DNA of 64,000 bases, taken from NCBI GenBank assembly GCA_902801985.1, contig CADCKD010000006.1, positions 1 through 64,000 of the forward strand, written 5' to 3'. The notes under the pieces were generated by a model. It was not told where the DNA came from, did no database searches, and saw only the letters and a list, made by a program, of their open reading frames with translations. How positions within the stretch are numbered: position 1 is the stretch's first letter; every line of letters begins with the position of its first letter. Positions 1-64,000 of the stretch are shown here, piece after piece. The translations under genes and the position numbers were made by a program. Origin of the DNA: an uncultured bacterium. Lineage in GTDB: Bacteria; Cyanobacteriota; Vampirovibrionia; Gastranaerophilales; Gastranaerophilaceae.

Positions 1-68
1 CTTTCTTTTGCCATTGAACGAAGTGAGATGACGTTGAGCGAAACGAAACTCGCAATTAAAACACCGCT

Positions 69-74
69 TATAAT
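69..74 (+). promoter_or_regulatory. Predicted -10 element of the first gene
   Basis: TATAAT lies 37 nt upstream of the start at 112. The core TATAATAGGA followed by GTTTA recurs almost unchanged at 511-528 before the integrase, so the two genes may share promoter type. No convincing -35 is visible. Confidence 0.4.
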
Positions 75-111
75 AGGAGTTTATTATATTTACACTGAAA
101 GGAGTAAAGTT

Positions 112-432
112 ATGGAAGACTACAAGAACTTGGATGAACTGATCAAGAAGACCGAAGAGGCTTTGATTGCGATGGATCCTAACACGGATGATTATGACAA
201 GACCGTTGAGACGCTTGCCAAGCTCCGTGGCTTGAAGCCGAAGCCGGAAGTTAAGAAGTCCTGGAAGGACTATATTAAGGATATGGCTCAGCCGATTGCT
301 ATGGTGTTTTGCGGGCTGCTTGCAGCTGGTGTTGGTGTATATCAGACGAAGAAAGTATCCGACATCGAAGACGAAGGTGTTGTGACCAAGTCCAAGACCA
401 TGTCAACCTGGAACAAACCGAAGATCATGTAA
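112..432 (+). CDS. Small single-TM protein of foreign codon use, unknown function
   Basis: Predicted protein of 106 residues. The start at 112 is chosen over the longer frame from 28 because GAAAGGAG lies just upstream. The N-terminal half is charged and helical; one hydrophobic stretch follows (about residues 64-82, QPIAMVFCGLLAAGVGVYQ), then a polar tail. Lysine is encoded almost only by AAG and GC is visibly higher than in the surroundings, whose genes use AAA heavily. This suggests recent transfer, for example from a phage or plasmid. A strong hairpin follows directly. I do not recognise the family; a small phage membrane protein is one possibility. Confidence 0.7.
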   Translation: MEDYKNLDELIKKTEEALIAMDPNTDDYDKTVETLAKLRGLKPKPEVKKSWKDYIKDMAQPIAMVFCGLLAAGVGVYQTKKVSDIEDEGVVTKSKTMSTWNKPKIM

Positions 433-447
433 AATGATATTCCAAAC

Positions 448-487
448 CGGAGGGGTTCGTGTAATTTACACGGCCTCTCTTTTTTTG
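448..487 (+). terminator. Rho-independent terminator after the first small gene
   Basis: A GC-containing inverted repeat (GAGGGGTTCGTGTAA / TTACACGGCCTCTC, with mismatches near the base) is followed by a run of T. It starts about 16 nt after the stop at 432. Confidence 0.75.
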
Positions 488-510
488 TCATTCGCGGATA
501 AAACATCTCC

Positions 511-516
511 TATAAT
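511..516 (+). promoter_or_regulatory. Predicted -10 element of the integrase gene
   Basis: TATAAT with TTGTCA upstream at 485-490 (spacing 20, longer than ideal). The start codon at 554 follows GGAGGT. The core matches the element at 69-74. Confidence 0.4.
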
Positions 517-553
517 AGGAAGTTTAATGCTTAGTTTTAAGGAGGTATTTATT

Positions 554-1510
554 ATGACAAAACTAACAAAAAACACTGCTTTTAAAGCATTGACACATTT
601 ATGGTTAAAAGAAAAACAGGCTATGGTTACCCAATCAACTTATGCTGGATTTTTACTTATTGTTGAAAATCATCTGATACCGTATTTTGGGACACAAAAG
701 ATTTGCGATATTACAGAACCCAAAATTCAGGAATTTATTTTTTATCTGTTCAATAACGGACGACTTGATAATGCAGGCGGCCTTACAGTAAAAACTATAA
801 GGGATATCATTCTTGTCTTAAGGCTTACATTAAATTTTGCATATAAATCAAGAGTAATTGCCGCATTAAATTGGGATTTAATAGACTATCCAAAAGATTC
901 GGAAATTAAAAAAGTTATAGCTTTATCCAAAGACGAAGAACAAATGCTGATACAAGCAATTTATTTGAATTTAACAAGAAAATCAGTTGGAATATTACTG
1001 ACATTATTTACCGGATTGAGGATAGGAGAACTTTGCGGCTTGCAAATGTCAGACATATCATTGAGCGATAATACTATAACTGTCAACAAAACTGTACAAA
1101 GAATTTATGATAAATTAAAGAAAACATCTTATATTCATATCGGCGCACCCAAAACAAAAAGTTCGCAAAGAACTATTCCCGTACCATCATTATTAATGAA
1201 TATTATAAAAAAGTTTTATACAAATAATCCTAATCACTATTTTTTAACAGGGAAATCAACCCCGACAGAACCAAGAGTTTATAGACAATTTTTTGCAAGA
1301 TTTGTGAAAAAACATGAACTAACACCGGTAAAATTTCATGAACTTCGTCATACATTTGCAATTAGAGCAATAGAAATTTCGGATTTTGATATAAAATCCC
1401 TGTCAGAAATATTAGGACACAAAAATGTATCATTCACTTTAAATGTTTACGGAAGAGCAAACCTTCAACAAAAAATCAAATGTATGAATTTGTTGAATGA
1501 TTTGCTGTAA
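554..1510 (+). CDS. Tyrosine recombinase / phage-type integrase
   Basis: Predicted 318-residue site-specific recombinase that cuts and rejoins DNA through a covalent 3'-phosphotyrosine. The start at 554 follows a strong GGAGGT; the longer frame from 434 runs through the preceding terminator and is rejected. An N-terminal helical core-binding domain (about 1-110) is followed by the catalytic domain. Visible catalytic residues are Arg156 (TGLRIGEL), His262 and Arg265 (HELRHTF), His289 (LGHKN) and Tyr299. Length is normal for an integrative element. A perfect bidirectional hairpin ends the gene. It heads a cluster of accessory genes and lies 2 kb from tandem sequences resembling tRNA 3' ends, so it may be the integrase of a small, possibly decayed, genomic island. 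Confidence 0.93.
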   Translation: MTKLTKNTAFKALTHLWLKEKQAMVTQSTYAGFLLIVENHLIPYFGTQKICDITEPKIQEFIFYLFNNGRLDNAGGLTVKTIRDIILVLRLTLNFAYKSRVIAALNWDLIDYPKDSEIKKVIALSKDEEQMLIQAIYLNLTRKSVGILLTLFTGLRIGELCGLQMSDISLSDNTITVNKTVQRIYDKLKKTSYIHIGAPKTKSSQRTIPVPSLLMNIIKKFYTNNPNHYFLTGKSTPTEPRVYRQFFARFVKKHELTPVKFHELRHTFAIRAIEISDFDIKSLSEILGHKNVSFTLNVYGRANLQQKIKCMNLLNDLL

Positions 1511-1542
1511 AGGTAAAACACTCTTTCAAGAGTGTTTTACCT
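1511..1542. terminator. Perfect bidirectional terminator hairpin
   Basis: A 15-bp perfect inverted repeat, AGGTAAAACACTCTT and its complement around TC, lies between the convergent integrase and zinc-ribbon genes. It overlaps the stop codon of the minus-strand gene and can serve both strands. Confidence 0.85.
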
Positions 1543-1755
1543 GCCAAATTTTTTAAGTGTTTGTTTCAACTTTTTAAGACTTTTTTCAACTTTTTGCGTT
1601 TCCCTATCAAACTTACTTGTGTCAGCATTTATTTTGATATCATCACCACAATGCTTACAATGCAAAACGGGATTCGTTCTTAATTTTTTGACAGTTGTTT
1701 TTAGTTTATTATCGCAATTTGGACATGGTATATCTATTTCGATTTCATCAAACAT
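1537..1755 (-). CDS. Small zinc-ribbon protein
   Basis: Predicted 72-residue protein with two CxxC pairs (Cys11/Cys14 in CPNC, Cys33/Cys36 in CKHC), the pattern of a zinc ribbon. A lysine-rich, probably coiled-coil tail follows. The RBS is GGAG about 5 nt before the start. It lies just downstream of the GIY-YIG-like gene on the same strand with an 11-nt gap, so the two are probably cotranscribed. The function is unknown; nucleic-acid or protein binding is the usual role of such ribbons. Confidence 0.75.
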   Translation of the reverse strand: MFDEIEIDIPCPNCDNKLKTTVKKLRTNPVLHCKHCGDDIKINADTSKFDRETQKVEKSLKKLKQTLKKFGR

Positions 1756-1766
1756 TACTTTTCTCC

Positions 1767-2084
1767 TTATTCTTTTGTATAACTTTTTATTTCATATGCA
1801 TATACGTATATGGTAGAATCATCTCCACCGCCAGGTCCACCATGTGTTCCTAAATTGTCTATAAGAGCATTTTCTACCTCTCTTGCAGAAGAGTCACTAT
1901 AACATTTTGCATATATCCAACGCCCATTTCCTTTGTTAACTTCGTGTTCTTGAAATAATCTGCGTTCCGGATCGTTTGCAATTCCTACATACCAAGAACT
2001 GTAATTAGAACCTAATGTATTTGAAGTAATATAGCTTTTAATTTCATCATATGCACTTTGTTTTGTTAATGTGTTTAATGCCAT
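1767..2084 (-). CDS. GIY-YIG-like small protein, possible nuclease fold
   Basis: Predicted 105-residue protein. SSWYVGIANDPERRLFQEH resembles the first strand and helix of GIY-YIG nucleases, with Arg residues after the strand. AREVENALI could carry the conserved metal-binding Glu. The classical GIY...YIG motif is not intact, so catalytic activity is uncertain. A GGPGGG loop lies near the C-terminus. The RBS AAAGGAG precedes the start. It is divergent from the XRE regulator across a 170-bp region containing repeated GTnACAT sites, so it may be under that regulator's control. Family assignment is by motif resemblance only. Confidence 0.7.
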   Translation of the reverse strand: MALNTLTKQSAYDEIKSYITSNTLGSNYSSWYVGIANDPERRLFQEHEVNKGNGRWIYAKCYSDSSAREVENALIDNLGTHGGPGGGDDSTIYVYAYEIKSYTKE

Positions 2085-2186
2085 TGCTTTGTCTCCTTTT
2101 TGACTTTTTACTGTATCTCTGCCACAATTCTTGCATCACCTTTCCACTCACCTCCTCTTGCTTTTCATAAGTTTTTCCTTTATACT

Positions 2187-2240
2187 TATGTAACAAGAAA
2201 TTTGTGACATGAATAATGTAACACTTTTTTTGTTACATGT
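2187..2240. promoter_or_regulatory. Clustered GTnACAt half-sites, probable operator of the XRE regulator
   Basis: The divergent region contains GTAACAA, GTGACAT, ATGTAAC and GTTACAT within about 50 bp. GTGACAT and ATGTAAC form an inverted pair 5 bp apart. The cluster ends at the start of the XRE gene, which is typical of an autoregulating repressor. Role inferred from position and symmetry. Confidence 0.5.
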
Positions 2241-2254
2241 CAAGAGGTATTATT

Positions 2255-2578
2255 ATGGAAAATTCAAAAAGTGCTATAGGACTAAGAATAAAAGAACTTA
2301 GAGAATCAATTGGACTTACACAAACGGAATTAGCTCAAAAATCGAAACTAGCAAGAACAGTAATTCCCATGATTGAAAACGGCCAACGTTATCCGTCAGA
2401 AAAAACTCTTTCTAAAATTGTGGAAGCATTGGGAGTTTCTATGGATGATATTTATACAGGCGAAGTAAGAGAGCAAGCAATTAAAAATTTACAAGAATGT
2501 GCAAGTAATTTTACTAAAAATGCGACAACAGATGAAATTATCAAAGTTTATAGGAAGATGATAAAAAATGACAACTAA
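2255..2578 (+). CDS. XRE-family (Cro/CI-type) transcriptional regulator
   Basis: Predicted 107-residue DNA-binding protein. An N-terminal helix-turn-helix (IGLRIKELRESIGLTQTELAQ through LSKIVEALGVSMDDIY, about residues 8-67) is followed by a short helical C-terminus. The ATG at 2255 has AGAGGT upstream and is preferred over the in-frame 2237 start, which lies inside the operator-like repeats. It overlaps the next gene by 11 nt. An XRE gene overlapped by an ImmA/IrrE peptidase is a known pair in mobile elements, in which the peptidase inactivates the repressor after DNA damage or stress. That role here is inferred. Confidence 0.9.
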   Translation: MENSKSAIGLRIKELRESIGLTQTELAQKSKLARTVIPMIENGQRYPSEKTLSKIVEALGVSMDDIYTGEVREQAIKNLQECASNFTKNATTDEIIKVYRKMIKNDN

Positions 2579-3464
2579 TCCCTATTTTCTTCCAAATGTA
2601 GATGTATCTAATTATGCAACCAGATTGTTATCCGATACAATTGGGACTGAAACAATACCAATAGATGTATTTGAAATATTGGAATATATTGAAGAATTAG
2701 GCATTACTTGTAAGTTTACAGATAAAAAATTTGAAGATAATTCTGAATATGCAATTACAGAACTATCAAAAGACGGTCAACGGCGAATTTATATAAATTC
2801 AAAATTTTACGGAAGATCATTTCAAGATATAACAGATATTACAAAAAGAAGGCATTGTCGGTTTACGCTTGCACATGAGTTAGGCCATTGTTTTATTCCT
2901 GCTCATGCTGATTATTTAACTCAGCAGTTAATGCTAGATAAAAGCAATTTACATGCTAAGAAATATTCATTTACTAAAGAATATGAAGCAAATACTTTTG
3001 CCTCTGAATTATTAATTCCATCAAGTACTATTGGTAAAATAGAACAGTACGGTTCTGATTTTAAACAGATAGTCGAAAATATATCGAAAAAATACGATAC
3101 CTCTTTCACAGCAACCGCTTTAAAAGTTGTAAAACTTCTCAAAGATATTAACTGTATATGTATCCAATTTGATGCTGATACTAAACAAATAATACAGTAT
3201 AAATACTCTGAAGCCTTTGGAAGTTACAAAAAGGGTTTATTTTTTAATCGTGATTCAAAAATATACGGTGGTTCTGTTACAAGTTCATTGATGAAAGGTA
3301 ATGATAAATCTTATTATCAAAAATATAATGATCCAAAAGATTGGTTTCCAAACTTTTATGGTAATGATAGTGCATATCTTAATGAATGGGCTTTTAAGGT
3401 TGGCCCAAGTATAATTACTTTTTTAGAACTTGTTGACACAAGTGAATATGCTTTATATTTTTAA
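2568..3464 (+). CDS. ImmA/IrrE-family zinc metallopeptidase
   Basis: Predicted 298-residue cytoplasmic metalloprotease. The zinc site is His103-Glu104-x-x-His107 (LAHELGHCF), and Glu140 in the downstream EYEANTFASELLIP segment fits the third ligand. The C-terminal half is unassigned and may sense or bind a partner. It begins inside the XRE coding sequence (translational coupling). The family includes ImmA, which cleaves the ICEBs1 repressor, and Deinococcus IrrE. The neighbouring XRE protein is the likely substrate. AT-rich composition is similar to the chromosome, unlike the first small gene. Confidence 0.9.
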   Translation: MTTNPYFLPNVDVSNYATRLLSDTIGTETIPIDVFEILEYIEELGITCKFTDKKFEDNSEYAITELSKDGQRRIYINSKFYGRSFQDITDITKRRHCRFTLAHELGHCFIPAHADYLTQQLMLDKSNLHAKKYSFTKEYEANTFASELLIPSSTIGKIEQYGSDFKQIVENISKKYDTSFTATALKVVKLLKDINCICIQFDADTKQIIQYKYSEAFGSYKKGLFFNRDSKIYGGSVTSSLMKGNDKSYYQKYNDPKDWFPNFYGNDSAYLNEWAFKVGPSIITFLELVDTSEYALYF

Positions 3465-3511
3465 TCTCCATCTCATAGTTAATTACATCTTGTTCTGTAT
3501 GTTAAATTACA
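3465..3511. other. Short non-coding spacer before the tandem repeats
   Basis: No gene, hairpin or promoter could be supported here. Confidence 0.4.
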
Positions 3512-3841
3512 AAGGGACTTGAATTGTTATTTGTTTCAGTAGGAAACAAATAACCCAGTCAGCCGAACGGATTCGGCATACTTGATTTGTAAGTTTCGAG
3601 CATCCAGCTCTCAACAAACAACTCAAGCACCGCATCGCCCACCATAGAACAGGGGCAAGGGACTTGAATTGTTATTTGTTTCAGTAGGAAACAAATAACC
3701 AAGTCAGCCGAACAGATTCGGCATACTTGATTTGTAAGTTTCGAGCATCCAGCTCTCAACAAACAACTCAAGCACCGCATCGCCCACCATAGAGCAGGGG
3801 TAAGTAATGTTACCTCTGTTTTATTTTGAGGTGGGCAAGGG
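3512..3841. repeat. Two 145-bp tandem repeats plus a third partial end resembling a tRNA 3' end
   Basis: Copies run 3512-3656 and 3657-3801 with near identity, and the opening GGCAAGGGACTTGAA recurs at 3835-3849. Read on the minus strand this opening is TTCAAGTCCCTTGCCC, like a tRNA T-arm plus 3' acceptor strand. No matching 5' half of a tRNA is present. Each unit also holds a perfect 12-bp stem (GTTATTTGTTTC / GAAACAAATAAC) and a short minus-strand reading frame fragment ending ..YKSSMPNPFG. The array could be stacked attachment-site remnants from integrations at a tRNA, or amplified repeat DNA. Confidence 0.75.
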
Positions 3842-3849
3842 ACTTGAAC

Positions 3850-3900
3850 TTTACATGTCATTGCGAGGACGAAAGTCCGAAGCAATCCAGCTATTTAAGA
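3850..3900. repeat. Dispersed palindromic repeat (ATTGCGAG...GAAGCAATC family)
   Basis: CATTGCGA, then GGAC-GAAA-GTCC (a short stem with a GAAA loop), then CGAAGCAATCCAG form a nested hairpin. A related element sits at about 56368-56405 beside the tmRNA gene. It lies immediately after the truncated tRNA-like end. 3901-4009 shows nothing further that I can assign. Confidence 0.55.
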
Positions 3901-4009
3901 TTGAAAGCCATTTGTCTAAAGCAATTCCAAAACCTGTTATAAACAATCATAAATAAAATATTATTTTGTGATTTTCCTAATTAATAGGCTACTGTGGCCA
4001 ATGAGGGCT

Positions 4010-4030
4010 TTTGTAACAATAACTTAACAA
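4010..4030 (+). promoter_or_regulatory. 21-bp upstream motif shared with the gene at 56726
   Basis: TTTGTAACAATAACTTAACA plus A matches 56620-56640 at 20 of 21 positions. Both copies lie within 100 bp upstream of large surface-type or lineage-specific genes on the plus strand. The role is unknown: a regulator site or an upstream promoter element. Confidence 0.45.
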
Positions 4031-4110
4031 ACCCCAAAATGAAGGTCAATTTTAAAAATAAAAAATACTTTACCTATATATATAAATGATATATGGGGGA
4101 AATAAAGAGT

Positions 4111-6081
4111 ATGAATTATTTTGAATTTTTGGGGAACAAATATGCGTTGTCAAATGCAGTTCAGCCGAATATAAATTTGGATAATTTGCGTTTAGATGAA
4201 AATATGGATAATCCATTTAAATTGAATGGTGAATCAATATTTACTAATGCGACAAAAAAGGAATTAAAAAAATTAGACTATGAAAAATTAGTTGAAGACG
4301 AAACAAAAACAGAAGATGAAAAATCAAAAGAAAAAACAGATAAAAAAGCTGACGAAGAAAAGAAATTTTCACCATTAGAATTTATCTTAAAAGAGTTTTT
4401 ATCACTAGATAAGGTAAAAACATCCGCAGATAAAGATAGTGACGGAAAATTAACAGTTGAAGAGATAAAAGAATATGTAACTGGTTTAGCTAAAAAAGAC
4501 GGCAAATCAGATTTATCTCTGGAAGATTTCAATGCAGTAATAGAAGAATTAGAAATAAATTTAGATGAATTACTGGAAGAATTAAAACCAAAAGAAGAAG
4601 CAGAAGGGACACAAAATCAGGAAGAAACACCTGCCGCAGAAGAAACTCCTACTTCATCTTCGGTTGATGATACTCCATCCGCAAGTTCAGATAGCGGTTC
4701 ATCATATTCAGAACCGGTACAAAGCGGTTCATCTACACCTGTTGCCAGTTCATCACCTGTGGAGGATTCACCAGCATCTGCCAGAAGTTCTCATTCTTCA
4801 AGTGCAGGCGAAAGTTCTGCTCCGGAGGTAAAAACAATAGATAATATGTCTTTAGAAGAACTTCAAGCAGAAAAAACAACAAGACAAAATACACTATCTG
4901 AAAAACAAAAAGCCGTTAATGCAGTTCGCAACGGTGAAAATGCAAATGTTAAAGCTGCAAAAACAGAAGAAGCAAAAGCTAAAGAAGAATACGAAAAAGC
5001 AATCAAAGAAGATGATGCAGCCAAAAAATTTGCAAATGATATTTTGAAAAATAACGAAGCATTAGAAAAAAATAAAACAGCTTTAGATAAAAATGCCGAA
5101 AATATAACAAATAAGGAAGAAGAAATTTCTAAAGCCGAAGCATCAATTACTGAAAAAGAAAGCGAACTATCCGGTTTAGAGGCCTCTTTAAAGAGTTTAT
5201 CTTCCGCAAAAGAAGACGACGAAAACGCTAAAAAGCAAAAAGCAGATTTGACCAAGAAAATTTCAGCATTAAAAAAAGAAATAAGTAATGATAAAAAACA
5301 ATTAGAAAAATTAAAAAAAGATTTGGAATCTTTGAATAAAGAAAAAACTAAACTTGAAGAAGAAAAGAAAAAGTTGGAAGAAGAAAAAGCCAAACTTGAT
5401 GAAAAAGTAAAAGAAAATTGTTCTGAAACCACCAAAGCAAAACTGGAAGCATATAATAAAGCCAGAGAAAATGTTGAAAAAGTTAAGTCAAAAGAACTTG
5501 CAACAGCTAATAAGGAGTATAAAGAAGCTCAAGAATCTTTAAAAGAAATAAATGCAAAAATAGCTGAAGCTAAAAAGAATAAAGTAACAGATACAACAAC
5601 AGCTCCAAAAGGTTCTGTAGAGAAAATGGTTCAGATTGCAGAACAAGAATACAAAAAAGGGGTAAAAGAAACAAGCAAAAATGACAGTGTTGATATCAGA
5701 AGATATAAACACGGAGCTAAAAATACTCACGAATGGTGTGCATATTTTACATCATATTGTGCGGAACAAGCAGGTTTAACAGATAAAACATTTAAATATA
5801 CTCCATCTTCTCAAGCAATCAGAAGAGCTGCAGAAAAAGCCGGAAAATTTTCATCAAAGAATTCCAGCTACAATCCAAAACGAGGGGATGTTGCAATTTG
5901 GACAAATATAGGTGATCCAAACCACGGACATGTCGGGATTGTTGATAAAATATATAAAGATGGCTCAATAGATATAATTGAGGGAAATTCTCACAGTGCC
6001 GTATCTAAAAATCACTACGCAAGTAAAAAAATTCCCGGCAGATTTAACGGCTATATCAGAATGAATGAATGGGTTGCATAA
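4111..6081 (+). CDS. EF-hand / coiled-coil / CHAP-domain protein, probable peptidoglycan hydrolase
   Basis: Predicted 656 residues. A perfect EF-hand calcium loop lies at 107-118 (Asp107, Asp109, Asp111, Thr115, Glu118). It is followed by a Ser/Thr/Pro-rich linker (about 165-245), a long Lys/Glu-rich coiled coil (about 250-490) and a C-terminal CHAP domain with Cys543 (EWCAYF) and His607 (HGHVGIV). CHAP enzymes cut peptidoglycan amide bonds. No signal peptide is visible, so export would need a non-classical route. GGGGGA precedes this start, but 4093 is possible in frame, with TATAAA exactly 6 nt upstream as in other leaderless genes here. The calcium site suggests Ca-dependent folding or activity (inference). 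Confidence 0.85.
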   Translation: MNYFEFLGNKYALSNAVQPNINLDNLRLDENMDNPFKLNGESIFTNATKKELKKLDYEKLVEDETKTEDEKSKEKTDKKADEEKKFSPLEFILKEFLSLDKVKTSADKDSDGKLTVEEIKEYVTGLAKKDGKSDLSLEDFNAVIEELEINLDELLEELKPKEEAEGTQNQEETPAAEETPTSSSVDDTPSASSDSGSSYSEPVQSGSSTPVASSSPVEDSPASARSSHSSSAGESSAPEVKTIDNMSLEELQAEKTTRQNTLSEKQKAVNAVRNGENANVKAAKTEEAKAKEEYEKAIKEDDAAKKFANDILKNNEALEKNKTALDKNAENITNKEEEISKAEASITEKESELSGLEASLKSLSSAKEDDENAKKQKADLTKKISALKKEISNDKKQLEKLKKDLESLNKEKTKLEEEKKKLEEEKAKLDEKVKENCSETTKAKLEAYNKARENVEKVKSKELATANKEYKEAQESLKEINAKIAEAKKNKVTDTTTAPKGSVEKMVQIAEQEYKKGVKETSKNDSVDIRRYKHGAKNTHEWCAYFTSYCAEQAGLTDKTFKYTPSSQAIRRAAEKAGKFSSKNSSYNPKRGDVAIWTNIGDPNHGHVGIVDKIYKDGSIDIIEGNSHSAVSKNHYASKKIPGRFNGYIRMNEWVA

Positions 6082-6089
6082 GCTTTTTA

Positions 6090-6581
6090 TTATAGCCTAG
6101 AACTTCCATGGAATTTACTAATCTCTCTTAAGTATTGTTCCAAAGCCTTATATCCGTTATAAATTTCATTAGAAATAGTTGCATAACGGTTTGCCTCAAG
6201 GAATTTCAATTCTTTCACTCTAATCATTAAAATATTTTCAGAATCGGTTCTTAGTTGAATATCATTGCTAAGAGCCCATTTCTGTAATAGGGCAAGTTCA
6301 TTATACATTTGTTTCATTGTGGTAAATTCAAGTGTGTTAAAATCATATTTTTCAAGCAAAGATTTTTCAACATTAGTAATTCTGCTTTGGCATACTTGGA
6401 ATTTAAAAACTTTTTTTACAATTAAATAATTATCTGCAATGTTTTTATGTGATTGCGGAACAATATTTCTTGCGAGCATTGCAGCAAAAGAACGAGAGGT
6501 AAAAGAGTCGTTTTCACTGGAGAATGCACTTTTTGAAGTTAAATCAAAATCCGTTGAATTGTCAAATGTATTATCTAACAT
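6090..6581 (-). CDS. Protein of unknown function
   Basis: Predicted 163 residues, mostly helical, with a Ser/Asp/Phe-rich N-terminus (about 1-30) and no signal peptide or membrane segment. GGAGGG lies 4 nt before the start, a strong RBS. It converges with the CHAP gene with only 8 nt between stops. I do not recognise the family. Confidence 0.75.
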   Translation of the reverse strand: MLDNTFDNSTDFDLTSKSAFSSENDSFTSRSFAAMLARNIVPQSHKNIADNYLIVKKVFKFQVCQSRITNVEKSLLEKYDFNTLEFTTMKQMYNELALLQKWALSNDIQLRTDSENILMIRVKELKFLEANRYATISNEIYNGYKALEQYLREISKFHGSSRL

Positions 6582-6731
6582 TATCCCTCCGTCTTATAAC
6601 TTGATATTAGAATAATGGAAAGTTTTTGTCATGTAGTTTTGTCAATTTTTTTACATTTGTTAAAAAAGGTTTTTTTTGGTTTTTATGATACGATTAAGGG
6701 GTAGATACATTTTATACGAGGGAATTATTAA

Positions 6732-8315
6732 ATGATTGATAAATATTATTTAACAACAGCGATTGATTATGTAAATGGTGCACCACATATAGGACATGCA
6801 TACGAAAAAATATTAACAGATATTATAGCCAGACATTATTCTTTGAGAACAGAGAATTTGTTTTTCTTGACAGGAACAGATGAGCATGGTATCAAAATTC
6901 AAAAAACAGCGGCATCTCAAGGGATAACTCCAAAAGAACTATGTGATATGAATTCACAAAAATTCAAAGATGCGTGGAGTGCTTTGGATGTTAAATATAA
7001 CAGATTTATAAGAACAACGGATGCAGATCATGAAAAAATTGTTCAAAAAATCTTCCAAAAGCTTAAAGATAAAGGTGCAATTTATAAACATGAATACGAA
7101 GGCTGGTATTGTCAGGGTTGTGAATGCTTTTTAAATCCAAAAGATTTGACAGAAGACGGGCTTTGTCCTGACCACTTGAAAAAACCGGATGTTGTAAAAG
7201 AAGAAAATTATTTCTTTAAATTAACAGATTACAAAGATGCAATAATTAAACATATTAAAGAACATCCGGATTTTATAGTTCCAAGTTTCAGAGCAAACGA
7301 AGTTATAAATCAATTAGAAGATATTCAGGATATTTCTGTTTCTCGTTCAAAAGAGAATGTCGGATGGGGAATTGATATTTTGGATGATCCGGAACAATCA
7401 ATTTATGTGTGGATAGATGCATTGTCAAATTATATAACAGCTATAGGTTACGATCCGGACGGAAATTCATCAGAACAATTTAAAAAATTGTGGCCGGTTG
7501 ATGTTCATGTTATCGGAAAAGATATTTTGAAATTCCATGCAATTTATTGGCCTGCAATACTTTTGGCGTTGGATTTGCCGCTGCCGAAACATATTTTTGC
7601 CCACGGCTGGATTACTATTGATGAAACAAAAATGTCAAAATCTTTAGGCAATGTTGTTTCGCCGACATCTATTTTGGAAAACTTTGAACTAAAATATCCT
7701 GATGCGTTCAGATATTATATGGCAACATCCGCACCTTGCGGGCGTGACGGAAATTATTCCGATCAGGATTTTAAAGAAAAAGTTAATGCACATCTTGCAA
7801 ACAGTATGGGCAATTTGCTGAATAGAAGCCTTTCAATGCTCGTAAAATATTTTGACGGTGAAGTAAAAGAAGAATTTTTAACAAATCGTTCTAAAGAAGC
7901 CGAAAGTCTTTTAAAAACAGCATTAGGAACAGTTAAAATTGTAGAAAATCACTTTAATCATTTTGAAATTCAAGAAGCGGCACAAGAAATAATTTCCATT
8001 GTAGATGCTGCAAACAAATTTGTAACAGACAATGCTCCTTGGACTTTGGCAAAAGAAGAAAAAATGACTGAATGTGGTCAAGTTTTGGCAACAATTCTTG
8101 AAGTTATGTGCATAATATCTTCTTTAATTTACCCATACTGTCCAAATATTGCACAGGATATGGCAAAACAATTATCATACGATATTTCTACAAAATATGA
8201 TGATATAACGACATCTAATATTAAAGCCGGTAAATTAATCGCGAAAGAAGATATTTTCCCTGTCTTTTTGAGAGTTGATTCCGAGCTGGCCGATAAAACA
8301 AAAATTAAAGCATAA
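6732..8315 (+). CDS. metG: Methionyl-tRNA synthetase
   Basis: Predicted 527-residue class I aminoacyl-tRNA synthetase that charges tRNA-Met with methionine. The HIGH signature is PHIGH at 18-22. The KMSKS loop starts at Lys300. A zinc knuckle (CQGCECF...GLCPDH, about 125-145) lies in the connective-peptide region. A helical anticodon-binding domain follows (about 350-510). The protein ends without the C-terminal EMAP-like tRNA-binding dimerisation domain found in some bacterial MetRS, which is a normal variant. The RBS GAGGG is present. It is monocistronic as far as can be seen. Confidence 0.97.
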   Translation: MIDKYYLTTAIDYVNGAPHIGHAYEKILTDIIARHYSLRTENLFFLTGTDEHGIKIQKTAASQGITPKELCDMNSQKFKDAWSALDVKYNRFIRTTDADHEKIVQKIFQKLKDKGAIYKHEYEGWYCQGCECFLNPKDLTEDGLCPDHLKKPDVVKEENYFFKLTDYKDAIIKHIKEHPDFIVPSFRANEVINQLEDIQDISVSRSKENVGWGIDILDDPEQSIYVWIDALSNYITAIGYDPDGNSSEQFKKLWPVDVHVIGKDILKFHAIYWPAILLALDLPLPKHIFAHGWITIDETKMSKSLGNVVSPTSILENFELKYPDAFRYYMATSAPCGRDGNYSDQDFKEKVNAHLANSMGNLLNRSLSMLVKYFDGEVKEEFLTNRSKEAESLLKTALGTVKIVENHFNHFEIQEAAQEIISIVDAANKFVTDNAPWTLAKEEKMTECGQVLATILEVMCIISSLIYPYCPNIAQDMAKQLSYDISTKYDDITTSNIKAGKLIAKEDIFPVFLRVDSELADKTKIKA

Positions 8316-8332
8316 ATCATACACTTGATTTA

Positions 8333-8361
8333 TTGATATAGCTGTTCAAATACTTTATCAT
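8333..8361 (+). promoter_or_regulatory. Predicted leaderless promoter of the TonB-C protein
   Basis: TTGATA (8333-8338), 17-nt spacer, TATCAT (8356-8361), then 6 nt to ATG at 8368. No Shine-Dalgarno is present. Transcription would begin at or next to the start codon. Confidence 0.6.
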
Positions 8362-8367
8362 TTTTAT

Positions 8368-8793
8368 ATGAAAAAAGTAATAGCAGGAATTTTATTTTTA
8401 TTGTTTATGAACAGTACGAGTGCTTATGCTAAAGGATTTTTCTTTGGCAGAAAACCTAAACGTGCGCCAATTCCGGTTGTTAAGATTTATACAATTGATG
8501 ATTATATGAAGGATATGGAGCGTGAAATTAAAGCAAATTGGGCTCCTCCGCAGAATAGTTTTAAGAATAAAACAGTAGTAAATTTCCAAATACTTCGTGA
8601 CGGAACAATTAAAAATCCGCTCATATCCGAAACATCAGGGGACAAAGAATTTGACAGGGCTGCAATGCTTGCGCTCGCGAATACGAACAAAGTTACTCCA
8701 CCGCCAAGAAATCTTGTAGGTGATAGTATGGATATTTATTTCACATTTGAAAGATTTTCATATCTTGTTCATAAAGACAGATATGACAGATAA
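8368..8793 (+). CDS. Secreted protein with TonB/TolA-type C-terminal domain
   Basis: Predicted 141 residues. A signal peptide (about 1-21, ending STSAYAKG) is followed by a domain resembling the TonB C-terminus (about 48-135: MEREIKANWAPPQ, VNFQILRDGTIKNPLI, EFDRAAMLAL). There is no membrane anchor beyond the signal and no proline-rich spanning region, so it is not a classical TonB energy transducer. A paralogue at 50702 shares the KANW.PP core and organisation. Such stand-alone domains probably bind periplasmic or envelope partners (inference). It abuts the convergent hinT gene. Confidence 0.85.
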   Translation: MKKVIAGILFLLFMNSTSAYAKGFFFGRKPKRAPIPVVKIYTIDDYMKDMEREIKANWAPPQNSFKNKTVVNFQILRDGTIKNPLISETSGDKEFDRAAMLALANTNKVTPPPRNLVGDSMDIYFTFERFSYLVHKDRYDR

Positions 8794-9108
8794 TTATTTT
8801 TTACCCAAAACATGAATATGAAGGTGAAAAACTTCCTGCCCTGCTTCTTTACCGGTATTAATCTGTGTTCTGTATGATTTTAAGCCGATTTTTTTAGTAA
8901 CATCTTTCACTGTTTGCAAAAGTTCTGCCATAAGCTCTTTATCTTCAAGTTCATTAAGCGACGGCACATGCTTTTTGGGACATACAAGCATATGTATAGG
9001 AGCTTTTGGGTTTATATCATTAAATACAACTGTGTTTTCTGTTTCGTATACAAATTCTGTATTAAAATCACCGTTTATGATTTTGCAAAAAATACATTCT
9101 TCACTCAT
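8794..9108 (-). CDS. hinT: HIT-family purine nucleoside phosphoramidase (HinT type)
   Basis: Predicted 104 residues, the usual size of bacterial HinT. The N-terminal CIFCKIINGD and the C-terminal histidine triad HLHIHVLG are intact, so hydrolysis of nucleotide phosphoramidates or acyl-AMP is expected. It lies 9 nt downstream of the helicase-nuclease gene on the same strand and is probably cotranscribed. Its stop touches that of the convergent TonB-C gene. Confidence 0.95.
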   Translation of the reverse strand: MSEECIFCKIINGDFNTEFVYETENTVVFNDINPKAPIHMLVCPKKHVPSLNELEDKELMAELLQTVKDVTKKIGLKSYRTQINTGKEAGQEVFHLHIHVLGKK

Positions 9109-9117
9109 AATTTACTC

Positions 9118-12100
9118 CTATATATCAACTGCCAATACTCTGTCAAGGCAGGCCTTTGCAGAATATTGCCATTCACGATATGTTATACGTTTAACTTTTA
9201 GCCCGCAACGCTCAAGTATAGATTGCTTTTTCATATTAGAAATATTAGAACGTTTGTTATCTTCAACACCGTCAATTTCAATTACAAAGGAATCATCTAC
9301 CAGTAAATCTGCGCTCAAACCTGCAATATCTGCACCCGCAACAACTCTGTGGTCAAGTTTGCGAATTTCGTCTGCTACTTCTTTTTCAAATTTATTTTTA
9401 TAAATATTTGCATCAATTTCATCATTTGCCAAAGCACGTTTGCGCTCAACATATTCTTTCATATATGAAACATAATTTCTGAAAGAACCATCCGGCATGG
9501 TTTCCAAGTCATGTGATACAAAGTTTATGCATTTATTTTTAGCACGTGTAATTGCAACGTTGAAAAGATTTGGTTTCTGTAAGAATGTAATACTTTGCGG
9601 GAATGAATTATTTGCAAAACCCCACGAAATAAGCATAATATCTCTTTCATCTCCTTGGAACGTATGTGCTGTACCAATTTCTATTTGGTGTTTTTTAATC
9701 ATGTAATCTGAAAGAACTCTCGGAACAGATATTTTTAACTGCTCAACCTGTGCTCTGAACGGTGAAATTATACCGATAGTTGTTGGGTTTTCAGGGTTTT
9801 TACGTTCGTCTTCAATAATAATTTCATGCAATACTTTAACAAGCTCTTCAACTTCCGGAAGGTTTCTTGTTGCATCAGAATCAACTTTTCCGTCCGCAAC
9901 TTTTACCATTTCAAGTGCAACATAATCAGAAGGTTCTTTTCTCATAACTCTTATTCTGTCTGAATAAAATTCGTGATTAGAAAAATTGATTATAGCAGGC
10001 AAACTTCTAAAATGTTCATCAAGCATAACAGAATTCATTGAGTAATAATCTGCCAAATCAAACATAGAGTTTGTTCTAAATCTCCACATCAATTGGTATT
10101 TGTCAGGAATTCCGTACTGGCTCAAGAATGATTGTTCTTTTGCCTTTTCAAGGAATGACAAGTGTGGCAATTGTTTGTCATCACCGACTATAACAGATTT
10201 TTTGGCTCTGTACATAATAGGGAAACAACTTGCAATATCGCATTGAGAGGCTTCATCAATTATTGCAACATCAAACATTCCCGGTTTTAGCGGTAATGAG
10301 TCTGAAACTGCATATGTTGTAACGCACCAGCATGGAAATGCTTCTAAAAGTGGTTTAAAATCTTCTTCTTCCAGTATTTTTGATTGAAGTTTCTTACGGC
10401 GTTCAACTAACGACATCGCATGAACTTTTATTCTGCGTTTTTTCTTATCATCACGCAAAAGAGCTTTTAATGCTTCTCTACGTGTGCTTTTTAAAATATT
10501 TATAGCTAAAGTTTTTTGTTTTTTCTTTAATTGTCTGATTTGTTCATTCATAACATGCAAATTGCCTGTTTTTTGAATGTCAGCTTCAATTTTTCGGAGT
10601 TTCCATTTTTCTGTAACATAATCAAGCTCGACTTTTAGCCTGTCAAGACTTTCGGAATCAACAGAAAAATCTTTCAAATTAAGAATTTTTTTAAGGCTTC
10701 TTAAGCTCGACATATTGGCCAAAGATGCGAAAAATCCGGCCTTTTCCATATTATCTGTTAAGTTTTTTATAATATTATTGACGCTATCGATTTCTGCCTT
10801 TTTCAATGAGCGTTTGATATATTGCATTTCTCCGACTGTCAAAGAATGCTCTTTTATCTCTTTACTCAAATCATGCCATGCTTTTTCGAGTTTAATTATG
10901 TGCTCGCATTTGCTTTCAGTTTCTCTTAAGATATCAAGATGTTGTTTCATATCTTTAACATCTGAGAAAATATAATCTTCAACATCATCATCTAGGTCTG
11001 CTTTACCGGAAATCAAGTCTTGCAATTGAAGACTCAATTGTTTTTGATAATTGGCTCTGCCGGCTCTCAGTGCTAAGTATGGAGCTCCAAGATCATTCAA
11101 TCTCTCTGCCACAACATCCACCGCCTTATCCATACGAGATGCTACAAGAACAGTTTTTCCGTTAGCAATCAAGTGTGCAACAAGGTTTACGATTGTTTGA
11201 GATTTACCTGTCCCCGGAGGGCCCTGAACTGCAATGAATTTGTTATTTTCAATATTTTTGATAACTTTTTCCTGAGAATCACTTAAAGATAGTGGTGTAA
11301 CAGGATAAAACGGTTCATCATCAGATTTGTTTGAATTTTTTTCAACAGCCTGATTAAACTCATCGTTGATTACGCTCAAAGTGGTTTCTCTATATACTCC
11401 GGAAGGTTTTTCGGCAATTTGTAAAAGTTCATGCAGAACACCTGCAGTAACCGCAGGACGTTTTGTCAAAATAATTGCGCTCTGATACGTTACGCAAAGT
11501 TTTTTCAAATCTCCTTCATAGCGTTGCTTTTGCTGTTGAATATCATCCTCTATAATTTCATCTAAATTTTCGCCAGTAATTTGTACATCTGACAAATCAA
11601 CCTGAGGAGTTTCGTCTCTTGTAACGTTGTCTTCATCCGCATCTTCAGAATCATCCATAGAAATTTCAACATCCGGAATTAAAGATTTCAAAGTAGTTAA
11701 AAATACATCCATTTTTTCTTTTGTGATAGGTAAATCCGGAACAACATCCAAAATCCCTTCCAAAAATGAATCTACTTCATCATCGTCATCGCTTTTTTTC
11801 ATCAAAGAAGCCAATGCTCCGGTATTTAATGATAAAATATCTTCTTGTCTTATACAATTTATATTTACACCGTTTCGCTCAAGTTTACACGGTACATACA
11901 AAAGCGGTGTTAAAAACTCATTACGGCGTTTAGATTTGCCGTTTCTGCCGACTAAGAACATATAGCCGTAAATCAAATATTTGTCACGAGTATTGTTTTC
12001 ACTCTGAATCATAAGTTCGGTCAAATTTGCATTAGAACCGTCAAGTTTTAAATACTCTAAGCCTTCTGTCAGCAGAGTTTCTTTTTCCTTTAAGAAAATC

Positions 12101-12246
12101 CATTTGTTATCCTTATCCCCTTTAAGATTACGGAATGTAGAGCTTTTTACTTCTTCACGAACGCAATCGTGCAAGTATTGGCTTACTTTTTTTATAAAAC
12201 TGTTATTAAATGCTGAATTTAGTGCTTTTGTAGCTTCTTGTAACAT
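9118..12246 (-). CDS. Superfamily 1 (UPF1/DNA2-like) helicase with C-terminal nuclease-like domain
   Basis: Predicted 1042 residues. An uncharacterised N-terminal region (1-320) with an acidic stretch precedes Walker A at about 335 (GPPGTGKSQT). A coiled-coil insertion spans about 430-620. Walker B IDEAS lies at about 665, followed by GDDKQLP, LDEHFRS and the C-terminal ITRAKN motif. The last 100 residues (ADLLVDDSFVIEIDG..., KKQSILERCG, ITYREW) resemble a Vsr/MTES_1575-type restriction-endonuclease fold. GAGGG supports the start at 12246 over the in-frame 12264. This architecture is common in antiphage or repair proteins. The target is unknown, and a housekeeping RNA/DNA role is an alternative. 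Confidence 0.85.
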   Translation of the reverse strand: MLQEATKALNSAFNNSFIKKVSQYLHDCVREEVKSSTFRNLKGDKDNKWIFLKEKETLLTEGLEYLKLDGSNANLTELMIQSENNTRDKYLIYGYMFLVGRNGKSKRRNEFLTPLLYVPCKLERNGVNINCIRQEDILSLNTGALASLMKKSDDDDEVDSFLEGILDVVPDLPITKEKMDVFLTTLKSLIPDVEISMDDSEDADEDNVTRDETPQVDLSDVQITGENLDEIIEDDIQQQKQRYEGDLKKLCVTYQSAIILTKRPAVTAGVLHELLQIAEKPSGVYRETTLSVINDEFNQAVEKNSNKSDDEPFYPVTPLSLSDSQEKVIKNIENNKFIAVQGPPGTGKSQTIVNLVAHLIANGKTVLVASRMDKAVDVVAERLNDLGAPYLALRAGRANYQKQLSLQLQDLISGKADLDDDVEDYIFSDVKDMKQHLDILRETESKCEHIIKLEKAWHDLSKEIKEHSLTVGEMQYIKRSLKKAEIDSVNNIIKNLTDNMEKAGFFASLANMSSLRSLKKILNLKDFSVDSESLDRLKVELDYVTEKWKLRKIEADIQKTGNLHVMNEQIRQLKKKQKTLAINILKSTRREALKALLRDDKKKRRIKVHAMSLVERRKKLQSKILEEEDFKPLLEAFPCWCVTTYAVSDSLPLKPGMFDVAIIDEASQCDIASCFPIMYRAKKSVIVGDDKQLPHLSFLEKAKEQSFLSQYGIPDKYQLMWRFRTNSMFDLADYYSMNSVMLDEHFRSLPAIINFSNHEFYSDRIRVMRKEPSDYVALEMVKVADGKVDSDATRNLPEVEELVKVLHEIIIEDERKNPENPTTIGIISPFRAQVEQLKISVPRVLSDYMIKKHQIEIGTAHTFQGDERDIMLISWGFANNSFPQSITFLQKPNLFNVAITRAKNKCINFVSHDLETMPDGSFRNYVSYMKEYVERKRALANDEIDANIYKNKFEKEVADEIRKLDHRVVAGADIAGLSADLLVDDSFVIEIDGVEDNKRSNISNMKKQSILERCGLKVKRITYREWQYSAKACLDRVLAVDI

Positions 12247-12258
12247 TATTCCCTCACC

Positions 12259-12331
12259 CGTCATTCAGAGCCTGTTTGTTCATTTAGATTCTTCGCTTTG
12301 CTCAGAATGACGTTTACAGACGAAGAATCTT
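12259..12331. repeat. Dispersed GATTCTTCGCT..GCTCAGAATGAC palindromic repeat
   Basis: GTCATTCAGAG, GATTCTTCGCTTTGCTCAGA continuing ATGACG, and CGAAGAATC form nested inverted repeats. Relatives occur between rpoC1 and rpoC2 (29305-29375) and inside leuS (16604-16632). It begins directly upstream of the helicase RBS, so it is transcribed as, or interrupts, that gene's leader. Confidence 0.7.
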
Positions 12332-12457
12332 TGTTCTTTTTTCTATTCTACTCTATTTTACGGGAAAATCAACTATTTCACATCATTGATTTATAGGAAA
12401 TGTAATTAACCCGAAAAATTAGTATATCTATATGACAAATAATAGGATATTCTTTTA

Positions 12458-12463
12458 TATAAT
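12458..12463 (+). promoter_or_regulatory. Predicted -10 of a leaderless transcript
   Basis: TATAAT ends 6 nt before ATG at 12470, and no Shine-Dalgarno is seen. The -35 is not clear. Confidence 0.5.
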
Positions 12464-12469
12464 GATTGA

Positions 12470-13147
12470 ATGGAAGAAATAGCAGTTGATAAAAAATATC
12501 TTGAATATATAGACAATTTTATTAAACAAATTACACCATTGCTGCCAAAGGATGTTAATAAATTACAGCAAGAATATTTGGTTAATAATATAAAATATTC
12601 AACTGTTCTTTTAGCGTCTTCCATGCAAACAGATACTGTATTTAAAAGTTTAAATTTCGAAAAGCAATGTTTGTATATAAGAATTATGGGAGAATGGTCT
12701 TTTCATAAAGAGATTGATCTTTTCAGATCCGGTATTCCTGCAAGGCATTGGCGCAATATTATGCAAAAAATATGGTATACAGTATGGGAAGTTATGTATG
12801 CTTGTATTCAAAATTCTGCGTCTGACGAAGTTTTATTATCCATAATTGAACGTTATGTGAATAAAACATATAATTATGCAATAGAAGATTTGAAGCAATC
12901 TCATATTATTGATGAATCAACGGTTGAACAGGCTAAAGAACAATCTAATATTGAGATTATGGCTCAAGAATATAGAAAAAAAATTCAAAAAAGAAAAACA
13001 AAAAAATATATTTACTATGCAATATTATTGGTTGTTATAAGTATTTTGGTTTCTTTCCTTGTGTTGAATTATAAAATATTTGGAGTAATAGGTATTTTAA
13101 CTTTTATGGTTATATACAATATTGTTATGTATGATAATAAAAAATGA
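12470..13147 (+). CDS. Membrane-anchored protein of unknown function
   Basis: Predicted 225 residues. A helical soluble domain (1-165) is followed by a basic stretch (KKIQKRKTKK) and two closely spaced transmembrane segments (about 181-200 and 204-221) near the C-terminus, leaving the N-terminal domain probably in the cytoplasm. No motif was recognised. It is upstream of, and probably independent from, the Nudix/HAD pair, which has its own promoter-like hexamer. Confidence 0.75.
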   Translation: MEEIAVDKKYLEYIDNFIKQITPLLPKDVNKLQQEYLVNNIKYSTVLLASSMQTDTVFKSLNFEKQCLYIRIMGEWSFHKEIDLFRSGIPARHWRNIMQKIWYTVWEVMYACIQNSASDEVLLSIIERYVNKTYNYAIEDLKQSHIIDESTVEQAKEQSNIEIMAQEYRKKIQKRKTKKYIYYAILLVVISILVSFLVLNYKIFGVIGILTFMVIYNIVMYDNKK

Positions 13148-13171
13148 AATCTTCAAAGATATTATTTATGA

Positions 13172-13177
13172 TATAAT
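13172..13177 (+). promoter_or_regulatory. Predicted -10 of a leaderless Nudix transcript
   Basis: TATAAT ends 6 nt before ATG at 13184, with no Shine-Dalgarno. The -35 is weak. Confidence 0.5.
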
Positions 13178-13183
13178 TTTGTT

Positions 13184-13720
13184 ATGAATTTTGAAGAAAA
13201 AACATTGAATTCACAGGTTGTTTTTGACGGCAGGGTTATGACAGTCATAAAAGACGATATAGAATTACCTGACGGAGAGAAATCTTTTAGAGAGGTTGTT
13301 GTTCATCCCGGCGGGGTTGTAATAGCGGCATTGAATGATGATAAAATTATTTTTGCACAGCAATACAGATACCCTTTAAAATCCGTAAATATTGAACTGC
13401 CGGCAGGACGTCTTGAAATAAATGAAGACCCCCAATATGCGGCAAAAAGAGAACTTGAAGAAGAAACAGGATACAGGGCAAAATCTTGGCAGTCTCTTGG
13501 ATATATAAATACAACCCCCGGAATTTGTACAGAAAAATTGTATTTATATTTAGCAAAAGATTTGGAATATGTCGGTGAACACCCTGATCAGGGCGAGTTT
13601 TTAAAATGTGTGCAGTATTCAATATCTGATGTTTTTGAAATGATTAAAAGCGGTAAGATAAATGACGGGAAAACTATTTGTGCTTTAACAAGAGCATTTT
13701 GCAAAGGGTTTGAAATATGA
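13184..13720 (+). CDS. Nudix hydrolase, ADP-ribose pyrophosphatase type
   Basis: Predicted 178 residues. The Nudix box fits GX5EX7REUXEEXGU and is read as GRLEINEDP...RELEEETGY (about 77-98). The upstream ELPAGRLE and the overall length resemble ADP-ribose pyrophosphatases (NudF/YqkG), which split ADP-ribose into AMP and ribose-5-phosphate. Substrate specificity cannot be fixed from sequence alone. The stop overlaps the start of the HAD phosphatase by 4 nt, so the two are translationally coupled. Confidence 0.93.
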   Translation: MNFEEKTLNSQVVFDGRVMTVIKDDIELPDGEKSFREVVVHPGGVVIAALNDDKIIFAQQYRYPLKSVNIELPAGRLEINEDPQYAAKRELEEETGYRAKSWQSLGYINTTPGICTEKLYLYLAKDLEYVGEHPDQGEFLKCVQYSISDVFEMIKSGKINDGKTICALTRAFCKGFEI

Positions 13721-14514
13721 TTAAAATGATTGCAACTGACATAGACGGAACAATATTGCCATATCATGGTGAATTTTCACAGAAAACGAAAGATTGTGTA
13801 AAAAAATTAAATGAAAGCGGGATAAAAGTAATTCTTGTCACAGGCAGAATGCATTCTTCCGCAACTCCTTTGGCCGCACAGTTGGGATTAAATTTGCCGA
13901 TTATTTCTTATCAAGGCGGTCTTATTAAAGATATGGACGGCAAAACTTTATTTCAAACAGAATTAAATTCTGATATAGCAAAAGAAATTATACAGTGGGG
14001 AAGAAAAAATAACGTTCATTTGAATTTATACATAGATGATAAATTGTATGTTGAACAAGATGATGAAATTATAAAATATTATATTCAAGGTAAATTTGTT
14101 GATTATACAGTATGTTCGTTTGATGATTTAGAAATTAAAAATGTAAATAAATTGCTTGCAATAGATATTCACGATGCTGATAGAGTAACATCTTGGGTAG
14201 ATATTTTAAAATCGAAATACCCCGATTTATACATTGTAAAGTCTACTCCATATTTTTGTGAAATAGGTTCTGCGGATGCCAAAAAGTCTATTGGGGTAGA
14301 ATTTTTATGTAAAATGTGGGGGATAGATAAATCTGAAGTTTTGGCTATTGGAGATCAAAACAACGATATTGATCTGATACAATCAGGCGGAGTCGGAATT
14401 GCAATGGAAAACGGAACACCGGAACTTAAGCAAGTCGCGAACTATATTACTGATTCTGTTGAAAATGACGGATTTGTAAAAGCTGTCGAAAAATTTGTTT
14501 TTAGTGCGGTTTAA
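13717..14514 (+). CDS. Cof-type HAD-IIB phosphatase
   Basis: Predicted 265 residues. Motif I is DIDGTI with nucleophile Asp8 and Asp10 (ATDIDGT). Motif II is ILVTGR. Motif IV is AIGDQNNDIDLI near the C-terminus. A C2-type cap lies between (about 85-190). These enzymes dephosphorylate sugar phosphates, nucleotides or flavin precursors. The pairing with a Nudix hydrolase suggests nucleotide-sugar clean-up (inference). The 3' end overlaps the convergent zinc-ribbon membrane gene by 14 nt. Confidence 0.93.
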   Translation: MIKMIATDIDGTILPYHGEFSQKTKDCVKKLNESGIKVILVTGRMHSSATPLAAQLGLNLPIISYQGGLIKDMDGKTLFQTELNSDIAKEIIQWGRKNNVHLNLYIDDKLYVEQDDEIIKYYIQGKFVDYTVCSFDDLEIKNVNKLLAIDIHDADRVTSWVDILKSKYPDLYIVKSTPYFCEIGSADAKKSIGVEFLCKMWGIDKSEVLAIGDQNNDIDLIQSGGVGIAMENGTPELKQVANYITDSVENDGFVKAVEKFVFSAV

Positions 14515-14836
14515 TATATTCGTCAATATCAACTTTACATAGCGGACAAAATCTTGGGCGTTTCCCTTTGTATGTAAATGCTCTGTCACATTTTGGACAA
14601 TAAAATTTATTTGGTTTGAAAATAGCTATAAATATCAAAATTCCCCAAATTGCAATTTGAGAAAATATAAATATTACAATTCCCCAAAACAGTGCCGAAC
14701 CCAAGATATTTATCGGTGCAGCCCAGTTAATTTGAGGCAGTGAAAATGTCGGATAATAGTAATAATATCCCGTGTCGTATGATACAGAACTGCTTGCTGG
14801 TGCTGATGGTTGAACTGTACGGGTTACAACATTCAT
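14501..14836 (-). CDS. Small membrane protein with C-terminal zinc ribbon
   Basis: Predicted 111 residues. An N-terminal Ser/Tyr-rich segment (about 10-32, with five consecutive Tyr) is followed by one long or two short hydrophobic segments (about 45-73). A zinc ribbon formed by CPKC and CPLC (about 79-101) follows. The ribbon is probably cytoplasmic. The RBS is AGAAAAGAGG. It is convergent with the HAD gene. The family was not recognised; small zinc-ribbon membrane proteins often help scaffold membrane complexes. Confidence 0.75.
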   Translation of the reverse strand: MNVVTRTVQPSAPASSSVSYDTGYYYYYPTFSLPQINWAAPINILGSALFWGIVIFIFSQIAIWGILIFIAIFKPNKFYCPKCDRAFTYKGKRPRFCPLCKVDIDEYIKPH

Positions 14837-14914
14837 TTTTTACCTCTTTTCTATTTATTATTATATCATATTTTTTAATGTTATAATTTTTTATATTACA
14901 AACGGAGAAAAAAT

Positions 14915-15409
14915 ATGTATAGAGTCGGAACGGGTTATGATATTCACAAACTTGTAGAGGGTAGAGAACTTATAATTGGCGGTGTTACAATTACTCACGA
15001 AAAGGGTCTTCTTGGCCACTCAGATGCGGATGTGTTAATTCATGCCCTTATAGACGGAATGCTTGGTGCGTTGGCTCTTGATGACATAGGAACATTATTT
15101 CCGGATACAGATTCAAAATATAAAGATATAGATAGTACAATTTTATTAAAAAAAGTTTATGACATCGTGCAGGATAAAGGATATGCAATAGTGAACATAG
15201 ACAGTAATATCATCGCTCAAGCTCCGAAAATGATGCCTTATATTCCTAAAATGAAAGAAGTTATAGCTCATATTTTGAAAATTGCGCCGCAAGATATATC
15301 AATTAAAGCAAAAACTAAAGAACAAATGGATGCTGTCGGGCAAAAACTTGCCATAGAAGCAAATGCTGTTGTCTTACTAAAAAAACAAATGAAAAAAATG
15401 TACGAGTAG
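14915..15409 (+). CDS. ispF: 2-C-methyl-D-erythritol 2,4-cyclodiphosphate synthase
   Basis: Predicted 164 residues, normal for IspF. The enzyme cyclises CDP-ME-2-phosphate with loss of CMP in the MEP isoprenoid pathway. Conserved zinc-binding and active-site parts are visible: GYDIHKL near the N-terminus, HSDADVLIHALIDG, and the C-terminal TKEQMDAVGQ. The RBS GGAG is present. It lies upstream of leuS with its own spacer and is not obviously in an isoprenoid operon. Confidence 0.97.
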   Translation: MYRVGTGYDIHKLVEGRELIIGGVTITHEKGLLGHSDADVLIHALIDGMLGALALDDIGTLFPDTDSKYKDIDSTILLKKVYDIVQDKGYAIVNIDSNIIAQAPKMMPYIPKMKEVIAHILKIAPQDISIKAKTKEQMDAVGQKLAIEANAVVLLKKQMKKMYE

Positions 15410-15496
15410 TTATAAGTATAAAATTTCCCGAATTTTAATAAACAATACTTTTTATGTTATACTTTTTTTACAGAGAAAAAGAAATAAGAGGATATT

Positions 15497-18001
15497 ATGA
15501 AACAAAGCTATTACCCGCAAGAAATAGAAAAAAAATGGAAAAAATATTGGGAAGATAATAAAGTTTTTAAAACTGTAAACGATAACGGCAAACCAAAATA
15601 TTATGCGCTTTCAATGTTTCCTTACCCGTCAGGGAAATTGCACATGGGACACGTTCGTAACTATACGATTACAGACGTTATTGCAAGATTTAAAAAAGCA
15701 AACGGATTTAATGTTTTGCACCCGATAGGATGGGACAGTTTCGGACTCCCTGCCGAAAACGCTGCGATGAAACATAATGCAGACCCTGAAAAATGGACTG
15801 ATGAAAATATTGCGTATATGACCGAACAATTGAAAATGCTTGGGCTATCTTATGATTGGGATAGAGAAGTTACAACTTGCAAACCGGATTATTACAAATG
15901 GACTCAATGGATTTTCTTGCAATTATACAAAAAAGGTCTTGTATATAAAAAAGAAGCAGCAGTTAATTGGTGCCCTAGTTGCGGTACTGTGCTTGCTAAC
16001 GAACAAGTAATTGATGGCAAATGTTGGAGATGTGATAGTGAGGTTGAGAAAAAATACTTATCTCAATGGTTTGTAAAAATTACGCAGTATGCCGATGAAT
16101 TACTAAAAGACTTAGACCTTTTAAAAGGTTGGGGCGATAATGTAAAAACTATGCAGGCAAACTGGATTGGCAAATCTTATGGTGCAATTTTCAGATTTCC
16201 GGTTGTTGATGCTCCAAATGGAGAAAAAATGGAAGTTCCCGTTTACACAACAAGACCTGATACTGTTCATGGTATAACATACCTTGTTGTTGCACCGGAA
16301 TACAAAGATATTGAAAAATTAACAACTGCAGAAAATAAACAGGCAGTTGAACAATACAGAGCAAATGCACGTAAAATGTCTGAAATTGAAAGACTTTCAA
16401 CTGACAGAACAAAAACAGGTGTTCCTTTAGGTACTCATTGCAAAAATCCGTTCACTGGCGAAATTTTCCCACTTTGGACGGCTGATTATGCGCTTGTTGA
16501 ATACGGAACAGGTGCAGTTATGGCTGTTCCAACCCATGATACTCGTGACTGGGATTTTGCTCATAAATATAATTTACCTCTGAAAATTGTTATTGCAAAT
16601 GAGGAGATTCTTCGCTCCGCTCAGAATGGCGATTATAAACTATCTGAAGCCTACACTGAAGAAGGTGTTTTGGTAAATTCCGGAGAGTTTAACGGAATGA
16701 AAAATACCGAAGCAAAAAAAGCAATTACCCAAAAAGCCGTTGATGAGGGTTTTGGGGAATTTAAAACGCAATTCAGATTGAGAGATTGGCTGATTTCACG
16801 TCAAAGATATTGGGGTGCACCAATTCCTGTTGTTTATTGCGACAAATGCGGAATTCAACCGGTTCCGGAAAATCAGCTTCCTGTATTGTTGCCAAAAGAT
16901 GTAGACTTCTCTGTTGTTGGTAAATCTCCAATTACAACATCACCAACATTTAAAGACACTGTATGCCCTGTATGCGGCGGGCATGCAACAAGAGAAATGG
17001 ATACAATGGACACATTTATTTGTTCAAGCTGGTATTATTTACGTTATGCAGATGCAAATAACGACAAAGAATGTTTTAACAAAGATATTGTAAATAAATG
17101 GCTGCCTGTTGATCAGTATGTTGGCGGTATTGAACACGCAATTTTACACTTGTTATATTCAAGATTTTTTACAAAAGCATTGAGAGATTGCGGTTTATTA
17201 GATTTTGATGAACCGTTTAAAAACCTCTTAACTCAAGGTATGGTGCTTAAAGACGGTTCAAAAATGTCAAAATCAAAAGGCAATACAGTTGATCCCGATG
17301 AGATATTTGAAAATTACGGAGCTGATACAGCAAGATTATTTATTTTGTCAGATTCTCCTCCGGCAAGAGATTTTGACTGGTCAGATGCAGGTGTTGAAGG
17401 CTGCTATAAGTTCTTAAACAGGGTTTGGCGACTTGTTGCAACAAATGCTGAAAATATTAATCTGAACTATCAATTAAGTCAAAATCTTGCAAAAGATAAT
17501 GATGATTTAGTTCGCACAGTACACATGTCAATTAAAGGTATTACAAACGATATTACAAATGAATTTCAGTTTAATACCGTTATTTCAAAATATCGTGAGC
17601 TTGTTAACGCTATTTATGACTGGCAAGCAAAGAAACCTGAACTTAATGATGAGGATAAAAATGTATTGAGTTTCGCCATTGTTTCAATGCTTAAACTTAT
17701 GTCACCTGTTGCGGTTTATTTAACCGAAGAAGCTTGGCATGAACTTGGCGGAGAAGGTTCTATTCACGACCAGCCTTGGTGTAAGTGGGACGAAAATCTT
17801 GCCAAATCATCTTCTATGACTCTTGTTGTTCAAATTAACGGCAAAGTTAAAGATAAAATAGAAGTTGATGCGGAAATTTCTAAAGAAGATATGGAAAAAC
17901 AAGCACTTTCGAGTGATAAAGTTAAAGAATTAACCGCAGGAAAGACAATAGTTAAAGTAATTGTTGTTCCGAAAAAATTGGTTAATATAGTTGTTAAATA
18001 A
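15497..18001 (+). CDS. leuS: Leucyl-tRNA synthetase
   Basis: Predicted 834-residue class I synthetase with CP1 editing domain. The HIGH-type signature starts at His49 (HMGH) and KMSKS is at 589-593. Zinc motifs CPSCG...CWRCD and CDKCG...CPVCGG are present. The RBS AGAGGA is close to the start. Residues about 369-378 (EEILRSAQNG), within the editing region, are encoded by a near copy of the dispersed repeat seen in intergenic DNA at 12286-12310. This looks like an in-frame repeat insertion. The frame stays open through it, so the enzyme should be functional. A bidirectional terminator follows. Confidence 0.97.
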   Translation: MKQSYYPQEIEKKWKKYWEDNKVFKTVNDNGKPKYYALSMFPYPSGKLHMGHVRNYTITDVIARFKKANGFNVLHPIGWDSFGLPAENAAMKHNADPEKWTDENIAYMTEQLKMLGLSYDWDREVTTCKPDYYKWTQWIFLQLYKKGLVYKKEAAVNWCPSCGTVLANEQVIDGKCWRCDSEVEKKYLSQWFVKITQYADELLKDLDLLKGWGDNVKTMQANWIGKSYGAIFRFPVVDAPNGEKMEVPVYTTRPDTVHGITYLVVAPEYKDIEKLTTAENKQAVEQYRANARKMSEIERLSTDRTKTGVPLGTHCKNPFTGEIFPLWTADYALVEYGTGAVMAVPTHDTRDWDFAHKYNLPLKIVIANEEILRSAQNGDYKLSEAYTEEGVLVNSGEFNGMKNTEAKKAITQKAVDEGFGEFKTQFRLRDWLISRQRYWGAPIPVVYCDKCGIQPVPENQLPVLLPKDVDFSVVGKSPITTSPTFKDTVCPVCGGHATREMDTMDTFICSSWYYLRYADANNDKECFNKDIVNKWLPVDQYVGGIEHAILHLLYSRFFTKALRDCGLLDFDEPFKNLLTQGMVLKDGSKMSKSKGNTVDPDEIFENYGADTARLFILSDSPPARDFDWSDAGVEGCYKFLNRVWRLVATNAENINLNYQLSQNLAKDNDDLVRTVHMSIKGITNDITNEFQFNTVISKYRELVNAIYDWQAKKPELNDEDKNVLSFAIVSMLKLMSPVAVYLTEEAWHELGGEGSIHDQPWCKWDENLAKSSSMTLVVQINGKVKDKIEVDAEISKEDMEKQALSSDKVKELTAGKTIVKVIVVPKKLVNIVVK
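16604..16632. repeat. Copy of the dispersed repeat inside leuS
   Basis: GAGATTCTTCGCTCCGCTCA then GAATGGCGA matches GATTCTTCGCTTTGCTCAGA.. at 12286-12310 with only a few substitutions. It is read in frame as residues about 370-379 of LeuS. Confidence 0.6.
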
Positions 18002-18002
18002 T

Positions 18003-18033
18003 AAAAATGACTGGTGTTATACCAGTCATTTTT
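18003..18033. terminator. Bidirectional terminator between leuS and the small HTH gene
   Basis: A perfect 13-bp stem AAAAATGACTGGT / ACCAGTCATTTTT with a 5-nt loop lies directly after the leuS stop. A/T runs on both sides serve both strands. Confidence 0.85.
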
Positions 18034-18247
18034 ATTTCTTTTCTTTTATAACAAGCTCGTATCCAAGGAAATCAAGTAATATTTGCACCTCATCAAATCT
18101 TATTGTTTTTTTATTAAATTTATTTGATAATCCTCCGGCTTTAGGTATTTTTGTATACCCGTTTTCTCTCAATTTGGATGCCGCCTTTCGCATGGATAAT
18201 CTTTTTCGTATTAGCAATATTTTTATTTCTTCGTATATGTCAAACAT
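18032..18247 (-). CDS. Small helix-turn-helix-like protein
   Basis: Predicted 71 residues. RKRLSMRKAASKLRENGY resembles a helix-turn-helix core, followed by LSNKFNKKTIRFDEVQILLDFLGYELVIKEKK, the usual ending of small XRE-like proteins with one C-terminal strand. No other domain is present. It may be a DNA-binding regulator; targets are unknown. It has a good leaderless promoter and no Shine-Dalgarno. Confidence 0.75.
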   Translation of the reverse strand: MFDIYEEIKILLIRKRLSMRKAASKLRENGYTKIPKAGGLSNKFNKKTIRFDEVQILLDFLGYELVIKEKK

Positions 18248-18253
18248 AATAAC

Positions 18254-18282
18254 AGTTTATTTTTATTATTTAAATTTGACAA
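18254..18282 (-). promoter_or_regulatory. Predicted leaderless promoter of the small HTH gene
   Basis: On the minus strand: TTGTCA, 17 nt, TAAACT, 6 nt, ATG at 18247. Confidence 0.6.
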
Positions 18283-18343
18283 AAATATAAATTGTTGTAT
18301 GTTAATATATGACAATGTTTATATATAATGACAAAAATTAACA

Positions 18344-18535
18344 ATGAATAATGACTATATAATTCCAACAGAAGAAGATGAATATTTGATATTACCAAAT
18401 AACCATTGGTATGAACTATTGTATATATACTATGTGTTAAAAGATATCATTGTTACAAATACTGATAAAAAGCAAAAATGGCTTAGGTTAAAAAGACAGA
18501 TAAAAATATGGTCATATTGGATAAAAGTCAAATAA
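18344..18535 (+). CDS. Possible small protein, unknown
   Basis: A 63-residue open frame rich in Tyr, Trp and Lys. It has no Shine-Dalgarno, but TATAAT lies 14 nt upstream at 18324-18329. No homology was recognised. Amino-acid composition is plausible for a protein in this AT-rich genome. It could be a chance frame between two real genes. Confidence 0.35.
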   Translation: MNNDYIIPTEEDEYLILPNNHWYELLYIYYVLKDIIVTNTDKKQKWLRLKRQIKIWSYWIKVK

Positions 18536-18552
18536 AAAAGTAAGGGATATTG

Positions 18553-19020
18553 TTATTTAGCGCTCTTTATATAACTTAAAATTGCACCGCCAATTTCTTC
18601 ATTAGGGTCAAAGTTTTGGTTTAGGTTTGTTGGCTGGAGTGAGTTTTGTATAAGCATTTTTACTAATGGGCCAAAGGCATCAGGGACTTGAGTTTTTCTG
18701 TATATTCCTGCCAAAAATGTTTGAATATTTGGAGATTTTGTATTATTAAAACGCGAAAATACAGGATACAATTTGTCTATACCTTTTGTACCATTGTCAA
18801 TCATTCTATCCATTATATATAGAGTTTCTGTTATTTGTGCTTCATTGTTTGAATTTGAAAGTATGCTTGCCAAATAGGGCAGAGCATTTTCTTTTTGTTT
18901 TACAAAATAGTCAACTTTTTGTTGGTCAAAAACGCAGTAATTCCTTTGTCTGTTCGGAAATTGAATGTTTGTTGCTGCGTATGGATTACTGAAATTATAG
19001 TTTTGAATTGGTTGTATCAT
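18553..19020 (-). CDS. Lineage-type helical protein, last gene of a three-gene operon
   Basis: Predicted 155 residues. The N-terminus MIQPIQNYNF... with IQFPNR resembles the short tag of other unknown proteins here (33492, 58221, 58978). The rest (about 45-150) is made of helices that look like HEAT-type repeats (ENALPYLASILSNSNN, FGPLVKMLIQNSL). No signal peptide is present. It follows the 494-residue membrane protein after a 23-nt gap. Function unknown; a protein-interaction role fits the fold. Confidence 0.75.
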   Translation of the reverse strand: MIQPIQNYNFSNPYAATNIQFPNRQRNYCVFDQQKVDYFVKQKENALPYLASILSNSNNEAQITETLYIMDRMIDNGTKGIDKLYPVFSRFNNTKSPNIQTFLAGIYRKTQVPDAFGPLVKMLIQNSLQPTNLNQNFDPNEEIGGAILSYIKSAK

Positions 19021-19043
19021 GTTTTGTTCCCTTTTATTTACCC

Positions 19044-20528
19044 CTATGAATATACAAACGGCGGGCCGTTTTTAATTTCTGAGAGTATATTTTCTGCCAT
19101 TGTTTTTAATTCTTCTTTTGAACGTTTTCCGCTATCTACTTGTTTATAGAATTCTTTAACAAGTGGTGAAATGGCAGCATCTTTTTTGGATTTAAAGTTT
19201 CTTAACTCTGTTGAAACTAATCGTTGCTGCAAATTTAATTCTGTTTCTGCGTTAATTTTTTTAACTTGTACTTCTTTTAGGGCGTCTCCTGCGAGTTTCC
19301 CGCCATATCCCAGAGCGGTAATTCCTGTAATTCCGCTAAATAATAATGCAAATTGCGGGTTAGAAGTATCAAGAAGCCAATTGTAGAAAAATGCTTTGTA
19401 ATCATTGACAAATGAATTGAATGCAGGTTTTGGAGTTCCGTCACCTCCAATATTAGGATTTACCTTTGTTGTAGAGGTGTGAATTTTAGTAAGAACTTTG
19501 TTTATAAAGTTTTGTTTTTCTTCTTCTGTTCCCCATTTCAAGTTGTTTATTTGTTCTTTGACAAATATTTCGTCTGCATCAGCTGCAACAAATAAATGTT
19601 CAAGATTTTCTTTGTCTATGTCTTTTGTTTTTTCTGTTGAATTTTGTATGAGTGTTTTTATTCCTTCTTTAGTTTCTTCGAGATATTTTTGCAAATATGC
19701 TTTGCTTTTAGTGAGGTTTTTTAATGCTAAAAATCCAAAACCTGCTATTGCGAGGGCTGTTGTTATACCCAGTGTAATATTACCTAATGTCTGTTTTTTA
19801 TTGTCAAATTTTTCTTTTGATGTGAAAGGAATATTTTTTAAATGTTTTTTCCCAAAATCGGGGAATATTTGTTCATCATCGTTAAGGTATTTTTCAAAAT
19901 CATTTGTATATTTTGAAAGCATACTTCTTATGATTTGCATTTTTCCTGAGAATGATTGAGTTTCAACATCAATAAGTTTTTCTTGAAGATTTTTTTGAAT
20001 ATTTGCTTCTTTACGTTTTACCCAAATATCCTTATATCCGTCAAAAAATGTTTTCCCCATAAATGCCATTGCAGATAGGGCAAGAACACCAGCTCCCGCT
20101 ATAACTGTTTTGCGATTTGGATTTTGAACCATTTGGTATATAACTTGATGTGCTTCATCACTCAAATTTACGTTTCTTGTAACTGCAGGCAGCCATTTTT
20201 CTTTTGCAAGATTTTTGGTAACTTTTGCGCTATGACTTATAAAGGAGGTTAAAAGAGCGATAGAACCCATTACTCCCAGTGCGATAGCACTAAGAGGCAG
20301 CAGTTTTTTGTCAACAATATTTTGGTTAGTATAAATTTGTTCCGGCATGGAAGATGTTTCGGGTATTAAAAAGGTGTCTTTTACCGAATTAAGATTTAAA
20401 TCTCCATCTTTGACAAAGTTGTTAACTATAACCCCTTCTTTTGTTGTTCTTACATTTCTTTTTTGTGAGTTTGTAAGATTTCTTTGTTGTCTTATAGATT
20501 CGTTATCTTGAAATAAATTAACGTTCAT
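19044..20528 (-). CDS. Multi-pass membrane protein, unknown function
   Basis: Predicted 494 residues. About four hydrophobic segments are visible (LLPLSAIALGVMGSIALL, KTVIAGAGVLALSAMAFMG, LGITTALAIAGFGFLAL and LLFSGITGITALGYGG), separated by charged helical regions. The N-terminal 70 residues are polar, without a signal peptide. Its start lies inside the upstream gene (11-nt overlap), so the two are translationally coupled. No family recognised. With its neighbours it probably forms a membrane-associated assembly specific to this lineage (inference). Confidence 0.8.
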   Translation of the reverse strand: MNVNLFQDNESIRQQRNLTNSQKRNVRTTKEGVIVNNFVKDGDLNLNSVKDTFLIPETSSMPEQIYTNQNIVDKKLLPLSAIALGVMGSIALLTSFISHSAKVTKNLAKEKWLPAVTRNVNLSDEAHQVIYQMVQNPNRKTVIAGAGVLALSAMAFMGKTFFDGYKDIWVKRKEANIQKNLQEKLIDVETQSFSGKMQIIRSMLSKYTNDFEKYLNDDEQIFPDFGKKHLKNIPFTSKEKFDNKKQTLGNITLGITTALAIAGFGFLALKNLTKSKAYLQKYLEETKEGIKTLIQNSTEKTKDIDKENLEHLFVAADADEIFVKEQINNLKWGTEEEKQNFINKVLTKIHTSTTKVNPNIGGDGTPKPAFNSFVNDYKAFFYNWLLDTSNPQFALLFSGITGITALGYGGKLAGDALKEVQVKKINAETELNLQQRLVSTELRNFKSKKDAAISPLVKEFYKQVDSGKRSKEELKTMAENILSEIKNGPPFVYS

Positions 20529-21201
20529 CTTTTTCCTCTTTATTTCCCTTTTTTAATTTTTGAGATAGTTTGTGTATAAAATTTTTTAAATTAAATATTT
20601 TTTTTGTTTCGTCAACTTTTTTATCTTCTTCATCTTCATTATCGGCTCCAAAAATGAAAAATATTGATTTAAGTTTTTTCTTTGTTTTTTGCCAAATTTC
20701 AGAAACGGTTTTTTCTATTGCGGCTTTGCATTCTCCATATAGGGCGTTTAATTTGTCTGCGATATCAACAATTTTTTGTGTAAAATTTATTATTACAGTT
20801 GGAATATTTGCTACAAATTGTACAAATCTGGCTACAATTTGTGTCATGACAAAATTTATAGGTTTTGAAATAATTGCGGGGGTCGATTTTGAAATAGCGG
20901 AGGCTAAATCAATAATTTTTTGATGAATATTCTGAATATTCTTTTGAAAATCAACAAGAATTTGTAATCTGTTTTGTTCTGCCGCTTGAGCACGTTTTTG
21001 TGCTGCTTTATTTGCTCTAATCATAGCTCCAATTGCGGCACATTGGTTGTATGTCATTTCACCGGGATTGCGCGGAACATCACGTCTAGTGGTCGAATTC
21101 CCCCCTCCTCCACTGCATATTGGACAAGCTCCGGGAGGAAGTCCGTGCGGACAAGTTCCGATTTTTGTATTTTGAATGTGTGGTGCTGTTGATACAGGCA
21201 T
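20518..21201 (-). CDS. Cys-motif helical protein, first gene of the three-gene operon
   Basis: Predicted 227 residues. An N-terminal cysteine motif TCPHGLPPGACPICSGGGG (about residues 13-31) could bind zinc. It is followed by a long amphipathic helical region (about 50-190) and an acidic/basic C-terminus. The start at 21201 is chosen because a GAGGA RBS lies 8 nt upstream; the frame remains open to 21273. That RBS lies inside a perfect hairpin (see 21209-21228), which suggests structure-controlled translation. It overlaps the downstream membrane-protein gene by 11 nt. Family not recognised. Confidence 0.8.
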   Translation of the reverse strand: MPVSTAPHIQNTKIGTCPHGLPPGACPICSGGGGNSTTRRDVPRNPGEMTYNQCAAIGAMIRANKAAQKRAQAAEQNRLQILVDFQKNIQNIHQKIIDLASAISKSTPAIISKPINFVMTQIVARFVQFVANIPTVIINFTQKIVDIADKLNALYGECKAAIEKTVSEIWQKTKKKLKSIFFIFGADNEDEEDKKVDETKKIFNLKNFIHKLSQKLKKGNKEEKDER

Positions 21202-21208
21202 TAAAAAA

Positions 21209-21228
21209 TCCTCTATGTTTCTAGAGGA
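21209..21228 (-). promoter_or_regulatory. Hairpin that hides the RBS, followed by six U
   Basis: On the minus strand, TCCTCTA-GAAACA-TAGAGGA forms a perfect 7-bp stem. The 3' arm is the GAGGA ribosome binding site, and TTTTTT leads into AATG. It could act as an attenuator or RNA thermometer. The rest of 21229-21523 holds the divergent promoter region and no further gene that I can support. Confidence 0.5.
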
Positions 21229-21523
21229 CGCACAAAAATAACTATTTCTATCACATATGCGGACTGCACGCACATATATGGTTATTTCGAGCGTTCCGGC
21301 TTTTACGGCTGCGGCAGCAGCTGAAGATGTTCACTTCATTTCCTCTTTATTATATTAATTAAATTTATAATAATATAAAATTTTGGTTTAATGCAATATT
21401 ATTTTGACTTTTTGATAAAAAATCTTAAACATATCATGTAAAAAATCATACGAAAGTATGACAACAATTAATCATTAATATGGTACAAGTAGAGTGTATA
21501 AGACTTGGCGGATAATTTAAGAT

Positions 21524-23059
21524 ATGGGATTGAGTTTAACAAATATATATCAAAGACCTTATGTGAATCAAAACAGCGGAAACACTGTCAGAAAGCGTGA
21601 AGACGAAGAACGTTCTGCAACTTCTAATGCACAACGTGAACAAAGTACAGATCAAAATTCTAAAAGCAAAGGTTTACAGTATGTAGAACAGAAAAAACCT
21701 TCATATACTCCTGCGTATGAACAAAAATTTGTACCGAATGCATATAGTAATGTTAATATAAATAATCCTCAAAACAGACTGAATACTGCAACAACTCAAG
21801 CTGTTGCACAACCGACATACAACCAAATGCAGTCTATGAATGAAATTAATATTGCTCAGATATTAAAAGATTTCAAAAATACGGCTATTGCAATAGGAAC
21901 TCCTGAAGACTTGTCTCAAGAGGTTAATGGTTATATTGAATTAATCGAAAAACAAGTATTGAAAGATAATCCTAATGTAAAAATTATTAAATCGAATTTA
22001 AAAAATGCGGCATCAATATTGGATTCTCACATTTCAGAAACATTAAATAAAGAATCAAAAGTCGTTGAAAATTGGGTTGATACTTTGTTCTTGCAAAAAA
22101 TCAATTTCAAATATGATGAAAATGATATTAATGAAAGATTTTTAGTAAAATTCCCAGAAAATTCAAAAGTTCAAACAAAGCGTCAAGAAGAATTACAAGA
22201 AACAGCACAAGAATCTGTAAAACCTGAAAATAGCGAAAAAGTTATTCCGATTACTGTTGCAGATACAGGCAGTAAGGTGAAAATTCCTCAGGATAAACAG
22301 TTAAAATCTTTATTTATCCAAGCAAAAAAATATGCTTATGCAAACAATCCTGAAAAAGCCATAAAAGCTTTTGAGCAGGCATTAAACAGAGCAACTGAAA
22401 TAGAAGATAATGAAACCTCAGGCAAAATATATTATGAAGTTGGTAAAATATATGATGAAAATGATTACCTGCCTCAAGCTCTAAAAAGTTATAATACATC
22501 ATTAAAGTATGCAAAAGATGAAAATGTTCGTGCGAAAGCACATTATTCAATGGCGCAGATATATGATGATGTAAACCAAATAACTCCGGCTTTGGATCAT
22601 TATGTAAGCACTATATCTTATGCCGGTGAGGCAGAAAATATTCCGGCTCAATCAGCTTCCTTGACCAAAATGGGTAACATATATTCCGATATGTATGATA
22701 AAGAAGCTTTTGAATATTACGGTGTTGCCGGTGATTTGGCGCAAGAAATTAAAAACAATAATCTTCAAGGTTTTGTTGCTTCTAATACAGGCAAAGCCTA
22801 TATGAAATTTGATGAACCGGAAAAAGCCTTGAAATCTTATTCAAATGCTGTTCAAAACTATACAAAGGCTGATTCACCTGCAAAAACTGCACAAAATTAT
22901 GTTGCAGCCGCAGATATTATGGTAGAATTTAATAATATTGACAAAGCTGTCAGGTTGCTGAAAAAAGCTCAAAAATCATCTCGTCAAACTGATAATGTCA
23001 ATTTGATGAATGAAATAAATACGAAATTGAAACAATTGGAATCTCTTGATGTGAAATAA
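21524..23059 (+). CDS. Tetratricopeptide-repeat protein
   Basis: Predicted 511 residues. A low-complexity polar N-terminus (1-100) is followed by a helical region (about 105-200). At least six TPR-like units follow (about 255-505), for example ANNPEKAIKAFEQAL, GKIYYEVGKIYDENDYLPQ and FDEPEKALKSYSNAV. It has no signal peptide and no membrane segment, so it is probably cytoplasmic and makes protein contacts. There is no Shine-Dalgarno; GATAAT lies 7 nt before the start, so it may be leaderless. It is upstream of ubiE with a 19-nt gap. Confidence 0.88.
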   Translation: MGLSLTNIYQRPYVNQNSGNTVRKREDEERSATSNAQREQSTDQNSKSKGLQYVEQKKPSYTPAYEQKFVPNAYSNVNINNPQNRLNTATTQAVAQPTYNQMQSMNEINIAQILKDFKNTAIAIGTPEDLSQEVNGYIELIEKQVLKDNPNVKIIKSNLKNAASILDSHISETLNKESKVVENWVDTLFLQKINFKYDENDINERFLVKFPENSKVQTKRQEELQETAQESVKPENSEKVIPITVADTGSKVKIPQDKQLKSLFIQAKKYAYANNPEKAIKAFEQALNRATEIEDNETSGKIYYEVGKIYDENDYLPQALKSYNTSLKYAKDENVRAKAHYSMAQIYDDVNQITPALDHYVSTISYAGEAENIPAQSASLTKMGNIYSDMYDKEAFEYYGVAGDLAQEIKNNNLQGFVASNTGKAYMKFDEPEKALKSYSNAVQNYTKADSPAKTAQNYVAAADIMVEFNNIDKAVRLLKKAQKSSRQTDNVNLMNEINTKLKQLESLDVK

Positions 23060-23078
23060 GAGATAGGTATTAATTGTT

Positions 23079-23747
23079 ATGTCTTGTGATAAATCTGAAA
23101 AAAAAATAACAGAGACTTTCAATAATATTTCTTCTTATTACGACAAAATGAATAATATAATGTCGTTTGGGACTCATTATTTTGTCAAATATTTTGCATT
23201 GAAATCTCTTAAATTAAAAAATGGAGATATGATTCTTGATTTGTGCTGCGGAAGTGGTGATTTTACTAAAATTTTTTCTAAATTATGCCCGAAAGTAAAA
23301 GTTATAGGATTTGATAATTCTGTTGAAATGTTAAAACTTGCAAAAGTTAAAAATCCTAAAGGTGTTTTTCTAAAAGGTGATTGTCTTGATTTACCGTTTA
23401 ATGAAAATGAATTCGATATAGTTACAATGGGTTTTGGCTTGCGTAATATTCAAGAACGAAAAAAAGCTCTGTCGCAAATTTATAAAGTTTTAAAAACCGG
23501 CGGTCAATTTTTGCATTTGGACTTTGGAAAACACAATATTTTTAATAAAATTTTTGATTTGTATGTAAAATTTTTAGCCATGTTTTTTGTAAAAAATCCG
23601 GAGTCTTATTTATATTTAATTGAATCTAAAAACGAATACCCCGAACCTGATGAACTCATTAAAGAATTTGAAGATAATGGTTTTAAATTATTAAAACGCA
23701 AGGATTTTATGTTCGGGATAATTTCAGTCCAAATATATACAAAATAG
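23079..23747 (+). CDS. ubiE: Demethylmenaquinone / ubiquinone C-methyltransferase
   Basis: Predicted 222 residues of the UbiE/MenG family, which methylates the quinone ring using S-adenosylmethionine. The SAM motif ILDLCCGSGDFTK (about 50-62), FNENEFDIVTMGFGLRNI and VLKTGGQFLHLDFGK are the family's usual blocks. In an anaerobe the product would be menaquinone rather than ubiquinone (inference). It is close behind the TPR gene and followed by a strong terminator. Confidence 0.94.
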   Translation: MSCDKSEKKITETFNNISSYYDKMNNIMSFGTHYFVKYFALKSLKLKNGDMILDLCCGSGDFTKIFSKLCPKVKVIGFDNSVEMLKLAKVKNPKGVFLKGDCLDLPFNENEFDIVTMGFGLRNIQERKKALSQIYKVLKTGGQFLHLDFGKHNIFNKIFDLYVKFLAMFFVKNPESYLYLIESKNEYPEPDELIKEFEDNGFKLLKRKDFMFGIISVQIYTK

Positions 23748-23813
23748 GAAACATTTAATATAAAAATGTGTTGTCTTGTGCTCTTTTTAAATAAGAAGTT
23801 AAATATATGATTA

Positions 23814-23849
23814 TATCCGGCTTTTGGAGATATATCCAAAGGCCGGATA
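23814..23849 (+). terminator. Terminator-type hairpin after ubiE
   Basis: TATCCGGCTTTTGGA pairs with TCCAAAGGCCGGATA (one G-U) around GATATA, and the 3' side continues CTTTTATACTTT. It lies about 67 nt downstream of the ubiE stop. Confidence 0.75.
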
Positions 23850-23989
23850 CTTTTATACTTTGCAAATATTTACATAATAGGGGTTGACACTGAAACTCAC
23901 TCGTAGTCAAATCTTTGAGCTTTTAAAAATTGTATGTAAAGTTTTATTGCAAAAATTTGAAAAAATTTTTATTTTTGCTCCCAAATTTC

Positions 23990-24017
23990 TTGACTAATAA
24001 TATTGAAGTAATAAGAT
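23990..24017 (+). promoter_or_regulatory. Candidate rpoB promoter with a long untranslated leader
   Basis: TTGACT (23990-23995), 16 nt, TAAGAT (24012-24017). A second TTGACA occurs at 23884-23889 without a clear -10. About 200 nt separate the promoter from the rpoB start, and GGGCA/TGCCC at 24043-24056 can pair. No ribosomal-protein gene lies upstream, unlike the common rplJL-rpoBC order. Nothing else is seen in 23850-24217. Confidence 0.45.
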
Positions 24018-24217
24018 TAGAGAACATGCAAATGTAAAAGTGGGGCAAAGTGTGCCCAAAATTAAAAGTCATTGGAAGTTTGACTATGAGCGGATTTTAA
24101 CCACTTTACAAAACCCATGAAATTGCATTATTTATCATTTTTTGTGGTAGAGGGTTTACAGCCATAAGTTAGAAAATTTTTTGTAGTACGTACACCATTT
24201 ATTTATGAGGTGATTTA

Positions 24218-27200
24218 ATGTCTGAGACAAAATACGCAAAAAGAGTAACGCCAATGGGTATTCCTCATACTCGTTTGGACGATTTACCCGATCTTATTGA
24301 GGTGCAAAAAAAATCATTTGAATGGTTTTTAACAGAAGGTTTAAAGGAAGAATTGCTTGCTTTTTCACCTATTAAAGACTATACAGGCAGATTAGAATTG
24401 CACTTTTTGCCAAATTATACTTTCGACAATGCGAAGTATACAATTGAAGAGGCAAGAATTCATGACGCAACTTATGCAAAGCAATTACGCGTTATGATTA
24501 GATTAGTTAACCGTGACAGCGGTGAAATTAAAGAACAAGAAGTTTACATAGGTGACATTCCTACAATGACTGACAAAGGTACATTCATTGTAAACGGTGC
24601 AGAACGTGTAATCGTTTCTCAAATCGTTCGTTCTCCTGGTGTATACTTCGACAAAACCATTTCTCCAAACGGAAAACGTTTGTATAACGCAACAATGATT
24701 CCAAACCGTGGAGCTTGGGTTAAATTTGAAACAGATTCTAACGATGTAATTCACGTTAAAATCGACAAAAACAGAAAAATATTAGCTGCAACTTTATTGA
24801 AAGCTATGGGTATTACTGTTGCTGAGATGGAATCAAAATTCACTCACTTTGATTTCTTAAAGAAAACTCTTGAAAAAGATACTGCAGAAACAACAGATGA
24901 AGCTTTAATAGATTTGTACAAAAAATTAAGACCGGGAGATCCTGCATCTCCTCAAGGCGGACGTCAAATTTTAGAATCAAGATTCTTTGATGCTAAAAAA
25001 TATGATATCGGTCGTGTTGGTCGTTATAAATTAAACAGAAAGTTGAATTTGAACATCCCTAACAATCAAAGAACTTTGACAGTTGAGGATATTGTTTCAA
25101 CTATTGAATATTTGATTAATTTAACATATGACGAAGGTACATTGGATGATATTGACCACTTGGGCAACAGAAGAATTCGTTCAGTTGGCGAACTTCTTCA
25201 AAACCAATTCAGAGTTGGTCTTTCAAGAATTGAAAGAATAGTTAAAGAAAGAATGACTCTTCAAGATTCTGAAACATTAACTCCGTTGAATCTTTTGAAC
25301 ACTAAACCGTTAGTTGCTTCATTAAAAGAATTCTTCGGTTCATCTCAATTATCTCAGTTCATGGATCAAACTAACCCGCTTGCTGAATTGACTCACAAAA
25401 GACGTATTTCAGCATTAGGGCCAGGCGGTTTGCAAAGAGAAAGAGCAGGTTTCCCTGTTCGTGATATTCACCCTTCTCACTACGGACGTATTTGTCCTAT
25501 TGAAACTCCGGAAGGACCAAACGCAGGTTTGATTGGTTCACTTGCTACTCACGCAAGAGTTAACGATTATGGTTTCATCGAATCACCATTCTTTGTTGTA
25601 AAAGATGGCGTTGTAACAGATGAAGTTGTTTATATGACAGCTGATGCCGATGAAAACTATCGTTGCGCTCCTGCCGATGTTAAATTGACTAAGGACAGAA
25701 GATTTGTAGAGGATGTTGTTCCTGCAAGATATCGTTCTGAATTCATTATGACAGAAGCATCAAAAGTTGACTATGTTGGTGTATGTCCTATTCAGATTAT
25801 CTCAGTTGCGACATCAATGATTCCGTTCATTGAACACGACGATGCTAACCGTGCATTGATGGGTTCTAACATGCAACGTCAAGCAGTACCTCTTTTGATT
25901 ACTGAACGTCCAAGGGTAGGTACAGGTCTTGAATCTCGTGTAGCAAAAGACTCAGGTATGGTTATCGTTGCTGATGTTGACGGTACAGTTGAAAGAGTTG
26001 TCGGTGAAGAAATCGTAATAAGAGATCAACACGGCAAAGCTCATTCATATATGTTGATGAAATATGTAAGAAGTAACCAAGATACTTGTATTAATCAAAG
26101 ACCTATTGTTCACGAAGGTGATAAGGTTAAAGCAGGGGATGTAATTGCAGATGGTGCTTCTACATGCGGCGGTGAACTTTCATTAGGTAAAAATATTTTG
26201 GTAGCTTATATGCCTTGGGAAGGTTATAACTATGAAGACGCGATTTTACTTTCTGAAAGATGTGTACATGATGATATTTTCACATCATTACACATTGAAA
26301 AACTGGAAATCGAAGCTCGTCAAACAAAACTTGGACCTGAAGAAATTACTCGTGAAATTCCGAATGTTTCAGAAGATGCACTTCGTCATTTGGATGAACG
26401 CGGTATTGTTCGTATTGGTGCCAGAGTTTATCCTGATGATATTTTGGTTGGTAAAGTTACACCGAAAGGTGAATCTGAACATCCGCCTGAAGAAAAACTT
26501 TTAAGAGCAATCTTTGCTGAAAAAGCAAGAGATGTAAAAGATAATTCATTGAGAGTTCCGCACGGCGGCGGCGGCAGAGTACTTGACGTTAAAGTATTCG
26601 ATAGAGAAAAAGGTGACGAATTGCCACCTGGTGCAAACACTGTTATTAGGGTATATGTTGCACAAAAACGTAAAGTATCTGTCGGTGATAAACTTTCAGG
26701 ACGTCACGGAAACAAAGGTATTGTTTCAAGAATTCTTCCAAAAGAAGATATGCCGTTCTTGCCTGATGGTACTCCTGTAGATATCGTATTGAACCCACTT
26801 GGTGTTCCTTCTCGTATGAACGTAGGTCAGACTTACGAATTATTGTTAGGTTTGGCAGCATACTTGACAGGTAAACACTATGAGGCTCCTTCATTCGATG
26901 AAATGTACGGTGAAAATGAATCAGAAATCGTTACAAAAGGCGAACTTTTAGAAGGTATCAAAAAATCAGGTGCTGACTGGGTTGGCGAAGACGGTAAGGT
27001 TACACTTATTGATGGTAGAACCGGTGAACCGTTTGACAGACCTGTTGCAGTTGGTTTGACATACTTCTTAAAACTTGTTCACTTAGTTGACGATAAGATT
27101 CACGCTCGTTCAACAGGTCCTTATTCACTTGTTACTCAACAACCGTTAGGTGGTAAAGCACAATTCGGTGGCCAGAGATTCGGTGAAATGGAAGTTTGGG

Positions 27201-27535
27201 CATTAGAAGCTTACGGTGCTGCATATACTCTTCAAGAAATGCTAACTATCAAATCAGATGATGTTAACGGTAGAAATAGAGCTTATGAAGCAATCGTTAA
27301 GGGTGATAATATCCCAAGACCTGGTATTCCGGAATCATTCAAGGTACTTGTAAGAGAATTGCAAAGTATTGGTTTGGATATTACGGTAGCGAAGAAAGAC
27401 GGAACAGAAGTAGATTTGATGACAGATATGGACGACTTGAGAAAAGCTGCTCCAAAAAGAACTCTGTCAGATGTTGATTCAGAGTTATTGAATATCAATT
27501 TCTTTGAAACACCAACTACTTTTGGTGATCTGTAG
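24218..27535 (+). CDS. rpoB: DNA-directed RNA polymerase subunit beta
   Basis: Predicted 1105 residues, close to cyanobacterial beta length and shorter than E. coli beta, which carries extra insertions. Family blocks are clear: the rifampicin region around [20 protein letters not shown], then [26 protein letters not shown] and the C-terminal [20 protein letters not shown]. It forms the catalytic core with the alpha and beta' subunits. The RBS is GAGGTG. It is the first gene of rpoB-rpoC1-rpoC2. Confidence 0.99.
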
Positions 27536-27545
27536 TAAATTTTTG

Positions 27546-27563
27546 GCGGGGATTATTCCCCGC
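27546..27563 (+). promoter_or_regulatory. Hairpin between rpoB and rpoC1
   Basis: GCGGGG-attatt-CCCCGC is a perfect 6-bp GC stem 11 nt after the rpoB stop. No U-run follows, so it is more likely an mRNA stability or processing element than a terminator. Confidence 0.5.
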
Positions 27564-27589
27564 ACAACATAAAGGAGAAAATTAAAACA

Positions 27590-29296
27590 ATGTCAACAAG
27601 TATAGATTATTTTGACTATATACGAATAAGTATAGCGTCTCCGGAAAGGATTCTTCAGTGGTCACACGGTGAAGTAACAAAACCGGAAACAATAAACTAC
27701 CGTACATTAAAACCGGAAAGAGACGGCTTATTCTGCGAAAGAATTTTCGGGCCTACAAAAGACTGGGAATGTTATTGCGGTAAGTATAAAAGAGTAAGAC
27801 ACAAAGGTATTATATGTGAACGCTGCGGTGTTGAAGTTACAGATTCAAAAGTAAGACGTCACAGAATGGGTCATATCAAATTGGCTGCCCCTGTTTCACA
27901 TATTTGGTTCTTGAAAGGTATTCCTTCATATTTAGGTTTACTTTTGGATATGACTTTGAAAAACCTTGAACAAGTTATCTACTTCAACAGCTATGTTGTA
28001 TTAGATGGCGGTGATTCAGATTTCAAAAAACTTCAATTGTTAACTGAAGAAGAATATGAAGATTATATGGCAGAACACGAAGATTCTACTTTGAAAGTAG
28101 GTATCGGTGCTGAAGCTATTAAAGAACTTCTTTCAGAAATTGATATAAAGGCTTTGGCAGAAGAAATCAGAACAGAATTAGAAGGTAATGTTTCTGCACA
28201 AAAGAAAGCTAAATTAATCAAGAGATTAAGATTATTAGACAATTTAATTTCATCAGATACAAATCCTGCTTGGATGATTATGGATGTAATTCCTGTAACT
28301 CCTCCGGATTTAAGACCAATGGTACAATTGGACGGCGGCAGATTTGCAACATCTGATTTGAATGACTTATACAGACGTGTAATTAACAGAAACAACCGTT
28401 TACAAAGACTTTTGGAAATGGGAGCTCCTGAAATTATCGTTAGAAACGAAAAGAGAATGTTACAAGAAGCAGTTGATGCTTTGATTGATAACGGCAGACG
28501 CGGAAGAACAGTTGTTGGCCCTAACAACAGAGCATTGAAATCTTTATCTAACATTATTGAAGGTAAACAAGGTCGTTTCCGTCAAAACTTGTTAGGTAAA
28601 CGTGTTGACTACTCCGGTCGTTCAGTTATCGTTGTAGGTCCTTCATTGAAATTAAATCAATGTGGTTTGCCAAAAGAAATGGCTATCGAATTATTCAAGC
28701 CGTTCGTAATTAATAAATTAATAGAAAGAGGATACGTTCAAAATATTAAATCTGCTAAGAAGAAGATTGAACGTTCGGATCCTGTCATCTGGGATATCTT
28801 AGAAGAAGTTATTGACGGACATCCGGTATTATTGAACCGTGCTCCAACCCTTCACAGATTAGGTATCCAAGCATTTGAACCAAAATTGGTAGAAGGTCGT
28901 GCAATCCAGTTACATCCGTTAGCATGTACAGCGTTCAACGCAGACTTCGACGGTGACCAAATGGCTGTTCACGTTCCGCTATCAATTGAAGCTCAGGCTG
29001 AAGCAAGAATGTTAATGCTTGCTACTAACAACTTACTTGCTCCTGCAAACGGAAAACCAATTGTTTCTCCTTCACAGGATATGGTCTTGGGTATGTATTA
29101 CTTGACTACTATGAAAGACCCTAATCAAGAAGTTCAAGGTTATTTCTACAGCTTTGAAGATGCAATTGCAGCTTTTGAAGTAAAAGTAATCAAACTTCAC
29201 GACAAGATTGTTGTTAGAGATGAAAAAGGTGAAAGAATTGAGACTACCGTTGGTAGAATTATCTTTAACCAAGAAATTAGAAAAGCACTTGTATAG
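27590..29296 (+). CDS. rpoC1: DNA-directed RNA polymerase subunit gamma (N-terminal part of beta')
   Basis: Predicted 568 residues covering the N-terminal part of beta'. Zinc ligands Cys61, Cys63, Cys76 and Cys79 are in place. The catalytic magnesium site NADFDGD has Asp452, Asp454 and Asp456. The protein ends naturally (KALV then stop) at the point where cyanobacterial beta' is split, and the remainder is encoded as rpoC2 with its own RBS. The split is a cyanobacterial and plastid hallmark, supporting the organism assignment. The RBS is AAAGGAGA. Confidence 0.98.
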
Positions 29297-29304
29297 TAAA
29301 AAAT

Positions 29305-29375
29305 AGATTCTTCGGGTTCGTCATTCAGAGCCCGAAAGAGCGAAGAATCTCATAGATGAACCCTCTGAATGACAA
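29305..29375. repeat. Palindromic repeat between rpoC1 and rpoC2
   Basis: AGATTCTTCG / CGAAGAATCT form a 10-bp outer stem, and GTCATTCAGAG pairs with CTCTGAATGAC downstream. It belongs to the family at 12259-12331. It lies within the rpo operon, where it must be transcribed and may affect RpoC1:RpoC2 stoichiometry. Confidence 0.75.
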
Positions 29376-29424
29376 TAAAAGTAGTAGGTTGGGTTAAATC
29401 CCAACAATAAAAAGGAATAACGAA

Positions 29425-32400
29425 ATGGAAATGACATATACACATGCAAAGAAAACACCTGATTTCATTAACAAACAGATGGACAAGGGTTCTTTAAAGA
29501 AGCTGTTAGGTCAAATGTATTTGGAATATGGCGGAGCAAAAGAAGCTAATCTTGCAGACTCATTAAAAGCATTGGGTTACAAATATGCAACTGTTTCCGG
29601 TACAACAATTTCAATTGCAGACTTATCAGTTCCACCTGAAAAGAAAGCGTTATTGAAAGAGGCAGAAAAGGAAATTGAAGTATCACAAAACAGATACTTA
29701 AAAGGTGAAATTACCGAAGTTGAAAGATATACAAAGGTTATCGATACTTGGGCAGAAACAACGGCAAAATTGACTGAACAGGTTGTAGAAAACTTTGACA
29801 AATTGAATCCGGTTTATATGATGGCATTCTCCGGAGCCCGTGGTAACTTGTCACAGGTTTCACAGTTAGTTGGTATGCGTGGTTTGATGGCTGATACACA
29901 AGGTCAGATTATCGACTTACCTATTAAATCTAACTTTAAAGAAGGCTTATCAGTTACCGAATATATTATTTCATCTTACGGTGCAAGAAAAGGTCTTGTA
30001 GATACAGCGTTAAAAACAGCCGATTCAGGTTATTTGACTCGTCGTTTGGTTGACGTTGCTCAAGATGTTATAATTAGAGATGAAGATTGCCATACTGATA
30101 AATACATTGATTTAAAACCTATTACAGATGGTGATGCAGTTGTGGTTCCATTGATTGACAGACTTTTAGGAAGAACTGTTGCTCAAGATATTACAGATGC
30201 AGAAGGTAATGTAATTATCACTAACGGTACAACATTAAATAGAGACGATATTAAGAAAATTTCAAATCTTGATTTGCAAGAATTGAAAGTACGTTCTGCA
30301 TTAACTTGCGGACTTGAATACGGTGTATGCCAAAAATGTTATGGTTGGGCAATGACAACTCAAAAATTGGTTGATGTTGGTGAATCAATCGGTATTATTG
30401 CTGCTCAATCAATTGGTGAACCTGGTACACAGTTAACAATGAGAACATTCCACACCGGTGGTGCTGTTGGCGTTAAAGAAGCTATGAAAGAAATCAAAGC
30501 TCACGAAGCAGGTACCGTAATTTCTAAGATTAAAACAAGAGAACTTAGAACCCGTCACGGTGATGTTGTTCAAGTTGCAATGTATGAAGCTGATTTAGAA
30601 GTTAAAGGCGAAAAAAGAACTACTAAATATCACATTCCTGCAGGTGCAACAGTATTTGTTAAAGATGGTGACAAAGTTACTAAGGGCTTTAAAATGGCTG
30701 AACATGCTCCTCAATCAAGCAGTGATTCAAGCCGTTTAACTGAAAAAGCTCAAAAGGATATTATTTCTGATATCAGTGGTGAAGTTGTATTTGAAGGCTT
30801 CAAGGCTGACGAAAAGAAAGACAGACAAGGTAACATCTTAAGAACTACAAACAAACAAGGTATTGTTTGGGTTATGGGTGGTGATGTTTATTCACTTCCT
30901 GCAGGTTCTAAGGTGCTTGTAAAAGATAAACAAGCTGTTACTGAAGGTGAAAAATTAGCTGAAACTCTTACAATCTGCGAACACGGCGGTGAAGTTAGAG
31001 TTGGAAGCGATTTAGTTATTGAAGATGATAAATTTGACGGTAAAAAGATTAAAAAGATTGTTTCAGGTAAAGAATTAACAATCGTTATTGCATCTTTGAG
31101 CCCTGCAAATGCTTCATTTGAGCAAACTAAGAAAGAACAAATCTGGACAGTTGATAAAACCGGTGAAAAATATATTGTTAAAGCTCTTGTTGATACAACA
31201 GTTGAAAACGGTATGATTATTGCCGAACTTATTGATGATGAATGTTCAGTATCTTCTTCAGGTGAAATCAGATATGTTGATGTTGAAGTTGATGAAAATC
31301 AAATTATTACAAAACCTGGTAAGGTTGTATTTATTCCTGAAGAAATTCACCAAATCAATAAAGATTCTACTTTGAAGATGGTTGAAAACGGAACAGCAGT
31401 TACTGCGGGTACTGAGGTTGTAAAAGATGTATACTGTCATATTGACGGTGTTGTTGAATTCAAAGAATACAACGATGTAATTCACGAAGTTACAATCAGA
31501 CCTGGTCAAGTTCATACTTTATCAAGCATTCAAGAATTGAAGGTTGATGAAGGTGAAGTAATTAAGAAAGGTACAGTAATTGCAGAAGGTATTAAGGCAA
31601 AAGCTACTTCTGTTGTTACAATTATGGATTCTTCTGTTGATGAATTGGCATCTATTGATGATTTGGATGAAGAAATGGATGCTTCTATGGGTCTTGATGA
31701 AGAATCAATCGAAAATCAACCTGTACAAATATTGGTTAGACCTGTTCAAGTATTGGATATTGAACCAAAGGATGTATCTATCAAATTTGAATCTACTGAT
31801 GAATTGATTGATATTGTTCCTGTTACTCAATTACAATACAAAGACGGTGCAAGAGTTAGAAATATAGACGGTGCAACAATTACAAGAACAAGTTTAGTTC
31901 TCCAAATGCAAGGTTATTTATCTCACTTAAAAGGTGTTGTAGAACTTGATTCTAAAGGAGAATTGAGAGTTGTTGTATTAGAAAACTTGATTGTTCGTCG
32001 TGAGCTTGAAGGTTCTAATGCGAAATCACTTCAAACAGAACTTCTTGTAAAAGACGGTCAAGTTATTGAACCAAAAACACCGGTTGCTAAAACTCAATTG
32101 CTTGCAATGCATGATGCAGTTGCATCAATCAAAGATGGTGACGAAGAAGCAAGAAGATTGCTTTTAATCTCAGAAGATTCCTTAACAACAGTTTCTGTAA
32201 AAGGTAAAGCTGCCGTTAAGAAAGGTGATATGGTTAGAAGTGAACAAGTTCTTGCAGATAGCGGTGAAACAGCTCCTGTTTCAGGTATTGTAACAGAAGT
32301 TTCAAAAGGCAAAATCGCTATCAGAATTGGTCGTCCATATTTGATTAGTCCTGGTACAATGCTAATTGTAAACTCAGGAGCTTTGGTACTAAGAGGCGAT

Positions 32401-33294
32401 TTACTTGTATCTTTGACTTATGAAAGAGAAAAAACAGGTGATATCGTTCAAGGTTTGCCAAAAGTTGAAGAACTTTTGGAAGGCAGAAGACCAAAAGATT
32501 GTGCAATCCTTGCTGAATATGACGGAACAACTAAGATTGAAGTTGATGAAAACGGTTTCCCTAGATTATATTTAATTGATGATGAAAACGGAACATCTTC
32601 TGAAATCAAATATACTATTGATGCTAACGTAATTGTTTCAAACGGTCAAAAGGTTGTTAAAGGACAAGCGTTGACATCAGGTTCTCCTGATCCGCATGAT
32701 GTAATGCGACTCAGAGGTCCGGAAGCTGCTCAACAATACTTGGTTGACGAAGTACAAAGAGTATATCGTTCTCAAGGTGTTGAAATTTCTGATAAACACA
32801 TCGAAGTTATTGTTCGTCAAATGACTAAGAAAGTAAAAGTTATTGACGCAGGCGATACTAATTTGTTACCTGGTGAATTGATTGAAGTTCAAACATTTGA
32901 AAAAGAAAACAAAGATGCGCTGGATGCAGGTAAAACTCCGGCTACTTGTGAACACATGTTATTAGGTATCACAAAGGCTTCTTTGAATACTGAATCATTT
33001 ATTTCAGCAGCTTCATTCCAAGAAACAACAAGAATTCTTACAGAAGCAGCTGTTGAAGGTAAAAAAGACTTGTTAAGAGGTTTGAAAGAAAACGTTATTA
33101 TCGGTCGTTTGATACCTGCAGGTACAGGCTTCCATCACCTAATCAATGCAAACGAAGAGCGTGAAAAGGAAGAAAGAAAACAAGCAGCAAGCCAAAGAAA
33201 TCAGGCAAGAAAACCTTCCGCAATTTTGGAAGAAATTGAAGGAATGTTCGGGGCTCCTGAATTCAGCTTAGATGAAGGCGAAGGTGAAGAATAA
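29425..33294 (+). CDS. rpoC2: DNA-directed RNA polymerase subunit beta' (C-terminal part) with SI3-like insertion
   Basis: Predicted 1289 residues, the C-terminal part of beta'. The second zinc site (DEDC..., CGLEYGVCQKCYG) is followed by the bridge/trigger region. The first trigger-loop half (QLTMRTFHTGG, Met339) and the second half (GDIVQGLPKVEELLEGRRPK, from about residue 1003) are separated by about 650 residues of beta-rich, repetitive sequence. This matches the size and position of the large cyanobacterial SI3 insertion. The C-terminus (ATCEHMLLGITKASL, FISAASFQETTRILTEAA) is standard. AAAGGAATAACGAA precedes the ATG. Confidence 0.98.
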   Translation: MEMTYTHAKKTPDFINKQMDKGSLKKLLGQMYLEYGGAKEANLADSLKALGYKYATVSGTTISIADLSVPPEKKALLKEAEKEIEVSQNRYLKGEITEVERYTKVIDTWAETTAKLTEQVVENFDKLNPVYMMAFSGARGNLSQVSQLVGMRGLMADTQGQIIDLPIKSNFKEGLSVTEYIISSYGARKGLVDTALKTADSGYLTRRLVDVAQDVIIRDEDCHTDKYIDLKPITDGDAVVVPLIDRLLGRTVAQDITDAEGNVIITNGTTLNRDDIKKISNLDLQELKVRSALTCGLEYGVCQKCYGWAMTTQKLVDVGESIGIIAAQSIGEPGTQLTMRTFHTGGAVGVKEAMKEIKAHEAGTVISKIKTRELRTRHGDVVQVAMYEADLEVKGEKRTTKYHIPAGATVFVKDGDKVTKGFKMAEHAPQSSSDSSRLTEKAQKDIISDISGEVVFEGFKADEKKDRQGNILRTTNKQGIVWVMGGDVYSLPAGSKVLVKDKQAVTEGEKLAETLTICEHGGEVRVGSDLVIEDDKFDGKKIKKIVSGKELTIVIASLSPANASFEQTKKEQIWTVDKTGEKYIVKALVDTTVENGMIIAELIDDECSVSSSGEIRYVDVEVDENQIITKPGKVVFIPEEIHQINKDSTLKMVENGTAVTAGTEVVKDVYCHIDGVVEFKEYNDVIHEVTIRPGQVHTLSSIQELKVDEGEVIKKGTVIAEGIKAKATSVVTIMDSSVDELASIDDLDEEMDASMGLDEESIENQPVQILVRPVQVLDIEPKDVSIKFESTDELIDIVPVTQLQYKDGARVRNIDGATITRTSLVLQMQGYLSHLKGVVELDSKGELRVVVLENLIVRRELEGSNAKSLQTELLVKDGQVIEPKTPVAKTQLLAMHDAVASIKDGDEEARRLLLISEDSLTTVSVKGKAAVKKGDMVRSEQVLADSGETAPVSGIVTEVSKGKIAIRIGRPYLISPGTMLIVNSGALVLRGDLLVSLTYEREKTGDIVQGLPKVEELLEGRRPKDCAILAEYDGTTKIEVDENGFPRLYLIDDENGTSSEIKYTIDANVIVSNGQKVVKGQALTSGSPDPHDVMRLRGPEAAQQYLVDEVQRVYRSQGVEISDKHIEVIVRQMTKKVKVIDAGDTNLLPGELIEVQTFEKENKDALDAGKTPATCEHMLLGITKASLNTESFISAASFQETTRILTEAAVEGKKDLLRGLKENVIIGRLIPAGTGFHHLINANEEREKEERKQAASQRNQARKPSAILEEIEGMFGAPEFSLDEGEGEE

Positions 33295-33316
33295 TCTTCT
33301 AATTATATAGAAAAAT

Positions 33317-33349
33317 AACCCTTACCAAATGTGGTGAGGGTTGTTTTTT
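33317..33349 (+). terminator. Terminator of the rpo operon
   Basis: AACCCTTACCA-aatg-TGGTGAGGGTT (one mismatch) followed by GTTTTTT, 22 nt after the rpoC2 stop. Confidence 0.85.
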
Positions 33350-33491
33350 GCCCAAAATGTTTATAAACTGTTATTCTTATAGTAATTATATATTTTTATT
33401 AAGTAAAAATATATTTTCCTACTTGACTGAGATATATTAGAGGATATACTAGAAGTGTACATATTAAGTTTATATGAAAAAGGAGTGTGTA

Positions 33492-35189
33492 ATGAAAGTT
33501 TTACCTATTAATACGTTGGGTTATTATTCAAATCACAGACAAACTCAACCCCAACAAAATTCATCCAATGTTCATTTTAATGGCCTTTCAAAATTATTAA
33601 GCCAAAAGACTTTTGCGGATGGACAAAAAGAAATTGAAGCAATGTTGGCAAAGAAAAGATCTGCAACATCAAGTAAATTTGTAGGCGAATTGCCTCATTA
33701 TGTTATCAATAAAATTGCTCTGGCAGATCGTTCAAAAGCAATTCCTGAAATAATGTCAGCTTTTCAATCAGTTGCAAAAGCAATCAGAGGTTATACAGTT
33801 TCTGATGCTGCGCAACGTCCGGATTTTGCAAACGATATTTTAACAAATATATTCCGTAAACACGGAGTTTTATCAAACAAAGAGTCAATTAATTTAAAAT
33901 ATTTAGGTACCGGTCCTAACTCTAAAACGTTTGTATTAGAAGGTATTCAGGATCCTAAAAATGAAGATCAATACTTATTAAAAGTTTATCACCAATTATA
34001 TAATCCAAAATGGCATGCTGCAAAAAGAAATGGTTTGCATGCAGAGTTAAATAATGCTATGTATTGGCGTGCACATGCAGGACTGGAAACTCAAAAAGGT
34101 AAATTCTTCTTTGGAGATCTTGATTCCGGTTTTATGTTAACAAAATATCTTCATAATGATGTAAAAGCTCCTAAAAAAGTTGTTGATCCGTATAAATACG
34201 GTATTGTATATGATGAAAGAACACCTCAAAATATTCTTTTAAATATACATGATTCAACTGTAAATGGATATAATTACAGATACTCAGGAATGGCTGTTGT
34301 AAATAAAGTTAAAAATTCTGATAAAGAAGCAAGATACTTTATGGAACAAGTTAAAAGATCAGGTTATACAATAGTAAATAAAAAACTTAAACAAATGTCA
34401 CCTGAAAAACTTGCATCTATGGGTCTTGAAAAACAAGGTAAAAAGCTTGTAATTGTTGATAAAAAATTATTTGCAGAAGCAAACTTGATAGAAAATAATG
34501 GCGAAGTAAGACATATTAACAATCAAAAGCGTCTTGAATACTGGAAAGATCAAATGGCTGCGGCTAAAAAATCAGAAAGTAAAATAGCAGGCTTGGCTAT
34601 GGGTATTAAACATTTACCGGCAAATTCAAGGGTAGAATGTTTGCAAGAATGCTTACAATACAATATGCCAAAAGTTGATCAAGGACTTGCATATTTATTG
34701 AAATATTTACCAACAGAAGAGTCTATGAAATACTTTGATGTATTGATGAGACGTGGAAATTCTGAAACACAAACAATTTTGCTAAATGAAATTCCTTTAT
34801 TGTCAAAACGCAAACATACAGGTATTAAAGTTGCAGATGATATCAATGTATCACCGGCTGATGTTGTTGCAGAAAGAGTTGAAAAATATTATGAACTTGC
34901 AATGAAATCAGTAAATAATGATGCGGTTGAACATTTGGCAAGCTTTATTAAGTTGTTACCGGAATCTTCAAAATATAAATACTATAAACTTTTACATAAT
35001 ATTGATGTACCGGCAATGCACGAAAGATTAGATTGGAATAAAGAAAGTGTTCCGATGCATGTAAAAGTTCGTATGTTAAAAGACGGTCTTATTGATGAAT
35101 ATGCTTTAGGTGAAACATATGAACATCTTCGTTTGGCAGGTATGTCTCAAGAACAAGCATTAAGAATTTTAGGATTTACCCAAAGGTAG
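33492..35189 (+). CDS. Large protein with possible protein-kinase-like region, unknown function
   Basis: Predicted 565 residues. The start at 33492 has AAGGAG upstream; 33474 is in frame but less likely. The N-terminus MKVLPINTLGYYSN...VHFNGL carries the Pro-Ile...Phe-x-Gly tag seen in several neighbours. Residues about 135-300 faintly resemble a kinase fold: a glycine-rich YLGTGPNSKTFVL, a Lys in YLLKVYH, DSGFMLTKYL, and DERTPQNILL as a possible catalytic loop. Key residues are not canonical, so activity is doubtful. The C-terminal half is helical. It could be a lineage-specific secreted or envelope protein. Confidence 0.8.
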   Translation: MKVLPINTLGYYSNHRQTQPQQNSSNVHFNGLSKLLSQKTFADGQKEIEAMLAKKRSATSSKFVGELPHYVINKIALADRSKAIPEIMSAFQSVAKAIRGYTVSDAAQRPDFANDILTNIFRKHGVLSNKESINLKYLGTGPNSKTFVLEGIQDPKNEDQYLLKVYHQLYNPKWHAAKRNGLHAELNNAMYWRAHAGLETQKGKFFFGDLDSGFMLTKYLHNDVKAPKKVVDPYKYGIVYDERTPQNILLNIHDSTVNGYNYRYSGMAVVNKVKNSDKEARYFMEQVKRSGYTIVNKKLKQMSPEKLASMGLEKQGKKLVIVDKKLFAEANLIENNGEVRHINNQKRLEYWKDQMAAAKKSESKIAGLAMGIKHLPANSRVECLQECLQYNMPKVDQGLAYLLKYLPTEESMKYFDVLMRRGNSETQTILLNEIPLLSKRKHTGIKVADDINVSPADVVAERVEKYYELAMKSVNNDAVEHLASFIKLLPESSKYKYYKLLHNIDVPAMHERLDWNKESVPMHVKVRMLKDGLIDEYALGETYEHLRLAGMSQEQALRILGFTQR

Positions 35190-35250
35190 ATACTATAAGT
35201 TTTTAAGATATCATATAAAGTAAAGGCGTTTGGGATATATCTCATACGCC

Positions 35251-35279
35251 TTTACACTATGGTAATTTTTTTATAGAAT
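35251..35279 (+). promoter_or_regulatory. Predicted leaderless promoter of holA
   Basis: TTTACA (35251-35256), 17 nt, TAGAAT (35274-35279), then 6 nt to ATG at 35286. No Shine-Dalgarno. Confidence 0.6.
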
Positions 35280-35285
35280 TAGTTT

Positions 35286-36263
35286 ATGATTTACTTTTTT
35301 TATGGGGATGAAGAATTTAATATTTCAAATGAAATCAAGAAATTAAAGGATAAGCTTGATAAAAATTTTATTCAAATGGCTTATAAAGAAATAAATAATC
35401 CTAAATTTCCGGATTTAATTGCTGCGGTTTCATCTCAACCTATGATGTTTGGCAAGATGCTTGTTGTTATTGATTGTATAAAATATTTTAAAAGTAAATC
35501 AGATGATGAGGGTGGTTTTGATGATAAAGAATTAAAGCAGCTTGAAGATGCTTTAGAAAATCATAATGAAAATTTGGATATAGTATTTAGGGCTTATGCT
35601 GAGCCTGACAGTAAAAAGAAAACGTCGATTGATAAAAGAAAAAAAATATTTAAAATTTTATCAAAATATAATTCTCAAGAATTTTCTCAAATTCCGTCAT
35701 ATAAGACTGATGAACTTGAGTCTTGGATTAAAGCACAAGCTAAAAAACACGATTTAAAAATAGAAAATGATGCAGTTTCTTTGCTCTTATTACAGGTGGG
35801 TTCAAATTTGCGGCTGCTTGATTCGGAACTTGAAAAATTAAAAGTTTTTGTTAAAGATAAGCCTGCAACAAAAGATGTTGTAAAAGAGATTTGTGTAAAT
35901 AATGATGATTTGTTTGCATTTGTCGATTATTTATCAAGCGGAAATACGTCAAAGGCTCTTAGTGAATATCAAAAATTACTTATGACAAGACATCCTTTGG
36001 CAATATTGTCTGTTTTACACACTATGCTGCATACAAAAATTCAAATTAAAGCAAATTCACTTCATTATTCTCCTGATGAAATTGCGAAGATGATTAATAT
36101 GCATCCTTACAGAGTGAAACTGGAGATGAGCAAATTGAAAAATATTTCACTTAAAAATCTAGTGAAATTAAAAGAAAATTTGACAGCAGCGGAATATAAG
36201 ATTAAAACCGGTAAATCATCTTTGTCACCCGAAAGAGAGGTAGAGTATGCCTTATTACAATAA
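35286..36263 (+). CDS. holA: DNA polymerase III subunit delta
   Basis: Predicted 325 residues, normal for HolA, the clamp-loader subunit that opens the beta sliding clamp. The N-terminal IYFFYGDEEFNISNEI and QPMMFGKMLVVID segments match the delta wrench/AAA+ start. The C-terminal collar domain (LAILSVLHTMLHTKIQIK, NMHPYRVKLEM) is typical. It overlaps the following delta' gene by 17 nt, giving a compact clamp-loader pair. It is predicted to be translated from a leaderless mRNA. Confidence 0.94.
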   Translation: MIYFFYGDEEFNISNEIKKLKDKLDKNFIQMAYKEINNPKFPDLIAAVSSQPMMFGKMLVVIDCIKYFKSKSDDEGGFDDKELKQLEDALENHNENLDIVFRAYAEPDSKKKTSIDKRKKIFKILSKYNSQEFSQIPSYKTDELESWIKAQAKKHDLKIENDAVSLLLLQVGSNLRLLDSELEKLKVFVKDKPATKDVVKEICVNNDDLFAFVDYLSSGNTSKALSEYQKLLMTRHPLAILSVLHTMLHTKIQIKANSLHYSPDEIAKMINMHPYRVKLEMSKLKNISLKNLVKLKENLTAAEYKIKTGKSSLSPEREVEYALLQ

Positions 36264-37152
36264 TTCAGTGGAAGAAAAATATCCGCAAATAATAGAATAT
36301 TTTAGATCAGGAATTTATGATGAAAGAAAAAGTATTGGGCATTGTCTTTTGTTGTGGGGCGGAGATATAACTGCACAGTGTGAGATAGCTCTCGAAATAG
36401 CAAGAATGCTTAATTGTAAGAATAATGGTGAAATGGATTGTGATTGCCAAAATTGCCGTTGGATAAGAGAACAAACTCATCCGGCTGTTAAAATTTATAC
36501 AAGATTAGATTTTAAAGAAGCTTCATCTTCATCAGATGATGAGGAAAGTTCAACAGGTAAGAAAAATATTACTGTTGAACAGGCAAGGGCTATAATTAGT
36601 GAACTCGCTGTCAGCAGTGATTATCATAGAGTTTATATTTTTTGTGACAGGGATGAGGATGGCAATCTTTTACCAATAAATAAAATTAATTTCCCTGAAG
36701 TTACTTCAAATGCTTTATTAAAAACTTTTGAAGAACCTCCGAAAAATACGACTTTTATTTTTCTAACTAAAGATAAGACAGATGTGATTTCTACTATTGT
36801 ATCAAGGGCACAATCGTTTTTTATACCTTCTTTTTGCAAGGAGGATAACAATTTTGATATAGTTGAAAGTTTGATTTCTAATTATTGGACATTTAGTAAA
36901 AATGATGTTCTTTCTTTTGAAGAAAAACTTTTAGATTTAATATCAGAAAATGATGCTGTTCTTGTGCTTACTCAACTTCAGAATTATATGGTCTCAATCC
37001 TTAGCCAAAATTTTGATAATAAAGTTTTATTTAATAAAATAATGCAAGATTTAAAATACGTAGAAGATGCTAAAAGACAGGTTTCATTAACTCCTGCGAT
37101 GAATATTCAAACTGTGTGTGAAAATTTGAGTTTCAAATTATTTTTATCCTAA
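36247..37152 (+). CDS. holB: DNA polymerase III subunit delta'
   Basis: Predicted 301 residues of the clamp-loader AAA+ family. The P-loop position reads LLWGGDITAQCEIALEIA and lacks a GKT motif, as expected for the ATPase-inactive delta' subunit. The zinc-binding cysteines (CDCQNC region) are present. NALLKTFEEPPKNTTFIFLT is the conserved sensor/SRC-adjacent block, here with the SRC motif as VSRAQSF. An acidic Ser-rich insertion (SSSSDDEESS) lies at about residues 91-101. It begins inside holA with GAGAGG upstream. Length is slightly short at the C-terminus. Confidence 0.92.
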   Translation: MPYYNNSVEEKYPQIIEYFRSGIYDERKSIGHCLLLWGGDITAQCEIALEIARMLNCKNNGEMDCDCQNCRWIREQTHPAVKIYTRLDFKEASSSSDDEESSTGKKNITVEQARAIISELAVSSDYHRVYIFCDRDEDGNLLPINKINFPEVTSNALLKTFEEPPKNTTFIFLTKDKTDVISTIVSRAQSFFIPSFCKEDNNFDIVESLISNYWTFSKNDVLSFEEKLLDLISENDAVLVLTQLQNYMVSILSQNFDNKVLFNKIMQDLKYVEDAKRQVSLTPAMNIQTVCENLSFKLFLS

Positions 37153-37219
37153 TTTCTAATCCTTATTAACTATTTTACATGGGGGGAGTTATGTTGTATA
37201 ATAGGGCAAAAGGAGCTTT

Positions 37220-38518
37220 ATGTTAAGGGATTACAATAAAACTGATGTTATTGTTGTCGGTGCAGGACCTGCGGGTGTGTCTTGTGCAATTACTTTGGCA
37301 AGAGCCGGTAAAGAGGTTGTGCTGATTGAACGCGGAACATTTGCCGGCAGTAAAAATGTTTTTGGCGGGGCTATATATACGCAGCCGACTAAAGAAATTT
37401 TCCCGAATTTTGAAACTGAAGCTCCTGTCGAACGCAGAAATATTGCACATAATTTTATGATTTTGGGGGAAGAAGATTCTACAACAATTTCATATAGAAA
37501 AAATGATAATGTAAGTTATTCTGTAATTCGTGGAAAATTTGACCGCTGGGCAGCACAAGAAGCTAAAAAAGCCGGTGTCACATTAGTTGAGGAAACAGTT
37601 GTTAGAAATCTTATTAAAAACGGTACAACTGTTGTCGGTGTTCAAACAGAATTAGAAGATTATTATGCAGATATTGTTGTTTTGGCAGATGGGGTAAATT
37701 CACTTCTTGCAAAACAAATTAAATTAAGAAAAGAAATTGAACCAAAAGATGTGGCGCTCAGTGTTAAGGAAGTCATAAAACTTGATAAAAATATTATTAA
37801 TCAAAGGTTTAATCTTCAAGATGAACAGGGCGCGATTGGTGAAATTTTTGGCGGCCCAATGCTTGGTATGCTTGGTCTTGGGTTTATGTACACCAATAAA
37901 GAGTCTGTAACTATAGGTTTGGGTGTTACATTGAATGACCTTGTTGAGAATAATTACCGCCCATTTGAGATTTTGGAATCTTTAAAATCTCATCCTGCGA
38001 TTGCACCGCTTATTGAGGGTGGTACTTTAGAGGAATATAGTGCACATTTAATTCCGGAAGGCGGCTACAAAAAAATTCCTAAACTTTGTGATAATGGAGT
38101 TATGATTGTTGGGGATGCCGGCATGCTTGTCAATAATTTGCACTGGGAAGGTACAAATCTTGCCATGATTAGCGGCAAACTTGCCGGAGAAACTGCTATT
38201 GAAGCATTGAATTTAGGGAGTTTTTCAAGAAAAACTCTTCGTTTATACGAAAAGAAATTGAAAGAAACTTTTGTATTGAAGGATTTGAAAACTTATAAAG
38301 ATTTAATGGATGTTATGCATCAAAGACAGAAAGCATTTCTAAGTTATTATTTGACGAAAGTAAACTCTTTCTTTGAAATGTTTACGTCAGTAAATAGTGT
38401 TCCTAAAAAAGAGAATTATCATAAATTTATAAAAAGTATATTTACTGACAGAAAAATCTCAGAGCTGTTTAAAGATGCCTGGGCAATAGTAAAACTTTTA
38501 TGGAGTATTTTGGTATGA
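37220..38518 (+). CDS. fixC: FixC-type flavoprotein (ETF:quinone oxidoreductase family)
   Basis: Predicted 432 residues. It has an N-terminal FAD-binding Rossmann motif (VVGAGPAGVSCA) and a second FAD motif (GVMIVGDAGMLVNNLHWEGTN). The C-terminal part lacks the 4Fe-4S domain of full ETF-QO, as in FixC. FixC passes electrons from FixAB to quinone with FixX. The next gene, overlapping by ATGA, is FixX-like. No fixA or fixB lies in the window, so the electron donor must be encoded elsewhere. The RBS is AAAGGAG. Confidence 0.92.
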   Translation: MLRDYNKTDVIVVGAGPAGVSCAITLARAGKEVVLIERGTFAGSKNVFGGAIYTQPTKEIFPNFETEAPVERRNIAHNFMILGEEDSTTISYRKNDNVSYSVIRGKFDRWAAQEAKKAGVTLVEETVVRNLIKNGTTVVGVQTELEDYYADIVVLADGVNSLLAKQIKLRKEIEPKDVALSVKEVIKLDKNIINQRFNLQDEQGAIGEIFGGPMLGMLGLGFMYTNKESVTIGLGVTLNDLVENNYRPFEILESLKSHPAIAPLIEGGTLEEYSAHLIPEGGYKKIPKLCDNGVMIVGDAGMLVNNLHWEGTNLAMISGKLAGETAIEALNLGSFSRKTLRLYEKKLKETFVLKDLKTYKDLMDVMHQRQKAFLSYYLTKVNSFFEMFTSVNSVPKKENYHKFIKSIFTDRKISELFKDAWAIVKLLWSILV

Positions 38519-38790
38519 ATATAGATAAAAAATTATATACACTAAAATATTCTCCGGATACACAATCTCATCTTCATCCAAATCAAGAAGATTGTAAATT
38601 GTGCAATAGCAGATGTTGCACGTATATTTGCCCTGCAAAAGTTTATGAGTGGAATGATGAAAAGCAAGAATTGATTATAAATTATGAAAATTGTTTAGAA
38701 TGCGGTGCCTGTCGTATTGCTTGTGAGCGTAAATCGCTTGAATGGGAATATCCGAAAGGCACAAAAGGTGTAATGTTTAAAAAGGGCTAG
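38515..38790 (+). CDS. fixX: FixX-type ferredoxin
   Basis: Predicted 91 residues. Eight or more cysteines occur: CKLCNSRCCTYICPAKVY and NCLECGACRIACERKSL, the latter a 4Fe-4S motif. The overall form KLYTLKYSPDTQSHLHPNQ...W..PKGTKGV matches FixX. It works with FixC in quinone-linked electron transfer. The start at 38515 overlaps the fixC stop (ATGA), which is preferred over the in-frame ATG at 38500. Confidence 0.92.
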   Translation: MNIDKKLYTLKYSPDTQSHLHPNQEDCKLCNSRCCTYICPAKVYEWNDEKQELIINYENCLECGACRIACERKSLEWEYPKGTKGVMFKKG

Positions 38791-38812
38791 AAATATATAA
38801 GGAGAATGGAAG

Positions 38813-39181
38813 ATGAAAGAAGAATATTCAAATCAACACAGACGCTGGTATGATCAAGATCCTGTCTTATCAGAAGCAGTCAGAACTTTAGAAGAAACTG
38901 ATGACCAAACTCAAATTCGTGTAGCTTTAAATTTGATTAAAATCATTATTGAACACAACATTGAAGATGAAAAATTTGAAGCGGTTGATGATATTATTAA
39001 CGCAGTAGGTTCAGGGCTTGATGATAATCGTAGAGGACGCTGGTACGACATTGATACAACTCTTAGAACCGCTATGAATATGCTTCAAAATTGCCCTGCA
39101 GAAACTCAAAAAGTTATTGCAAAAGAAATGGCAAAAATGGTTGTTGATAAAATTAAAACTGATGAAGATGAAGAAGAATAA
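38813..39181 (+). CDS. Small duplicated-domain protein with RWYD repeats
   Basis: Predicted 122 residues. It has two homologous segments: HRRWYDQDPVLSEAVRTLEE... (about 9-49) and RGRWYDIDTTLRTAMNMLQN... (about 67-108). Each begins with R-W-Y-D-x-D and runs into amphipathic helices. The C-terminus is acidic. The strong RBS AAGGAGAATGGAAG and a 22-nt gap after fixX suggest cotranscription. The function is not known to me. A role next to the Fix electron-transfer proteins is possible but is inferred only from position. Confidence 0.85.
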   Translation: MKEEYSNQHRRWYDQDPVLSEAVRTLEETDDQTQIRVALNLIKIIIEHNIEDEKFEAVDDIINAVGSGLDDNRRGRWYDIDTTLRTAMNMLQNCPAETQKVIAKEMAKMVVDKIKTDEDEEE

Positions 39182-39200
39182 ATAATAAATAATAAATAAT

Positions 39201-39230
39201 AAAAAGGCTCATTTTACAATGAGCCTTTTT
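39201..39230. terminator. Bidirectional terminator
   Basis: AAAAAGGCTCATT-ttac-AATGAGCCTTTTT is a perfect 13-bp stem between the RWYD gene and the convergent CBS-domain gene. Confidence 0.88.
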
Positions 39231-39239
39231 TATTATAAT

Positions 39240-40592
39240 TTATCCCTCAATGGGTTCAGTTTCTTCCGGTGGGTCGTTTTTGATAAGGTGCAATTTTGTT
39301 ATTCTTGCTCCGTCAATTTCTTTTACAGTAAATGTGAAATCTTTATAATTAACCATATCATCAACTTTTGCAATACGTTCAAGCTCTTTAACTACAAGGC
39401 CTGCAACGGTATCAACATCTTCCACTTCCAATTCCTCTTCAGGCATATCAAAGAATTTTGCAAGTTCATCAAGCCTCATTGTGCCGTTTACAAGGTATTG
39501 ATTTGGTTTAATTTCTCTTATATCAATTTCTTCATCTATATCAAATTCGTCCTGTACATCACCAAAAATCTCTTCCAAAACGTCTTCCAATGTAATTATT
39601 CCGGATGTTCCGCCAAACTCATCAACTACAACTGCCATCTGAGCTCTTTGTTTTTTGAACATCAATACCAGCTTGTCCAAAGTAATTGTTTCAGGAACAA
39701 GTTCTATTTTTCTTTGGAATTTTTCAATAGGACAAGTTTCATTATTTAATGATTTTTGGAACAAATCTTTAACGTGTACAAAACCTGTTATATGGTCAAT
39801 ATCACCATCATATACAGGATAGCGTGTATATTGATTTTCTGATGCAAGTTGATTTAGTTCTTCCATTGGCATTTCCAAAGGAACACAAACCATATCTGTT
39901 CTTGGGGTCATAACTTCGTGTGCAGTCAGGTCTGAAAACTGAAATACGTTGTGAAACATGTCTTTTTCAGTTTCATTCAAAACCCCTTCATCATAACTTG
40001 TATCAACAAGCAAATCTAAATCATCAATCGTATGTACTGATTTTAGCGAAGGATTGACAGGAATTCTTAGCATTTTAAGTATTCCGTTGCAAGATTTATT
40101 TAATAACCATACAAATGGTCTTGATACTGTCATAAAAGCGTTCATCGGTTTTGCAACATGCAGGGCAATTTTTTCAGGATATTGCAGTGCAATACATTTT
40201 GGCACTTGTTCTCCTATAACAACATGTAAGAATGTTATTACCAAGAAAGCAATTACCGCAGTGACTAATTGAGCGATATAAGCATTCGCAGGAGAAACAC
40301 TTCCTAAAATAGGATTCAGCATTTTTTCAACAGTCGGAGATCCAAACCAACCAATACCGATACTGGCAATTGTTACTCCGACTTGAACCGCTGCAATAAA
40401 GAAATTAACATCCTCAAGTGCTTTTAGTGCAAGTTTAGCATCAATGTTGCCCTCTTTTGTCATCTGCTCAATCTTAGCTTTGCGGGCTCTTACAACCGCA
40501 AACTCTGCAGAAACAAAGAAAGCATTAACTAATAATAAGAAAAATACTATAATCCAGTTTAAAATAATTATACTAAGACTCGGGTCGCTCAT
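39240..40592 (-). CDS. DUF21/CBS/CorC-HlyC-domain membrane protein
   Basis: Predicted 450 residues of the CNNM/CorC or 'hemolysin-like' family, linked to magnesium or cobalt efflux in characterised members. The N-terminal DUF21 domain has about four membrane segments (IIVFFLLLVNAFFVSAEFAV, through AVIAFLVITFLHVVIGEQVPK). A CBS pair follows (about 210-330: VMTPRTDMV, AVVDEFGGTSGIITLEDVLEEI) and a CorC_HlyC domain lies at the C-terminus (about 350-435). The RBS is weak (AGAAAGAG). Cytoplasmic CBS domains probably sense nucleotides. Confidence 0.93.
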   Translation of the reverse strand: MSDPSLSIIILNWIIVFFLLLVNAFFVSAEFAVVRARKAKIEQMTKEGNIDAKLALKALEDVNFFIAAVQVGVTIASIGIGWFGSPTVEKMLNPILGSVSPANAYIAQLVTAVIAFLVITFLHVVIGEQVPKCIALQYPEKIALHVAKPMNAFMTVSRPFVWLLNKSCNGILKMLRIPVNPSLKSVHTIDDLDLLVDTSYDEGVLNETEKDMFHNVFQFSDLTAHEVMTPRTDMVCVPLEMPMEELNQLASENQYTRYPVYDGDIDHITGFVHVKDLFQKSLNNETCPIEKFQRKIELVPETITLDKLVLMFKKQRAQMAVVVDEFGGTSGIITLEDVLEEIFGDVQDEFDIDEEIDIREIKPNQYLVNGTMRLDELAKFFDMPEEELEVEDVDTVAGLVVKELERIAKVDDMVNYKDFTFTVKEIDGARITKLHLIKNDPPEETEPIEG

Positions 40593-40694
40593 TACTCTTT
40601 CTTTTATCCGTCCTTTAGCTTTAATTATATTAAAATAATACTAAAATTGCAAGTTTAACCAAATATTATAAAAACCGAAATAAGGGCAAAAAGA

Positions 40695-40718
40695 AAGTCT
40701 CATCAATTGATAAGACTT
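40695..40718. repeat. Short inverted repeat upstream of the CBS gene
   Basis: AAGTCT-c-ATCAATTGAT-a-AGACTT is an almost perfect palindrome, with only a short A/T context and no long T-run. It could be a terminator for the minus-strand 78-residue gene or a protein-binding site. TACATTTACCCCA at 40726-40738 is shared with the repeats at 53426. Confidence 0.4.
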
Positions 40719-40816
40719 ATAAATATACATTTACCCCACACACATATTACCATACAAAAATATTAAAGTCAATACATGTGAGGTGTATGTATGTTAAAAG
40801 TTATTTACAAAGAAAA

Positions 40817-41053
40817 TTATGCGCTTTTACGTTCTTTTTCAGGAGGGCCGACAGTTTCTAATAACGTATCAATAACTTTTGGCATTTGACAGATAAATGA
40901 ATAATGGCCGCCGGAAAGAGAACATTTTTTGCAATCGGAATTGATATAATAACATTCCAATGCTTGTTGAGTCCAGTTTTGAGTAATGGATTCCGATATT
41001 TCATCGTTTGCCGGTGAATAAAAATCTCCCTCATTTCCCAAGAAATTATTCAT
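40817..41053 (-). CDS. Small four-cysteine protein, unknown function
   Basis: Predicted 78 residues. The four cysteines Cys34, Cys41, Cys44 and Cys55 are arranged C-x6-C-x2-C-x10-C (ECYYINSDCKKCSL...SFIC) and could bind a metal or Fe-S cluster. An aromatic-rich helix (SITQNWTQQALEC) precedes them. The RBS GGGGAGA is strong. No membrane segment is present. The family is not recognised. Confidence 0.75.
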   Translation of the reverse strand: MNNFLGNEGDFYSPANDEISESITQNWTQQALECYYINSDCKKCSLSGGHYSFICQMPKVIDTLLETVGPPEKERKSA

Positions 41054-41256
41054 AATTGTCTCCCCAGTTATTCCTAACCCAACTTTATTTTAAATAATAA
41101 TTGATAAAAATGTATCCTACGTATGATTGATTTTTTGTTAATAAATTTTAGATTGTTAATTTTTGGTTAAAAAAACGGGATTTGTTTTAAAACGGGTAAA
41201 TAATATTAATGTAGATGAGAAATGAACAAACAAGAAATCGAAAGGAGTGTTAAGTT

Positions 41257-41697
41257 ATGAGATTTTTAGTTAAACAAACACCGGACAATTTTATTAAATC
41301 CGTAAACGATGAAATCAGTTCTATTCTAAACAGACATTTTGATGATTTGTACCCGGAAAGTACTCAAGATTTATCAATGCCTATCGAGATTTGTGACAAA
41401 AAAGACGAATATGATATCCGTGCTGAATTGCCGGGAGTAAAAAAAGAAGATTTAGATATTGATTTGAATGAAAATTATTTGACAATTCATGCAAAGAAAG
41501 TTGAAGAACATAATGAAGAAGATAAATCACATAGGAAATCTGAATTTCAGTATGGTGAATTTTCAAGAATGATTTATTTACCACAAGATGTTGATTATGA
41601 AAAAATTGATGCTAAATTAGAGCACGGAGTATTAAAAATTAAAGCTCCAAAACTTGAAAAATCAAAAGATGCGGTCAAGAAAATTACCGTAAAGTAA
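41257..41697 (+). CDS. Small heat-shock protein (Hsp20/alpha-crystallin)
   Basis: Predicted 146 residues, a typical length. The alpha-crystallin domain spans about 40-140, with YDIRAELPGVKKEDLDIDL, FSRMIYLPQDVD and the ending LEHGVLKIKAPK. ATP-independent holdase chaperone. The RBS GAAAGGAG is strong. No CIRCE inverted repeat was seen upstream. Its own perfect terminator follows. Confidence 0.96.
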   Translation: MRFLVKQTPDNFIKSVNDEISSILNRHFDDLYPESTQDLSMPIEICDKKDEYDIRAELPGVKKEDLDIDLNENYLTIHAKKVEEHNEEDKSHRKSEFQYGEFSRMIYLPQDVDYEKIDAKLEHGVLKIKAPKLEKSKDAVKKITVK

Positions 41698-41711
41698 ACA
41701 ATTAAATGTTC

Positions 41712-41741
41712 AGCGGGAAATCTGATTTCAGATTTCCCGCT
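41712..41741. terminator. Perfect terminator after hsp20
   Basis: AGCGGGAAATCTGA-TT-TCAGATTTCCCGCT, 14-bp stem, 14 nt after the stop. It also lies just downstream of the convergent metallopeptidase gene. Confidence 0.88.
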
Positions 41742-41755
41742 TTGTTATTTAAAAA

Positions 41756-42445
41756 TTATAGTTTTTCAAACCCCGGCGAGTATGAAGGAAGTGATTTATA
41801 TCCGGAATTTTGCATTACGGATTTTTTAATGTATTGATTTGTGTAATTTCCTTTTTCCAGAAGTTTTTTAAGAGTATTTTCTCTTTTTACAAGAGCTGAT
41901 GATGTATCGTTGCTTTCTGGGTATAATTTTACAATTTCTTCCCAAACCACAGCTTCCATTGTCCAGGCATAAGTTTCTTCTGCAAGTGAATTAAATTCAT
42001 CCTGATGCAGTGCTTCATGGGATAGAAGTGCTGCTATTGCGCCTGCAGGGGCATCTTTGTGTTTTGTATTTATATATATGTATAATTTTTTCCCTTTTTT
42101 CCAACCAAGTGCATCAAAATTTGCATATTCCTGATTAATTTGGCTCAAGTCTTTGAATTCAATTTGAACAGGTTTTTGGGATAAGTTGCTGCCTAAGATT
42201 GCATTGCGGGAATACATACCTTTTGTATCTTTTAACATGTCCAGTGCAACGTAAAAAATTTCTTCTTTGCCGGTGCATTTGTATGCAGGGGTAATTTGTT
42301 TTATGTATGCAGGGGTATATTTTTTAGGGTATTGTTTTGGTACAATTTGATCGGTTAAATCCGTATCTTCCACCGCAAAAACACTTGTACCTACGGCAAG
42401 TAATGCTATTAGTATTAATGATTTGAATATTTGTTTAAATTCCAT
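41756..42445 (-). CDS. Secreted HExxH metallopeptidase-like protein
   Basis: Predicted 229 residues. A signal peptide (about 1-24, LILIALLAVGTSVFA) precedes the mature protein. His143-Glu144-Ala-Leu-His147 (LLSHEALHQ) gives an HExxH zinc site, followed by NSLAEETYAW, whose Glu (about 154-155) could be the third ligand (gluzincin-like). The substrate is unknown; a periplasmic or extracellular protease is inferred. The RBS GAGGAT is present. Confidence 0.82.
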   Translation of the reverse strand: MEFKQIFKSLILIALLAVGTSVFAVEDTDLTDQIVPKQYPKKYTPAYIKQITPAYKCTGKEEIFYVALDMLKDTKGMYSRNAILGSNLSQKPVQIEFKDLSQINQEYANFDALGWKKGKKLYIYINTKHKDAPAGAIAALLSHEALHQDEFNSLAEETYAWTMEAVVWEEIVKLYPESNDTSSALVKRENTLKKLLEKGNYTNQYIKKSVMQNSGYKSLPSYSPGFEKL

Positions 42446-42519
42446 ACTATCCTCATTTTGTCAACCTGATATCATGTATTATATTGATGATTTTGAGAAA
42501 GGCAAATTAATTTTTTTAT

Positions 42520-44088
42520 TTAGTTTATTCGGTTGAGTTTAACCAATTCTGAATACTGATGTTTGTATTGGTTTGTATTATCAAGGCTTTCTGCTTCTGA
42601 TATGTATTCAAGTGCTGTTTTGTAATCTTGCTTTTGTTTATAAAAATCACTCATTTGTGCATAATATTTCGGATTATTCAAATCGTATAATATAGCACGT
42701 TTCATACATTCAATTGCTTCATCAATATCGTTTGTTTTTTCTCTTGAAAGTGACAGATAATAGTACCCTTCAGAACAGTTTATATCAAGCTCAAGTGCAT
42801 TCTGTGCGTATTCTTTTGTCTTTTCATAATCCTCTTTTAGATAGGACGATCTTGCACCTAATATGTTCCCGAATATGTAGTTTGGATTTATTTCTAAAAT
42901 TTTATCAGCTATATTTTGAGCTTTATCGTAATTTTTTTCTTGAATATAAACTTCTGCTAAATCATTTAAATAGTCAAGATTTTTTGGATTTTGTTCTATT
43001 ACTTGTTGAATAGTTTTTTCTGCTTTGTCGTATATGTTTAATTCTTTGTATATTCTTGCCAGAGATATTTTTGCAAGCGAATCTTGTGTATTCGCGGATA
43101 CTGTATTTTCAAGAATATTTTTTGCTCCAAGTAAATCTTTATTTTTTGCAAGCAGTAATGCTTTTAGTACAAGGCTCTGTGTGTGTTTAGCATTTAGTGC
43201 TAAAACAGCATCATTTTCTTTTGCCGATTTTTGGTATTCGCCCATATCGTAATATAAGTACGCCAAAGAGTATCTGTAATCTAAATTGTCAGGCTGTAAG
43301 TATAATGCTTTAGAATATGCTTCTTGAGCTTCTTTGTACCAACCATTGTAAAAATATGCATTGCCTAAGTTATAAAAATAAGCAGATTTGTTGTTATCAA
43401 GTGATATTGCTTTTGAAAAATATTTTATGGATTCAATAAAATTCATATTTTCCAGTTCAAATAGTCCAAGATAATTTAAAATTTCAGGATTTTGTGTGTT
43501 GGCACTAATTCTGTTAAATATTTCTTTTGATTTTTCAAAATCGCCCTCATCAAATCTGATTTTACCCTCAAGTAACAGCGCGTTTTCATCATTATTATTA
43601 CAACTTGCCAAAAGTTCTTTTGCCTTTTCAGTTTCGCCGTTTGTGTATAGCGCATTGGCATATTCGGACTTTATTTCGGAGTTAAAATATTCTGAATTGG
43701 TATATTTTTCTACTTCAGGGTATTGTTTTAATTTTAATAAAATTTTGATTAATTCTTTAAGATTTTCGTGATTTTGATTGTTATCAAATAGATTTTGGCT
43801 TATTTTCAGTGCCTCGTCAAGATTCCCTTGGCGTTCTTTTATTATAGCAAGAAGTTTTAAGGCATCTTGATAATTTGAGTTTAGGGCTATTACTCTATCA
43901 AGGTATTTTATAGATTTTTCATAATTATTTGATATAAAATACAATTCCCCTATTTGAAAAAGCACATCAATGTTATCATCCTCATATTCCAAGGCTTTGT
44001 ATAACATTTCAATAGCATTTTTATATTGTTTTTGTTTTTTAAGTTCTGATGCTTGTTCAATATATTGTAAATATTCGTTGTTTTCCAT
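42520..44088 (-). CDS. TPR-repeat protein
   Basis: Predicted 522 residues made almost entirely of tetratricopeptide repeats, about 14 units (for example YKNAIEMLYKALEYEDDNID and YKEAQEAYSKALYLQPDNLD). There is no signal peptide or membrane segment. It lies 14 nt downstream of the FtsB-like gene on the same strand and is probably cotranscribed. It may scaffold envelope or division proteins, but this is inferred from position only. Confidence 0.9.
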   Translation of the reverse strand: MENNEYLQYIEQASELKKQKQYKNAIEMLYKALEYEDDNIDVLFQIGELYFISNNYEKSIKYLDRVIALNSNYQDALKLLAIIKERQGNLDEALKISQNLFDNNQNHENLKELIKILLKLKQYPEVEKYTNSEYFNSEIKSEYANALYTNGETEKAKELLASCNNNDENALLLEGKIRFDEGDFEKSKEIFNRISANTQNPEILNYLGLFELENMNFIESIKYFSKAISLDNNKSAYFYNLGNAYFYNGWYKEAQEAYSKALYLQPDNLDYRYSLAYLYYDMGEYQKSAKENDAVLALNAKHTQSLVLKALLLAKNKDLLGAKNILENTVSANTQDSLAKISLARIYKELNIYDKAEKTIQQVIEQNPKNLDYLNDLAEVYIQEKNYDKAQNIADKILEINPNYIFGNILGARSSYLKEDYEKTKEYAQNALELDINCSEGYYYLSLSREKTNDIDEAIECMKRAILYDLNNPKYYAQMSDFYKQKQDYKTALEYISEAESLDNTNQYKHQYSELVKLNRIN

Positions 44089-44102
44089 ATATAAGCTCGT
44101 TT

Positions 44103-44552
44103 CTATTCTTCGTCCACATTTTCCGGTATGAATGGTTGTTCCATAGGCGGAATGTCTTCTTGTTTTTGTTTGCCAAATTTAAAATTATTCCATTTCCAAA
44201 AAGTTTTTTTCTCTTTTGGCTGTTCAACTTTTTTATTAATTATGACTAAAACTTCGTCTTGACCGGCCATTTTCAGGTTGTTACGTGCAATACCTTCAAG
44301 GCTGTTGTCAGATGTAACCATTTTTCTTTCGGCTTTTAGGTCTTCGTTTCTCATTTTGGCTTGTTGCAGGTGATTTTCAAGTATAATGCTTTTGCTGTGG
44401 TATGAAATAATTTTACTAATATTAAGAATTGCTCCCCAACCTATCTGACACAAACAAAAAAGGAGCACAACGGTCAAAAATGAATAGTAAAATCCAACTT
44501 TTCTGTTGTATTTTTCTTTTTTATTGTTAATTTTTTGGTTATTATCCTTCAT
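44103..44552 (-). CDS. FtsB/DivIC-like septum-formation initiator
   Basis: Predicted 149 residues. A short basic cytoplasmic N-terminus is followed by one membrane segment (FYYSFLTVVLLFCLCQIGW, about 27-45). A coiled coil (about 65-100: ILENHLQQAKMRNEDLKAERK) and the LEGIARNNLKMAGQDEVLVI block are typical of FtsB/DivIC. The C-terminal tail is proline/acid rich. The RBS GAGGG is present. Division proteins of this class bridge FtsQ/FtsL and activate septal synthesis. Confidence 0.85.
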   Translation of the reverse strand: MKDNNQKINNKKEKYNRKVGFYYSFLTVVLLFCLCQIGWGAILNISKIISYHSKSIILENHLQQAKMRNEDLKAERKMVTSDNSLEGIARNNLKMAGQDEVLVIINKKVEQPKEKKTFWKWNNFKFGKQKQEDIPPMEQPFIPENVDEE

Positions 44553-44606
44553 TAATCCCTCTTTGTGTCTATTATATGCCCTTTTGTCAGATTTTACAAA
44601 TATTTT

Positions 44607-45521
44607 TTACAATTTGAAAATAGTGTAAAATCTAAATTGGCTTTTTAGTACATTGTTTTTGTCATCATAAGATTGACTTGCGCCTAAATCCAGACGCAGA
44701 CGGTCGGTTTCTCTATTTCCAAAAGGATTTATAGAAAGAATAAATTCTGCTTTTTTGTTTTTTGTTATAGGGTTTGCAGATAGTCTTTCTATTACTGTTA
44801 AATATTGATTTAAGCGTAATTCCGGTGCGAAGTACAAATTATCAGTGTATGTGCTGTCTGTTGAGCTTAATGTTCTTGAGTATGTGGTTGTTAGAGCAAA
44901 ACGTTTGTATTGATATTTTGAAAAAATTGAAGAAGAATTTTCAAGATCTCCTGTATCAATATATTGTCCAAAAGATGTTCCTGCACTGAATGCGCCCATT
45001 TGTTTTGTTCTGCTGCTATACATAGGGGCAATATTATATTCGGAAGAATTCAATTTTGAATATTGGTTTTGTATGAATAGCGGTGTTGTTTTTAGGTGTG
45101 AAAAATTTTGTTCTTCAATAGAGACAGGCTTTTTAATATTGAGTGTAATTAAACTGAAATCAGGAACTTCAAGCTCTATTCCTTCTTCTTCCTCCACATT
45201 ATACTCTGCATAACCTTTTAATACGTCTGTGTACATGTCGCCTATGCTATAATCTTTGTCATAATCATAATTGTCATAATCTTCATATACAATAGGCGGA
45301 TTTGTATCTGCGGTTATATCATCGCTTGTAATATCTTCTTGTTCTTGTTGTTTTTGCTCAGCAGTTTCTTCCTGCTCATTTTCATCATCATCAGGAAGTT
45401 GAAATTTGTATATGACGGTGCCGTTTTCACCCATCGTGTTTTCAGCTTCTTCTAAAATTGATGCTTTGCAGGGTAAAACGGTTAACATTATTATAATTAA
45501 AAGCAAACCGACTCTTCTCAT
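44607..45521 (-). CDS. Exported acidic protein, probable outer-membrane beta-barrel
   Basis: Predicted 304 residues from ATG at 45521. A signal peptide MRRVGLLLIIIMLTVLPCKA is visible. A TTG start at 45557 would extend it by 12 residues; neither has a good RBS. A very acidic Glu/Gln/Asp-rich stretch (about 37-100) precedes a C-terminal region of alternating residues in amphipathic strands (YKRFALTTTYSRTLSS, KAEFILSINPFGN, KSQFRFYTIFKL) ending in an aromatic-Lys-Leu. That fits an outer-membrane barrel. A diderm envelope is consistent with the organism. Substrate unknown. Confidence 0.75.
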   Translation of the reverse strand: MRRVGLLLIIIMLTVLPCKASILEEAENTMGENGTVIYKFQLPDDDENEQEETAEQKQQEQEDITSDDITADTNPPIVYEDYDNYDYDKDYSIGDMYTDVLKGYAEYNVEEEEGIELEVPDFSLITLNIKKPVSIEEQNFSHLKTTPLFIQNQYSKLNSSEYNIAPMYSSRTKQMGAFSAGTSFGQYIDTGDLENSSSIFSKYQYKRFALTTTYSRTLSSTDSTYTDNLYFAPELRLNQYLTVIERLSANPITKNKKAEFILSINPFGNRETDRLRLDLGASQSYDDKNNVLKSQFRFYTIFKL

Positions 45522-45693
45522 ACCTTTTATATTACTATATAATTTGTTTTTTATCAATAATGTTTCAAAAAACTATATCATTATTAAAACATTACAAATT
45601 GTAAAATATTTCGATTTTATGGTTATTTTGGGCAAAATTTTGGGATATTCATGTATACCATTTTCTTTTTCTTTATTTTCTCCTACACTAACC

Positions 45694-45726
45694 TTTTACC
45701 GGCCGTTTAAAAGCGGCTTTTTTGTT
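45694..45726 (+). terminator. Orphan plus-strand terminator-like hairpin
   Basis: GGCCG-tttaaaa-GCGGC followed by TTTTTT. No plus-strand gene lies upstream within 45522-45693, so it may end an unannotated small RNA or be a remnant. Confidence 0.4.
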
Positions 45727-45736
45727 GCATAAAAAA

Positions 45737-45763
45737 ACATGCAAATTGTTTGAAATTGCATGT
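45737..45763 (-). terminator. Terminator of the pilin-like gene
   Basis: ACATGCAA / TTGCATGT stem. On the minus strand it is followed by TTTTTT and lies 13 nt after the stop at 45776. Confidence 0.75.
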
Positions 45764-45775
45764 CTTTTAATTTGA

Positions 45776-46576
45776 TTATCTTATACTATCTTCTTTGTAT
45801 ATAGCATTTGTTGCTGATGTATTACTAATTTTAATTGATCCATCATAATAAAATTGAATTCTAAATGTATCGTACTTGTCGGCTGTGTGGTCGGTTCCAT
45901 TACCTTTAGAGATAAAGTAATAATTATCAAGTTTAAAATCCCACATTGGTAAGTTATTTCTTGAGCCACTATCTCGGCGATTTGGTTTACTTGGGCCATT
46001 TACATCTACATATGCGTATAAGGCGCCAGCTTTTGGATTTCTAAAAGACCATACCATTTTATCCGGTGTTTCACAAAAATAGAATTTGCCGTAACATTCA
46101 TCTGAAGTTGCTTCACCGGTAATTTTAGTTGTAGGTACTGCTTTAGTATTTCTACATCCCACTCTATCCATAAATAGTGTGATAAATTTTAATCCTCTTC
46201 GGCAAATTGCATTTCCATCGGTTCCTTCAAATTCTGTTTTTATTGAACCATCCTCATTATACTCATCTCCGACAGCGCTCCATCCTTGACAATTTGGATA
46301 TTTGTATGGATTATTAAGCCCATCAGGATTTAAACTCCCAAATCCTTCATATTGGCCCTCAGAATTTTTTGGAATTTTATACGATATATCAGGATAGCAG
46401 TTCTCGTCATGTAGCATGTCATTTATAATTACACTTGCAACGTGGTGTGCTTTTTTAATTCTCATGACATTATCATTTGGGAGTAATCTTTTTGCAACCG
46501 GTGCTAAAATTCCGACAATTACACCTACGACTGTTAATGCAACTAATAATTCCGATAAAGAAAATGCCTTTTTCAT
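45776..46576 (-). CDS. Type IV pilin-like / pseudopilin protein
   Basis: Predicted 266 residues. The N-terminus MKKAFSLSELLVALTVVGVI is a prepilin signal: a short basic leader, cleavage before Phe5 or close by, Glu at position +5 and a hydrophobic helix (about 8-29). The mature part has eight or more cysteines (for example ENCYPD, YPNCQGW, AICRRG, RVGCRN, DECYGKFYFCETPD), so disulphide-rich folding outside the cytoplasm is likely. Its size exceeds a simple minor pilin. The RBS is GGCGAGGAA. Assembly genes are not in the window. Confidence 0.88.
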   Translation of the reverse strand: MKKAFSLSELLVALTVVGVIVGILAPVAKRLLPNDNVMRIKKAHHVASVIINDMLHDENCYPDISYKIPKNSEGQYEGFGSLNPDGLNNPYKYPNCQGWSAVGDEYNEDGSIKTEFEGTDGNAICRRGLKFITLFMDRVGCRNTKAVPTTKITGEATSDECYGKFYFCETPDKMVWSFRNPKAGALYAYVDVNGPSKPNRRDSGSRNNLPMWDFKLDNYYFISKGNGTDHTADKYDTFRIQFYYDGSIKISNTSATNAIYKEDSIR

Positions 46577-46672
46577 CTAATAATTCCTCGCCTTTAGGAT
46601 AGTCCCAAAATTTATTGTTAATATAATTATTATAAATTATTTTCAAGCAAAATTCAACCGTAAAAACCTTTA

Positions 46673-49030
46673 TTATGAAATTATTGTGGCTAAATCATCT
46701 TCCATTAAACTGTGTTGAAACATTTCGCATTCTTTTGACAGGTTGTATATTTGAGTGAATTTTGGATGATTTAATACGTTCAAAATATCGCCGTTTAAGT
46801 ATTCAATATTATAAAATTCATTGTTTTTATTTATTATTTTAACAATTCCGCATTCTTTAAATAAATCCAATAATTGTTCAACAACATCAACAGATTTACC
46901 CAAAAAACTTGCGCATCTTATTAGTTCAAGTTTCCCCCCGTTAGAATGAGATGCATATTTAACCATTCCGTTGAATGTTTGTACAAGTCCCTGCTCATCA
47001 AAGAATTTAGGCTCGTAATTCATAAAATGCAGCCCTTTTGGTTCTGATTTTTCAAGTATGTAATCGAGTGTTTTTTTATCAGACGGATAATCGAAAAACA
47101 TGACAACATCACACTTCGGAATATCATTACGGGTAAAGGTTTTTGACGAAATTTCCGGGTATGATTTTATGGTATCTAAAATATACTTACTCTCAGCAAA
47201 AACTTTTATGTCTAACTTAGTTGTTTTCAGATAGTCATTAACATTAGTAAGGATACCTGTTTTGGTACGGTTGTCATATATTTTATATTTGCTTTTAGTT
47301 TGTGAGGCTTCTTGTTCGTTATCTAAAACTTCCGAATGAATATCATCAATAATCAGTTGGACAGAGATGTTTCCGTTGAATTCGTTTATCTGCGGGTGGA
47401 ATGCAATATCTGCGCTGTCCCCTGCGCTCAAAGGAATATCACCTTTGCTCCACCATACTGAAGTGAATTCGTATGCATCTTTGCCCATGATAAGTCTTAG
47501 GTGCGAATTATCAGAGCCCATTAAGCGTTTTTGTTTAACTTTTAGGTTTTCTATTGAAAAAATAGGGCTTGGGTTGGACGCTCCAAAAGGTTCAAGTTTT
47601 GAAATTTCTTCAACCAAGTTAATTGTAATATCTTCAGGCTGCAATTTCAGATCAATTTTGATGTGAGGTTTAAGGTCTTGACCTTGAGTATAATTTTTAA
47701 CAGACTCATTTAAGGCTTTTTTCACTTGTTCAAATTTCTCTTCATCGCCCTCAAAAGACAGCCCTGCAGCCATCTTGTGACCGCCAAAACCCTTGAATAG
47801 TTCTGCGTTTTCCGCAATTACATCATATAGAGGTACTCCTTCTATACTTCTTGCGGAACATCCGTACTCATGTGAGTCTTTTTTGTGTGTCATTAAGAAT
47901 ACGGGTTTATAGTATTTTTCAACCAATTTTGCGGCAACGATTCCTATAACTCCGCCGTGCCAATCTTCATGGGCAAGTATAATTGCAGGATCTTTGTTGC
48001 CTTCTTGTTGTACCAAGGCATCTGCTTGTTCAAATACTTCGGAACAAAGCGTTTGGCGAACAGTGTTGAGTTCATTCAATGTTGAAATTGCGACTTGAAT
48101 TTCTTGCATATTGTCTGAAATTAATACTTTTAAGGCTGATTCTACTGTGTCTAATCTGCCTGAAGCGTTTATTCTTGGCGCTACTCCAAATCCTATATTT
48201 TCGGTTGTGACACCTTTTGTAATGTCGTATCCGGCGCTTTCTAAAAGCATTTTTAAACCTTGATGTTTGCCTTGAGATATAAGTTCAAGACCTTTTGTTA
48301 CGAAATATCTGTTTTCGCCAAGTAATGGTACGACATCCGCCACAGAACCAACAGCAACAAACGGTAAAAGTTCATATATGAAATCAGTCTTGTTGTATTT
48401 TGTCAAAAGTGCCTGTGCAACTTTAAATGCAACTCCGCAGCCTGCTAAATATGTTAAATATTCTATTTGTTTTGAAGATAATTTTTCATCTAATGCGTAT
48501 GGAGCTTTTGGGTTTACAATAGCGTAGGCTTCCGGTAAAACCTCCGGTGCTTCGTGGTGGTCTGTAATAATTACATCTATGGTTTTGAAACTGTTTACAA
48601 ATTTTACAGCTTCCACATCTGATATTCCGCAATCAACAGAGATAATGACTTTTGGCTTAACTGTTGTCATTAATTTAACAAGAGCTTTTGTATCAAAACC
48701 GTGTCCTTGAGTTTCTCTGTCAGGTATAAAATAATGTACCTCCGCTCCTAAGTGTTTTAAAGTTTTGTATAATATTGATGTTGATGTGATGCCGTCAGCA
48801 TCAAAATCACCGTATATTACGATTATTTCTTTATTTTCTATGGCTTTAGATAGTCTTTCTACTGTTTTTTTCATATCACAAAATGCGTATGGTGAAGTAA
48901 GTTCCATCTCTAAAGGGTTCAGAAAGTCTTTTATATCTTCATCAGTTATAATTCCACGTGATATGAGCAATCTTTTTATAAGTGATTTTTCTTCCGTTGC
49001 GCTGCTATCGTAAATCCATTCTTTTTTCAT
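46673..49030 (-). CDS. recJ: Single-strand-specific exonuclease RecJ
   Basis: Predicted 785 residues. The DHH nuclease motifs IYGDFDADGITS (motif I) and VIITDHHEAPE (motif III) are visible, with SVDCGISD and SGRLDT in the DHHA1 region and an OB fold after it (about 450-560). An additional C-terminal domain (about 590-785) makes it longer than E. coli RecJ (577), as in Firmicutes/cyanobacterial types. The ATG at 49030 is preferred over TTG at 49039 because GAAGGA is 10 nt upstream. It degrades 5'-3' ssDNA in repair. Confidence 0.94.
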   Translation of the reverse strand: MKKEWIYDSSATEEKSLIKRLLISRGIITDEDIKDFLNPLEMELTSPYAFCDMKKTVERLSKAIENKEIIVIYGDFDADGITSTSILYKTLKHLGAEVHYFIPDRETQGHGFDTKALVKLMTTVKPKVIISVDCGISDVEAVKFVNSFKTIDVIITDHHEAPEVLPEAYAIVNPKAPYALDEKLSSKQIEYLTYLAGCGVAFKVAQALLTKYNKTDFIYELLPFVAVGSVADVVPLLGENRYFVTKGLELISQGKHQGLKMLLESAGYDITKGVTTENIGFGVAPRINASGRLDTVESALKVLISDNMQEIQVAISTLNELNTVRQTLCSEVFEQADALVQQEGNKDPAIILAHEDWHGGVIGIVAAKLVEKYYKPVFLMTHKKDSHEYGCSARSIEGVPLYDVIAENAELFKGFGGHKMAAGLSFEGDEEKFEQVKKALNESVKNYTQGQDLKPHIKIDLKLQPEDITINLVEEISKLEPFGASNPSPIFSIENLKVKQKRLMGSDNSHLRLIMGKDAYEFTSVWWSKGDIPLSAGDSADIAFHPQINEFNGNISVQLIIDDIHSEVLDNEQEASQTKSKYKIYDNRTKTGILTNVNDYLKTTKLDIKVFAESKYILDTIKSYPEISSKTFTRNDIPKCDVVMFFDYPSDKKTLDYILEKSEPKGLHFMNYEPKFFDEQGLVQTFNGMVKYASHSNGGKLELIRCASFLGKSVDVVEQLLDLFKECGIVKIINKNNEFYNIEYLNGDILNVLNHPKFTQIYNLSKECEMFQHSLMEDDLATIIS

Positions 49031-49104
49031 AAATCCCAAGTCCTTCTTTCTCTGATAATAGCATATAAAATCAGAATATTAAAAATCTTATGACAAATTA
49101 ACAT

Positions 49105-49133
49105 TTGAGTTTTTGCGTTTGGAATGTTAAAAT
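49105..49133 (+). promoter_or_regulatory. Predicted leaderless promoter
   Basis: TTGAGT (49105-49110), 17 nt, TAAAAT (49128-49133), then 6 nt to ATG at 49140. No Shine-Dalgarno. Confidence 0.6.
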
Positions 49134-49139
49134 TATTTT

Positions 49140-49634
49140 ATGGATAAATTTTTGGTTAAGGATTTAATAATATATAGTTTAATTTTCGGGCTATTTTTCG
49201 GGGTATTGTCTATTGTACCTTATATTGGAGTATTTATGTTGATTTCAATATTACTGTTTTGTGCTCCTGTTGTTATGATATATATGATAATGGCCGGAAA
49301 ATTGGATTTGACGACTATAAAGGATAGTATTATTTGGGGTGCTATATGCGGTTTCAGCGGTAATATTACATTTGCAACAGGTGCTTCAATTGTATTAGTG
49401 CTTTTGAAAATAGGATTTGATTATTCTTCTAACTATCTTTTAACTACTATGATTATGAATTCACCAATATGGCTAACTTTGGTGTGTATAATATTTTTAA
49501 GTACATTGGTTGCAACGACAAATGCTTTTTCAGGATTTATAACTTATTATATTTTGAATTTTGTTCGTGATTCTTATGAGCGAAAACAATTGCTTAATAA
49601 AGAAAAAAATAGTTTCAGGAATTATATGGAGTAG
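49140..49634 (+). CDS. Four-helix membrane protein, unknown function
   Basis: Predicted 164 residues with about four to five membrane segments (LIIYSLIFGLFFGVLSI, VFMLISILLFCAPVVMIYMI, ATGASIVLVLLKI, LTLVCIIFLSTLVATTNAFSG) and a short basic C-terminal tail. No motif recognised. It ends 3 nt before mtnA, with which it is probably cotranscribed. It could be a small transporter or a membrane-organising protein. Confidence 0.8.
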   Translation: MDKFLVKDLIIYSLIFGLFFGVLSIVPYIGVFMLISILLFCAPVVMIYMIMAGKLDLTTIKDSIIWGAICGFSGNITFATGASIVLVLLKIGFDYSSNYLLTTMIMNSPIWLTLVCIIFLSTLVATTNAFSGFITYYILNFVRDSYERKQLLNKEKNSFRNYME

Positions 49635-49637
49635 AAA

Positions 49638-50696
49638 ATGGCTGAATTTAAATCAAAAATAAAACCGATAGAATGGATTGATACATATACAAGAATGGTA
49701 GATCAGACAAAATTTCCGGATAAGTATGAATATGTTGATATAAAAACCGGACAAGAAATGTTTGATGCTATAAAAACAATGATAGTTCGCGGGGCTCCTG
49801 CGATTGGTATTGCCGGTGCGCAAGGTGTGACATTATACGCTCAGGAGCTTGCATCTAAAAGTTTAGCACTTGATGAATTTAAAAAACAATTGCTCGATAA
49901 AGCTGATTATCTTGCAAGTTCACGTCCAACCGCAGTTAACCTGTTCTGGGCTGTTGAAAAACAAAAAGAAATTATTAAAAAATCAAATGCTTCAATAGAA
50001 GAAATTATTAATGAGTTAAAAATTAATGGTAAGAAGATAGAACTGGAAGATATTGAAATCAATAAAAAGATAGGGGATTACGGTGCAATGGTTGTACCAA
50101 AAGGGGCAACTATATTAACTCACTGTAACGCAGGCGCTCTTGCAACAGGCGGATATGGTACAGCTTTGGGTGTTGTTCGCAGCGCTTTTGCAAATGACCC
50201 AAGTGTAAAGGTTTTTGCCGACGAAACAAGACCACGCCAGCAAGGTGCCAGAATTACAACTTTAGAACTTGTTATGGACGGTATTCCTGTAACATTAATT
50301 ACTGATGGTATGTGTTCTTATTTTATGAAAAAAGGAATGATTGATATGGTTGTTGTTGGGGCAGATAGAATTGCTGCAAATGGTGATGCTGCAAACAAAA
50401 TTGGCACATATACCGTTGCTATTGCCGCAAAATACCATAATATACCGTTCTATGTTGCTGCTCCTCTTTCAACGATTGATACAAGTATTAAATCAGGTGA
50501 TGAAATTGTTATTGAAGAGCGTTCACACGAAGAAGTTACTGTAATTAACGGCAAAAGAATTTGTCCTGAGGGTGTTAATGTTATAAATCCCGGTTTTGAC
50601 GTGACTCCTCATGAGCTTATTGCAGGTATTATTACTGAAAAAGGTATTTTGCGTCCTGATTACAAAAAATCTATTGCCGATGCATTTAAAGGATAA
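49638..50696 (+). CDS. mtnA: S-methyl-5-thioribose-1-phosphate isomerase
   Basis: Predicted 352 residues of the eIF2B-like MtnA family, which converts methylthioribose-1-phosphate to methylthioribulose-1-phosphate in methionine salvage. Diagnostic segments: VRGAPAIGIAGAQG, LTHCNAGALATGGYGTALGV (catalytic Cys about 161) and VVGADRIAANGDAANKIGTY (catalytic Asp about 241). The RBS is GGAG. No other mtn genes are in the window, so the salvage route may be partial. Confidence 0.94.
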   Translation: MAEFKSKIKPIEWIDTYTRMVDQTKFPDKYEYVDIKTGQEMFDAIKTMIVRGAPAIGIAGAQGVTLYAQELASKSLALDEFKKQLLDKADYLASSRPTAVNLFWAVEKQKEIIKKSNASIEEIINELKINGKKIELEDIEINKKIGDYGAMVVPKGATILTHCNAGALATGGYGTALGVVRSAFANDPSVKVFADETRPRQQGARITTLELVMDGIPVTLITDGMCSYFMKKGMIDMVVVGADRIAANGDAANKIGTYTVAIAAKYHNIPFYVAAPLSTIDTSIKSGDEIVIEERSHEEVTVINGKRICPEGVNVINPGFDVTPHELIAGIITEKGILRPDYKKSIADAFKG

Positions 50697-50701
50697 GAAA
50701 T

Positions 50702-51160
50702 ATGAATAAAAAAAAGATTTTATCTGTATTTGCGGCTTTTTTACTTCTCACTTTCATTTGCAGTAGTTCTTTGAATACAAAAGTGTTTGCAAATGGAAAG
50801 AAACCTAATATTTCATATAGCGAAAAAAAATCAAATCCTTTACCCGAAGATATGCCAAATATGTTTGTTGGATATATGAAGAAAATGCAAAACACAATTA
50901 AAGCAAATTGGGAACCTCCTCATCAAAAGGCTTCAAAAACTGTTGTAATCACATATTCAATAATGAAAGATGGCAAATTGGGCTATTATAAAATTACCCA
51001 ATCTTCAAATAACAAAAAACTGGATAAAGCTGCAGTGAAAGCTCTTAAAAAGTCTGCTCCGTTTGATCCGCTACCTGAGAATTTTTCCGGGGATCATGTA
51101 GATGTTCAATTTACATTTGATTATAATGTGTTCAAAAATGGGAAAAAACAAAAACCATAA
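50702..51160 (+). CDS. Secreted TonB-C-type protein, paralogue of the 8368 gene
   Basis: Predicted 152 residues. A signal peptide (about 1-30, FAAFLLLTFICSSSL..VFANG) precedes a TonB/TolA-type C-terminal domain (YMKKMQNTIKANWEPPHQ, VVITYSIMKDGKLGYYKITQ, KLDKAAVKALKKSAPF). It shares order and the KANWxPP core with the gene at 8368 but is more basic. A 5-nt gap after mtnA and GGATAAG suggest cotranscription. Likely a periplasmic envelope protein. Confidence 0.85.
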   Translation: MNKKKILSVFAAFLLLTFICSSSLNTKVFANGKKPNISYSEKKSNPLPEDMPNMFVGYMKKMQNTIKANWEPPHQKASKTVVITYSIMKDGKLGYYKITQSSNNKKLDKAAVKALKKSAPFDPLPENFSGDHVDVQFTFDYNVFKNGKKQKP

Positions 51161-51236
51161 ATGTAAATAATTTGCACGTTTTCTTTTTATCTGCTAGCAT
51201 GAATATATAAAATGTAATAGGAGGGAACAAAAGTTA

Positions 51237-52430
51237 ATGCCGAAAGCCGCAAGACAGTACGATTATAGCGGTTCATATACATCTTACTCCGGAACTTTGT
51301 ATCCGCAAAATAATGTTGCAAATTTTCAAGGTTATTACAATTCTGTTCATAGTGTGCCTAATCAAACAAAAAAAATACGCAAACCTCGCAAACAAAAATC
51401 TTTAATTCACTATTTAATTTCTTGCAGTGCTATATTATTTATGCTGTTTTGCGTGATGCCGTACGGATTTAATCATATTACTAAAGCAATTTTTGTTCCT
51501 ATTCCGTATAAAAATATTCAAACAGATTTGTATGATGTGGCATTTCCTACTGCAAATTATATTTCTAATGCTTGGTTTATGGGGCATAGATCTTTTAGGT
51601 ATGCAGCCGGTGAAAAACGTGCACAGATGGAAATGCTTAAAGAAAATGTTAATATGCCTGTTTTGAAAACTGAACTTGAAAATTTAGCTACTCAATATCC
51701 TACAATTGATCCTGCAGTTTATGTTTTTGATTACGAAACTCAAAATTATGTTGATATTAATGCGTCTGAGGTTTTCCCGACAGCAAGTATAATCAAAATA
51801 CCTGTATTGATCGATTTATTCAAGTCTATTGAGGCAGGTCAGATTTCATTAGATGATAAAATACCTTTGACGGAGTATTTTAGAACAGAAGGCTCAGGTG
51901 ATTTGCAATTTATGGCTGAAAATTCTTTGTGGGATGTTGATAATCTTGCAAGGATAATGATTACTAATTCTGATAATTCGGCAACGAATATGTTGATGGC
52001 AAAAATCGGCTCTATGACTGATGTCAACCAAGCTATACGTAGTTGGGGACTTAGTAATACTGAAGTTAACGCTTGGCTTCCTGATTTGAGCGGTAACAAT
52101 CATAGTACTGCCCGAGATTTAGCTACAATGCTTTATAACATTGATACTAATGATAAGTTTTTAACCGAGCAATCAAGAATAAAAATGATGAATTATATGG
52201 GACATGTGCACAACGACAGGTTAATTCAAGCAGGGTTGGGCGAAGGTTCTATATTTTTGCATAAAACAGGGGATATAGGTACTATGCTCGGGGATGCAGG
52301 TATTGTAGTCGCTCCTAACGGGAAAAAATATATTGTGGTAATACTTGCAAAACGTCCTCATAATTCTATTGCAGGCAAAGATTTTATAGTTCATGCATCT
52401 GAAATTATTTACAACTATATGGTGAAATAA
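51237..52430 (+). CDS. Membrane-anchored serine beta-lactamase/transpeptidase-fold protein
   Basis: Predicted 397 residues. A cytoplasmic Tyr-rich N-terminus (1-55) is followed by one membrane segment (about 60-80: YLISCSAILFMLFCVMPYG). The extracytoplasmic domain has Ser184-Ile-Ile-Lys187 (SxxK), Ser245-Asp-Asn (SDN) and Lys343-Thr-Gly (KTG), the three hallmarks of class A beta-lactamases and related DD-peptidases. The position of the class A Glu166 reads LPDLSGNN and no Glu is clear there, so deacylation and true beta-lactamase activity are doubtful. The RBS AGGAGGG is strong but 11 nt from ATG. It overlaps ldpA by 1 nt. Confidence 0.88.
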   Translation: MPKAARQYDYSGSYTSYSGTLYPQNNVANFQGYYNSVHSVPNQTKKIRKPRKQKSLIHYLISCSAILFMLFCVMPYGFNHITKAIFVPIPYKNIQTDLYDVAFPTANYISNAWFMGHRSFRYAAGEKRAQMEMLKENVNMPVLKTELENLATQYPTIDPAVYVFDYETQNYVDINASEVFPTASIIKIPVLIDLFKSIEAGQISLDDKIPLTEYFRTEGSGDLQFMAENSLWDVDNLARIMITNSDNSATNMLMAKIGSMTDVNQAIRSWGLSNTEVNAWLPDLSGNNHSTARDLATMLYNIDTNDKFLTEQSRIKMMNYMGHVHNDRLIQAGLGEGSIFLHKTGDIGTMLGDAGIVVAPNGKKYIVVILAKRPHNSIAGKDFIVHASEIIYNYMVK

Positions 52431-53371
52431 TGCTTAAAGACTTACTGGAAGCAAAAAAATGTTTTAAACTCGTTTGTGGCGCAGGGAATGAAGATGTAGA
52501 AGAAGTTAAACGTCTTGTATATGTTTATGCTCTTGGGGGGTGTAAGTTTTTTGATTTGTCGGCTAATGAGGAAATTGTTTCAGCTGCATTAGAAAGTTTG
52601 CACCTTGCAAGGGTTGAGGATGCATATATTAGTGTTAGTGTAGGCATAAAAGGAGATCCGCATTCAAATAAAGCAGTGATTGATTATACCAAATGTATAA
52701 ATTGCGGTTCTTGTGAAGCTGTATGTCAACAAGGTGCAATACAATATGCTAAAGTTAAGAAAAACAGATGTATAGGTTGTGCAAGGTGTTGGAAAGTTTG
52801 TCCAAGGTCTGCGATATCTTATGTTTCAGAGGAGAAAAAACTTGATGAGGTCTTACCTGCCATAATTGAAAAAGGTGTTGATTGTATTGAGTTTCATGTT
52901 GACGGCAAAGATGAAAATGAAATTTTTTCTAAATGGCATTATATAAATGACAATTATAACGGGCTTTTGAGTATATGTATTTCCCGCGGCAAGATGGGAG
53001 ATGAAGAACTCGTGAATCGTATTCAAAAAATGATAAACGGTAAGGATGATTATTCTGTAATAATTCAAGCTGACGGCTTTCCTATGAGCGGAGGGGATGA
53101 TACTTATAAATCAACGCTTCAGGCTGTTGCGACAGCTGAGATTGTTCAGAATGCGAAACTTCCTGTTTATCTAATGCTTTCCGGTGGTACAAATTCAAAA
53201 ACTTGCGAGCTTGCTAAAATGTGCGGAATAGATTATCACGCAGTTGCGGTTGGTTCTTATGCCAGAAAAATTGTCAAAAAATATATTGATCGTGATGATT
53301 TTTGGACTAATCATCTTGAACTTGAAGATGCAGTGAACGCGGCGAAATCTCTTGTTGCAACTATTGGATAA
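52430..53371 (+). CDS. ldpA: LdpA-like iron-sulphur protein
   Basis: Predicted 313 residues. The N-terminus (FKLVCGAGNEDVEEVKRLVY) and C-terminus (ADGFPMSGGDDTYKST, LPVYLMLSGGTNSKT, AVGSYARKIVKKY) match the cyanobacterial LdpA family as I know it. Two 4Fe-4S ferredoxin motifs lie between: Cys89/92/95/99 and Cys114/117/120/124. In Synechococcus, LdpA is a redox-active protein that feeds light/metabolic state to the Kai clock. No kai genes are in the window, so here it more likely senses or transfers redox electrons (inference). It follows the beta-lactamase-fold gene with a 1-nt overlap. Confidence 0.85.
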   Translation: MLKDLLEAKKCFKLVCGAGNEDVEEVKRLVYVYALGGCKFFDLSANEEIVSAALESLHLARVEDAYISVSVGIKGDPHSNKAVIDYTKCINCGSCEAVCQQGAIQYAKVKKNRCIGCARCWKVCPRSAISYVSEEKKLDEVLPAIIEKGVDCIEFHVDGKDENEIFSKWHYINDNYNGLLSICISRGKMGDEELVNRIQKMINGKDDYSVIIQADGFPMSGGDDTYKSTLQAVATAEIVQNAKLPVYLMLSGGTNSKTCELAKMCGIDYHAVAVGSYARKIVKKYIDRDDFWTNHLELEDAVNAAKSLVATIG

Positions 53372-53384
53372 TACATTTAATCAC

Positions 53385-53555
53385 TAACACGCAAAATCTG
53401 TGTTTTTTGTGCAACCATTAGATAGTACATTTACCCCAAACACGCAAAATCTGTGTTTTTTGTGTAACCATTGGTAGTAACATTTACCCCCAAATACGCA
53501 AAATCTGAGTTTTTTGCGCAATCATTGGTAGCAATATTTACCCCCCCCCTGCTTT
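53385..53555. repeat. Three tandem hairpin repeats of 53-55 bp between ldpA and hydG
   Basis: GCAAAATCTG recurs at 53391, 53444 and 53499. Each unit has CGCAAAATCTG(T/A)GTTTTTTG (a stem plus T-run, terminator-like), then CCATT and ACATTTACCCC. The third hairpin is the most complete (CGCAAAA / TTTTGCG). They follow the ldpA stop and precede the hydG RBS. The last unit ends in a run of nine C. It could act as a series of terminators. Confidence 0.75.
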
Positions 53556-53602
53556 ACATTTTTTATTTAAGTTTTATGATGGAACTAGTAGGGAGAAGTA
53601 TT

Positions 53603-55027
53603 ATGTATGATGTAAATTCCACTTGTGCCGATGATTTTATAAATAACGAAGAAGTTTTGGCTACATTAGATTATGCGGATGCCAATAAAAATAATGTTGA
53701 ACTTATAGATAAAATATTAGAAAAAGCTAAATTGGGTAACGGTTTGACCCATAGAGAGGCATCTGTTTTATTAGCTTGTGATATACCTGAAAAAAATGAA
53801 GAAATATATTCTTTAGCAAAAAAAATTAAACAAGAATACTACGGGAACAGAATTGTTTTGTTTGCGCCGTTGTATTTATCAAATTATTGTGTAAACGGTT
53901 GTGTATACTGTCCGTATCACGCAAAAAATACTCATATTCCTCGTAAAAAGATGACTCAAGAAGAGATAAAAGAAGAAGTTATTGCGCTTCAAGATATGGG
54001 TCATAAGCGTTTAGCGCTAGAAACCGGGGAAGATCCTGTTAATAATCCTATTGAGTATGTTTTAGAATCAATTAAAACGATTTATTCAATTAACCATAAA
54101 AATGGTGCTATACGTAGAGTAAATGTAAATATTGCGGCAACAACCGTTGAAAATTACCGCAAATTAAAAGAAGCAGGTATTGGTACATATATTTTGTTCC
54201 AAGAAACTTATGACAAAAAACGTTATGAAAGACTTCACCCGACAGGGCCAAAACACAATTACAACTACCATACAGAGGCAATGGACAGAGCTATGGAAGG
54301 CGGCATAGATGATGTTGGTATGGGAGTTTTATTTGGTCTTTCGACATATAAATATGAATTTGCAGCACTTTTAATGCATGCGCAGCATTTGGAAGCAAGA
54401 TTTGGTGTAGGGCCTCATACTATTTCTGTTCCAAGAATAAGAAAAGCTGATGATATTGATCCTAGTGCTTTTGAAAACGGAATAGATGATGATACTTTTG
54501 CTAAAATTGTTGCTTGTATAAGAATTTCCGTACCATATACCGGCATGATAATTTCAACCAGAGAATCCAAAAAATGCAGAGAAAGAGTTTTGGATTTGGG
54601 TATTTCTCAAATTTCGGGAGGTTCTAAGACAAGTGTTGGCGGATATGCGCATCCTGAAAACGAATCTGAAGAAGAAACTGCACAATTTGATGTAGAAGAC
54701 AGACGTACTCTTGATGAAGTAATAAAATGGTTAATGGAGCTTGGGTATGTACCTAGTTTTTGTACAGCATGCTATCGTGCAGGCAGAGTAGGGGACAAAT
54801 TTATGGAAATCTGTAAGGACAAGCAAATTCATAACTTCTGTCATCCGAATGCCTTGATTACGTTGAAAGAATTTTTAGAAGATTATGCATCAGAAGAAAC
54901 CAAAAAAGTCGGAGAAGCATTAATCGCGAAAGAACTTCCTCAACTTGAAAGCTCTGATATTGTTAAAGTGAAAACGGCTGAATATTTGAAGAAAATTGAA
55001 CAGGGCGAACGAGATTTTCGCTTTTAA
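53603..55027 (+). CDS. hydG: [FeFe]-hydrogenase maturase HydG
   Basis: Predicted 474 residues, normal for HydG. This radical-SAM tyrosine lyase makes CO and cyanide ligands for the hydrogenase H-cluster. The CX3CX2C motif is Cys96/Cys100/Cys103 (CVNGCVYC). The HydG-specific C-terminal auxiliary cluster CX2CX22C is present (CTACYRAGRVG... to HNFCHPNA). The ATG at 53603 follows GGGAGAAG; the longer frame from 53471 reads through the repeats and is rejected. No hydE, hydF or hydrogenase gene is nearby. It is followed by a convergent membrane-protein gene 4 nt after the stop. Confidence 0.95.
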   Translation: MYDVNSTCADDFINNEEVLATLDYADANKNNVELIDKILEKAKLGNGLTHREASVLLACDIPEKNEEIYSLAKKIKQEYYGNRIVLFAPLYLSNYCVNGCVYCPYHAKNTHIPRKKMTQEEIKEEVIALQDMGHKRLALETGEDPVNNPIEYVLESIKTIYSINHKNGAIRRVNVNIAATTVENYRKLKEAGIGTYILFQETYDKKRYERLHPTGPKHNYNYHTEAMDRAMEGGIDDVGMGVLFGLSTYKYEFAALLMHAQHLEARFGVGPHTISVPRIRKADDIDPSAFENGIDDDTFAKIVACIRISVPYTGMIISTRESKKCRERVLDLGISQISGGSKTSVGGYAHPENESEEETAQFDVEDRRTLDEVIKWLMELGYVPSFCTACYRAGRVGDKFMEICKDKQIHNFCHPNALITLKEFLEDYASEETKKVGEALIAKELPQLESSDIVKVKTAEYLKKIEQGERDFRF

Positions 55028-55031
55028 AGTT

Positions 55032-55598
55032 TTAATTAATAGTTTTTTCTATTGCAAAATTTTGTGATAGGGTTATTTTTGTATTAAAAATGCTGTTATC
55101 AATATTTCTTATAAATCCAATCAGTATGAACCCAAAAGCAAACATTAAAAGTTCTGTTACAAGAAAATCTTTTTTCATTGGCAGTAATGATTTAGGGGTG
55201 CATAGTGTTCCTATAAAAACAAAAAATAGGGTTAAAATTGAAAATATTCCCAATACCATAGGATAACTAACCATATATCTGATATTATTTATGTGATGAT
55301 CTAAAAACATTGCAATATAATAATAAACTAAATTGGTCACAGGTATAGAAAAAGCTATTGTAATTATTTTCCATTCTTTTGATTTTATTTTTTTGCATAT
55401 TAAATACAATAAAAATATCGCAGGTGAAAAACATATAATACATACCATCGGTATGAATATTGGACCTGCCAAAAAACGGATTATATTATTTTTGAAAATA
55501 TAAAATCCGTCTAATAGTGCCAATATTGAACACAATACTATTGGTATGGAATACCAAATCAGAGCTATTTTTATTATATTTTTAAGTTTATTATTCAT
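55032..55598 (-). CDS. Integral membrane protein, unknown function
   Basis: Predicted 188 residues with about five to six hydrophobic segments (for example IVLCSILALLDGFYIF, IFIPMVCIICFSPAIFLLYLIC and LVTELLMFAFGFILIGFI). No motif recognised. No clear RBS (AAAAAG). The start lies 12 nt from the duplicated tmRNA 3' end at 55610. A chance frame is unlikely given the length and the even membrane pattern. Confidence 0.65.
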   Translation of the reverse strand: MNNKLKNIIKIALIWYSIPIVLCSILALLDGFYIFKNNIIRFLAGPIFIPMVCIICFSPAIFLLYLICKKIKSKEWKIITIAFSIPVTNLVYYYIAMFLDHHINNIRYMVSYPMVLGIFSILTLFFVFIGTLCTPKSLLPMKKDFLVTELLMFAFGFILIGFIRNIDNSIFNTKITLSQNFAIEKTIN

Positions 55599-55609
55599 CT
55601 TTTTAAAAA

Positions 55610-55628
55610 TTATTGGTGGAGACGAGGG
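55610..55628. repeat. Duplicate of the tmRNA 3' end
   Basis: The 19-bp TTATTGGTGGAGACGAGGG is repeated at 55804-55822, where it is the true 3' end of ssrA. The 175 bp between (55629-55803) are GC-richer and hairpin-rich and contain no gene. Confidence 0.75.
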
Positions 55629-55807
55629 AAGTGTCTTGCTGCGCTCGCCATCGACGTGACTCCGCTTGAGCCTTTTATGTCTGCCGACAGCCTGTCAATA
55701 AAGCTCAAGGCTCTGCACTTGGTTCGCTTGCGCCGAACCCCAAATTGGTGTTCTCTGCCATACTCATCATACCAATAAAGAAGACAAGATAAACCTGTCC
55801 TCTTTAT

Positions 55808-56213
55808 TGGTGGAGACGAGGGGATTCGAACCCCTGTCCAAAACGGATAAAGATATACTTCTACGTGTGTAGACTATTTTTAGCTCAATTGACTCAGGAA
55901 AATGTCTAAACCCGACAAGTCAACCCTAGGTTTTATTTAAAGGAAACTCTAAACCTTGCAAAGTTGTCTTAATGCGCTCACTTTGCATCGGCGCACTGCC
56001 GCTTGCATAATGGACCCATAAAACCGGCAAGCTGGGCTCTATGAGTAGCTAAATCGCAAACTACTATGCAGCAACTGCATATGCTCTAGGAGCGAAGTCT
56101 GCTTCAATTACATTGTTAGCATTTAATTTAATTTGCCCGTTGATAACGGAGAACAGCTCTCCGACACGCAATACACCTTCACCAAAACGCCCTGTCAAAT
56201 CCAAAACGTCCCC
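55808..56213 (-). ncRNA. ssrA: Transfer-messenger RNA (tmRNA)
   Basis: The 5' end GGGGACG pairs with the 3' CGTCTCC; a discriminator A and an encoded CCA follow. The T-arm GGGGTTCGAATCCCC is intact. The tag reading frame (56064-56120, minus strand) encodes ANNVIEADFAPRAYAVAA and a TAG stop. Its ANN start and hydrophobic AVAA end are as expected for tags recognised by ClpXP. Length is about 406 nt, one-piece. It rescues stalled ribosomes together with SmpB. Both ends are flanked by duplicated copies of themselves. Confidence 0.95.
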
Positions 56214-56520
56214 ATGAAGTGCTTTGGGACGTTTAGCTCCTGTGGTGCTCGGGCTTTGCCCTGTGCTCCTACGTCGCTGATATAATGTTACGTGCCCTGC
56301 TCGTTTCGCCTTCGCGAACCGACACCGGCACTACACACCGGCTAACGCTTTTACCGCCTGTACAATCAAAGATTGCTTCGCTCCTATCACTTCGTGATAG
56401 TCGCAACGGCGGTGATATAATGTTACGTGCCCTGCTCGTTTCGCCTTCGCGAACCGACACCGGCACTACACACCGGCTAACGCTTTTCAAAACGTCCCCA
56501 TGAAGTGCTTTGGGATGTTT
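56202..56520. repeat. Insertion of about 250 bp at the tmRNA 5' end with 33-bp flanking duplicates
   Basis: CAAAACGTCCCCATGAAGTG then CTTTGGGACGTTT occurs at 56202-56234 and, with one change, at 56488-56520. Between them are two 75-bp copies (56278-56352 and 56413-56487, both beginning TGATATAATGTTACGTGCCC), and between those a GATTGCTTCGCT...TCGCAA hairpin related to 3850-3900. The insertion separates tmRNA from its ancestral upstream region. Confidence 0.8.
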
Positions 56521-56619
56521 ATTTAGTCCCATATAGCAATTTTTAATGTACAAGTATAATGTATTATAAATTCTATTCTGTGATTTTTCAAGTGTTCATT
56601 TAATGATATATTTACCCCT

Positions 56620-56640
56620 TTGTAACAAAAACTTAACAAT
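56620..56640 (+). promoter_or_regulatory. Second copy of the shared 21-bp upstream motif
   Basis: TTTGTAACAAAAACTTAACA plus A, 20/21 identical to 4010-4030. It lies 85 nt before the start at 56726. Confidence 0.45.
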
Positions 56641-56725
56641 CTATAATAAAAAATTAAAGAACACGAACAAATGTGCCGACATGAAGAATAATGCAATAAA
56701 AAAAGACGAAAGGGAATACACCAAA

Positions 56726-57817
56726 ATGGGAATGTCAGCTACTCAAGCAAGATTTTTATGTTTAACAGCTAGAAAATCAAACGTTGAATTTGAGGGTCAA
56801 CAAATCAACCAACAGAGAACTACATTATCTAACGAATCCGCTAACTATTATAGCGAATTGTGTAATATGAGAGTTCCTACCCCTCCGTCTGTGGATGATT
56901 ATACAAAAGTTACTTATACATTCAATGATGGTGCTATGACCAACACTATCACTTCTATGATTGCACGTGGCAATGGCCAATATTCAATCAGTTATATGAA
57001 ACAATGGCAAGATGATTATGCAATTGTTCCTGCCGCATCAAGTTTGGTGGCAAAAACAGGTGTGAATTATAGTATCGGTGCTACAACACTTAGAAAAATA
57101 AATGCGGAATATGCGACTACTGAGCCAACAGAAGAACAAGTTACAGCTTTTAGGGATGCAAATCAGAACGATGAATATATTAAAACATTAGACGCAGATG
57201 CAGTAAAATCTTTGTTAAAAGAAGAAGCATATTATGTGCAGTTGTTAAAATTAAATCCAACTAGCGCAGCAAAGGGTACTGAAGGTTGGTATGTACGTTA
57301 TGTAAAAGATCAAACAACAGGTGCATACAAGCCTTATTTTTATTCTGCAAAAGAATGTGTTAATACCGACAATGAGTATGGAGAAAACAGTGGTTATTAT
57401 AATGTAAGTTGTTTTTCATTAGGTTCTGCAACACAAACAGAACAGGTTTTTGACAAAATTGCAAGAGTTGAAAAAGATACTTCAGGTCGCTATGTATCAA
57501 TTGTTATTTATCCGACTCAAGAAGATTTTAATAATGAAACTAATGGCGAAGTATATCCATTAACAACAAATACAATCACCGATGAAGAAGCATATAAAGA
57601 TGCTATGAATCAATATGAATTTGAGCAGGCACAATATGATAAGAAAATTCAAGATATCAATGCTCAATTAGAAATTGTTCAACAGCAAGATAAAAAATTA
57701 GAATTAAACTTGAAACAGTTAGACACAGAAGAAAACGCAATAAATACAGAAATGGAAGCAGTTAAAAAAGTTATCCAGAAAAATGTTGAATCTTCATTCA
57801 AAACATTCAACGCGTAA
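56726..57817 (+). CDS. Lineage-type protein with C-terminal coiled coil, unknown function
   Basis: Predicted 363 residues. The start at 56726 follows GAAAGGGA; the longer frame from 56603 lacks support. The N-terminus MGMSATQARFLCLTARKSN is a helical block followed by an NQQRTTLSNES region that resembles the N-terminus of rod- or hook-type assembly proteins, but I cannot name the family. The middle is beta-rich with many Asn/Thr/Tyr. The C-terminus (about 305-360) is a Gln/Glu-rich coiled coil. It has no signal peptide. The shared 21-bp motif upstream suggests coregulation with the CHAP protein. Confidence 0.82.
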   Translation: MGMSATQARFLCLTARKSNVEFEGQQINQQRTTLSNESANYYSELCNMRVPTPPSVDDYTKVTYTFNDGAMTNTITSMIARGNGQYSISYMKQWQDDYAIVPAASSLVAKTGVNYSIGATTLRKINAEYATTEPTEEQVTAFRDANQNDEYIKTLDADAVKSLLKEEAYYVQLLKLNPTSAAKGTEGWYVRYVKDQTTGAYKPYFYSAKECVNTDNEYGENSGYYNVSCFSLGSATQTEQVFDKIARVEKDTSGRYVSIVIYPTQEDFNNETNGEVYPLTTNTITDEEAYKDAMNQYEFEQAQYDKKIQDINAQLEIVQQQDKKLELNLKQLDTEENAINTEMEAVKKVIQKNVESSFKTFNA

Positions 57818-57852
57818 AAGATTTCCTTTCCCTTTTTCCTATTGATTTTCCA

Positions 57853-57880
57853 ACGACTTGCAAGACAGGTCGTTTTTTTT
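57853..57880 (+). terminator. Terminator after the coiled-coil gene
   Basis: ACGACTTG-caaga-CAGGTCGT followed by eight T. Confidence 0.8.
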
Positions 57881-57885
57881 AGCCC

Positions 57886-58107
57886 GAGCAGAGCCACGAA
57901 CGAAGTGAGAGACCGACAATTAAGTCGGTAATGAATATTCCGACAAATTGGAGGCGTTGGCGTTTACTGCGAGGGCGTAGTATCGAGCAGAGCCACGAAC
58001 GAAGTGAGAGACCGACAATTAAGTCGGTAATGAATATTCCGACTAATTGGAGGCGTTGGCGTTTACTGCGAGGGCGTAGTATTGAGCAGAGCCACGAACG
58101 AAGTGAG
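57886..58107. repeat. 99-bp tandem repeat, 2.2 copies
   Basis: Units start at 57886, 57985 and 58084 with GAGCAGAGCCACGAACGAAG. Each holds CCGAC-aattaa-GTCGG and a GC-rich GAGGCGTTGGCGTTTACTGC segment. The ACGAAGTGAG motif also occurs at 20-29. No reading frame with a start signal was supported. 58108-58220 contains the promoter of the next gene (TATAAT at 58193-58198) only. Confidence 0.85.
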
Positions 58108-58220
58108 TAAGTAGGTAGGGTTTTAGCCTGACTTTTTAAAATTTGTACATTTCACTCAAAAGTAGCAAAAAAATTTTTGTCCATATTTTAGGTATAATAA
58201 AAGAGTAGAAAGGAGTATAT

Positions 58221-58559
58221 ATGAGAATTCAACCTATTTCAAATCACACTGCATTTCAAGGTCTTTTGGGAAGTACAAGAAAACTTGTTGACACTCAAAT
58301 TATGTATGGCCATGATTATGATTGCATGTATTATGATCAATATTATTACCCGTTTGCGGATGAAACACCAAGAGAAATAGAACATAATATGCGTGAATTA
58401 GAGAATGCTTTAAATGAACAAAGTAAAAGAGACATTCCGCATTGTTTTTCCGGAGATTATATTTCTTTAAGATTAGGGCGCACTCTAAATATGAAAAAAA
58501 GTGATTACGAACTATTATGTAATGGTGTTATTCCTCCTGCATTGGATAAAATAATATAA
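58221..58559 (+). CDS. Short protein with Pro-Ile...Phe-x-Gly N-terminal tag, unknown function
   Basis: Predicted 112 residues. The N-terminus MRIQPISNHTAFQGLLG matches the tag class described in the findings. The middle has an Asp/Tyr-rich segment (YGHDYDCMYYDQYYYP) and the C-terminus is helical. RBS GAAAGGAG. No signal peptide. The family is unknown. Confidence 0.8.
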   Translation: MRIQPISNHTAFQGLLGSTRKLVDTQIMYGHDYDCMYYDQYYYPFADETPREIEHNMRELENALNEQSKRDIPHCFSGDYISLRLGRTLNMKKSDYELLCNGVIPPALDKII

Positions 58560-58568
58560 TAGATTAGA

Positions 58569-58597
58569 ATAAAAAAGGTTGGATATTCCGGCCTTTT
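58569..58597. terminator. Bidirectional terminator-like hairpin
   Basis: AAAAAAGG-ttggatattccgg-CCTTTTTT, between two convergent genes. Confidence 0.75.
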
Positions 58598-58978
58598 TTA
58601 TTTTAAATATTTTAAGAACTCATATTTTTTGCCGGTATTTTTAGTAAGTTTTTCACCCAATATTTTTACTGTATCCAAAACGGTTTCATAGATTTTTTGA
58701 AACACTGTTTCTTGGTTTGCTTGTTTATCAATAAGTATTGAACCGATTTCGTACAATTTTTTTTCGTATGCATTTTCGATAAAATCGGGTACAGCTCTTA
58801 CAAAATATACATCTTCTGCGGGTGCATATATAGAACCTCTGGCCTTTGAAACTGTTAAATCCAAATTATCATTTGTTGCAATTTCGTTTATTTTTTTGTA
58901 AGTATTTTCGTCCAAATCCATTTTACGGAGTGTTGTGCTCCCTGTGAAACCGGTAGTGCAAATTGATTTAATATGCAT
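58598..58978 (-). CDS. Short protein with Ile...Phe-x-Gly N-terminal tag, unknown function
   Basis: Predicted 126 residues. The start at 58978 follows AAGGGG; the 59044 frame is rejected. MHIKSICTTGFTGSTTLRK is a shorter version of the tag. The remainder is helical and soluble, with no recognised motif. It converges with the tag protein at 58221, giving two similar tag proteins next to each other. Confidence 0.75.
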   Translation of the reverse strand: MHIKSICTTGFTGSTTLRKMDLDENTYKKINEIATNDNLDLTVSKARGSIYAPAEDVYFVRAVPDFIENAYEKKLYEIGSILIDKQANQETVFQKIYETVLDTVKILGEKLTKNTGKKYEFLKYLK

Positions 58979-59035
58979 AAATTCCCCTTCTGGTTTTATT
59001 AGAGAAATTTTAACAAAGCCAAGTAATAAAAGCAA

Positions 59036-59062
59036 TAGGCTCAAGAACTTGTCTTGAGCCTA
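59036..59062. terminator. Terminator hairpin after the metallopeptidase gene
   Basis: TAGGCTCAAGA-cttg-TCTTGAGCCTA, near-perfect stem, 11 nt after the minus-strand stop at 59073. Confidence 0.75.
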
Positions 59063-59072
59063 TGTATAACAT

Positions 59073-59978
59073 TTATGCATTTTGCTTAATTTCTTGTGGT
59101 TTTGTAATTTTATCTTTAATTTTTACACCAAGCGTTGTTCCTAATCCGGCACCTACAGCAAGGCTTAAATAAGTTAACCATGCCATTTTGTTAAATTTAC
59201 TCATAGTCTTAAATGCTTTTATATCTAATACGGATTTAGCCATTTTTGCGGCATTCAAACTTGCAAGACCTTCTTCCATTAACAAAGGAACAAAACTCAG
59301 GAATGTTAGTTTTCCTGCGTTATCTTTAATAAAAGATGTTGCTTTATCAAAGATACCTTTTGGTTTTTCTCCATCAGCTTTTGTACGTTTTGATAACGCA
59401 ATTAGCGGTATGAGAGAACCTACCAATAAAAATGGATTTCTCATTTTTTGTAATGCTTTACCATATTTTAATATATTTTTGTTTATAGCGTGTCCCATTT
59501 CGTGGAAAGTTGCATATCCCATTTTCGCTTTATTAACGACAATCCTGTTTGATTTAGGGTCAAAGAATGCATTGCATCCCGTAAAGGTTGGTTCAATTAC
59601 CATTAATTTGTTAATTTTTTTTATAATATTTTTTAATGCTGGGTATTTGTCTAAAGATTTGAGGCTATTATTCATTATTTCCTCTACAATTGGGCGTGAT
59701 GTCTTTACTGCATCAATGATTTTTACACCTTTATCTGCTAATCCTGAAGTAATTAATACTTTATCTGCAGCTTTACTATAAGCAGGGTTTGGCTGCATTT
59801 TTTTAATTATTTTAAGAAGCGGTAAGCTTGTAGCGGTATTCAAACCCATAGCCATTCCGCTTGCAGCAACGCTGCCTGCGGTGTACCCCAGATATCGTTT
59901 CCCGAATCCGGGTTTTTTGTATTGTCTGCCATCATCTGTCGTGATTACTTTTCTTGTTCCTACACTACTAAAAGTCAC
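59073..59978 (-). CDS. Membrane-associated HExxH metallopeptidase-like protein
   Basis: Predicted 301 residues from GTG at 59978, with GAGG 8 nt upstream. His159-Glu160-Met-Gly-His163 (FHEMGHAIN) forms a zinc site; Glu in LLMEEGLASLNAAK (about 236-237) could be the third ligand. Hydrophobic segments lie near 27-45, 175-190, 220-235 and 265-285, so it is probably a membrane protein. The substrate is unknown. It is the third HExxH protein in this window. Confidence 0.8.
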   Translation of the reverse strand: MTFSSVGTRKVITTDDGRQYKKPGFGKRYLGYTAGSVAASGMAMGLNTATSLPLLKIIKKMQPNPAYSKAADKVLITSGLADKGVKIIDAVKTSRPIVEEIMNNSLKSLDKYPALKNIIKKINKLMVIEPTFTGCNAFFDPKSNRIVVNKAKMGYATFHEMGHAINKNILKYGKALQKMRNPFLLVGSLIPLIALSKRTKADGEKPKGIFDKATSFIKDNAGKLTFLSFVPLLMEEGLASLNAAKMAKSVLDIKAFKTMSKFNKMAWLTYLSLAVGAGLGTTLGVKIKDKITKPQEIKQNA

Positions 59979-60115
59979 GTTTTAAACCTCACATTACACA
60001 TACACTACTATGCTGTAATAAAACAATTTTTGTGAAAATATTGCTAGTTGTTGTTGTATTTGTAACATAATATTAATTTGAAATAGTAATTGTAATATTG
60101 GTATAAGTTAAAAAA

Positions 60116-60394
60116 TTAAGCAATAAAAGTTGTACCAATATTATTTTGGGCTAAATAATTGATTTGTTTTTTAAATTCATCCATATTTTTTCTTTCCGCT
60201 TCAGTAACAAACCTATCAGGTTCATGGAAAGTTTTATTTATATTGTTTTCTGCGAGCCAATTTATATATTTTTTAAACTCCTCTGAGGTAACGTTTTTGC
60301 GATTGTATGTAATCGGGCAAGTCGGAATTGACTTTTCCGTTTTTTGAACTCGATTGTGCAGAAATAAATTTTGAAAAATTTTGTAGATTTTCAT
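60116..60394 (-). CDS. Small protein with internal repeat, unknown function
   Basis: Predicted 92 residues from ATG at 60394 (weak RBS). Two copies of a short helical block are present, EEFKKYINWLAENNI and DEFKKQINYLAQNNI (about 51-65 and 75-89). The upstream part of the longer frame (to 60469) would overlap tRNA-Leu and is rejected. The function is unknown. Confidence 0.6.
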   Translation of the reverse strand: MKIYKIFQNLFLHNRVQKTEKSIPTCPITYNRKNVTSEEFKKYINWLAENNINKTFHEPDRFVTEAERKNMDEFKKQINYLAQNNIGTTFIA

Positions 60395-60415
60395 GCGTTT
60401 AATCCTAATACTAAA

Positions 60416-60496
60416 TGTCGACGGGGGGACTTGAACCCCCAGAGCTCTCGCCACATGCACCTCAAGCATGCGTGTCTACCATTCCACCACATCGAC
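60416..60496 (-). tRNA. tRNA-Leu (anticodon GAG)
   Basis: The acceptor stem GTCGATG pairs with CGTCGAC, followed by discriminator A. The D-arm GGTGGAATGGTAGACAC is typical of Leu. The anticodon stem-loop GCATGC-TTGAGGT-GCATGT carries GAG at 60461-60463. There is a class II long variable arm, and a T-arm GGGGGTTCAAGTCCCCC. No CCA is encoded. Its 5' end is duplicated 135 bp away at 60621-60639. Confidence 0.96.
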
Positions 60497-60504
60497 TGAT
60501 ATTT

Positions 60505-60639
60505 AATTATTTTGTAATTCTACTATTAAATTGTCATTTTCTTAATACCGTCTCTGTGTTGGATGTTGTCTTTGACAACCCTCTCCTCGAACGATACTTA
60601 ATCGTTCTCGTCGGCAGAGTACCACATCGACTGATATTT
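60505..60639. repeat. Hairpin-rich insert ending in a duplicate of the tRNA-Leu 5' end
   Basis: ACCACATCGACTGATATTT is present at 60486-60504 (tRNA 5' end and flank) and again at 60621-60639. The intervening 116 bp contain GTTGTCtttGACAAC and CGAACGATactaATCGTTC-type hairpins and no gene. Confidence 0.75.
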
Positions 60640-60680
60640 GATTTACCCTCAAAGTATAGCACAAAATTTTTATTTTGTAC

Positions 60681-60686
60681 TATAAT
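60681..60686 (+). promoter_or_regulatory. Predicted -10 of a leaderless transcript
   Basis: TATAAT ends 6 nt before ATG at 60693. No Shine-Dalgarno. Confidence 0.55.
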
Positions 60687-60692
60687 GTCCAT

Positions 60693-61115
60693 ATGAAAAA
60701 GATTTTGTTATTTACATTTTTAATTCTATTTGCATCTATTGGTGTTTCTAATGCCGATCAGTATGTGCCGGAATTTGATAAAATGCAAATTATGCGTTGT
60801 GAAATTACCGAAACTATATATAACGAAGATAATACACAGGTTTCTCAATCCGATTATCACAGATTGTTAAGACTTGATGACCAAACAAGTACTATTTATG
60901 TTCAAAAAGAACGTCCCAGCAGAATTTACTATTATGGGAATGATAAAGTACAATACAAAGAACAGTCCATGACTGATGATTATATTATGATTTCCAATGT
61001 AATGATAGACCGTGTAAATAACCTATACAATTCAACATCCCAAATTACATACGATAATATGGGTTATGGTTCAAGACGTGCGGTAGCGGAAGGCAATTGC
61101 AAGATAGTTAATTAG
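60693..61115 (+). CDS. Small secreted protein, unknown function
   Basis: Predicted 140 residues. A signal peptide MKKILLFTFLILFASIGVSNA precedes a mature domain rich in Tyr, Ser and Asp (MRCEITETIYNEDNTQ, SRIYYYGNDKVQYKEQS), probably beta-stranded. One Cys lies near each end of the mature part. The start is set by the signal peptide and the leaderless promoter. The stop overlaps the convergent era stop by 4 nt. Confidence 0.85.
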   Translation: MKKILLFTFLILFASIGVSNADQYVPEFDKMQIMRCEITETIYNEDNTQVSQSDYHRLLRLDDQTSTIYVQKERPSRIYYYGNDKVQYKEQSMTDDYIMISNVMIDRVNNLYNSTSQITYDNMGYGSRRAVAEGNCKIVN

Positions 61116-62005
61116 TTTTTATTCTCTTGGTAACCAAAATTTTTTAAGCTGGAATCTTTTTTGCGCCAGTCTTTTTCAACTTTGACTTCAAGGCCAAGAA
61201 AAACTTTCTTTTCGGTAATTTTTTCAAGTTCTAATCTTGCTTCTGTTCCGATTTTTTTGAGCAGGGAACCGTTTTTGCCTATCAAAATACCTTTTTGACT
61301 TTTTTGTTCGCAGAAAATTGTTGCATAAATCTTATCAATATCTTCTTGTTCAAAATAATTTGTAATCTGTACCGCAACAGAATGGGGAATCTCATCAGAA
61401 GTGTTTAGTAAGATTTTTTCTCTAATAACTTCTTGAGCAACATCACGCATTGTTTCTTCTGTTACAACATCTTCAGGATACAAAATTTCACCTTGCGGAA
61501 GTTTTTTATAAATATTGTTTATTAGGGTATCAATATTCCTGCCTGTTTTAGCAGAAACTCTTACAATTGGCAGGTTTTCTTCAAAAAGTGTTTTATATGT
61601 TAATAAATTGGCTTCAACTTTTTCAGTTTTTTTAACCTTGTCAACTTTGTTCATGACGATTATTATCGGAATATTTGTTTGAAGCAGATTTTGTGCAATC
61701 CACTTGTCGCCTTTGCCGGCACTTTCAGAACCGTCAACCAAAAACAAAATTACATCCGCATCAGGAACTGCAACTTTTGCTTCATCAAGTAAAAATTCTC
61801 CAAGTTTGTTTAAAGGTTTGTGAACCCCAGGGGTATCAACAAAAACAATTTGCCCTTCAGGTTTTGTATATATACCTTTAATACGTTTACGTGTTGTTTG
61901 AGCTTTGTCTGTTGTTATGACAATTTTTTGCCCTAAAATTTGATTTAACAGGGTTGATTTACCGACGTTAGGACGCCCTATTATTGCAACAAATCCGCTT
62001 TTCAT
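61112..62005 (-). CDS. era: GTPase Era
   Basis: Predicted 297 residues. GTPase motifs: G1 GRPNVGKST (10-18), G3 DTPG (about 57), G4 NKVD (about 122), and the Era effector-type segment ITTDKAQTTRKRIKG. A C-terminal KH domain (about 225-280: GILIGKNGSLLKKIG) binds the 3' end of 16S rRNA in 30S assembly. No Shine-Dalgarno is present, and a TACAAT hexamer lies 6 nt before the start, so it is predicted to be leaderless. Confidence 0.97.
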   Translation of the reverse strand: MKSGFVAIIGRPNVGKSTLLNQILGQKIVITTDKAQTTRKRIKGIYTKPEGQIVFVDTPGVHKPLNKLGEFLLDEAKVAVPDADVILFLVDGSESAGKGDKWIAQNLLQTNIPIIIVMNKVDKVKKTEKVEANLLTYKTLFEENLPIVRVSAKTGRNIDTLINNIYKKLPQGEILYPEDVVTEETMRDVAQEVIREKILLNTSDEIPHSVAVQITNYFEQEDIDKIYATIFCEQKSQKGILIGKNGSLLKKIGTEARLELEKITEKKVFLGLEVKVEKDWRKKDSSLKNFGYQENKN

Positions 62006-62011
62006 AAATTT

Positions 62012-62040
62012 ATTGTAACATAAATTTATTAATTTTTAAA
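62012..62040 (-). promoter_or_regulatory. Predicted leaderless promoter of era
   Basis: On the minus strand: TTTAAA, 17 nt, TACAAT, 6 nt, ATG at 62005. Confidence 0.5.
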
Positions 62041-62115
62041 AAAGTAGCAAATTTTTTTACTCTCGGTTATTATATAGTTAAGTGTAGTTTTATTAGGTAT
62101 TGAATTTTAAAAATC

Positions 62116-64000
62116 ATGATGAAAAATAAAGGTTTATTAACAGCTATCATATTATTAGGCTTAATTTTAAGTGGTATCAGCGTAAATGCAGACTCCGCAA
62201 GTAATCTTTTGAAAATGGACGTAAAACGTTCGACTGCAGCTGATACGGTTGATGTTACTTTTTATACAACGGGCAGTAATTACAACTCTGTTGTTACAAG
62301 AAAATCTGATAACAAGTACGTTGTACTTTTGCCAAATACTTCCGGTTCAGCATCAATTGTTCCAAGTTTAGGCGGAGTTAAAGATTTAATTAGTGATATT
62401 AATGTAAAAAGTGTTGATGACGGTATTGGCGGCTATACAAAGGTAACTTTCAGCACAACAAAACCGGTTAAAATCCAAACATTTACTAAAAAAACAGAAC
62501 CGTTAACAAAAGCACAAGAAGAATATAAAAATATGATTGCAAAGCATGATTCGGTTCCTGCAATTCGTGTAGGTCAAGCAAATAATGCTTCTGTAAATAC
62601 AAAACCTGTTTCTAATACCGCTAAAACAGCGGCTCAGCAACCTGCAAAACCTGCGGTAAATAAAACTACACAAACAAGTACTCCAAAAACAAATACTCAA
62701 AAACCTGCAACAAAAACAGAGACAAAACCTTCAGATTCATACAAAACTGTCTCAAAACCTACAGCGCAGGTTATACAGTTGAAACCGCAAGCATCTCAAC
62801 CAAAATCTCAAACTGCAAAACCAAAAACAGAGATTGTAAATACAAAACCTGTTGAGAATGTTCAACCAAAAGTTAATGTTCCGACAGAAAATCAGACTGT
62901 TAGTGACGTTAAACCTGTTGAAGAAGCACCAAAGGCTACACCTGTTGAAAATAATGTTACCGAAACAGCTGAAACAAACACAATTGCATCTAAGTTTAAA
63001 ATTGATGAAGCTAAGATTGATAGTTTTGGTTTGAATAAATCAAAATTGCGTAAAATCCCTCTAATAGGCGGATTGATTGTTTTAGGCTTATTCTTATTTG
63101 TTGGTTTGTTTAATTTGCTTGTAAGAATGGCCGCAAAAAGTTCTCAAGAATTTAGAAAATTATTTGATACTCCTGTTTCAAGACCATCAGGTATTGATAA
63201 AGAAGAACTTGAAACTATTATGAACGATGAGTCTTTGAATTGGCAGGAAAAATATAAAAGATATACTGAAACTGAAGATAAATCCAAGAATTCCGGCGGT
63301 TTCAATAATTTAGCATATGTAGCGGATATGTCCGGCAAAAAAGATGCTCTTGTTGAAACTGATAGCCGCAAACCAATAAGTGAAGTTGCTGCAGAAAATC
63401 TTAAAAATATGGAAAAACCTTCAGTAGAAACAGCTATTGAAAATGAATTGAAGGCTCGTATTTCTCAAATGGAACATGCATTATCTCAAACTCCATCTTT
63501 AAATAATCCATATGTAGAACAAGATAATTCTGTAAAATCCGAAGAAAATGCTATTTCTCAAAAAATGGCTGCCGTTAAATTAAAAGCATTTGCTAAAAAT
63601 AAGAGCCTCAGAGAAGCAAGCAGAAATCTTTATAGCGAATTTAAGAAAGAGACCAAAAATGGTCAATATAAGGAAGGAAGATTTGTGAAATTGAAGAATT
63701 CACCATTAAGCGTAAGCAGCAGAAAATCTAAAAATTCAATCGGAGCTGCAACCGATGTAATTAAAGCTGAAGACAACTTAATTACTGTAAGCGAAAAAGC
63801 TAAGAATGATATTGCTTATTCTACATCATCTGTCGGAGAATATTTCTCAATTTTGGATTCAGAACCGGCAGAAAAAATTGCAAACAGTTTCCAAAATCGA
63901 TCTGCTGCAAGTGAGTCCGGAATGACAAATACTATTTCGGGCCAAAAACATGCTAACCCGTATAGCAATTACACATCTGACTATATGAGTATGAATAATA
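62116..64000 (+). CDS. AMIN-like, Pro/Thr/Lys-rich membrane protein, 3' end outside the window
   Basis: The open frame starts at 62116 (or 62119, the adjacent ATG) and runs to the window edge, at least 628 codons. A signal peptide (MKNKGLLTAIILLGLILSGI..NA) is followed by an AMIN-like beta domain (about 35-125: VDVTFYTTGSNYNSVV, YTKVTFSTTKPVKIQ). A long Lys/Thr/Pro/Gln-rich linker (about 150-300), a membrane segment (IPLIGGLIVLGLFLFVGLFN, about 315-334) and a helical charged region follow. AMIN domains target PilQ/AmiC-type envelope proteins. The incomplete end makes the function uncertain. Confidence 0.85.
   Translation, partial: MMKNKGLLTAIILLGLILSGISVNADSASNLLKMDVKRSTAADTVDVTFYTTGSNYNSVVTRKSDNKYVVLLPNTSGSASIVPSLGGVKDLISDINVKSVDDGIGGYTKVTFSTTKPVKIQTFTKKTEPLTKAQEEYKNMIAKHDSVPAIRVGQANNASVNTKPVSNTAKTAAQQPAKPAVNKTTQTSTPKTNTQKPATKTETKPSDSYKTVSKPTAQVIQLKPQASQPKSQTAKPKTEIVNTKPVENVQPKVNVPTENQTVSDVKPVEEAPKATPVENNVTETAETNTIASKFKIDEAKIDSFGLNKSKLRKIPLIGGLIVLGLFLFVGLFNLLVRMAAKSSQEFRKLFDTPVSRPSGIDKEELETIMNDESLNWQEKYKRYTETEDKSKNSGGFNNLAYVADMSGKKDALVETDSRKPISEVAAENLKNMEKPSVETAIENELKARISQMEHALSQTPSLNNPYVEQDNSVKSEENAISQKMAAVKLKAFAKNKSLREASRNLYSEFKKETKNGQYKEGRFVKLKNSPLSVSSRKSKNSIGAATDVIKAEDNLITVSEKAKNDIAYSTSSVGEYFSILDSEPAEKIANSFQNRSAASESGMTNTISGQKHANPYSNYTSDYMSMNN

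Follow-up and report, generated by a model that had tools for sequence, protein, structure and literature searches.

An LdpA-family iron-sulfur protein of Gastranaerophilales groups with sugar-operon proteins from outside the Cyanobacteriota and suggests an enzymatic origin for LdpA

The window studied here (the whole stretch of DNA that was analysed, 64,000 nucleotides of an uncultured Gastranaerophilales bacterium) encodes a member of the LdpA superfamily. LdpA occurs in nearly the whole phylum regardless of clock genes and, elsewhere, in a biosynthetic operon, and this makes a chemical role for the protein now testable. These findings suggest that the origin of LdpA lies in an iron-sulfur enzyme and not in a clock component. 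We consider it rather probable that the window protein, as a member of this superfamily, is an enzyme with an Fe-S TIM barrel, and that the clock role in Synechococcus came later, when an enzyme that already existed was put to a new use. This reading was reached because the predicted fold, the invariant residues and the operon context all point that way.

LdpA of Synechococcus has been described as a clock factor that responds to redox state (Ivleva et al. 2005, as summarized in PMC5520375 and PMC13421787). The same two papers treat it as a clock input of unknown mechanism that is exclusive to cyanobacteria; the former of them, from 2017, surveyed 11,264 genomes. Our literature search for LdpA together with Melainabacteria found no paper.

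Family membership and domain structure

The first-pass annotation had assigned the window gene to the LdpA family, and the profile searches agree. The LdpA C-terminal model that it had named for this purpose (LdpA_C, PF12617) matched residues 145-309 of the 313-residue protein at 73.1 bits (cut-off 22.2), the LdpA Fe-S domain (PF25160) matched at 28.6 bits (cut-off 27.6), and several 4Fe-4S models, including Fer4 and Fer4_21, matched as well. All eight cysteines of the two motifs are in place (C89/C92/C95/C99 and C114/C117/C120/C124). An LdpA_C match above the curated cut-off, together with an Fe-S domain that holds two 4Fe-4S motifs, places the protein in the superfamily. The best NCBIfam model was 'circadian clock protein LdpA' (NF045992) at 146.5 bits, far under its equivalog cut-off of 450, a value that is also slightly missed by a deep-branching cyanobacterial member (420).

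The window protein shares with LdpA of Synechococcus elongatus the domain order (barrel half, two 4Fe-4S motifs, LdpA_C) and the invariant residues. However, it is only 32% identical to the cyanobacterial members and scores below the NF045992 cut-off, and its gene has no ycf45 neighbour and lies in a genome where KaiB, SasA and KaiC were not detected. A further likeness, to Ycf23/DUF561 (PF04481), was N-terminal and sub-threshold in the window protein (19.0 against a cut-off of 21.6) and above the cut-off in a member from a sugar operon (L073, 26.8). This is consistent with a related barrel, although the PF04481 match spans parts of the barrel and not the Fe-S domain.

Table 1. Features of the ldpA region, in positions of the window
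Feature	Position	Strand	Basis
Beta-lactamase2-fold protein	51237..52430	+	PF13354 191.8 bits; 1-base overlap with the ldpA start
LdpA-family iron-sulfur TIM-barrel protein, subfamily B, 313 aa	52430..53371	+	PF12617, PF25160, NF045992, AlphaFold, trees
Predicted barrel strands 1-3, with invariant K13, D42, S70, H78	52466..52663	+	145 homologues; predicted strand positions
Two-cluster ferredoxin-type domain, residues about 83-133, inserted between predicted barrel strands 3 and 4	52676..52828	+	Fer4, Fer4_21; predicted strand positions
Predicted barrel strands 4-8, with invariant E154, H156, Q213, D215, G216, G252, G253, G275, R279	52883..53266	+	145 homologues; predicted strand positions
Tandem repeat, 3.5 copies of a 54-bp unit, between ldpA and hydG	53356..53545	+	
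hydG, H-cluster maturase; judged to lie outside any conserved unit with ldpA	53603..55027	+	TIGR03955 894.6 bits (cut-off 312)

Predicted fold and invariant residues

An AlphaFold2 model of the window protein (mean pLDDT 94.8) has its strands and helices in TIM-barrel order. The residues listed as invariant in Table 1 never varied over 145 distinct sequences, D76 varied in 2 of the 145, and the eight cluster cysteines are kept in 143-145 of them. According to the model, the polar residues among those that are invariant are found at or just after the strand ends.

The nearest solved folds were KDPG aldolase, 3-hexulose-6-phosphate synthase, TrpA and ribulose-phosphate epimerase, with Z values of 16-18 over about 195-225 residues. 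These ribulose-phosphate-binding barrels have the fold in common with the predicted structure, but they are only about 10-17% identical to the window protein and the matched chains consist of the barrel alone, without the ferredoxin-type insert; the likeness of the modelled fold to theirs is not a sign of shared function. No Fe-S-bearing barrel of the LdpA kind was found among the best matches listed in the fold search. A PDB sequence search matched only the ferredoxin part, with no full-length relative among the matches listed.

LdpA outside the phylum and its operon

Scanning named genomes revealed full-length relatives outside the phylum in Methanoregula, a Methanocorpusculaceae archaeon, Syntrophorhabdus and other Desulfobacterota, and Omnitrophota, and further ones in an Elusimicrobiales genome, Aquicultor, Saganbacteria, one genome labelled Parcubacteria and one Clostridia genome. 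These relatives scored above the Pfam cut-off wherever tested. LdpA is not confined to cyanobacteria; its presence in methanogens, Desulfobacterota, Omnitrophota, Elusimicrobiota, Margulisbacteria and one Clostridia genome contradicts the 2017 survey (PMC5520375). The occurrence is sporadic, with 4 of 297 genomes in a sample centred on Desulfobacterota, 1 of 398 in one centred on Clostridia and 4 of 74 in one centred on Saganbacteria; the class-level search around the Clostridia genome took in one genome. Many of these loci are metagenome bins, and contamination is unlikely as a general explanation because the operon is conserved across unrelated bins.

In 11 of the 12 non-cyanobacterial loci of the scan, a HAD phosphatase gene lies beside or near ldpA together with at least two other partners. 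These partners are an HMGL-like (DRE-TIM) aldolase (90 bits), an HpcH/HpaI aldolase (HpcH_HpaI, 110 bits), a KdsB-like cytidylyltransferase (CTP_transf_3, 139 bits; TIGR00466, 168.5 bits over a cut-off of 155.2), a surface-carbohydrate protein related to TIGR04326 (76 bits, under the cut-off of 250) and a thiamine-pyrophosphate enzyme. Going by the annotation of these genes, the product of the operon would be a CMP-activated acidic sugar. Literature searches found no paper on TIGR04326 and nothing relevant on polysaccharide clusters of the HpcH/KdsB type. The twelfth locus, from Clostridia (L069), differs and has an Orn/Lys/Arg decarboxylase gene, ldpA and tmk. At positions 3853-9124 of this locus (Clostridia bacterium CSMAG_113) the gene order is in part that of non-photosynthetic Cyanobacteriota, and the two ORFs that come next look, on reading, like holB and ricT.

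The LdpA-like proteins of the sugar operons (Desulfobacterota, methanogens, Omnitrophota, Elusimicrobiota, Aquicultor and Margulisbacteria) belong by tree to the same subfamily as the window protein, are 42-50% identical to it, and nearly all have in common with it a signature of the CGAGNED and D(L/V/I)SA type. The window gene, however, lies outside such an operon. No HAD, HpcH or KdsB-like neighbour was found beside it, no sugar gene adjoins it, and the related DRE-TIM aldolase gene is present elsewhere in the genome as a standalone copy. Among Gastranaerophilales loci the DRE-TIM aldolase gene lies at most 1 kb from ldpA in 11 of 63; it is on the opposite side of ldpA in family f3 and is missing from some relatives (G075, G092). 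The association of the two genes is recurrent but not obligatory.

Two subfamilies and the gene order around ldpA

The trees, which are unrooted, separated two subfamilies by a branch with a support of 100/99 (64-row tree) or 100/95 (65-row tree). One side of the split holds the window protein, the Gastranaerophilales, the operon proteins and two f20 genomes; the cyanobacteria, the Sericytochromatia-type rows and families f4 and f6 of the window's class are on the other. Within its own side, the window protein clusters with sugar-operon members (branch 100/98), the Clostridia protein is at the base of the group (100/99 branch), and the proteins from Elusimicrobiota, Omnitrophota and Aquicultor are nested in the Gastranaerophilales part. 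The window protein has a mean identity of 50% to these last three and of 42% to the remaining non-cyanobacterial members; f4 follows with 33%, cyanobacteria with 32% and the Sericytochromatia-type rows with 29%. Some Gastranaerophilales proteins (L055, L057, L059, L060) are divergent and have long branches, with the second cysteine motif altered in several.

The canonical ldpA is followed by ycf45 on the same strand in 30 of 30 photosynthetic genomes sampled, these loci being the best scoring for LdpA_C and not a random draw, and also in G002 and G374, which were read in longer stretches. The same succession is found in 9 of 10 Sericytochromatia-type rows, in 7 of 7 f4 rows and in f6, with ycf45 one gene further on in f5; one deep cyanobacterial row (L134) has no ycf45 after ldpA. 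The Orn/Lys/Arg decarboxylase gene is located 5' of ldpA in f4, f6, four Sericytochromatia-type rows and the Clostridia genome. In the Gastranaerophilales, ycf45 was not found within 9 kb of ldpA at any of the 63 loci. It is present elsewhere in the Gastranaerophilales genomes tested, including that of the window, and f20 keeps an intact ycf45-tmk pair, with ldpA at another place. The simplest reading would be that operon-type ldpA has taken over from the canonical gene on two or more occasions.

The first-pass annotation had proposed a phylogeny of LdpA; the trees place the protein on a 100/99 branch with non-cyanobacterial proteins. Considering the tree, the missing ycf45 linkage and the score below the equivalog cut-off, the window protein is unlikely to be the vertically inherited equivalent of clock LdpA.

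An alternative to replacement is that the window LdpA was inherited vertically, moved away from ycf45 and diverged, and that the non-cyanobacterial members obtained the gene from Gastranaerophilales. This would agree with the nesting of the Elusimicrobiota, Omnitrophota and Aquicultor proteins and with the retention of ycf45 elsewhere in the Gastranaerophilales genomes tested. Holding the window's class together, along with three nested non-cyanobacterial rows, costs 27 log units with one data set, where vertical descent was not rejected (p-AU 0.072), and 31 log units in the second test, which speaks against it (p-AU 0.031). The latter value is not to be relied on, because the group was put to the test with a first tree already in view and the data sets of the two tests differ. 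Also difficult for vertical inheritance is that the window protein is 42% identical to archaeal and Desulfobacterota members and only 33% to f4 of its own class, that the 100/99 branch also takes in the Clostridia protein, and that f20, a deep lineage, shows this switch as well while its ycf45-tmk pair has stayed where it was. We regard this alternative as unlikely.

LdpA and the clock genes

The whole genome of the window (2.1 Mb, 99.9% complete) gave no match to the KaiB model. The KaiC family (PF06745) matched three kinds of ORF only, which by our reading of their sequences are RadA, RecA and an ATP-synthase alpha-like ORF. Besides KaiB itself, the KaiB model detects in cyanobacteria a set of longer ORFs (about 380-430 residues), presumably SasA, and because the model gave nothing in the window genome SasA would be absent too. 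The lack of kai genes claimed for the window thus extends genome-wide to KaiB, SasA and KaiC, the three clock genes covered.

To compare distributions, the lists of genomes with LdpA and with KaiB were crossed by hand for 386 genomes drawn from the phylum. LdpA_C is present in 377 and KaiB in 189; both occur in 185, LdpA alone in 192, KaiB alone in 4 and neither in 5. None of the KaiB-positive genomes comes from the window's own family. Since 192 of the 386 genomes have LdpA without KaiB, LdpA is independent of the clock. The claim of an older redox function that predates the clock role accordingly holds for its age, in view of these genomes and of the ldpA-ycf45 order common to photosynthetic and several non-photosynthetic lineages, but 'redox function' is too narrow, as fold, residues and operon point to an enzyme.

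Some individual genomes are worth recording. One genome of 2.2 Mb from a photosynthetic family (G374, locus L162, family f24) has the canonical ldpA-ycf45 and no KaiB match. KaiB is present and an LdpA match is missing, or weak in the case of G223, in genomes of photosynthetic families (G165, G223 (f32, g106), G245, G340 (f15)). KaiB-family matches were also obtained in G096 (f4, E 7e-12) and G013 (f13, E 4e-13), from lineages that are otherwise KaiB-free and apparently non-photosynthetic.

Proposed function

To our knowledge, no ligand, cofactor or activity is known for any LdpA member. We infer a catalytic role, in which the body of the protein would be a ribulose-phosphate-binding type of TIM barrel that carries the two-[4Fe-4S] domain between strands 3 and 4. 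The two clusters may bind the substrate, a small phosphorylated compound or 2-oxo acid, or supply it with electrons; this substrate might be held at the C-terminal strand ends by K13, D42, H78, E154, H156, Q213 and D215; the likely phosphate grip would be formed by G252-G253-T-N and G275-S-Y-A-R. Judged by its neighbours, subfamily B in anaerobic bacteria and methanogens would belong to an undescribed pathway to a CMP-activated acidic surface sugar, with the DRE-TIM aldolase, LdpA, the HAD phosphatase, the HpcH/HpaI aldolase and the KdsB-like cytidylyltransferase as its putative parts. In Gastranaerophilales the gene is mostly single-copy and seems to have taken the place of the canonical ldpA that is linked to ycf45.

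A more specific version can be proposed only tentatively, and we hold it to be possible but somewhat short of probable: LdpA would be the Fe-S TIM-barrel enzyme of this undescribed pathway to a CMP-activated acidic sugar, or to a shared precursor, across anaerobic bacteria and methanogens, and would have been kept in cyanobacteria as a housekeeping enzyme that later became a redox input to the clock. It counts against the enzyme reading that the clade A neighbours (ycf45, tmk and the Orn/Lys/Arg decarboxylase) give no sugar pathway. The invariant residues could also serve structure or protein binding instead.

Perhaps LdpA is everywhere a non-catalytic redox sensor or scaffold, a degenerate protein-binding barrel whose clusters report redox state to partners, kai-free ones in the non-photosynthetic lineages. 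The role in clock period and CikA level reported for Synechococcus LdpA (according to a summary in PMC13421787) would fit such a protein, as would the near-universal presence of LdpA in the phylum (377 of 386 genomes). What makes a sensor or scaffold improbable in our view is the invariance of the polar residues at the strand ends across 145 sequences whose identity falls to about 20-25%, and the location of family members in biosynthetic operons of other phyla and of archaea. For the preferred reading, that of an iron-sulfur enzyme, the operon proteins of anaerobes offer a tractable system, and the residues named above are available to mutate in Synechococcus.

Neighbouring genes in the window

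The beta-lactamase-fold gene upstream of ldpA and hydG downstream had both been named in the first reading of the sequence, and the scores in Table 1 confirm the two identities. The Beta-lactamase2-fold gene is the direct upstream neighbour of ldpA in 39 of the 63 Gastranaerophilales scan loci. By alignments, the spacing between these two genes in Gastranaerophilales loci is 3-11 bases.

As a clue to function, the neighbourhood of hydG did not hold up: of the 63 related loci, only 2 have the gene at a distance of 9 kb or less from ldpA, both from close relatives of the window, and the association was rejected. That ldpA takes part in [FeFe]-hydrogenase maturation or redox supply, as might be thought from a true HydG that starts 231 bases 3' of ldpA on the same strand and from the Fe-S clusters of both proteins, is very improbable given this unconserved linkage and the tandem-repeat spacer between the two genes. 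A terminator scan of the ldpA-hydG interval found none. The exact core of the 54-bp repeat, CACGCAAAATCTGTGTTTTTTG, was absent from shuffled sequences and occurs twice in the window.

Follow-up and report, generated by a model that had tools for sequence, protein, structure and literature searches.

The repeats that follow the tRNA-Tyr genes of Escherichia coli have been puzzling, in both origin and role, since the 1970s. At tyrT/tyrV, the order was AAGGTTCG|AATCC..CCA, AAGGATGAGAAGCTT, AAGGTTCGACTCGAGCG.. and finally GAGT|AATCC..CCA, and the known 19-bp repeat of these genes is exactly the segment from A58 to the 3' end. The same plan was seen at proK; here the T-arm was that of proK itself (GAGGATGAGAACCTC..GAGGTTCGA), and the terminator was duplicated. 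Of 5426 complete E. coli genomes, 4695 carried RtT, at 1-14 places in each; RtT is not known to have a 5'-end class. Integrases classically use the T-loops of tRNA and tmRNA genes as sites (PMC1762012), and islands at ssrA are on record from elsewhere (PMC3146451, PMC4383910). In the literature searched, tRNA-end repeats were not described in the bacterial group analyzed here.

The window (the whole 64,000-nucleotide stretch of DNA analyzed) contained an intact tmRNA gene (ssrA; 55808..56213, minus strand; ARAGORN, and Rfam RF00023 at 133.7 bits) encoding the tag ANNVIEADFAPRAYAVAA. The initial annotation, made from sequence alone, had claimed that the 3' end of this gene (19 bp) was repeated 194 bp away, that its 5' end plus upstream DNA (33 bp) was repeated 286 bp away, and that both flanking inserts were gene-free. 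The first claim held exactly: TTATTGGTGGAGACGAGGG was found at 55610-55628 and 55804-55822 (19 bp exact, spacing 194). The second held with a small correction, the repeat measuring 34 nt with one mismatch (97%; 56202-56235 vs. 56488-56521, spacing 286) and comprising 12 nt that belong to the gene and 22 nt of upstream DNA. The third also held, as neither 55629-55803 nor 56236-56487 was a gene. The displaced 3'-end copy (19 bp, 55610..55628, minus strand; scan score 19) was eroded in its T-loop-proximal bases, and the tmRNA terminator hairpin, an inverted repeat at 55771..55811 (minus strand), separated the gene from the 3' unit. At the other end, the gene-proximal copy of the 5' end (56202..56235, minus strand; repeat search) was accompanied by an upstream inverted copy (the AAACGTCCC..GGGGACGTTT hairpin), and the displaced copy (34 bp, 97%) was located at 56488..56521 (minus strand; 5' scan score 31). 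A promoter-like sequence, TTGAAA-17-TATAAT (56545..56591, minus strand), resembled by sequence comparison the promoter adjoining ssrA in relatives; in the window it lay about 330 bp upstream of the tmRNA gene, past the 5' insert. The same window also carried an AdoCbl-II (cobalamin) riboswitch at 21282-21362, minus strand.

The whole 3' insert region (55629..55803), delimited by repeat search and by dispersed copies in its own genome, was composed of the terminator and an RtT-like unit. The core of this unit, formed by the P2-P4 arm and the 3' end CAAGAC, was detected at 55633..55739 (minus strand) by the covariance model R1 (70.0 bits, E 1.7e-14), and the 5' part of the P1 hairpin (GAGAACACC..) together with the left half of P0, the closing helix, in degraded form was recognized in the sequence at 55740..55763 (minus strand). 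The window's own unit was eroded, with P0 lost and the right copy AATCC now ACTTC, and it was single, without tandem copies. The 5'-side insert, B (56236..56487, minus strand; repeat and homology searches), was a dispersed hairpin repeat with an internal direct duplication of 82 nt (56271-56352 / 56406-56487, 98%) and one arm homologous to family A; the two inserts were different repeats, related in this one arm only. Relatives of the 3' insert were found at 72-89% identity in several other places of its own genome, mostly behind tRNA genes and contiguous with a copied 3' part of the tRNA in question, and relatives of the 5' insert at five other places. At gathering score, no Rfam family was named for either insert; RF00391 in particular gave no hit in the window at this score, nor when nine loci were searched with E values of up to 5 allowed.

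The inserts might be remnants of ordinary integrase islands or phages attaching at tRNA/tmRNA genes, an explanation we regard as very unlikely. The inserts were only about 100-250 bp long, gene-free and without an integrase; one core family occurred at many different tRNAs; the left joint was beyond the terminator and not at the crossover; no match was found in a phage collection; and 5' duplications are not produced by such islands. This origin was rejected on size, gene content, the many targets and the 5' copies.

Duplication of RNA-gene ends recurred along the genome and was not special to tmRNA. A downstream copy of the gene's own 3' end was present at 18 of the 51 tRNA/tmRNA genes scanned in the window genome; three relatives gave 4/38, 5/37 and 2/13 genes, the third of these genomes having been covered only partly. 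Most of these copies started at or near the T-loop A58 (the G57|A58 joint). Upstream copies of the gene's own 5' end were found at 9 of the window genome's tRNA/tmRNA genes and, over four genomes, at 14 of 143 genes; they extended 2-19 bases into the gene, mostly 11-19. Both kinds of duplication were commoner than chance, since only 0-5% of the 3' scan controls (other genes or the upstream side) passed the score cut-off and the 5' controls gave 3/572. Both ends were duplicated, as in tmRNA, for Arg(acg), Leu(taa) and one Met gene. A second case in the window was tRNA-Leu(gag) (gene 60416-60496): its displaced 5' end (60621..60643, minus strand; tRNA call and 5' scan) was joined to a short hairpin repeat, D (ACTCTGCCG..TTAAGTATC..; 60592..60620, minus strand; 5' scan and sequence), and the duplication included upstream DNA (60416-60643 region). 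Several 5'-end duplications had in common a short hairpin repeat beginning ACTCTGCCG, and the reverse complement of this repeat terminated in T-loop copies behind tmRNA in two relatives. This mirror-image 5' class of RNA-gene end duplications appears to be new.

Other inserts in T-loops or at tRNA ends (L067, L068, L072, L075 and L047; Pro, Leu and Val) were unrelated in sequence and showed the same joint or layout; it is possible that several element families use one common insertion route. Unusual phage-like tRNA genes were clustered in about 6 kb at L080 (G000 contig C1, 50000-60000), none of them with 3' duplications.

The layout of the 3' units was constant: an intact tRNA or tmRNA gene, in most cases a terminator, P0 as a left strand with complementarity to the T-stem of the host, GA, P1 (GAACC..GGTTC), the long arm P2-P4, AAGAC, A58 and the rest of the host 3' end. 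P1, the P2-P4 arm with its internal loop and the CAAGAC 3' end joined to A58 were conserved in the aligned units, and the predicted single-strand fold of both the tRNA-Asn copy and E. coli RtT was a three-way junction. Covariation was evident among 99 distinct 3' units: 92.2% of the cells were paired, and 312 double-change cells were counted vs. 89 after shuffling and 21-36 with the partners slid. This alignment had been fitted to the structure; the first, unfitted alignment (18 copies) gave the same picture. P0 was matched to the host, the strand left of GAGAACC being complementary to the T-stem of the host that closed the unit at the right. The sum over its first five positions was 3.59 vs. 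2.49 permuted (maximum of 3.14 in 3000 permutations); a second set of 132 copies, partly chosen by pattern, gave a similar outcome, and matching was beyond 3000-5000 permutations across both tests. G-U pairs made up only 13 of the 1321 paired cells of the unit arms (about 1%) vs. 8.0% in the tRNA acceptor stems of the same loci, and this rarity suggests selection on DNA hairpins, or at least unusually strict pairing.

It remains possible that the 3' units are functional RNAs, like RtT: they would be transcribed as tRNA trailers with a copy of the tRNA 3' half at the end, and their closing helix would imitate an acceptor/T-arm minihelix, so that the units would be processed by tRNA enzymes and retained by selection, the RNA processing being inferred without expression data. 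The covariation, the closing helix with the tRNA 3' strand and the host matching maintained for each tRNA are in favor of this explanation, as are the annotation of E. coli RtT as processed from the tyrT transcript and the temperature regulation of RtT RNA in Thioalkalivibrio (PMC8092127). Against it, a terminator-like hairpin was present between the tRNA and the unit in 35 of 51 copies, G-U pairs were almost absent, presence was patchy with rapid gain and loss, and the bodies varied freely, several T-loop inserts being unrelated in sequence.

Presence and absence varied across species, both at ssrA and at other tRNAs. Within the same genus, ssrA was unit-free in five species (G021, G011, G024, G008 and G010) and carried a 3' unit of the same family in eleven others, with different bodies or states; a 5' insert at ssrA was seen only in G000 and G005. 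The 3' family gave model matches in 57 of the 62 genomes of the window's bacterial family and was absent from the other phylum members sampled in that phylum search; most of the named records carrying 3' units were Candidatus Gastranaerophilales, which places the organism of the window in this group or near it. A tRNA/tmRNA gene stood no more than 450 nt ahead of 59 of the 80 model hits, and in 53 of these 59 cases the copy ended in the 3' part of that same gene. Unit cores behind different tRNAs were up to 93-94% identical, with flanks that were each host's own, and units were in tandem in several genomes. The duplications ranged from 12 to about 95 bp; the freshest case, tRNA-Asn of G030, was a perfect duplication of 85 bp from A58 through the terminator, and outside it the duplication had mostly decayed to shorter lengths.

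Two further observations were made in relatives. Orthologous tRNA-Arg units of two species (L180 vs. L170) had wholly different terminators inside identical flanks, which looks like, and may be, rapid terminator swapping. Cores without an adjoining tRNA, closed by other inverted sequence, were present in L197 (1667-1763 and 3507-3603) and L200 (2386-2485), and could conceivably represent a tRNA-independent branch.

The genomes compared were drafts, and an assembly artefact at the repeats had to be considered: the draft of the window genome consists of 74 contigs, and ssrA was often located at a contig end. This explanation is all but excluded, because the independent assemblies of relatives showed the same insertion boundaries as well as empty sites; the same layout was also present in complete E. 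coli genomes.

Spread without transposition was also considered: the units would have arisen once, and tandem duplication, unequal crossing-over and gene conversion would have distributed them among tRNA loci that have the conserved T-arm (GGTTCGAATCC) in common. The constant-period tandem arrays, the 1-14 RtT places per E. coli genome, the T-arm sequence common to the donor P1 and the targets, and P1 and body modules that look recombined are compatible with it. We consider it unlikely: what was duplicated came from the host locus itself, namely its tRNA 3' end, its terminator and more of its flank (as in the perfect 85 bp at tRNA-Asn), and conversion from another tRNA is disfavored because it would not yield host-own flank duplications. 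Unrelated inserts with the same joint and the existence of the 5' class also count against it.

No common motor was identified among the candidates searched for. The Y1 transposase was absent in G000, G002, G009, G015 and G022, though these genomes are copy-rich; the reverse transcriptase RVT_1 was absent in G000, G009, G012, G016, G021 and G022; and Cas1 was not found in the window genome. All three were missing from the window genome, and they were rejected as common motors because each was also missing from several copy-rich relatives. Genes with a Y1-transposase domain and flanking GTAGGGTAGAC hairpins were located in or beside tRNA-linked unit arrays at L220 and L221 (with tRNA-Ala 3' copies in L220). 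As these genes have their own flanking hairpin repeats, they look nested and not causal; perhaps they use the unit arrays as safe landing sites.

Our preferred explanation, held by a modest margin, is that short non-coding repeats specialized for structural-RNA genes struck tmRNA on both sides, and that RtT is one example of a widespread class. The initial annotation had likewise offered, as one explanation, a small element without coding capacity by which RNA-gene ends are targeted or duplicated, and this reading was supported by the dispersed family, the 5' cases elsewhere and the empty sites. Its proposed comparisons gave empty ssrA sites in close genomes and the same inserts beside other tRNA genes; an ordinary island, it had argued, does not explain the 5' duplication. 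Placing both sides in one class is partly inference because tmRNA carries a different repeat on each side, and the link rests on the arm common to B and family A and on the like duplication logic. Other points that weigh against the preferred explanation are the eroded state of the window's own 3' copy, the lack of an identified enzyme, and tandem duplication plus gene conversion, which could mimic part of the spread.

In the proposed mechanism, a unit would land inside the gene near one end, either in the T-loop between G57 and A58 (3' units) or, in the case of 5' inserts, mostly at a depth of 11-19 bases, and insertion would duplicate the outer part of the gene and the adjoining flank, up to about 95 bp, one gene copy staying whole. 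The long duplication would arise if the unit were attached to the two target strands at points as much as about 95 bp from each other, with the gap filled in afterwards; a working gene would be left only if the duplication spanned the gene end. Insertion is inferred to occur at the DNA level, probably of a single-stranded hairpin, neither transposition nor an excised form having been observed; a folded DNA strand is favored over an RNA route because G-U pairs are rare and terminators part the unit from the tRNA. The motor is inferred to be an enzyme acting in trans or host replication/repair, no transposase fitting duplications of 12 to about 95 bp being known to us. Tandem amplification may have followed via the duplicated ends, and the units would persist since their insertion is cheap for the host.

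A bolder reading is that these units are a hitherto unrecognized, phylum-crossing, gene-less mobile DNA that inserts inside tRNA/tmRNA ends, restores the gene at either end by long self-made duplications and carries or acquires a T-arm-complementary strand at the joint, E. coli RtT being a domesticated or surviving member; we lean slightly against it on present evidence. If the units do move, the unusually long target duplications without a known enzyme would represent a new safe way of spreading through essential genes, and closely related species are available in which gain and loss of units can be viewed. More generally, 3' tRNA fragments in bacterial genomes need not signal islands.

Several known mobile systems share part of this behavior. 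Integrase islands at tRNA/tmRNA genes also duplicate the 3' end of the RNA gene and have a T-loop joint, but the units have no integrase or cargo, many tRNA targets per core and 5' duplications. Casposons and Cas1 integrases insert at tRNA gene ends with target duplication; their fixed short duplications (14-15 bp; PMC6977970) contrast with those of the units (12 to about 95 bp). In animals and in Perkinsus, Dada DNA transposons have tRNA genes and genes of other small RNAs as their targets; they encode a transposase, make duplications of 6-7 bp and leave the gene that they enter unrestored (PMC3706591). REP/RAYT elements are, like the units, short gene-less hairpin repeats, but the Y1 transposase is missing in the window genome. 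REPs are not known to make a target duplication.

The closest likeness was to E. coli RtT/rttR (tyrT-tyrV, proK; RF00391). Like the 3' units, RtT is behind a tRNA and closed by an exact copy from A58 to CCA; it has the inverted T-arm with TC changed to GA, the GAACC..GGTTC hairpin and the GAGCG motif; and it occurs as tandem units, host-matched between Tyr and Pro, with the terminator duplicated at proK. As regards RtT membership, closure from A58 behind a tRNA was met in 53/59 units, the E. coli control having the same joint; the inverted T-arm (TC->GA) followed by GAACC..GGTTC was met in relatives and in E. coli (AAGGATGAGAAGCTT, GAGGATGAGAACCTC) and eroded in the window; and the tandem array was met in relatives and E. 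coli. The body sequence differs, R1 scoring only 5-8 bits on E. coli, and the units of the gut bacterium are at many tRNAs plus tmRNA, mostly behind the terminator. Body homology is not claimed, as the Rfam RtT model and R1 do not cross-recognize; the Gastranaerophilales units are built like RtT and are not filed as RF00391. Tandem units of the same plan, with the A58 junction and the inverted T-arm (TC->GA), were also found at tRNA-Ser of Akkermansiaceae and Verrucomicrobia and at one tRNA of Clostridia. Nine other out-of-group pattern matches had no tRNA alongside and were dismissed as chance. This comparison places RtT in a broader class, whose joint (G57|A58) is defined and which has a predicted three-way-junction fold, a host-matched strand and empty sites.
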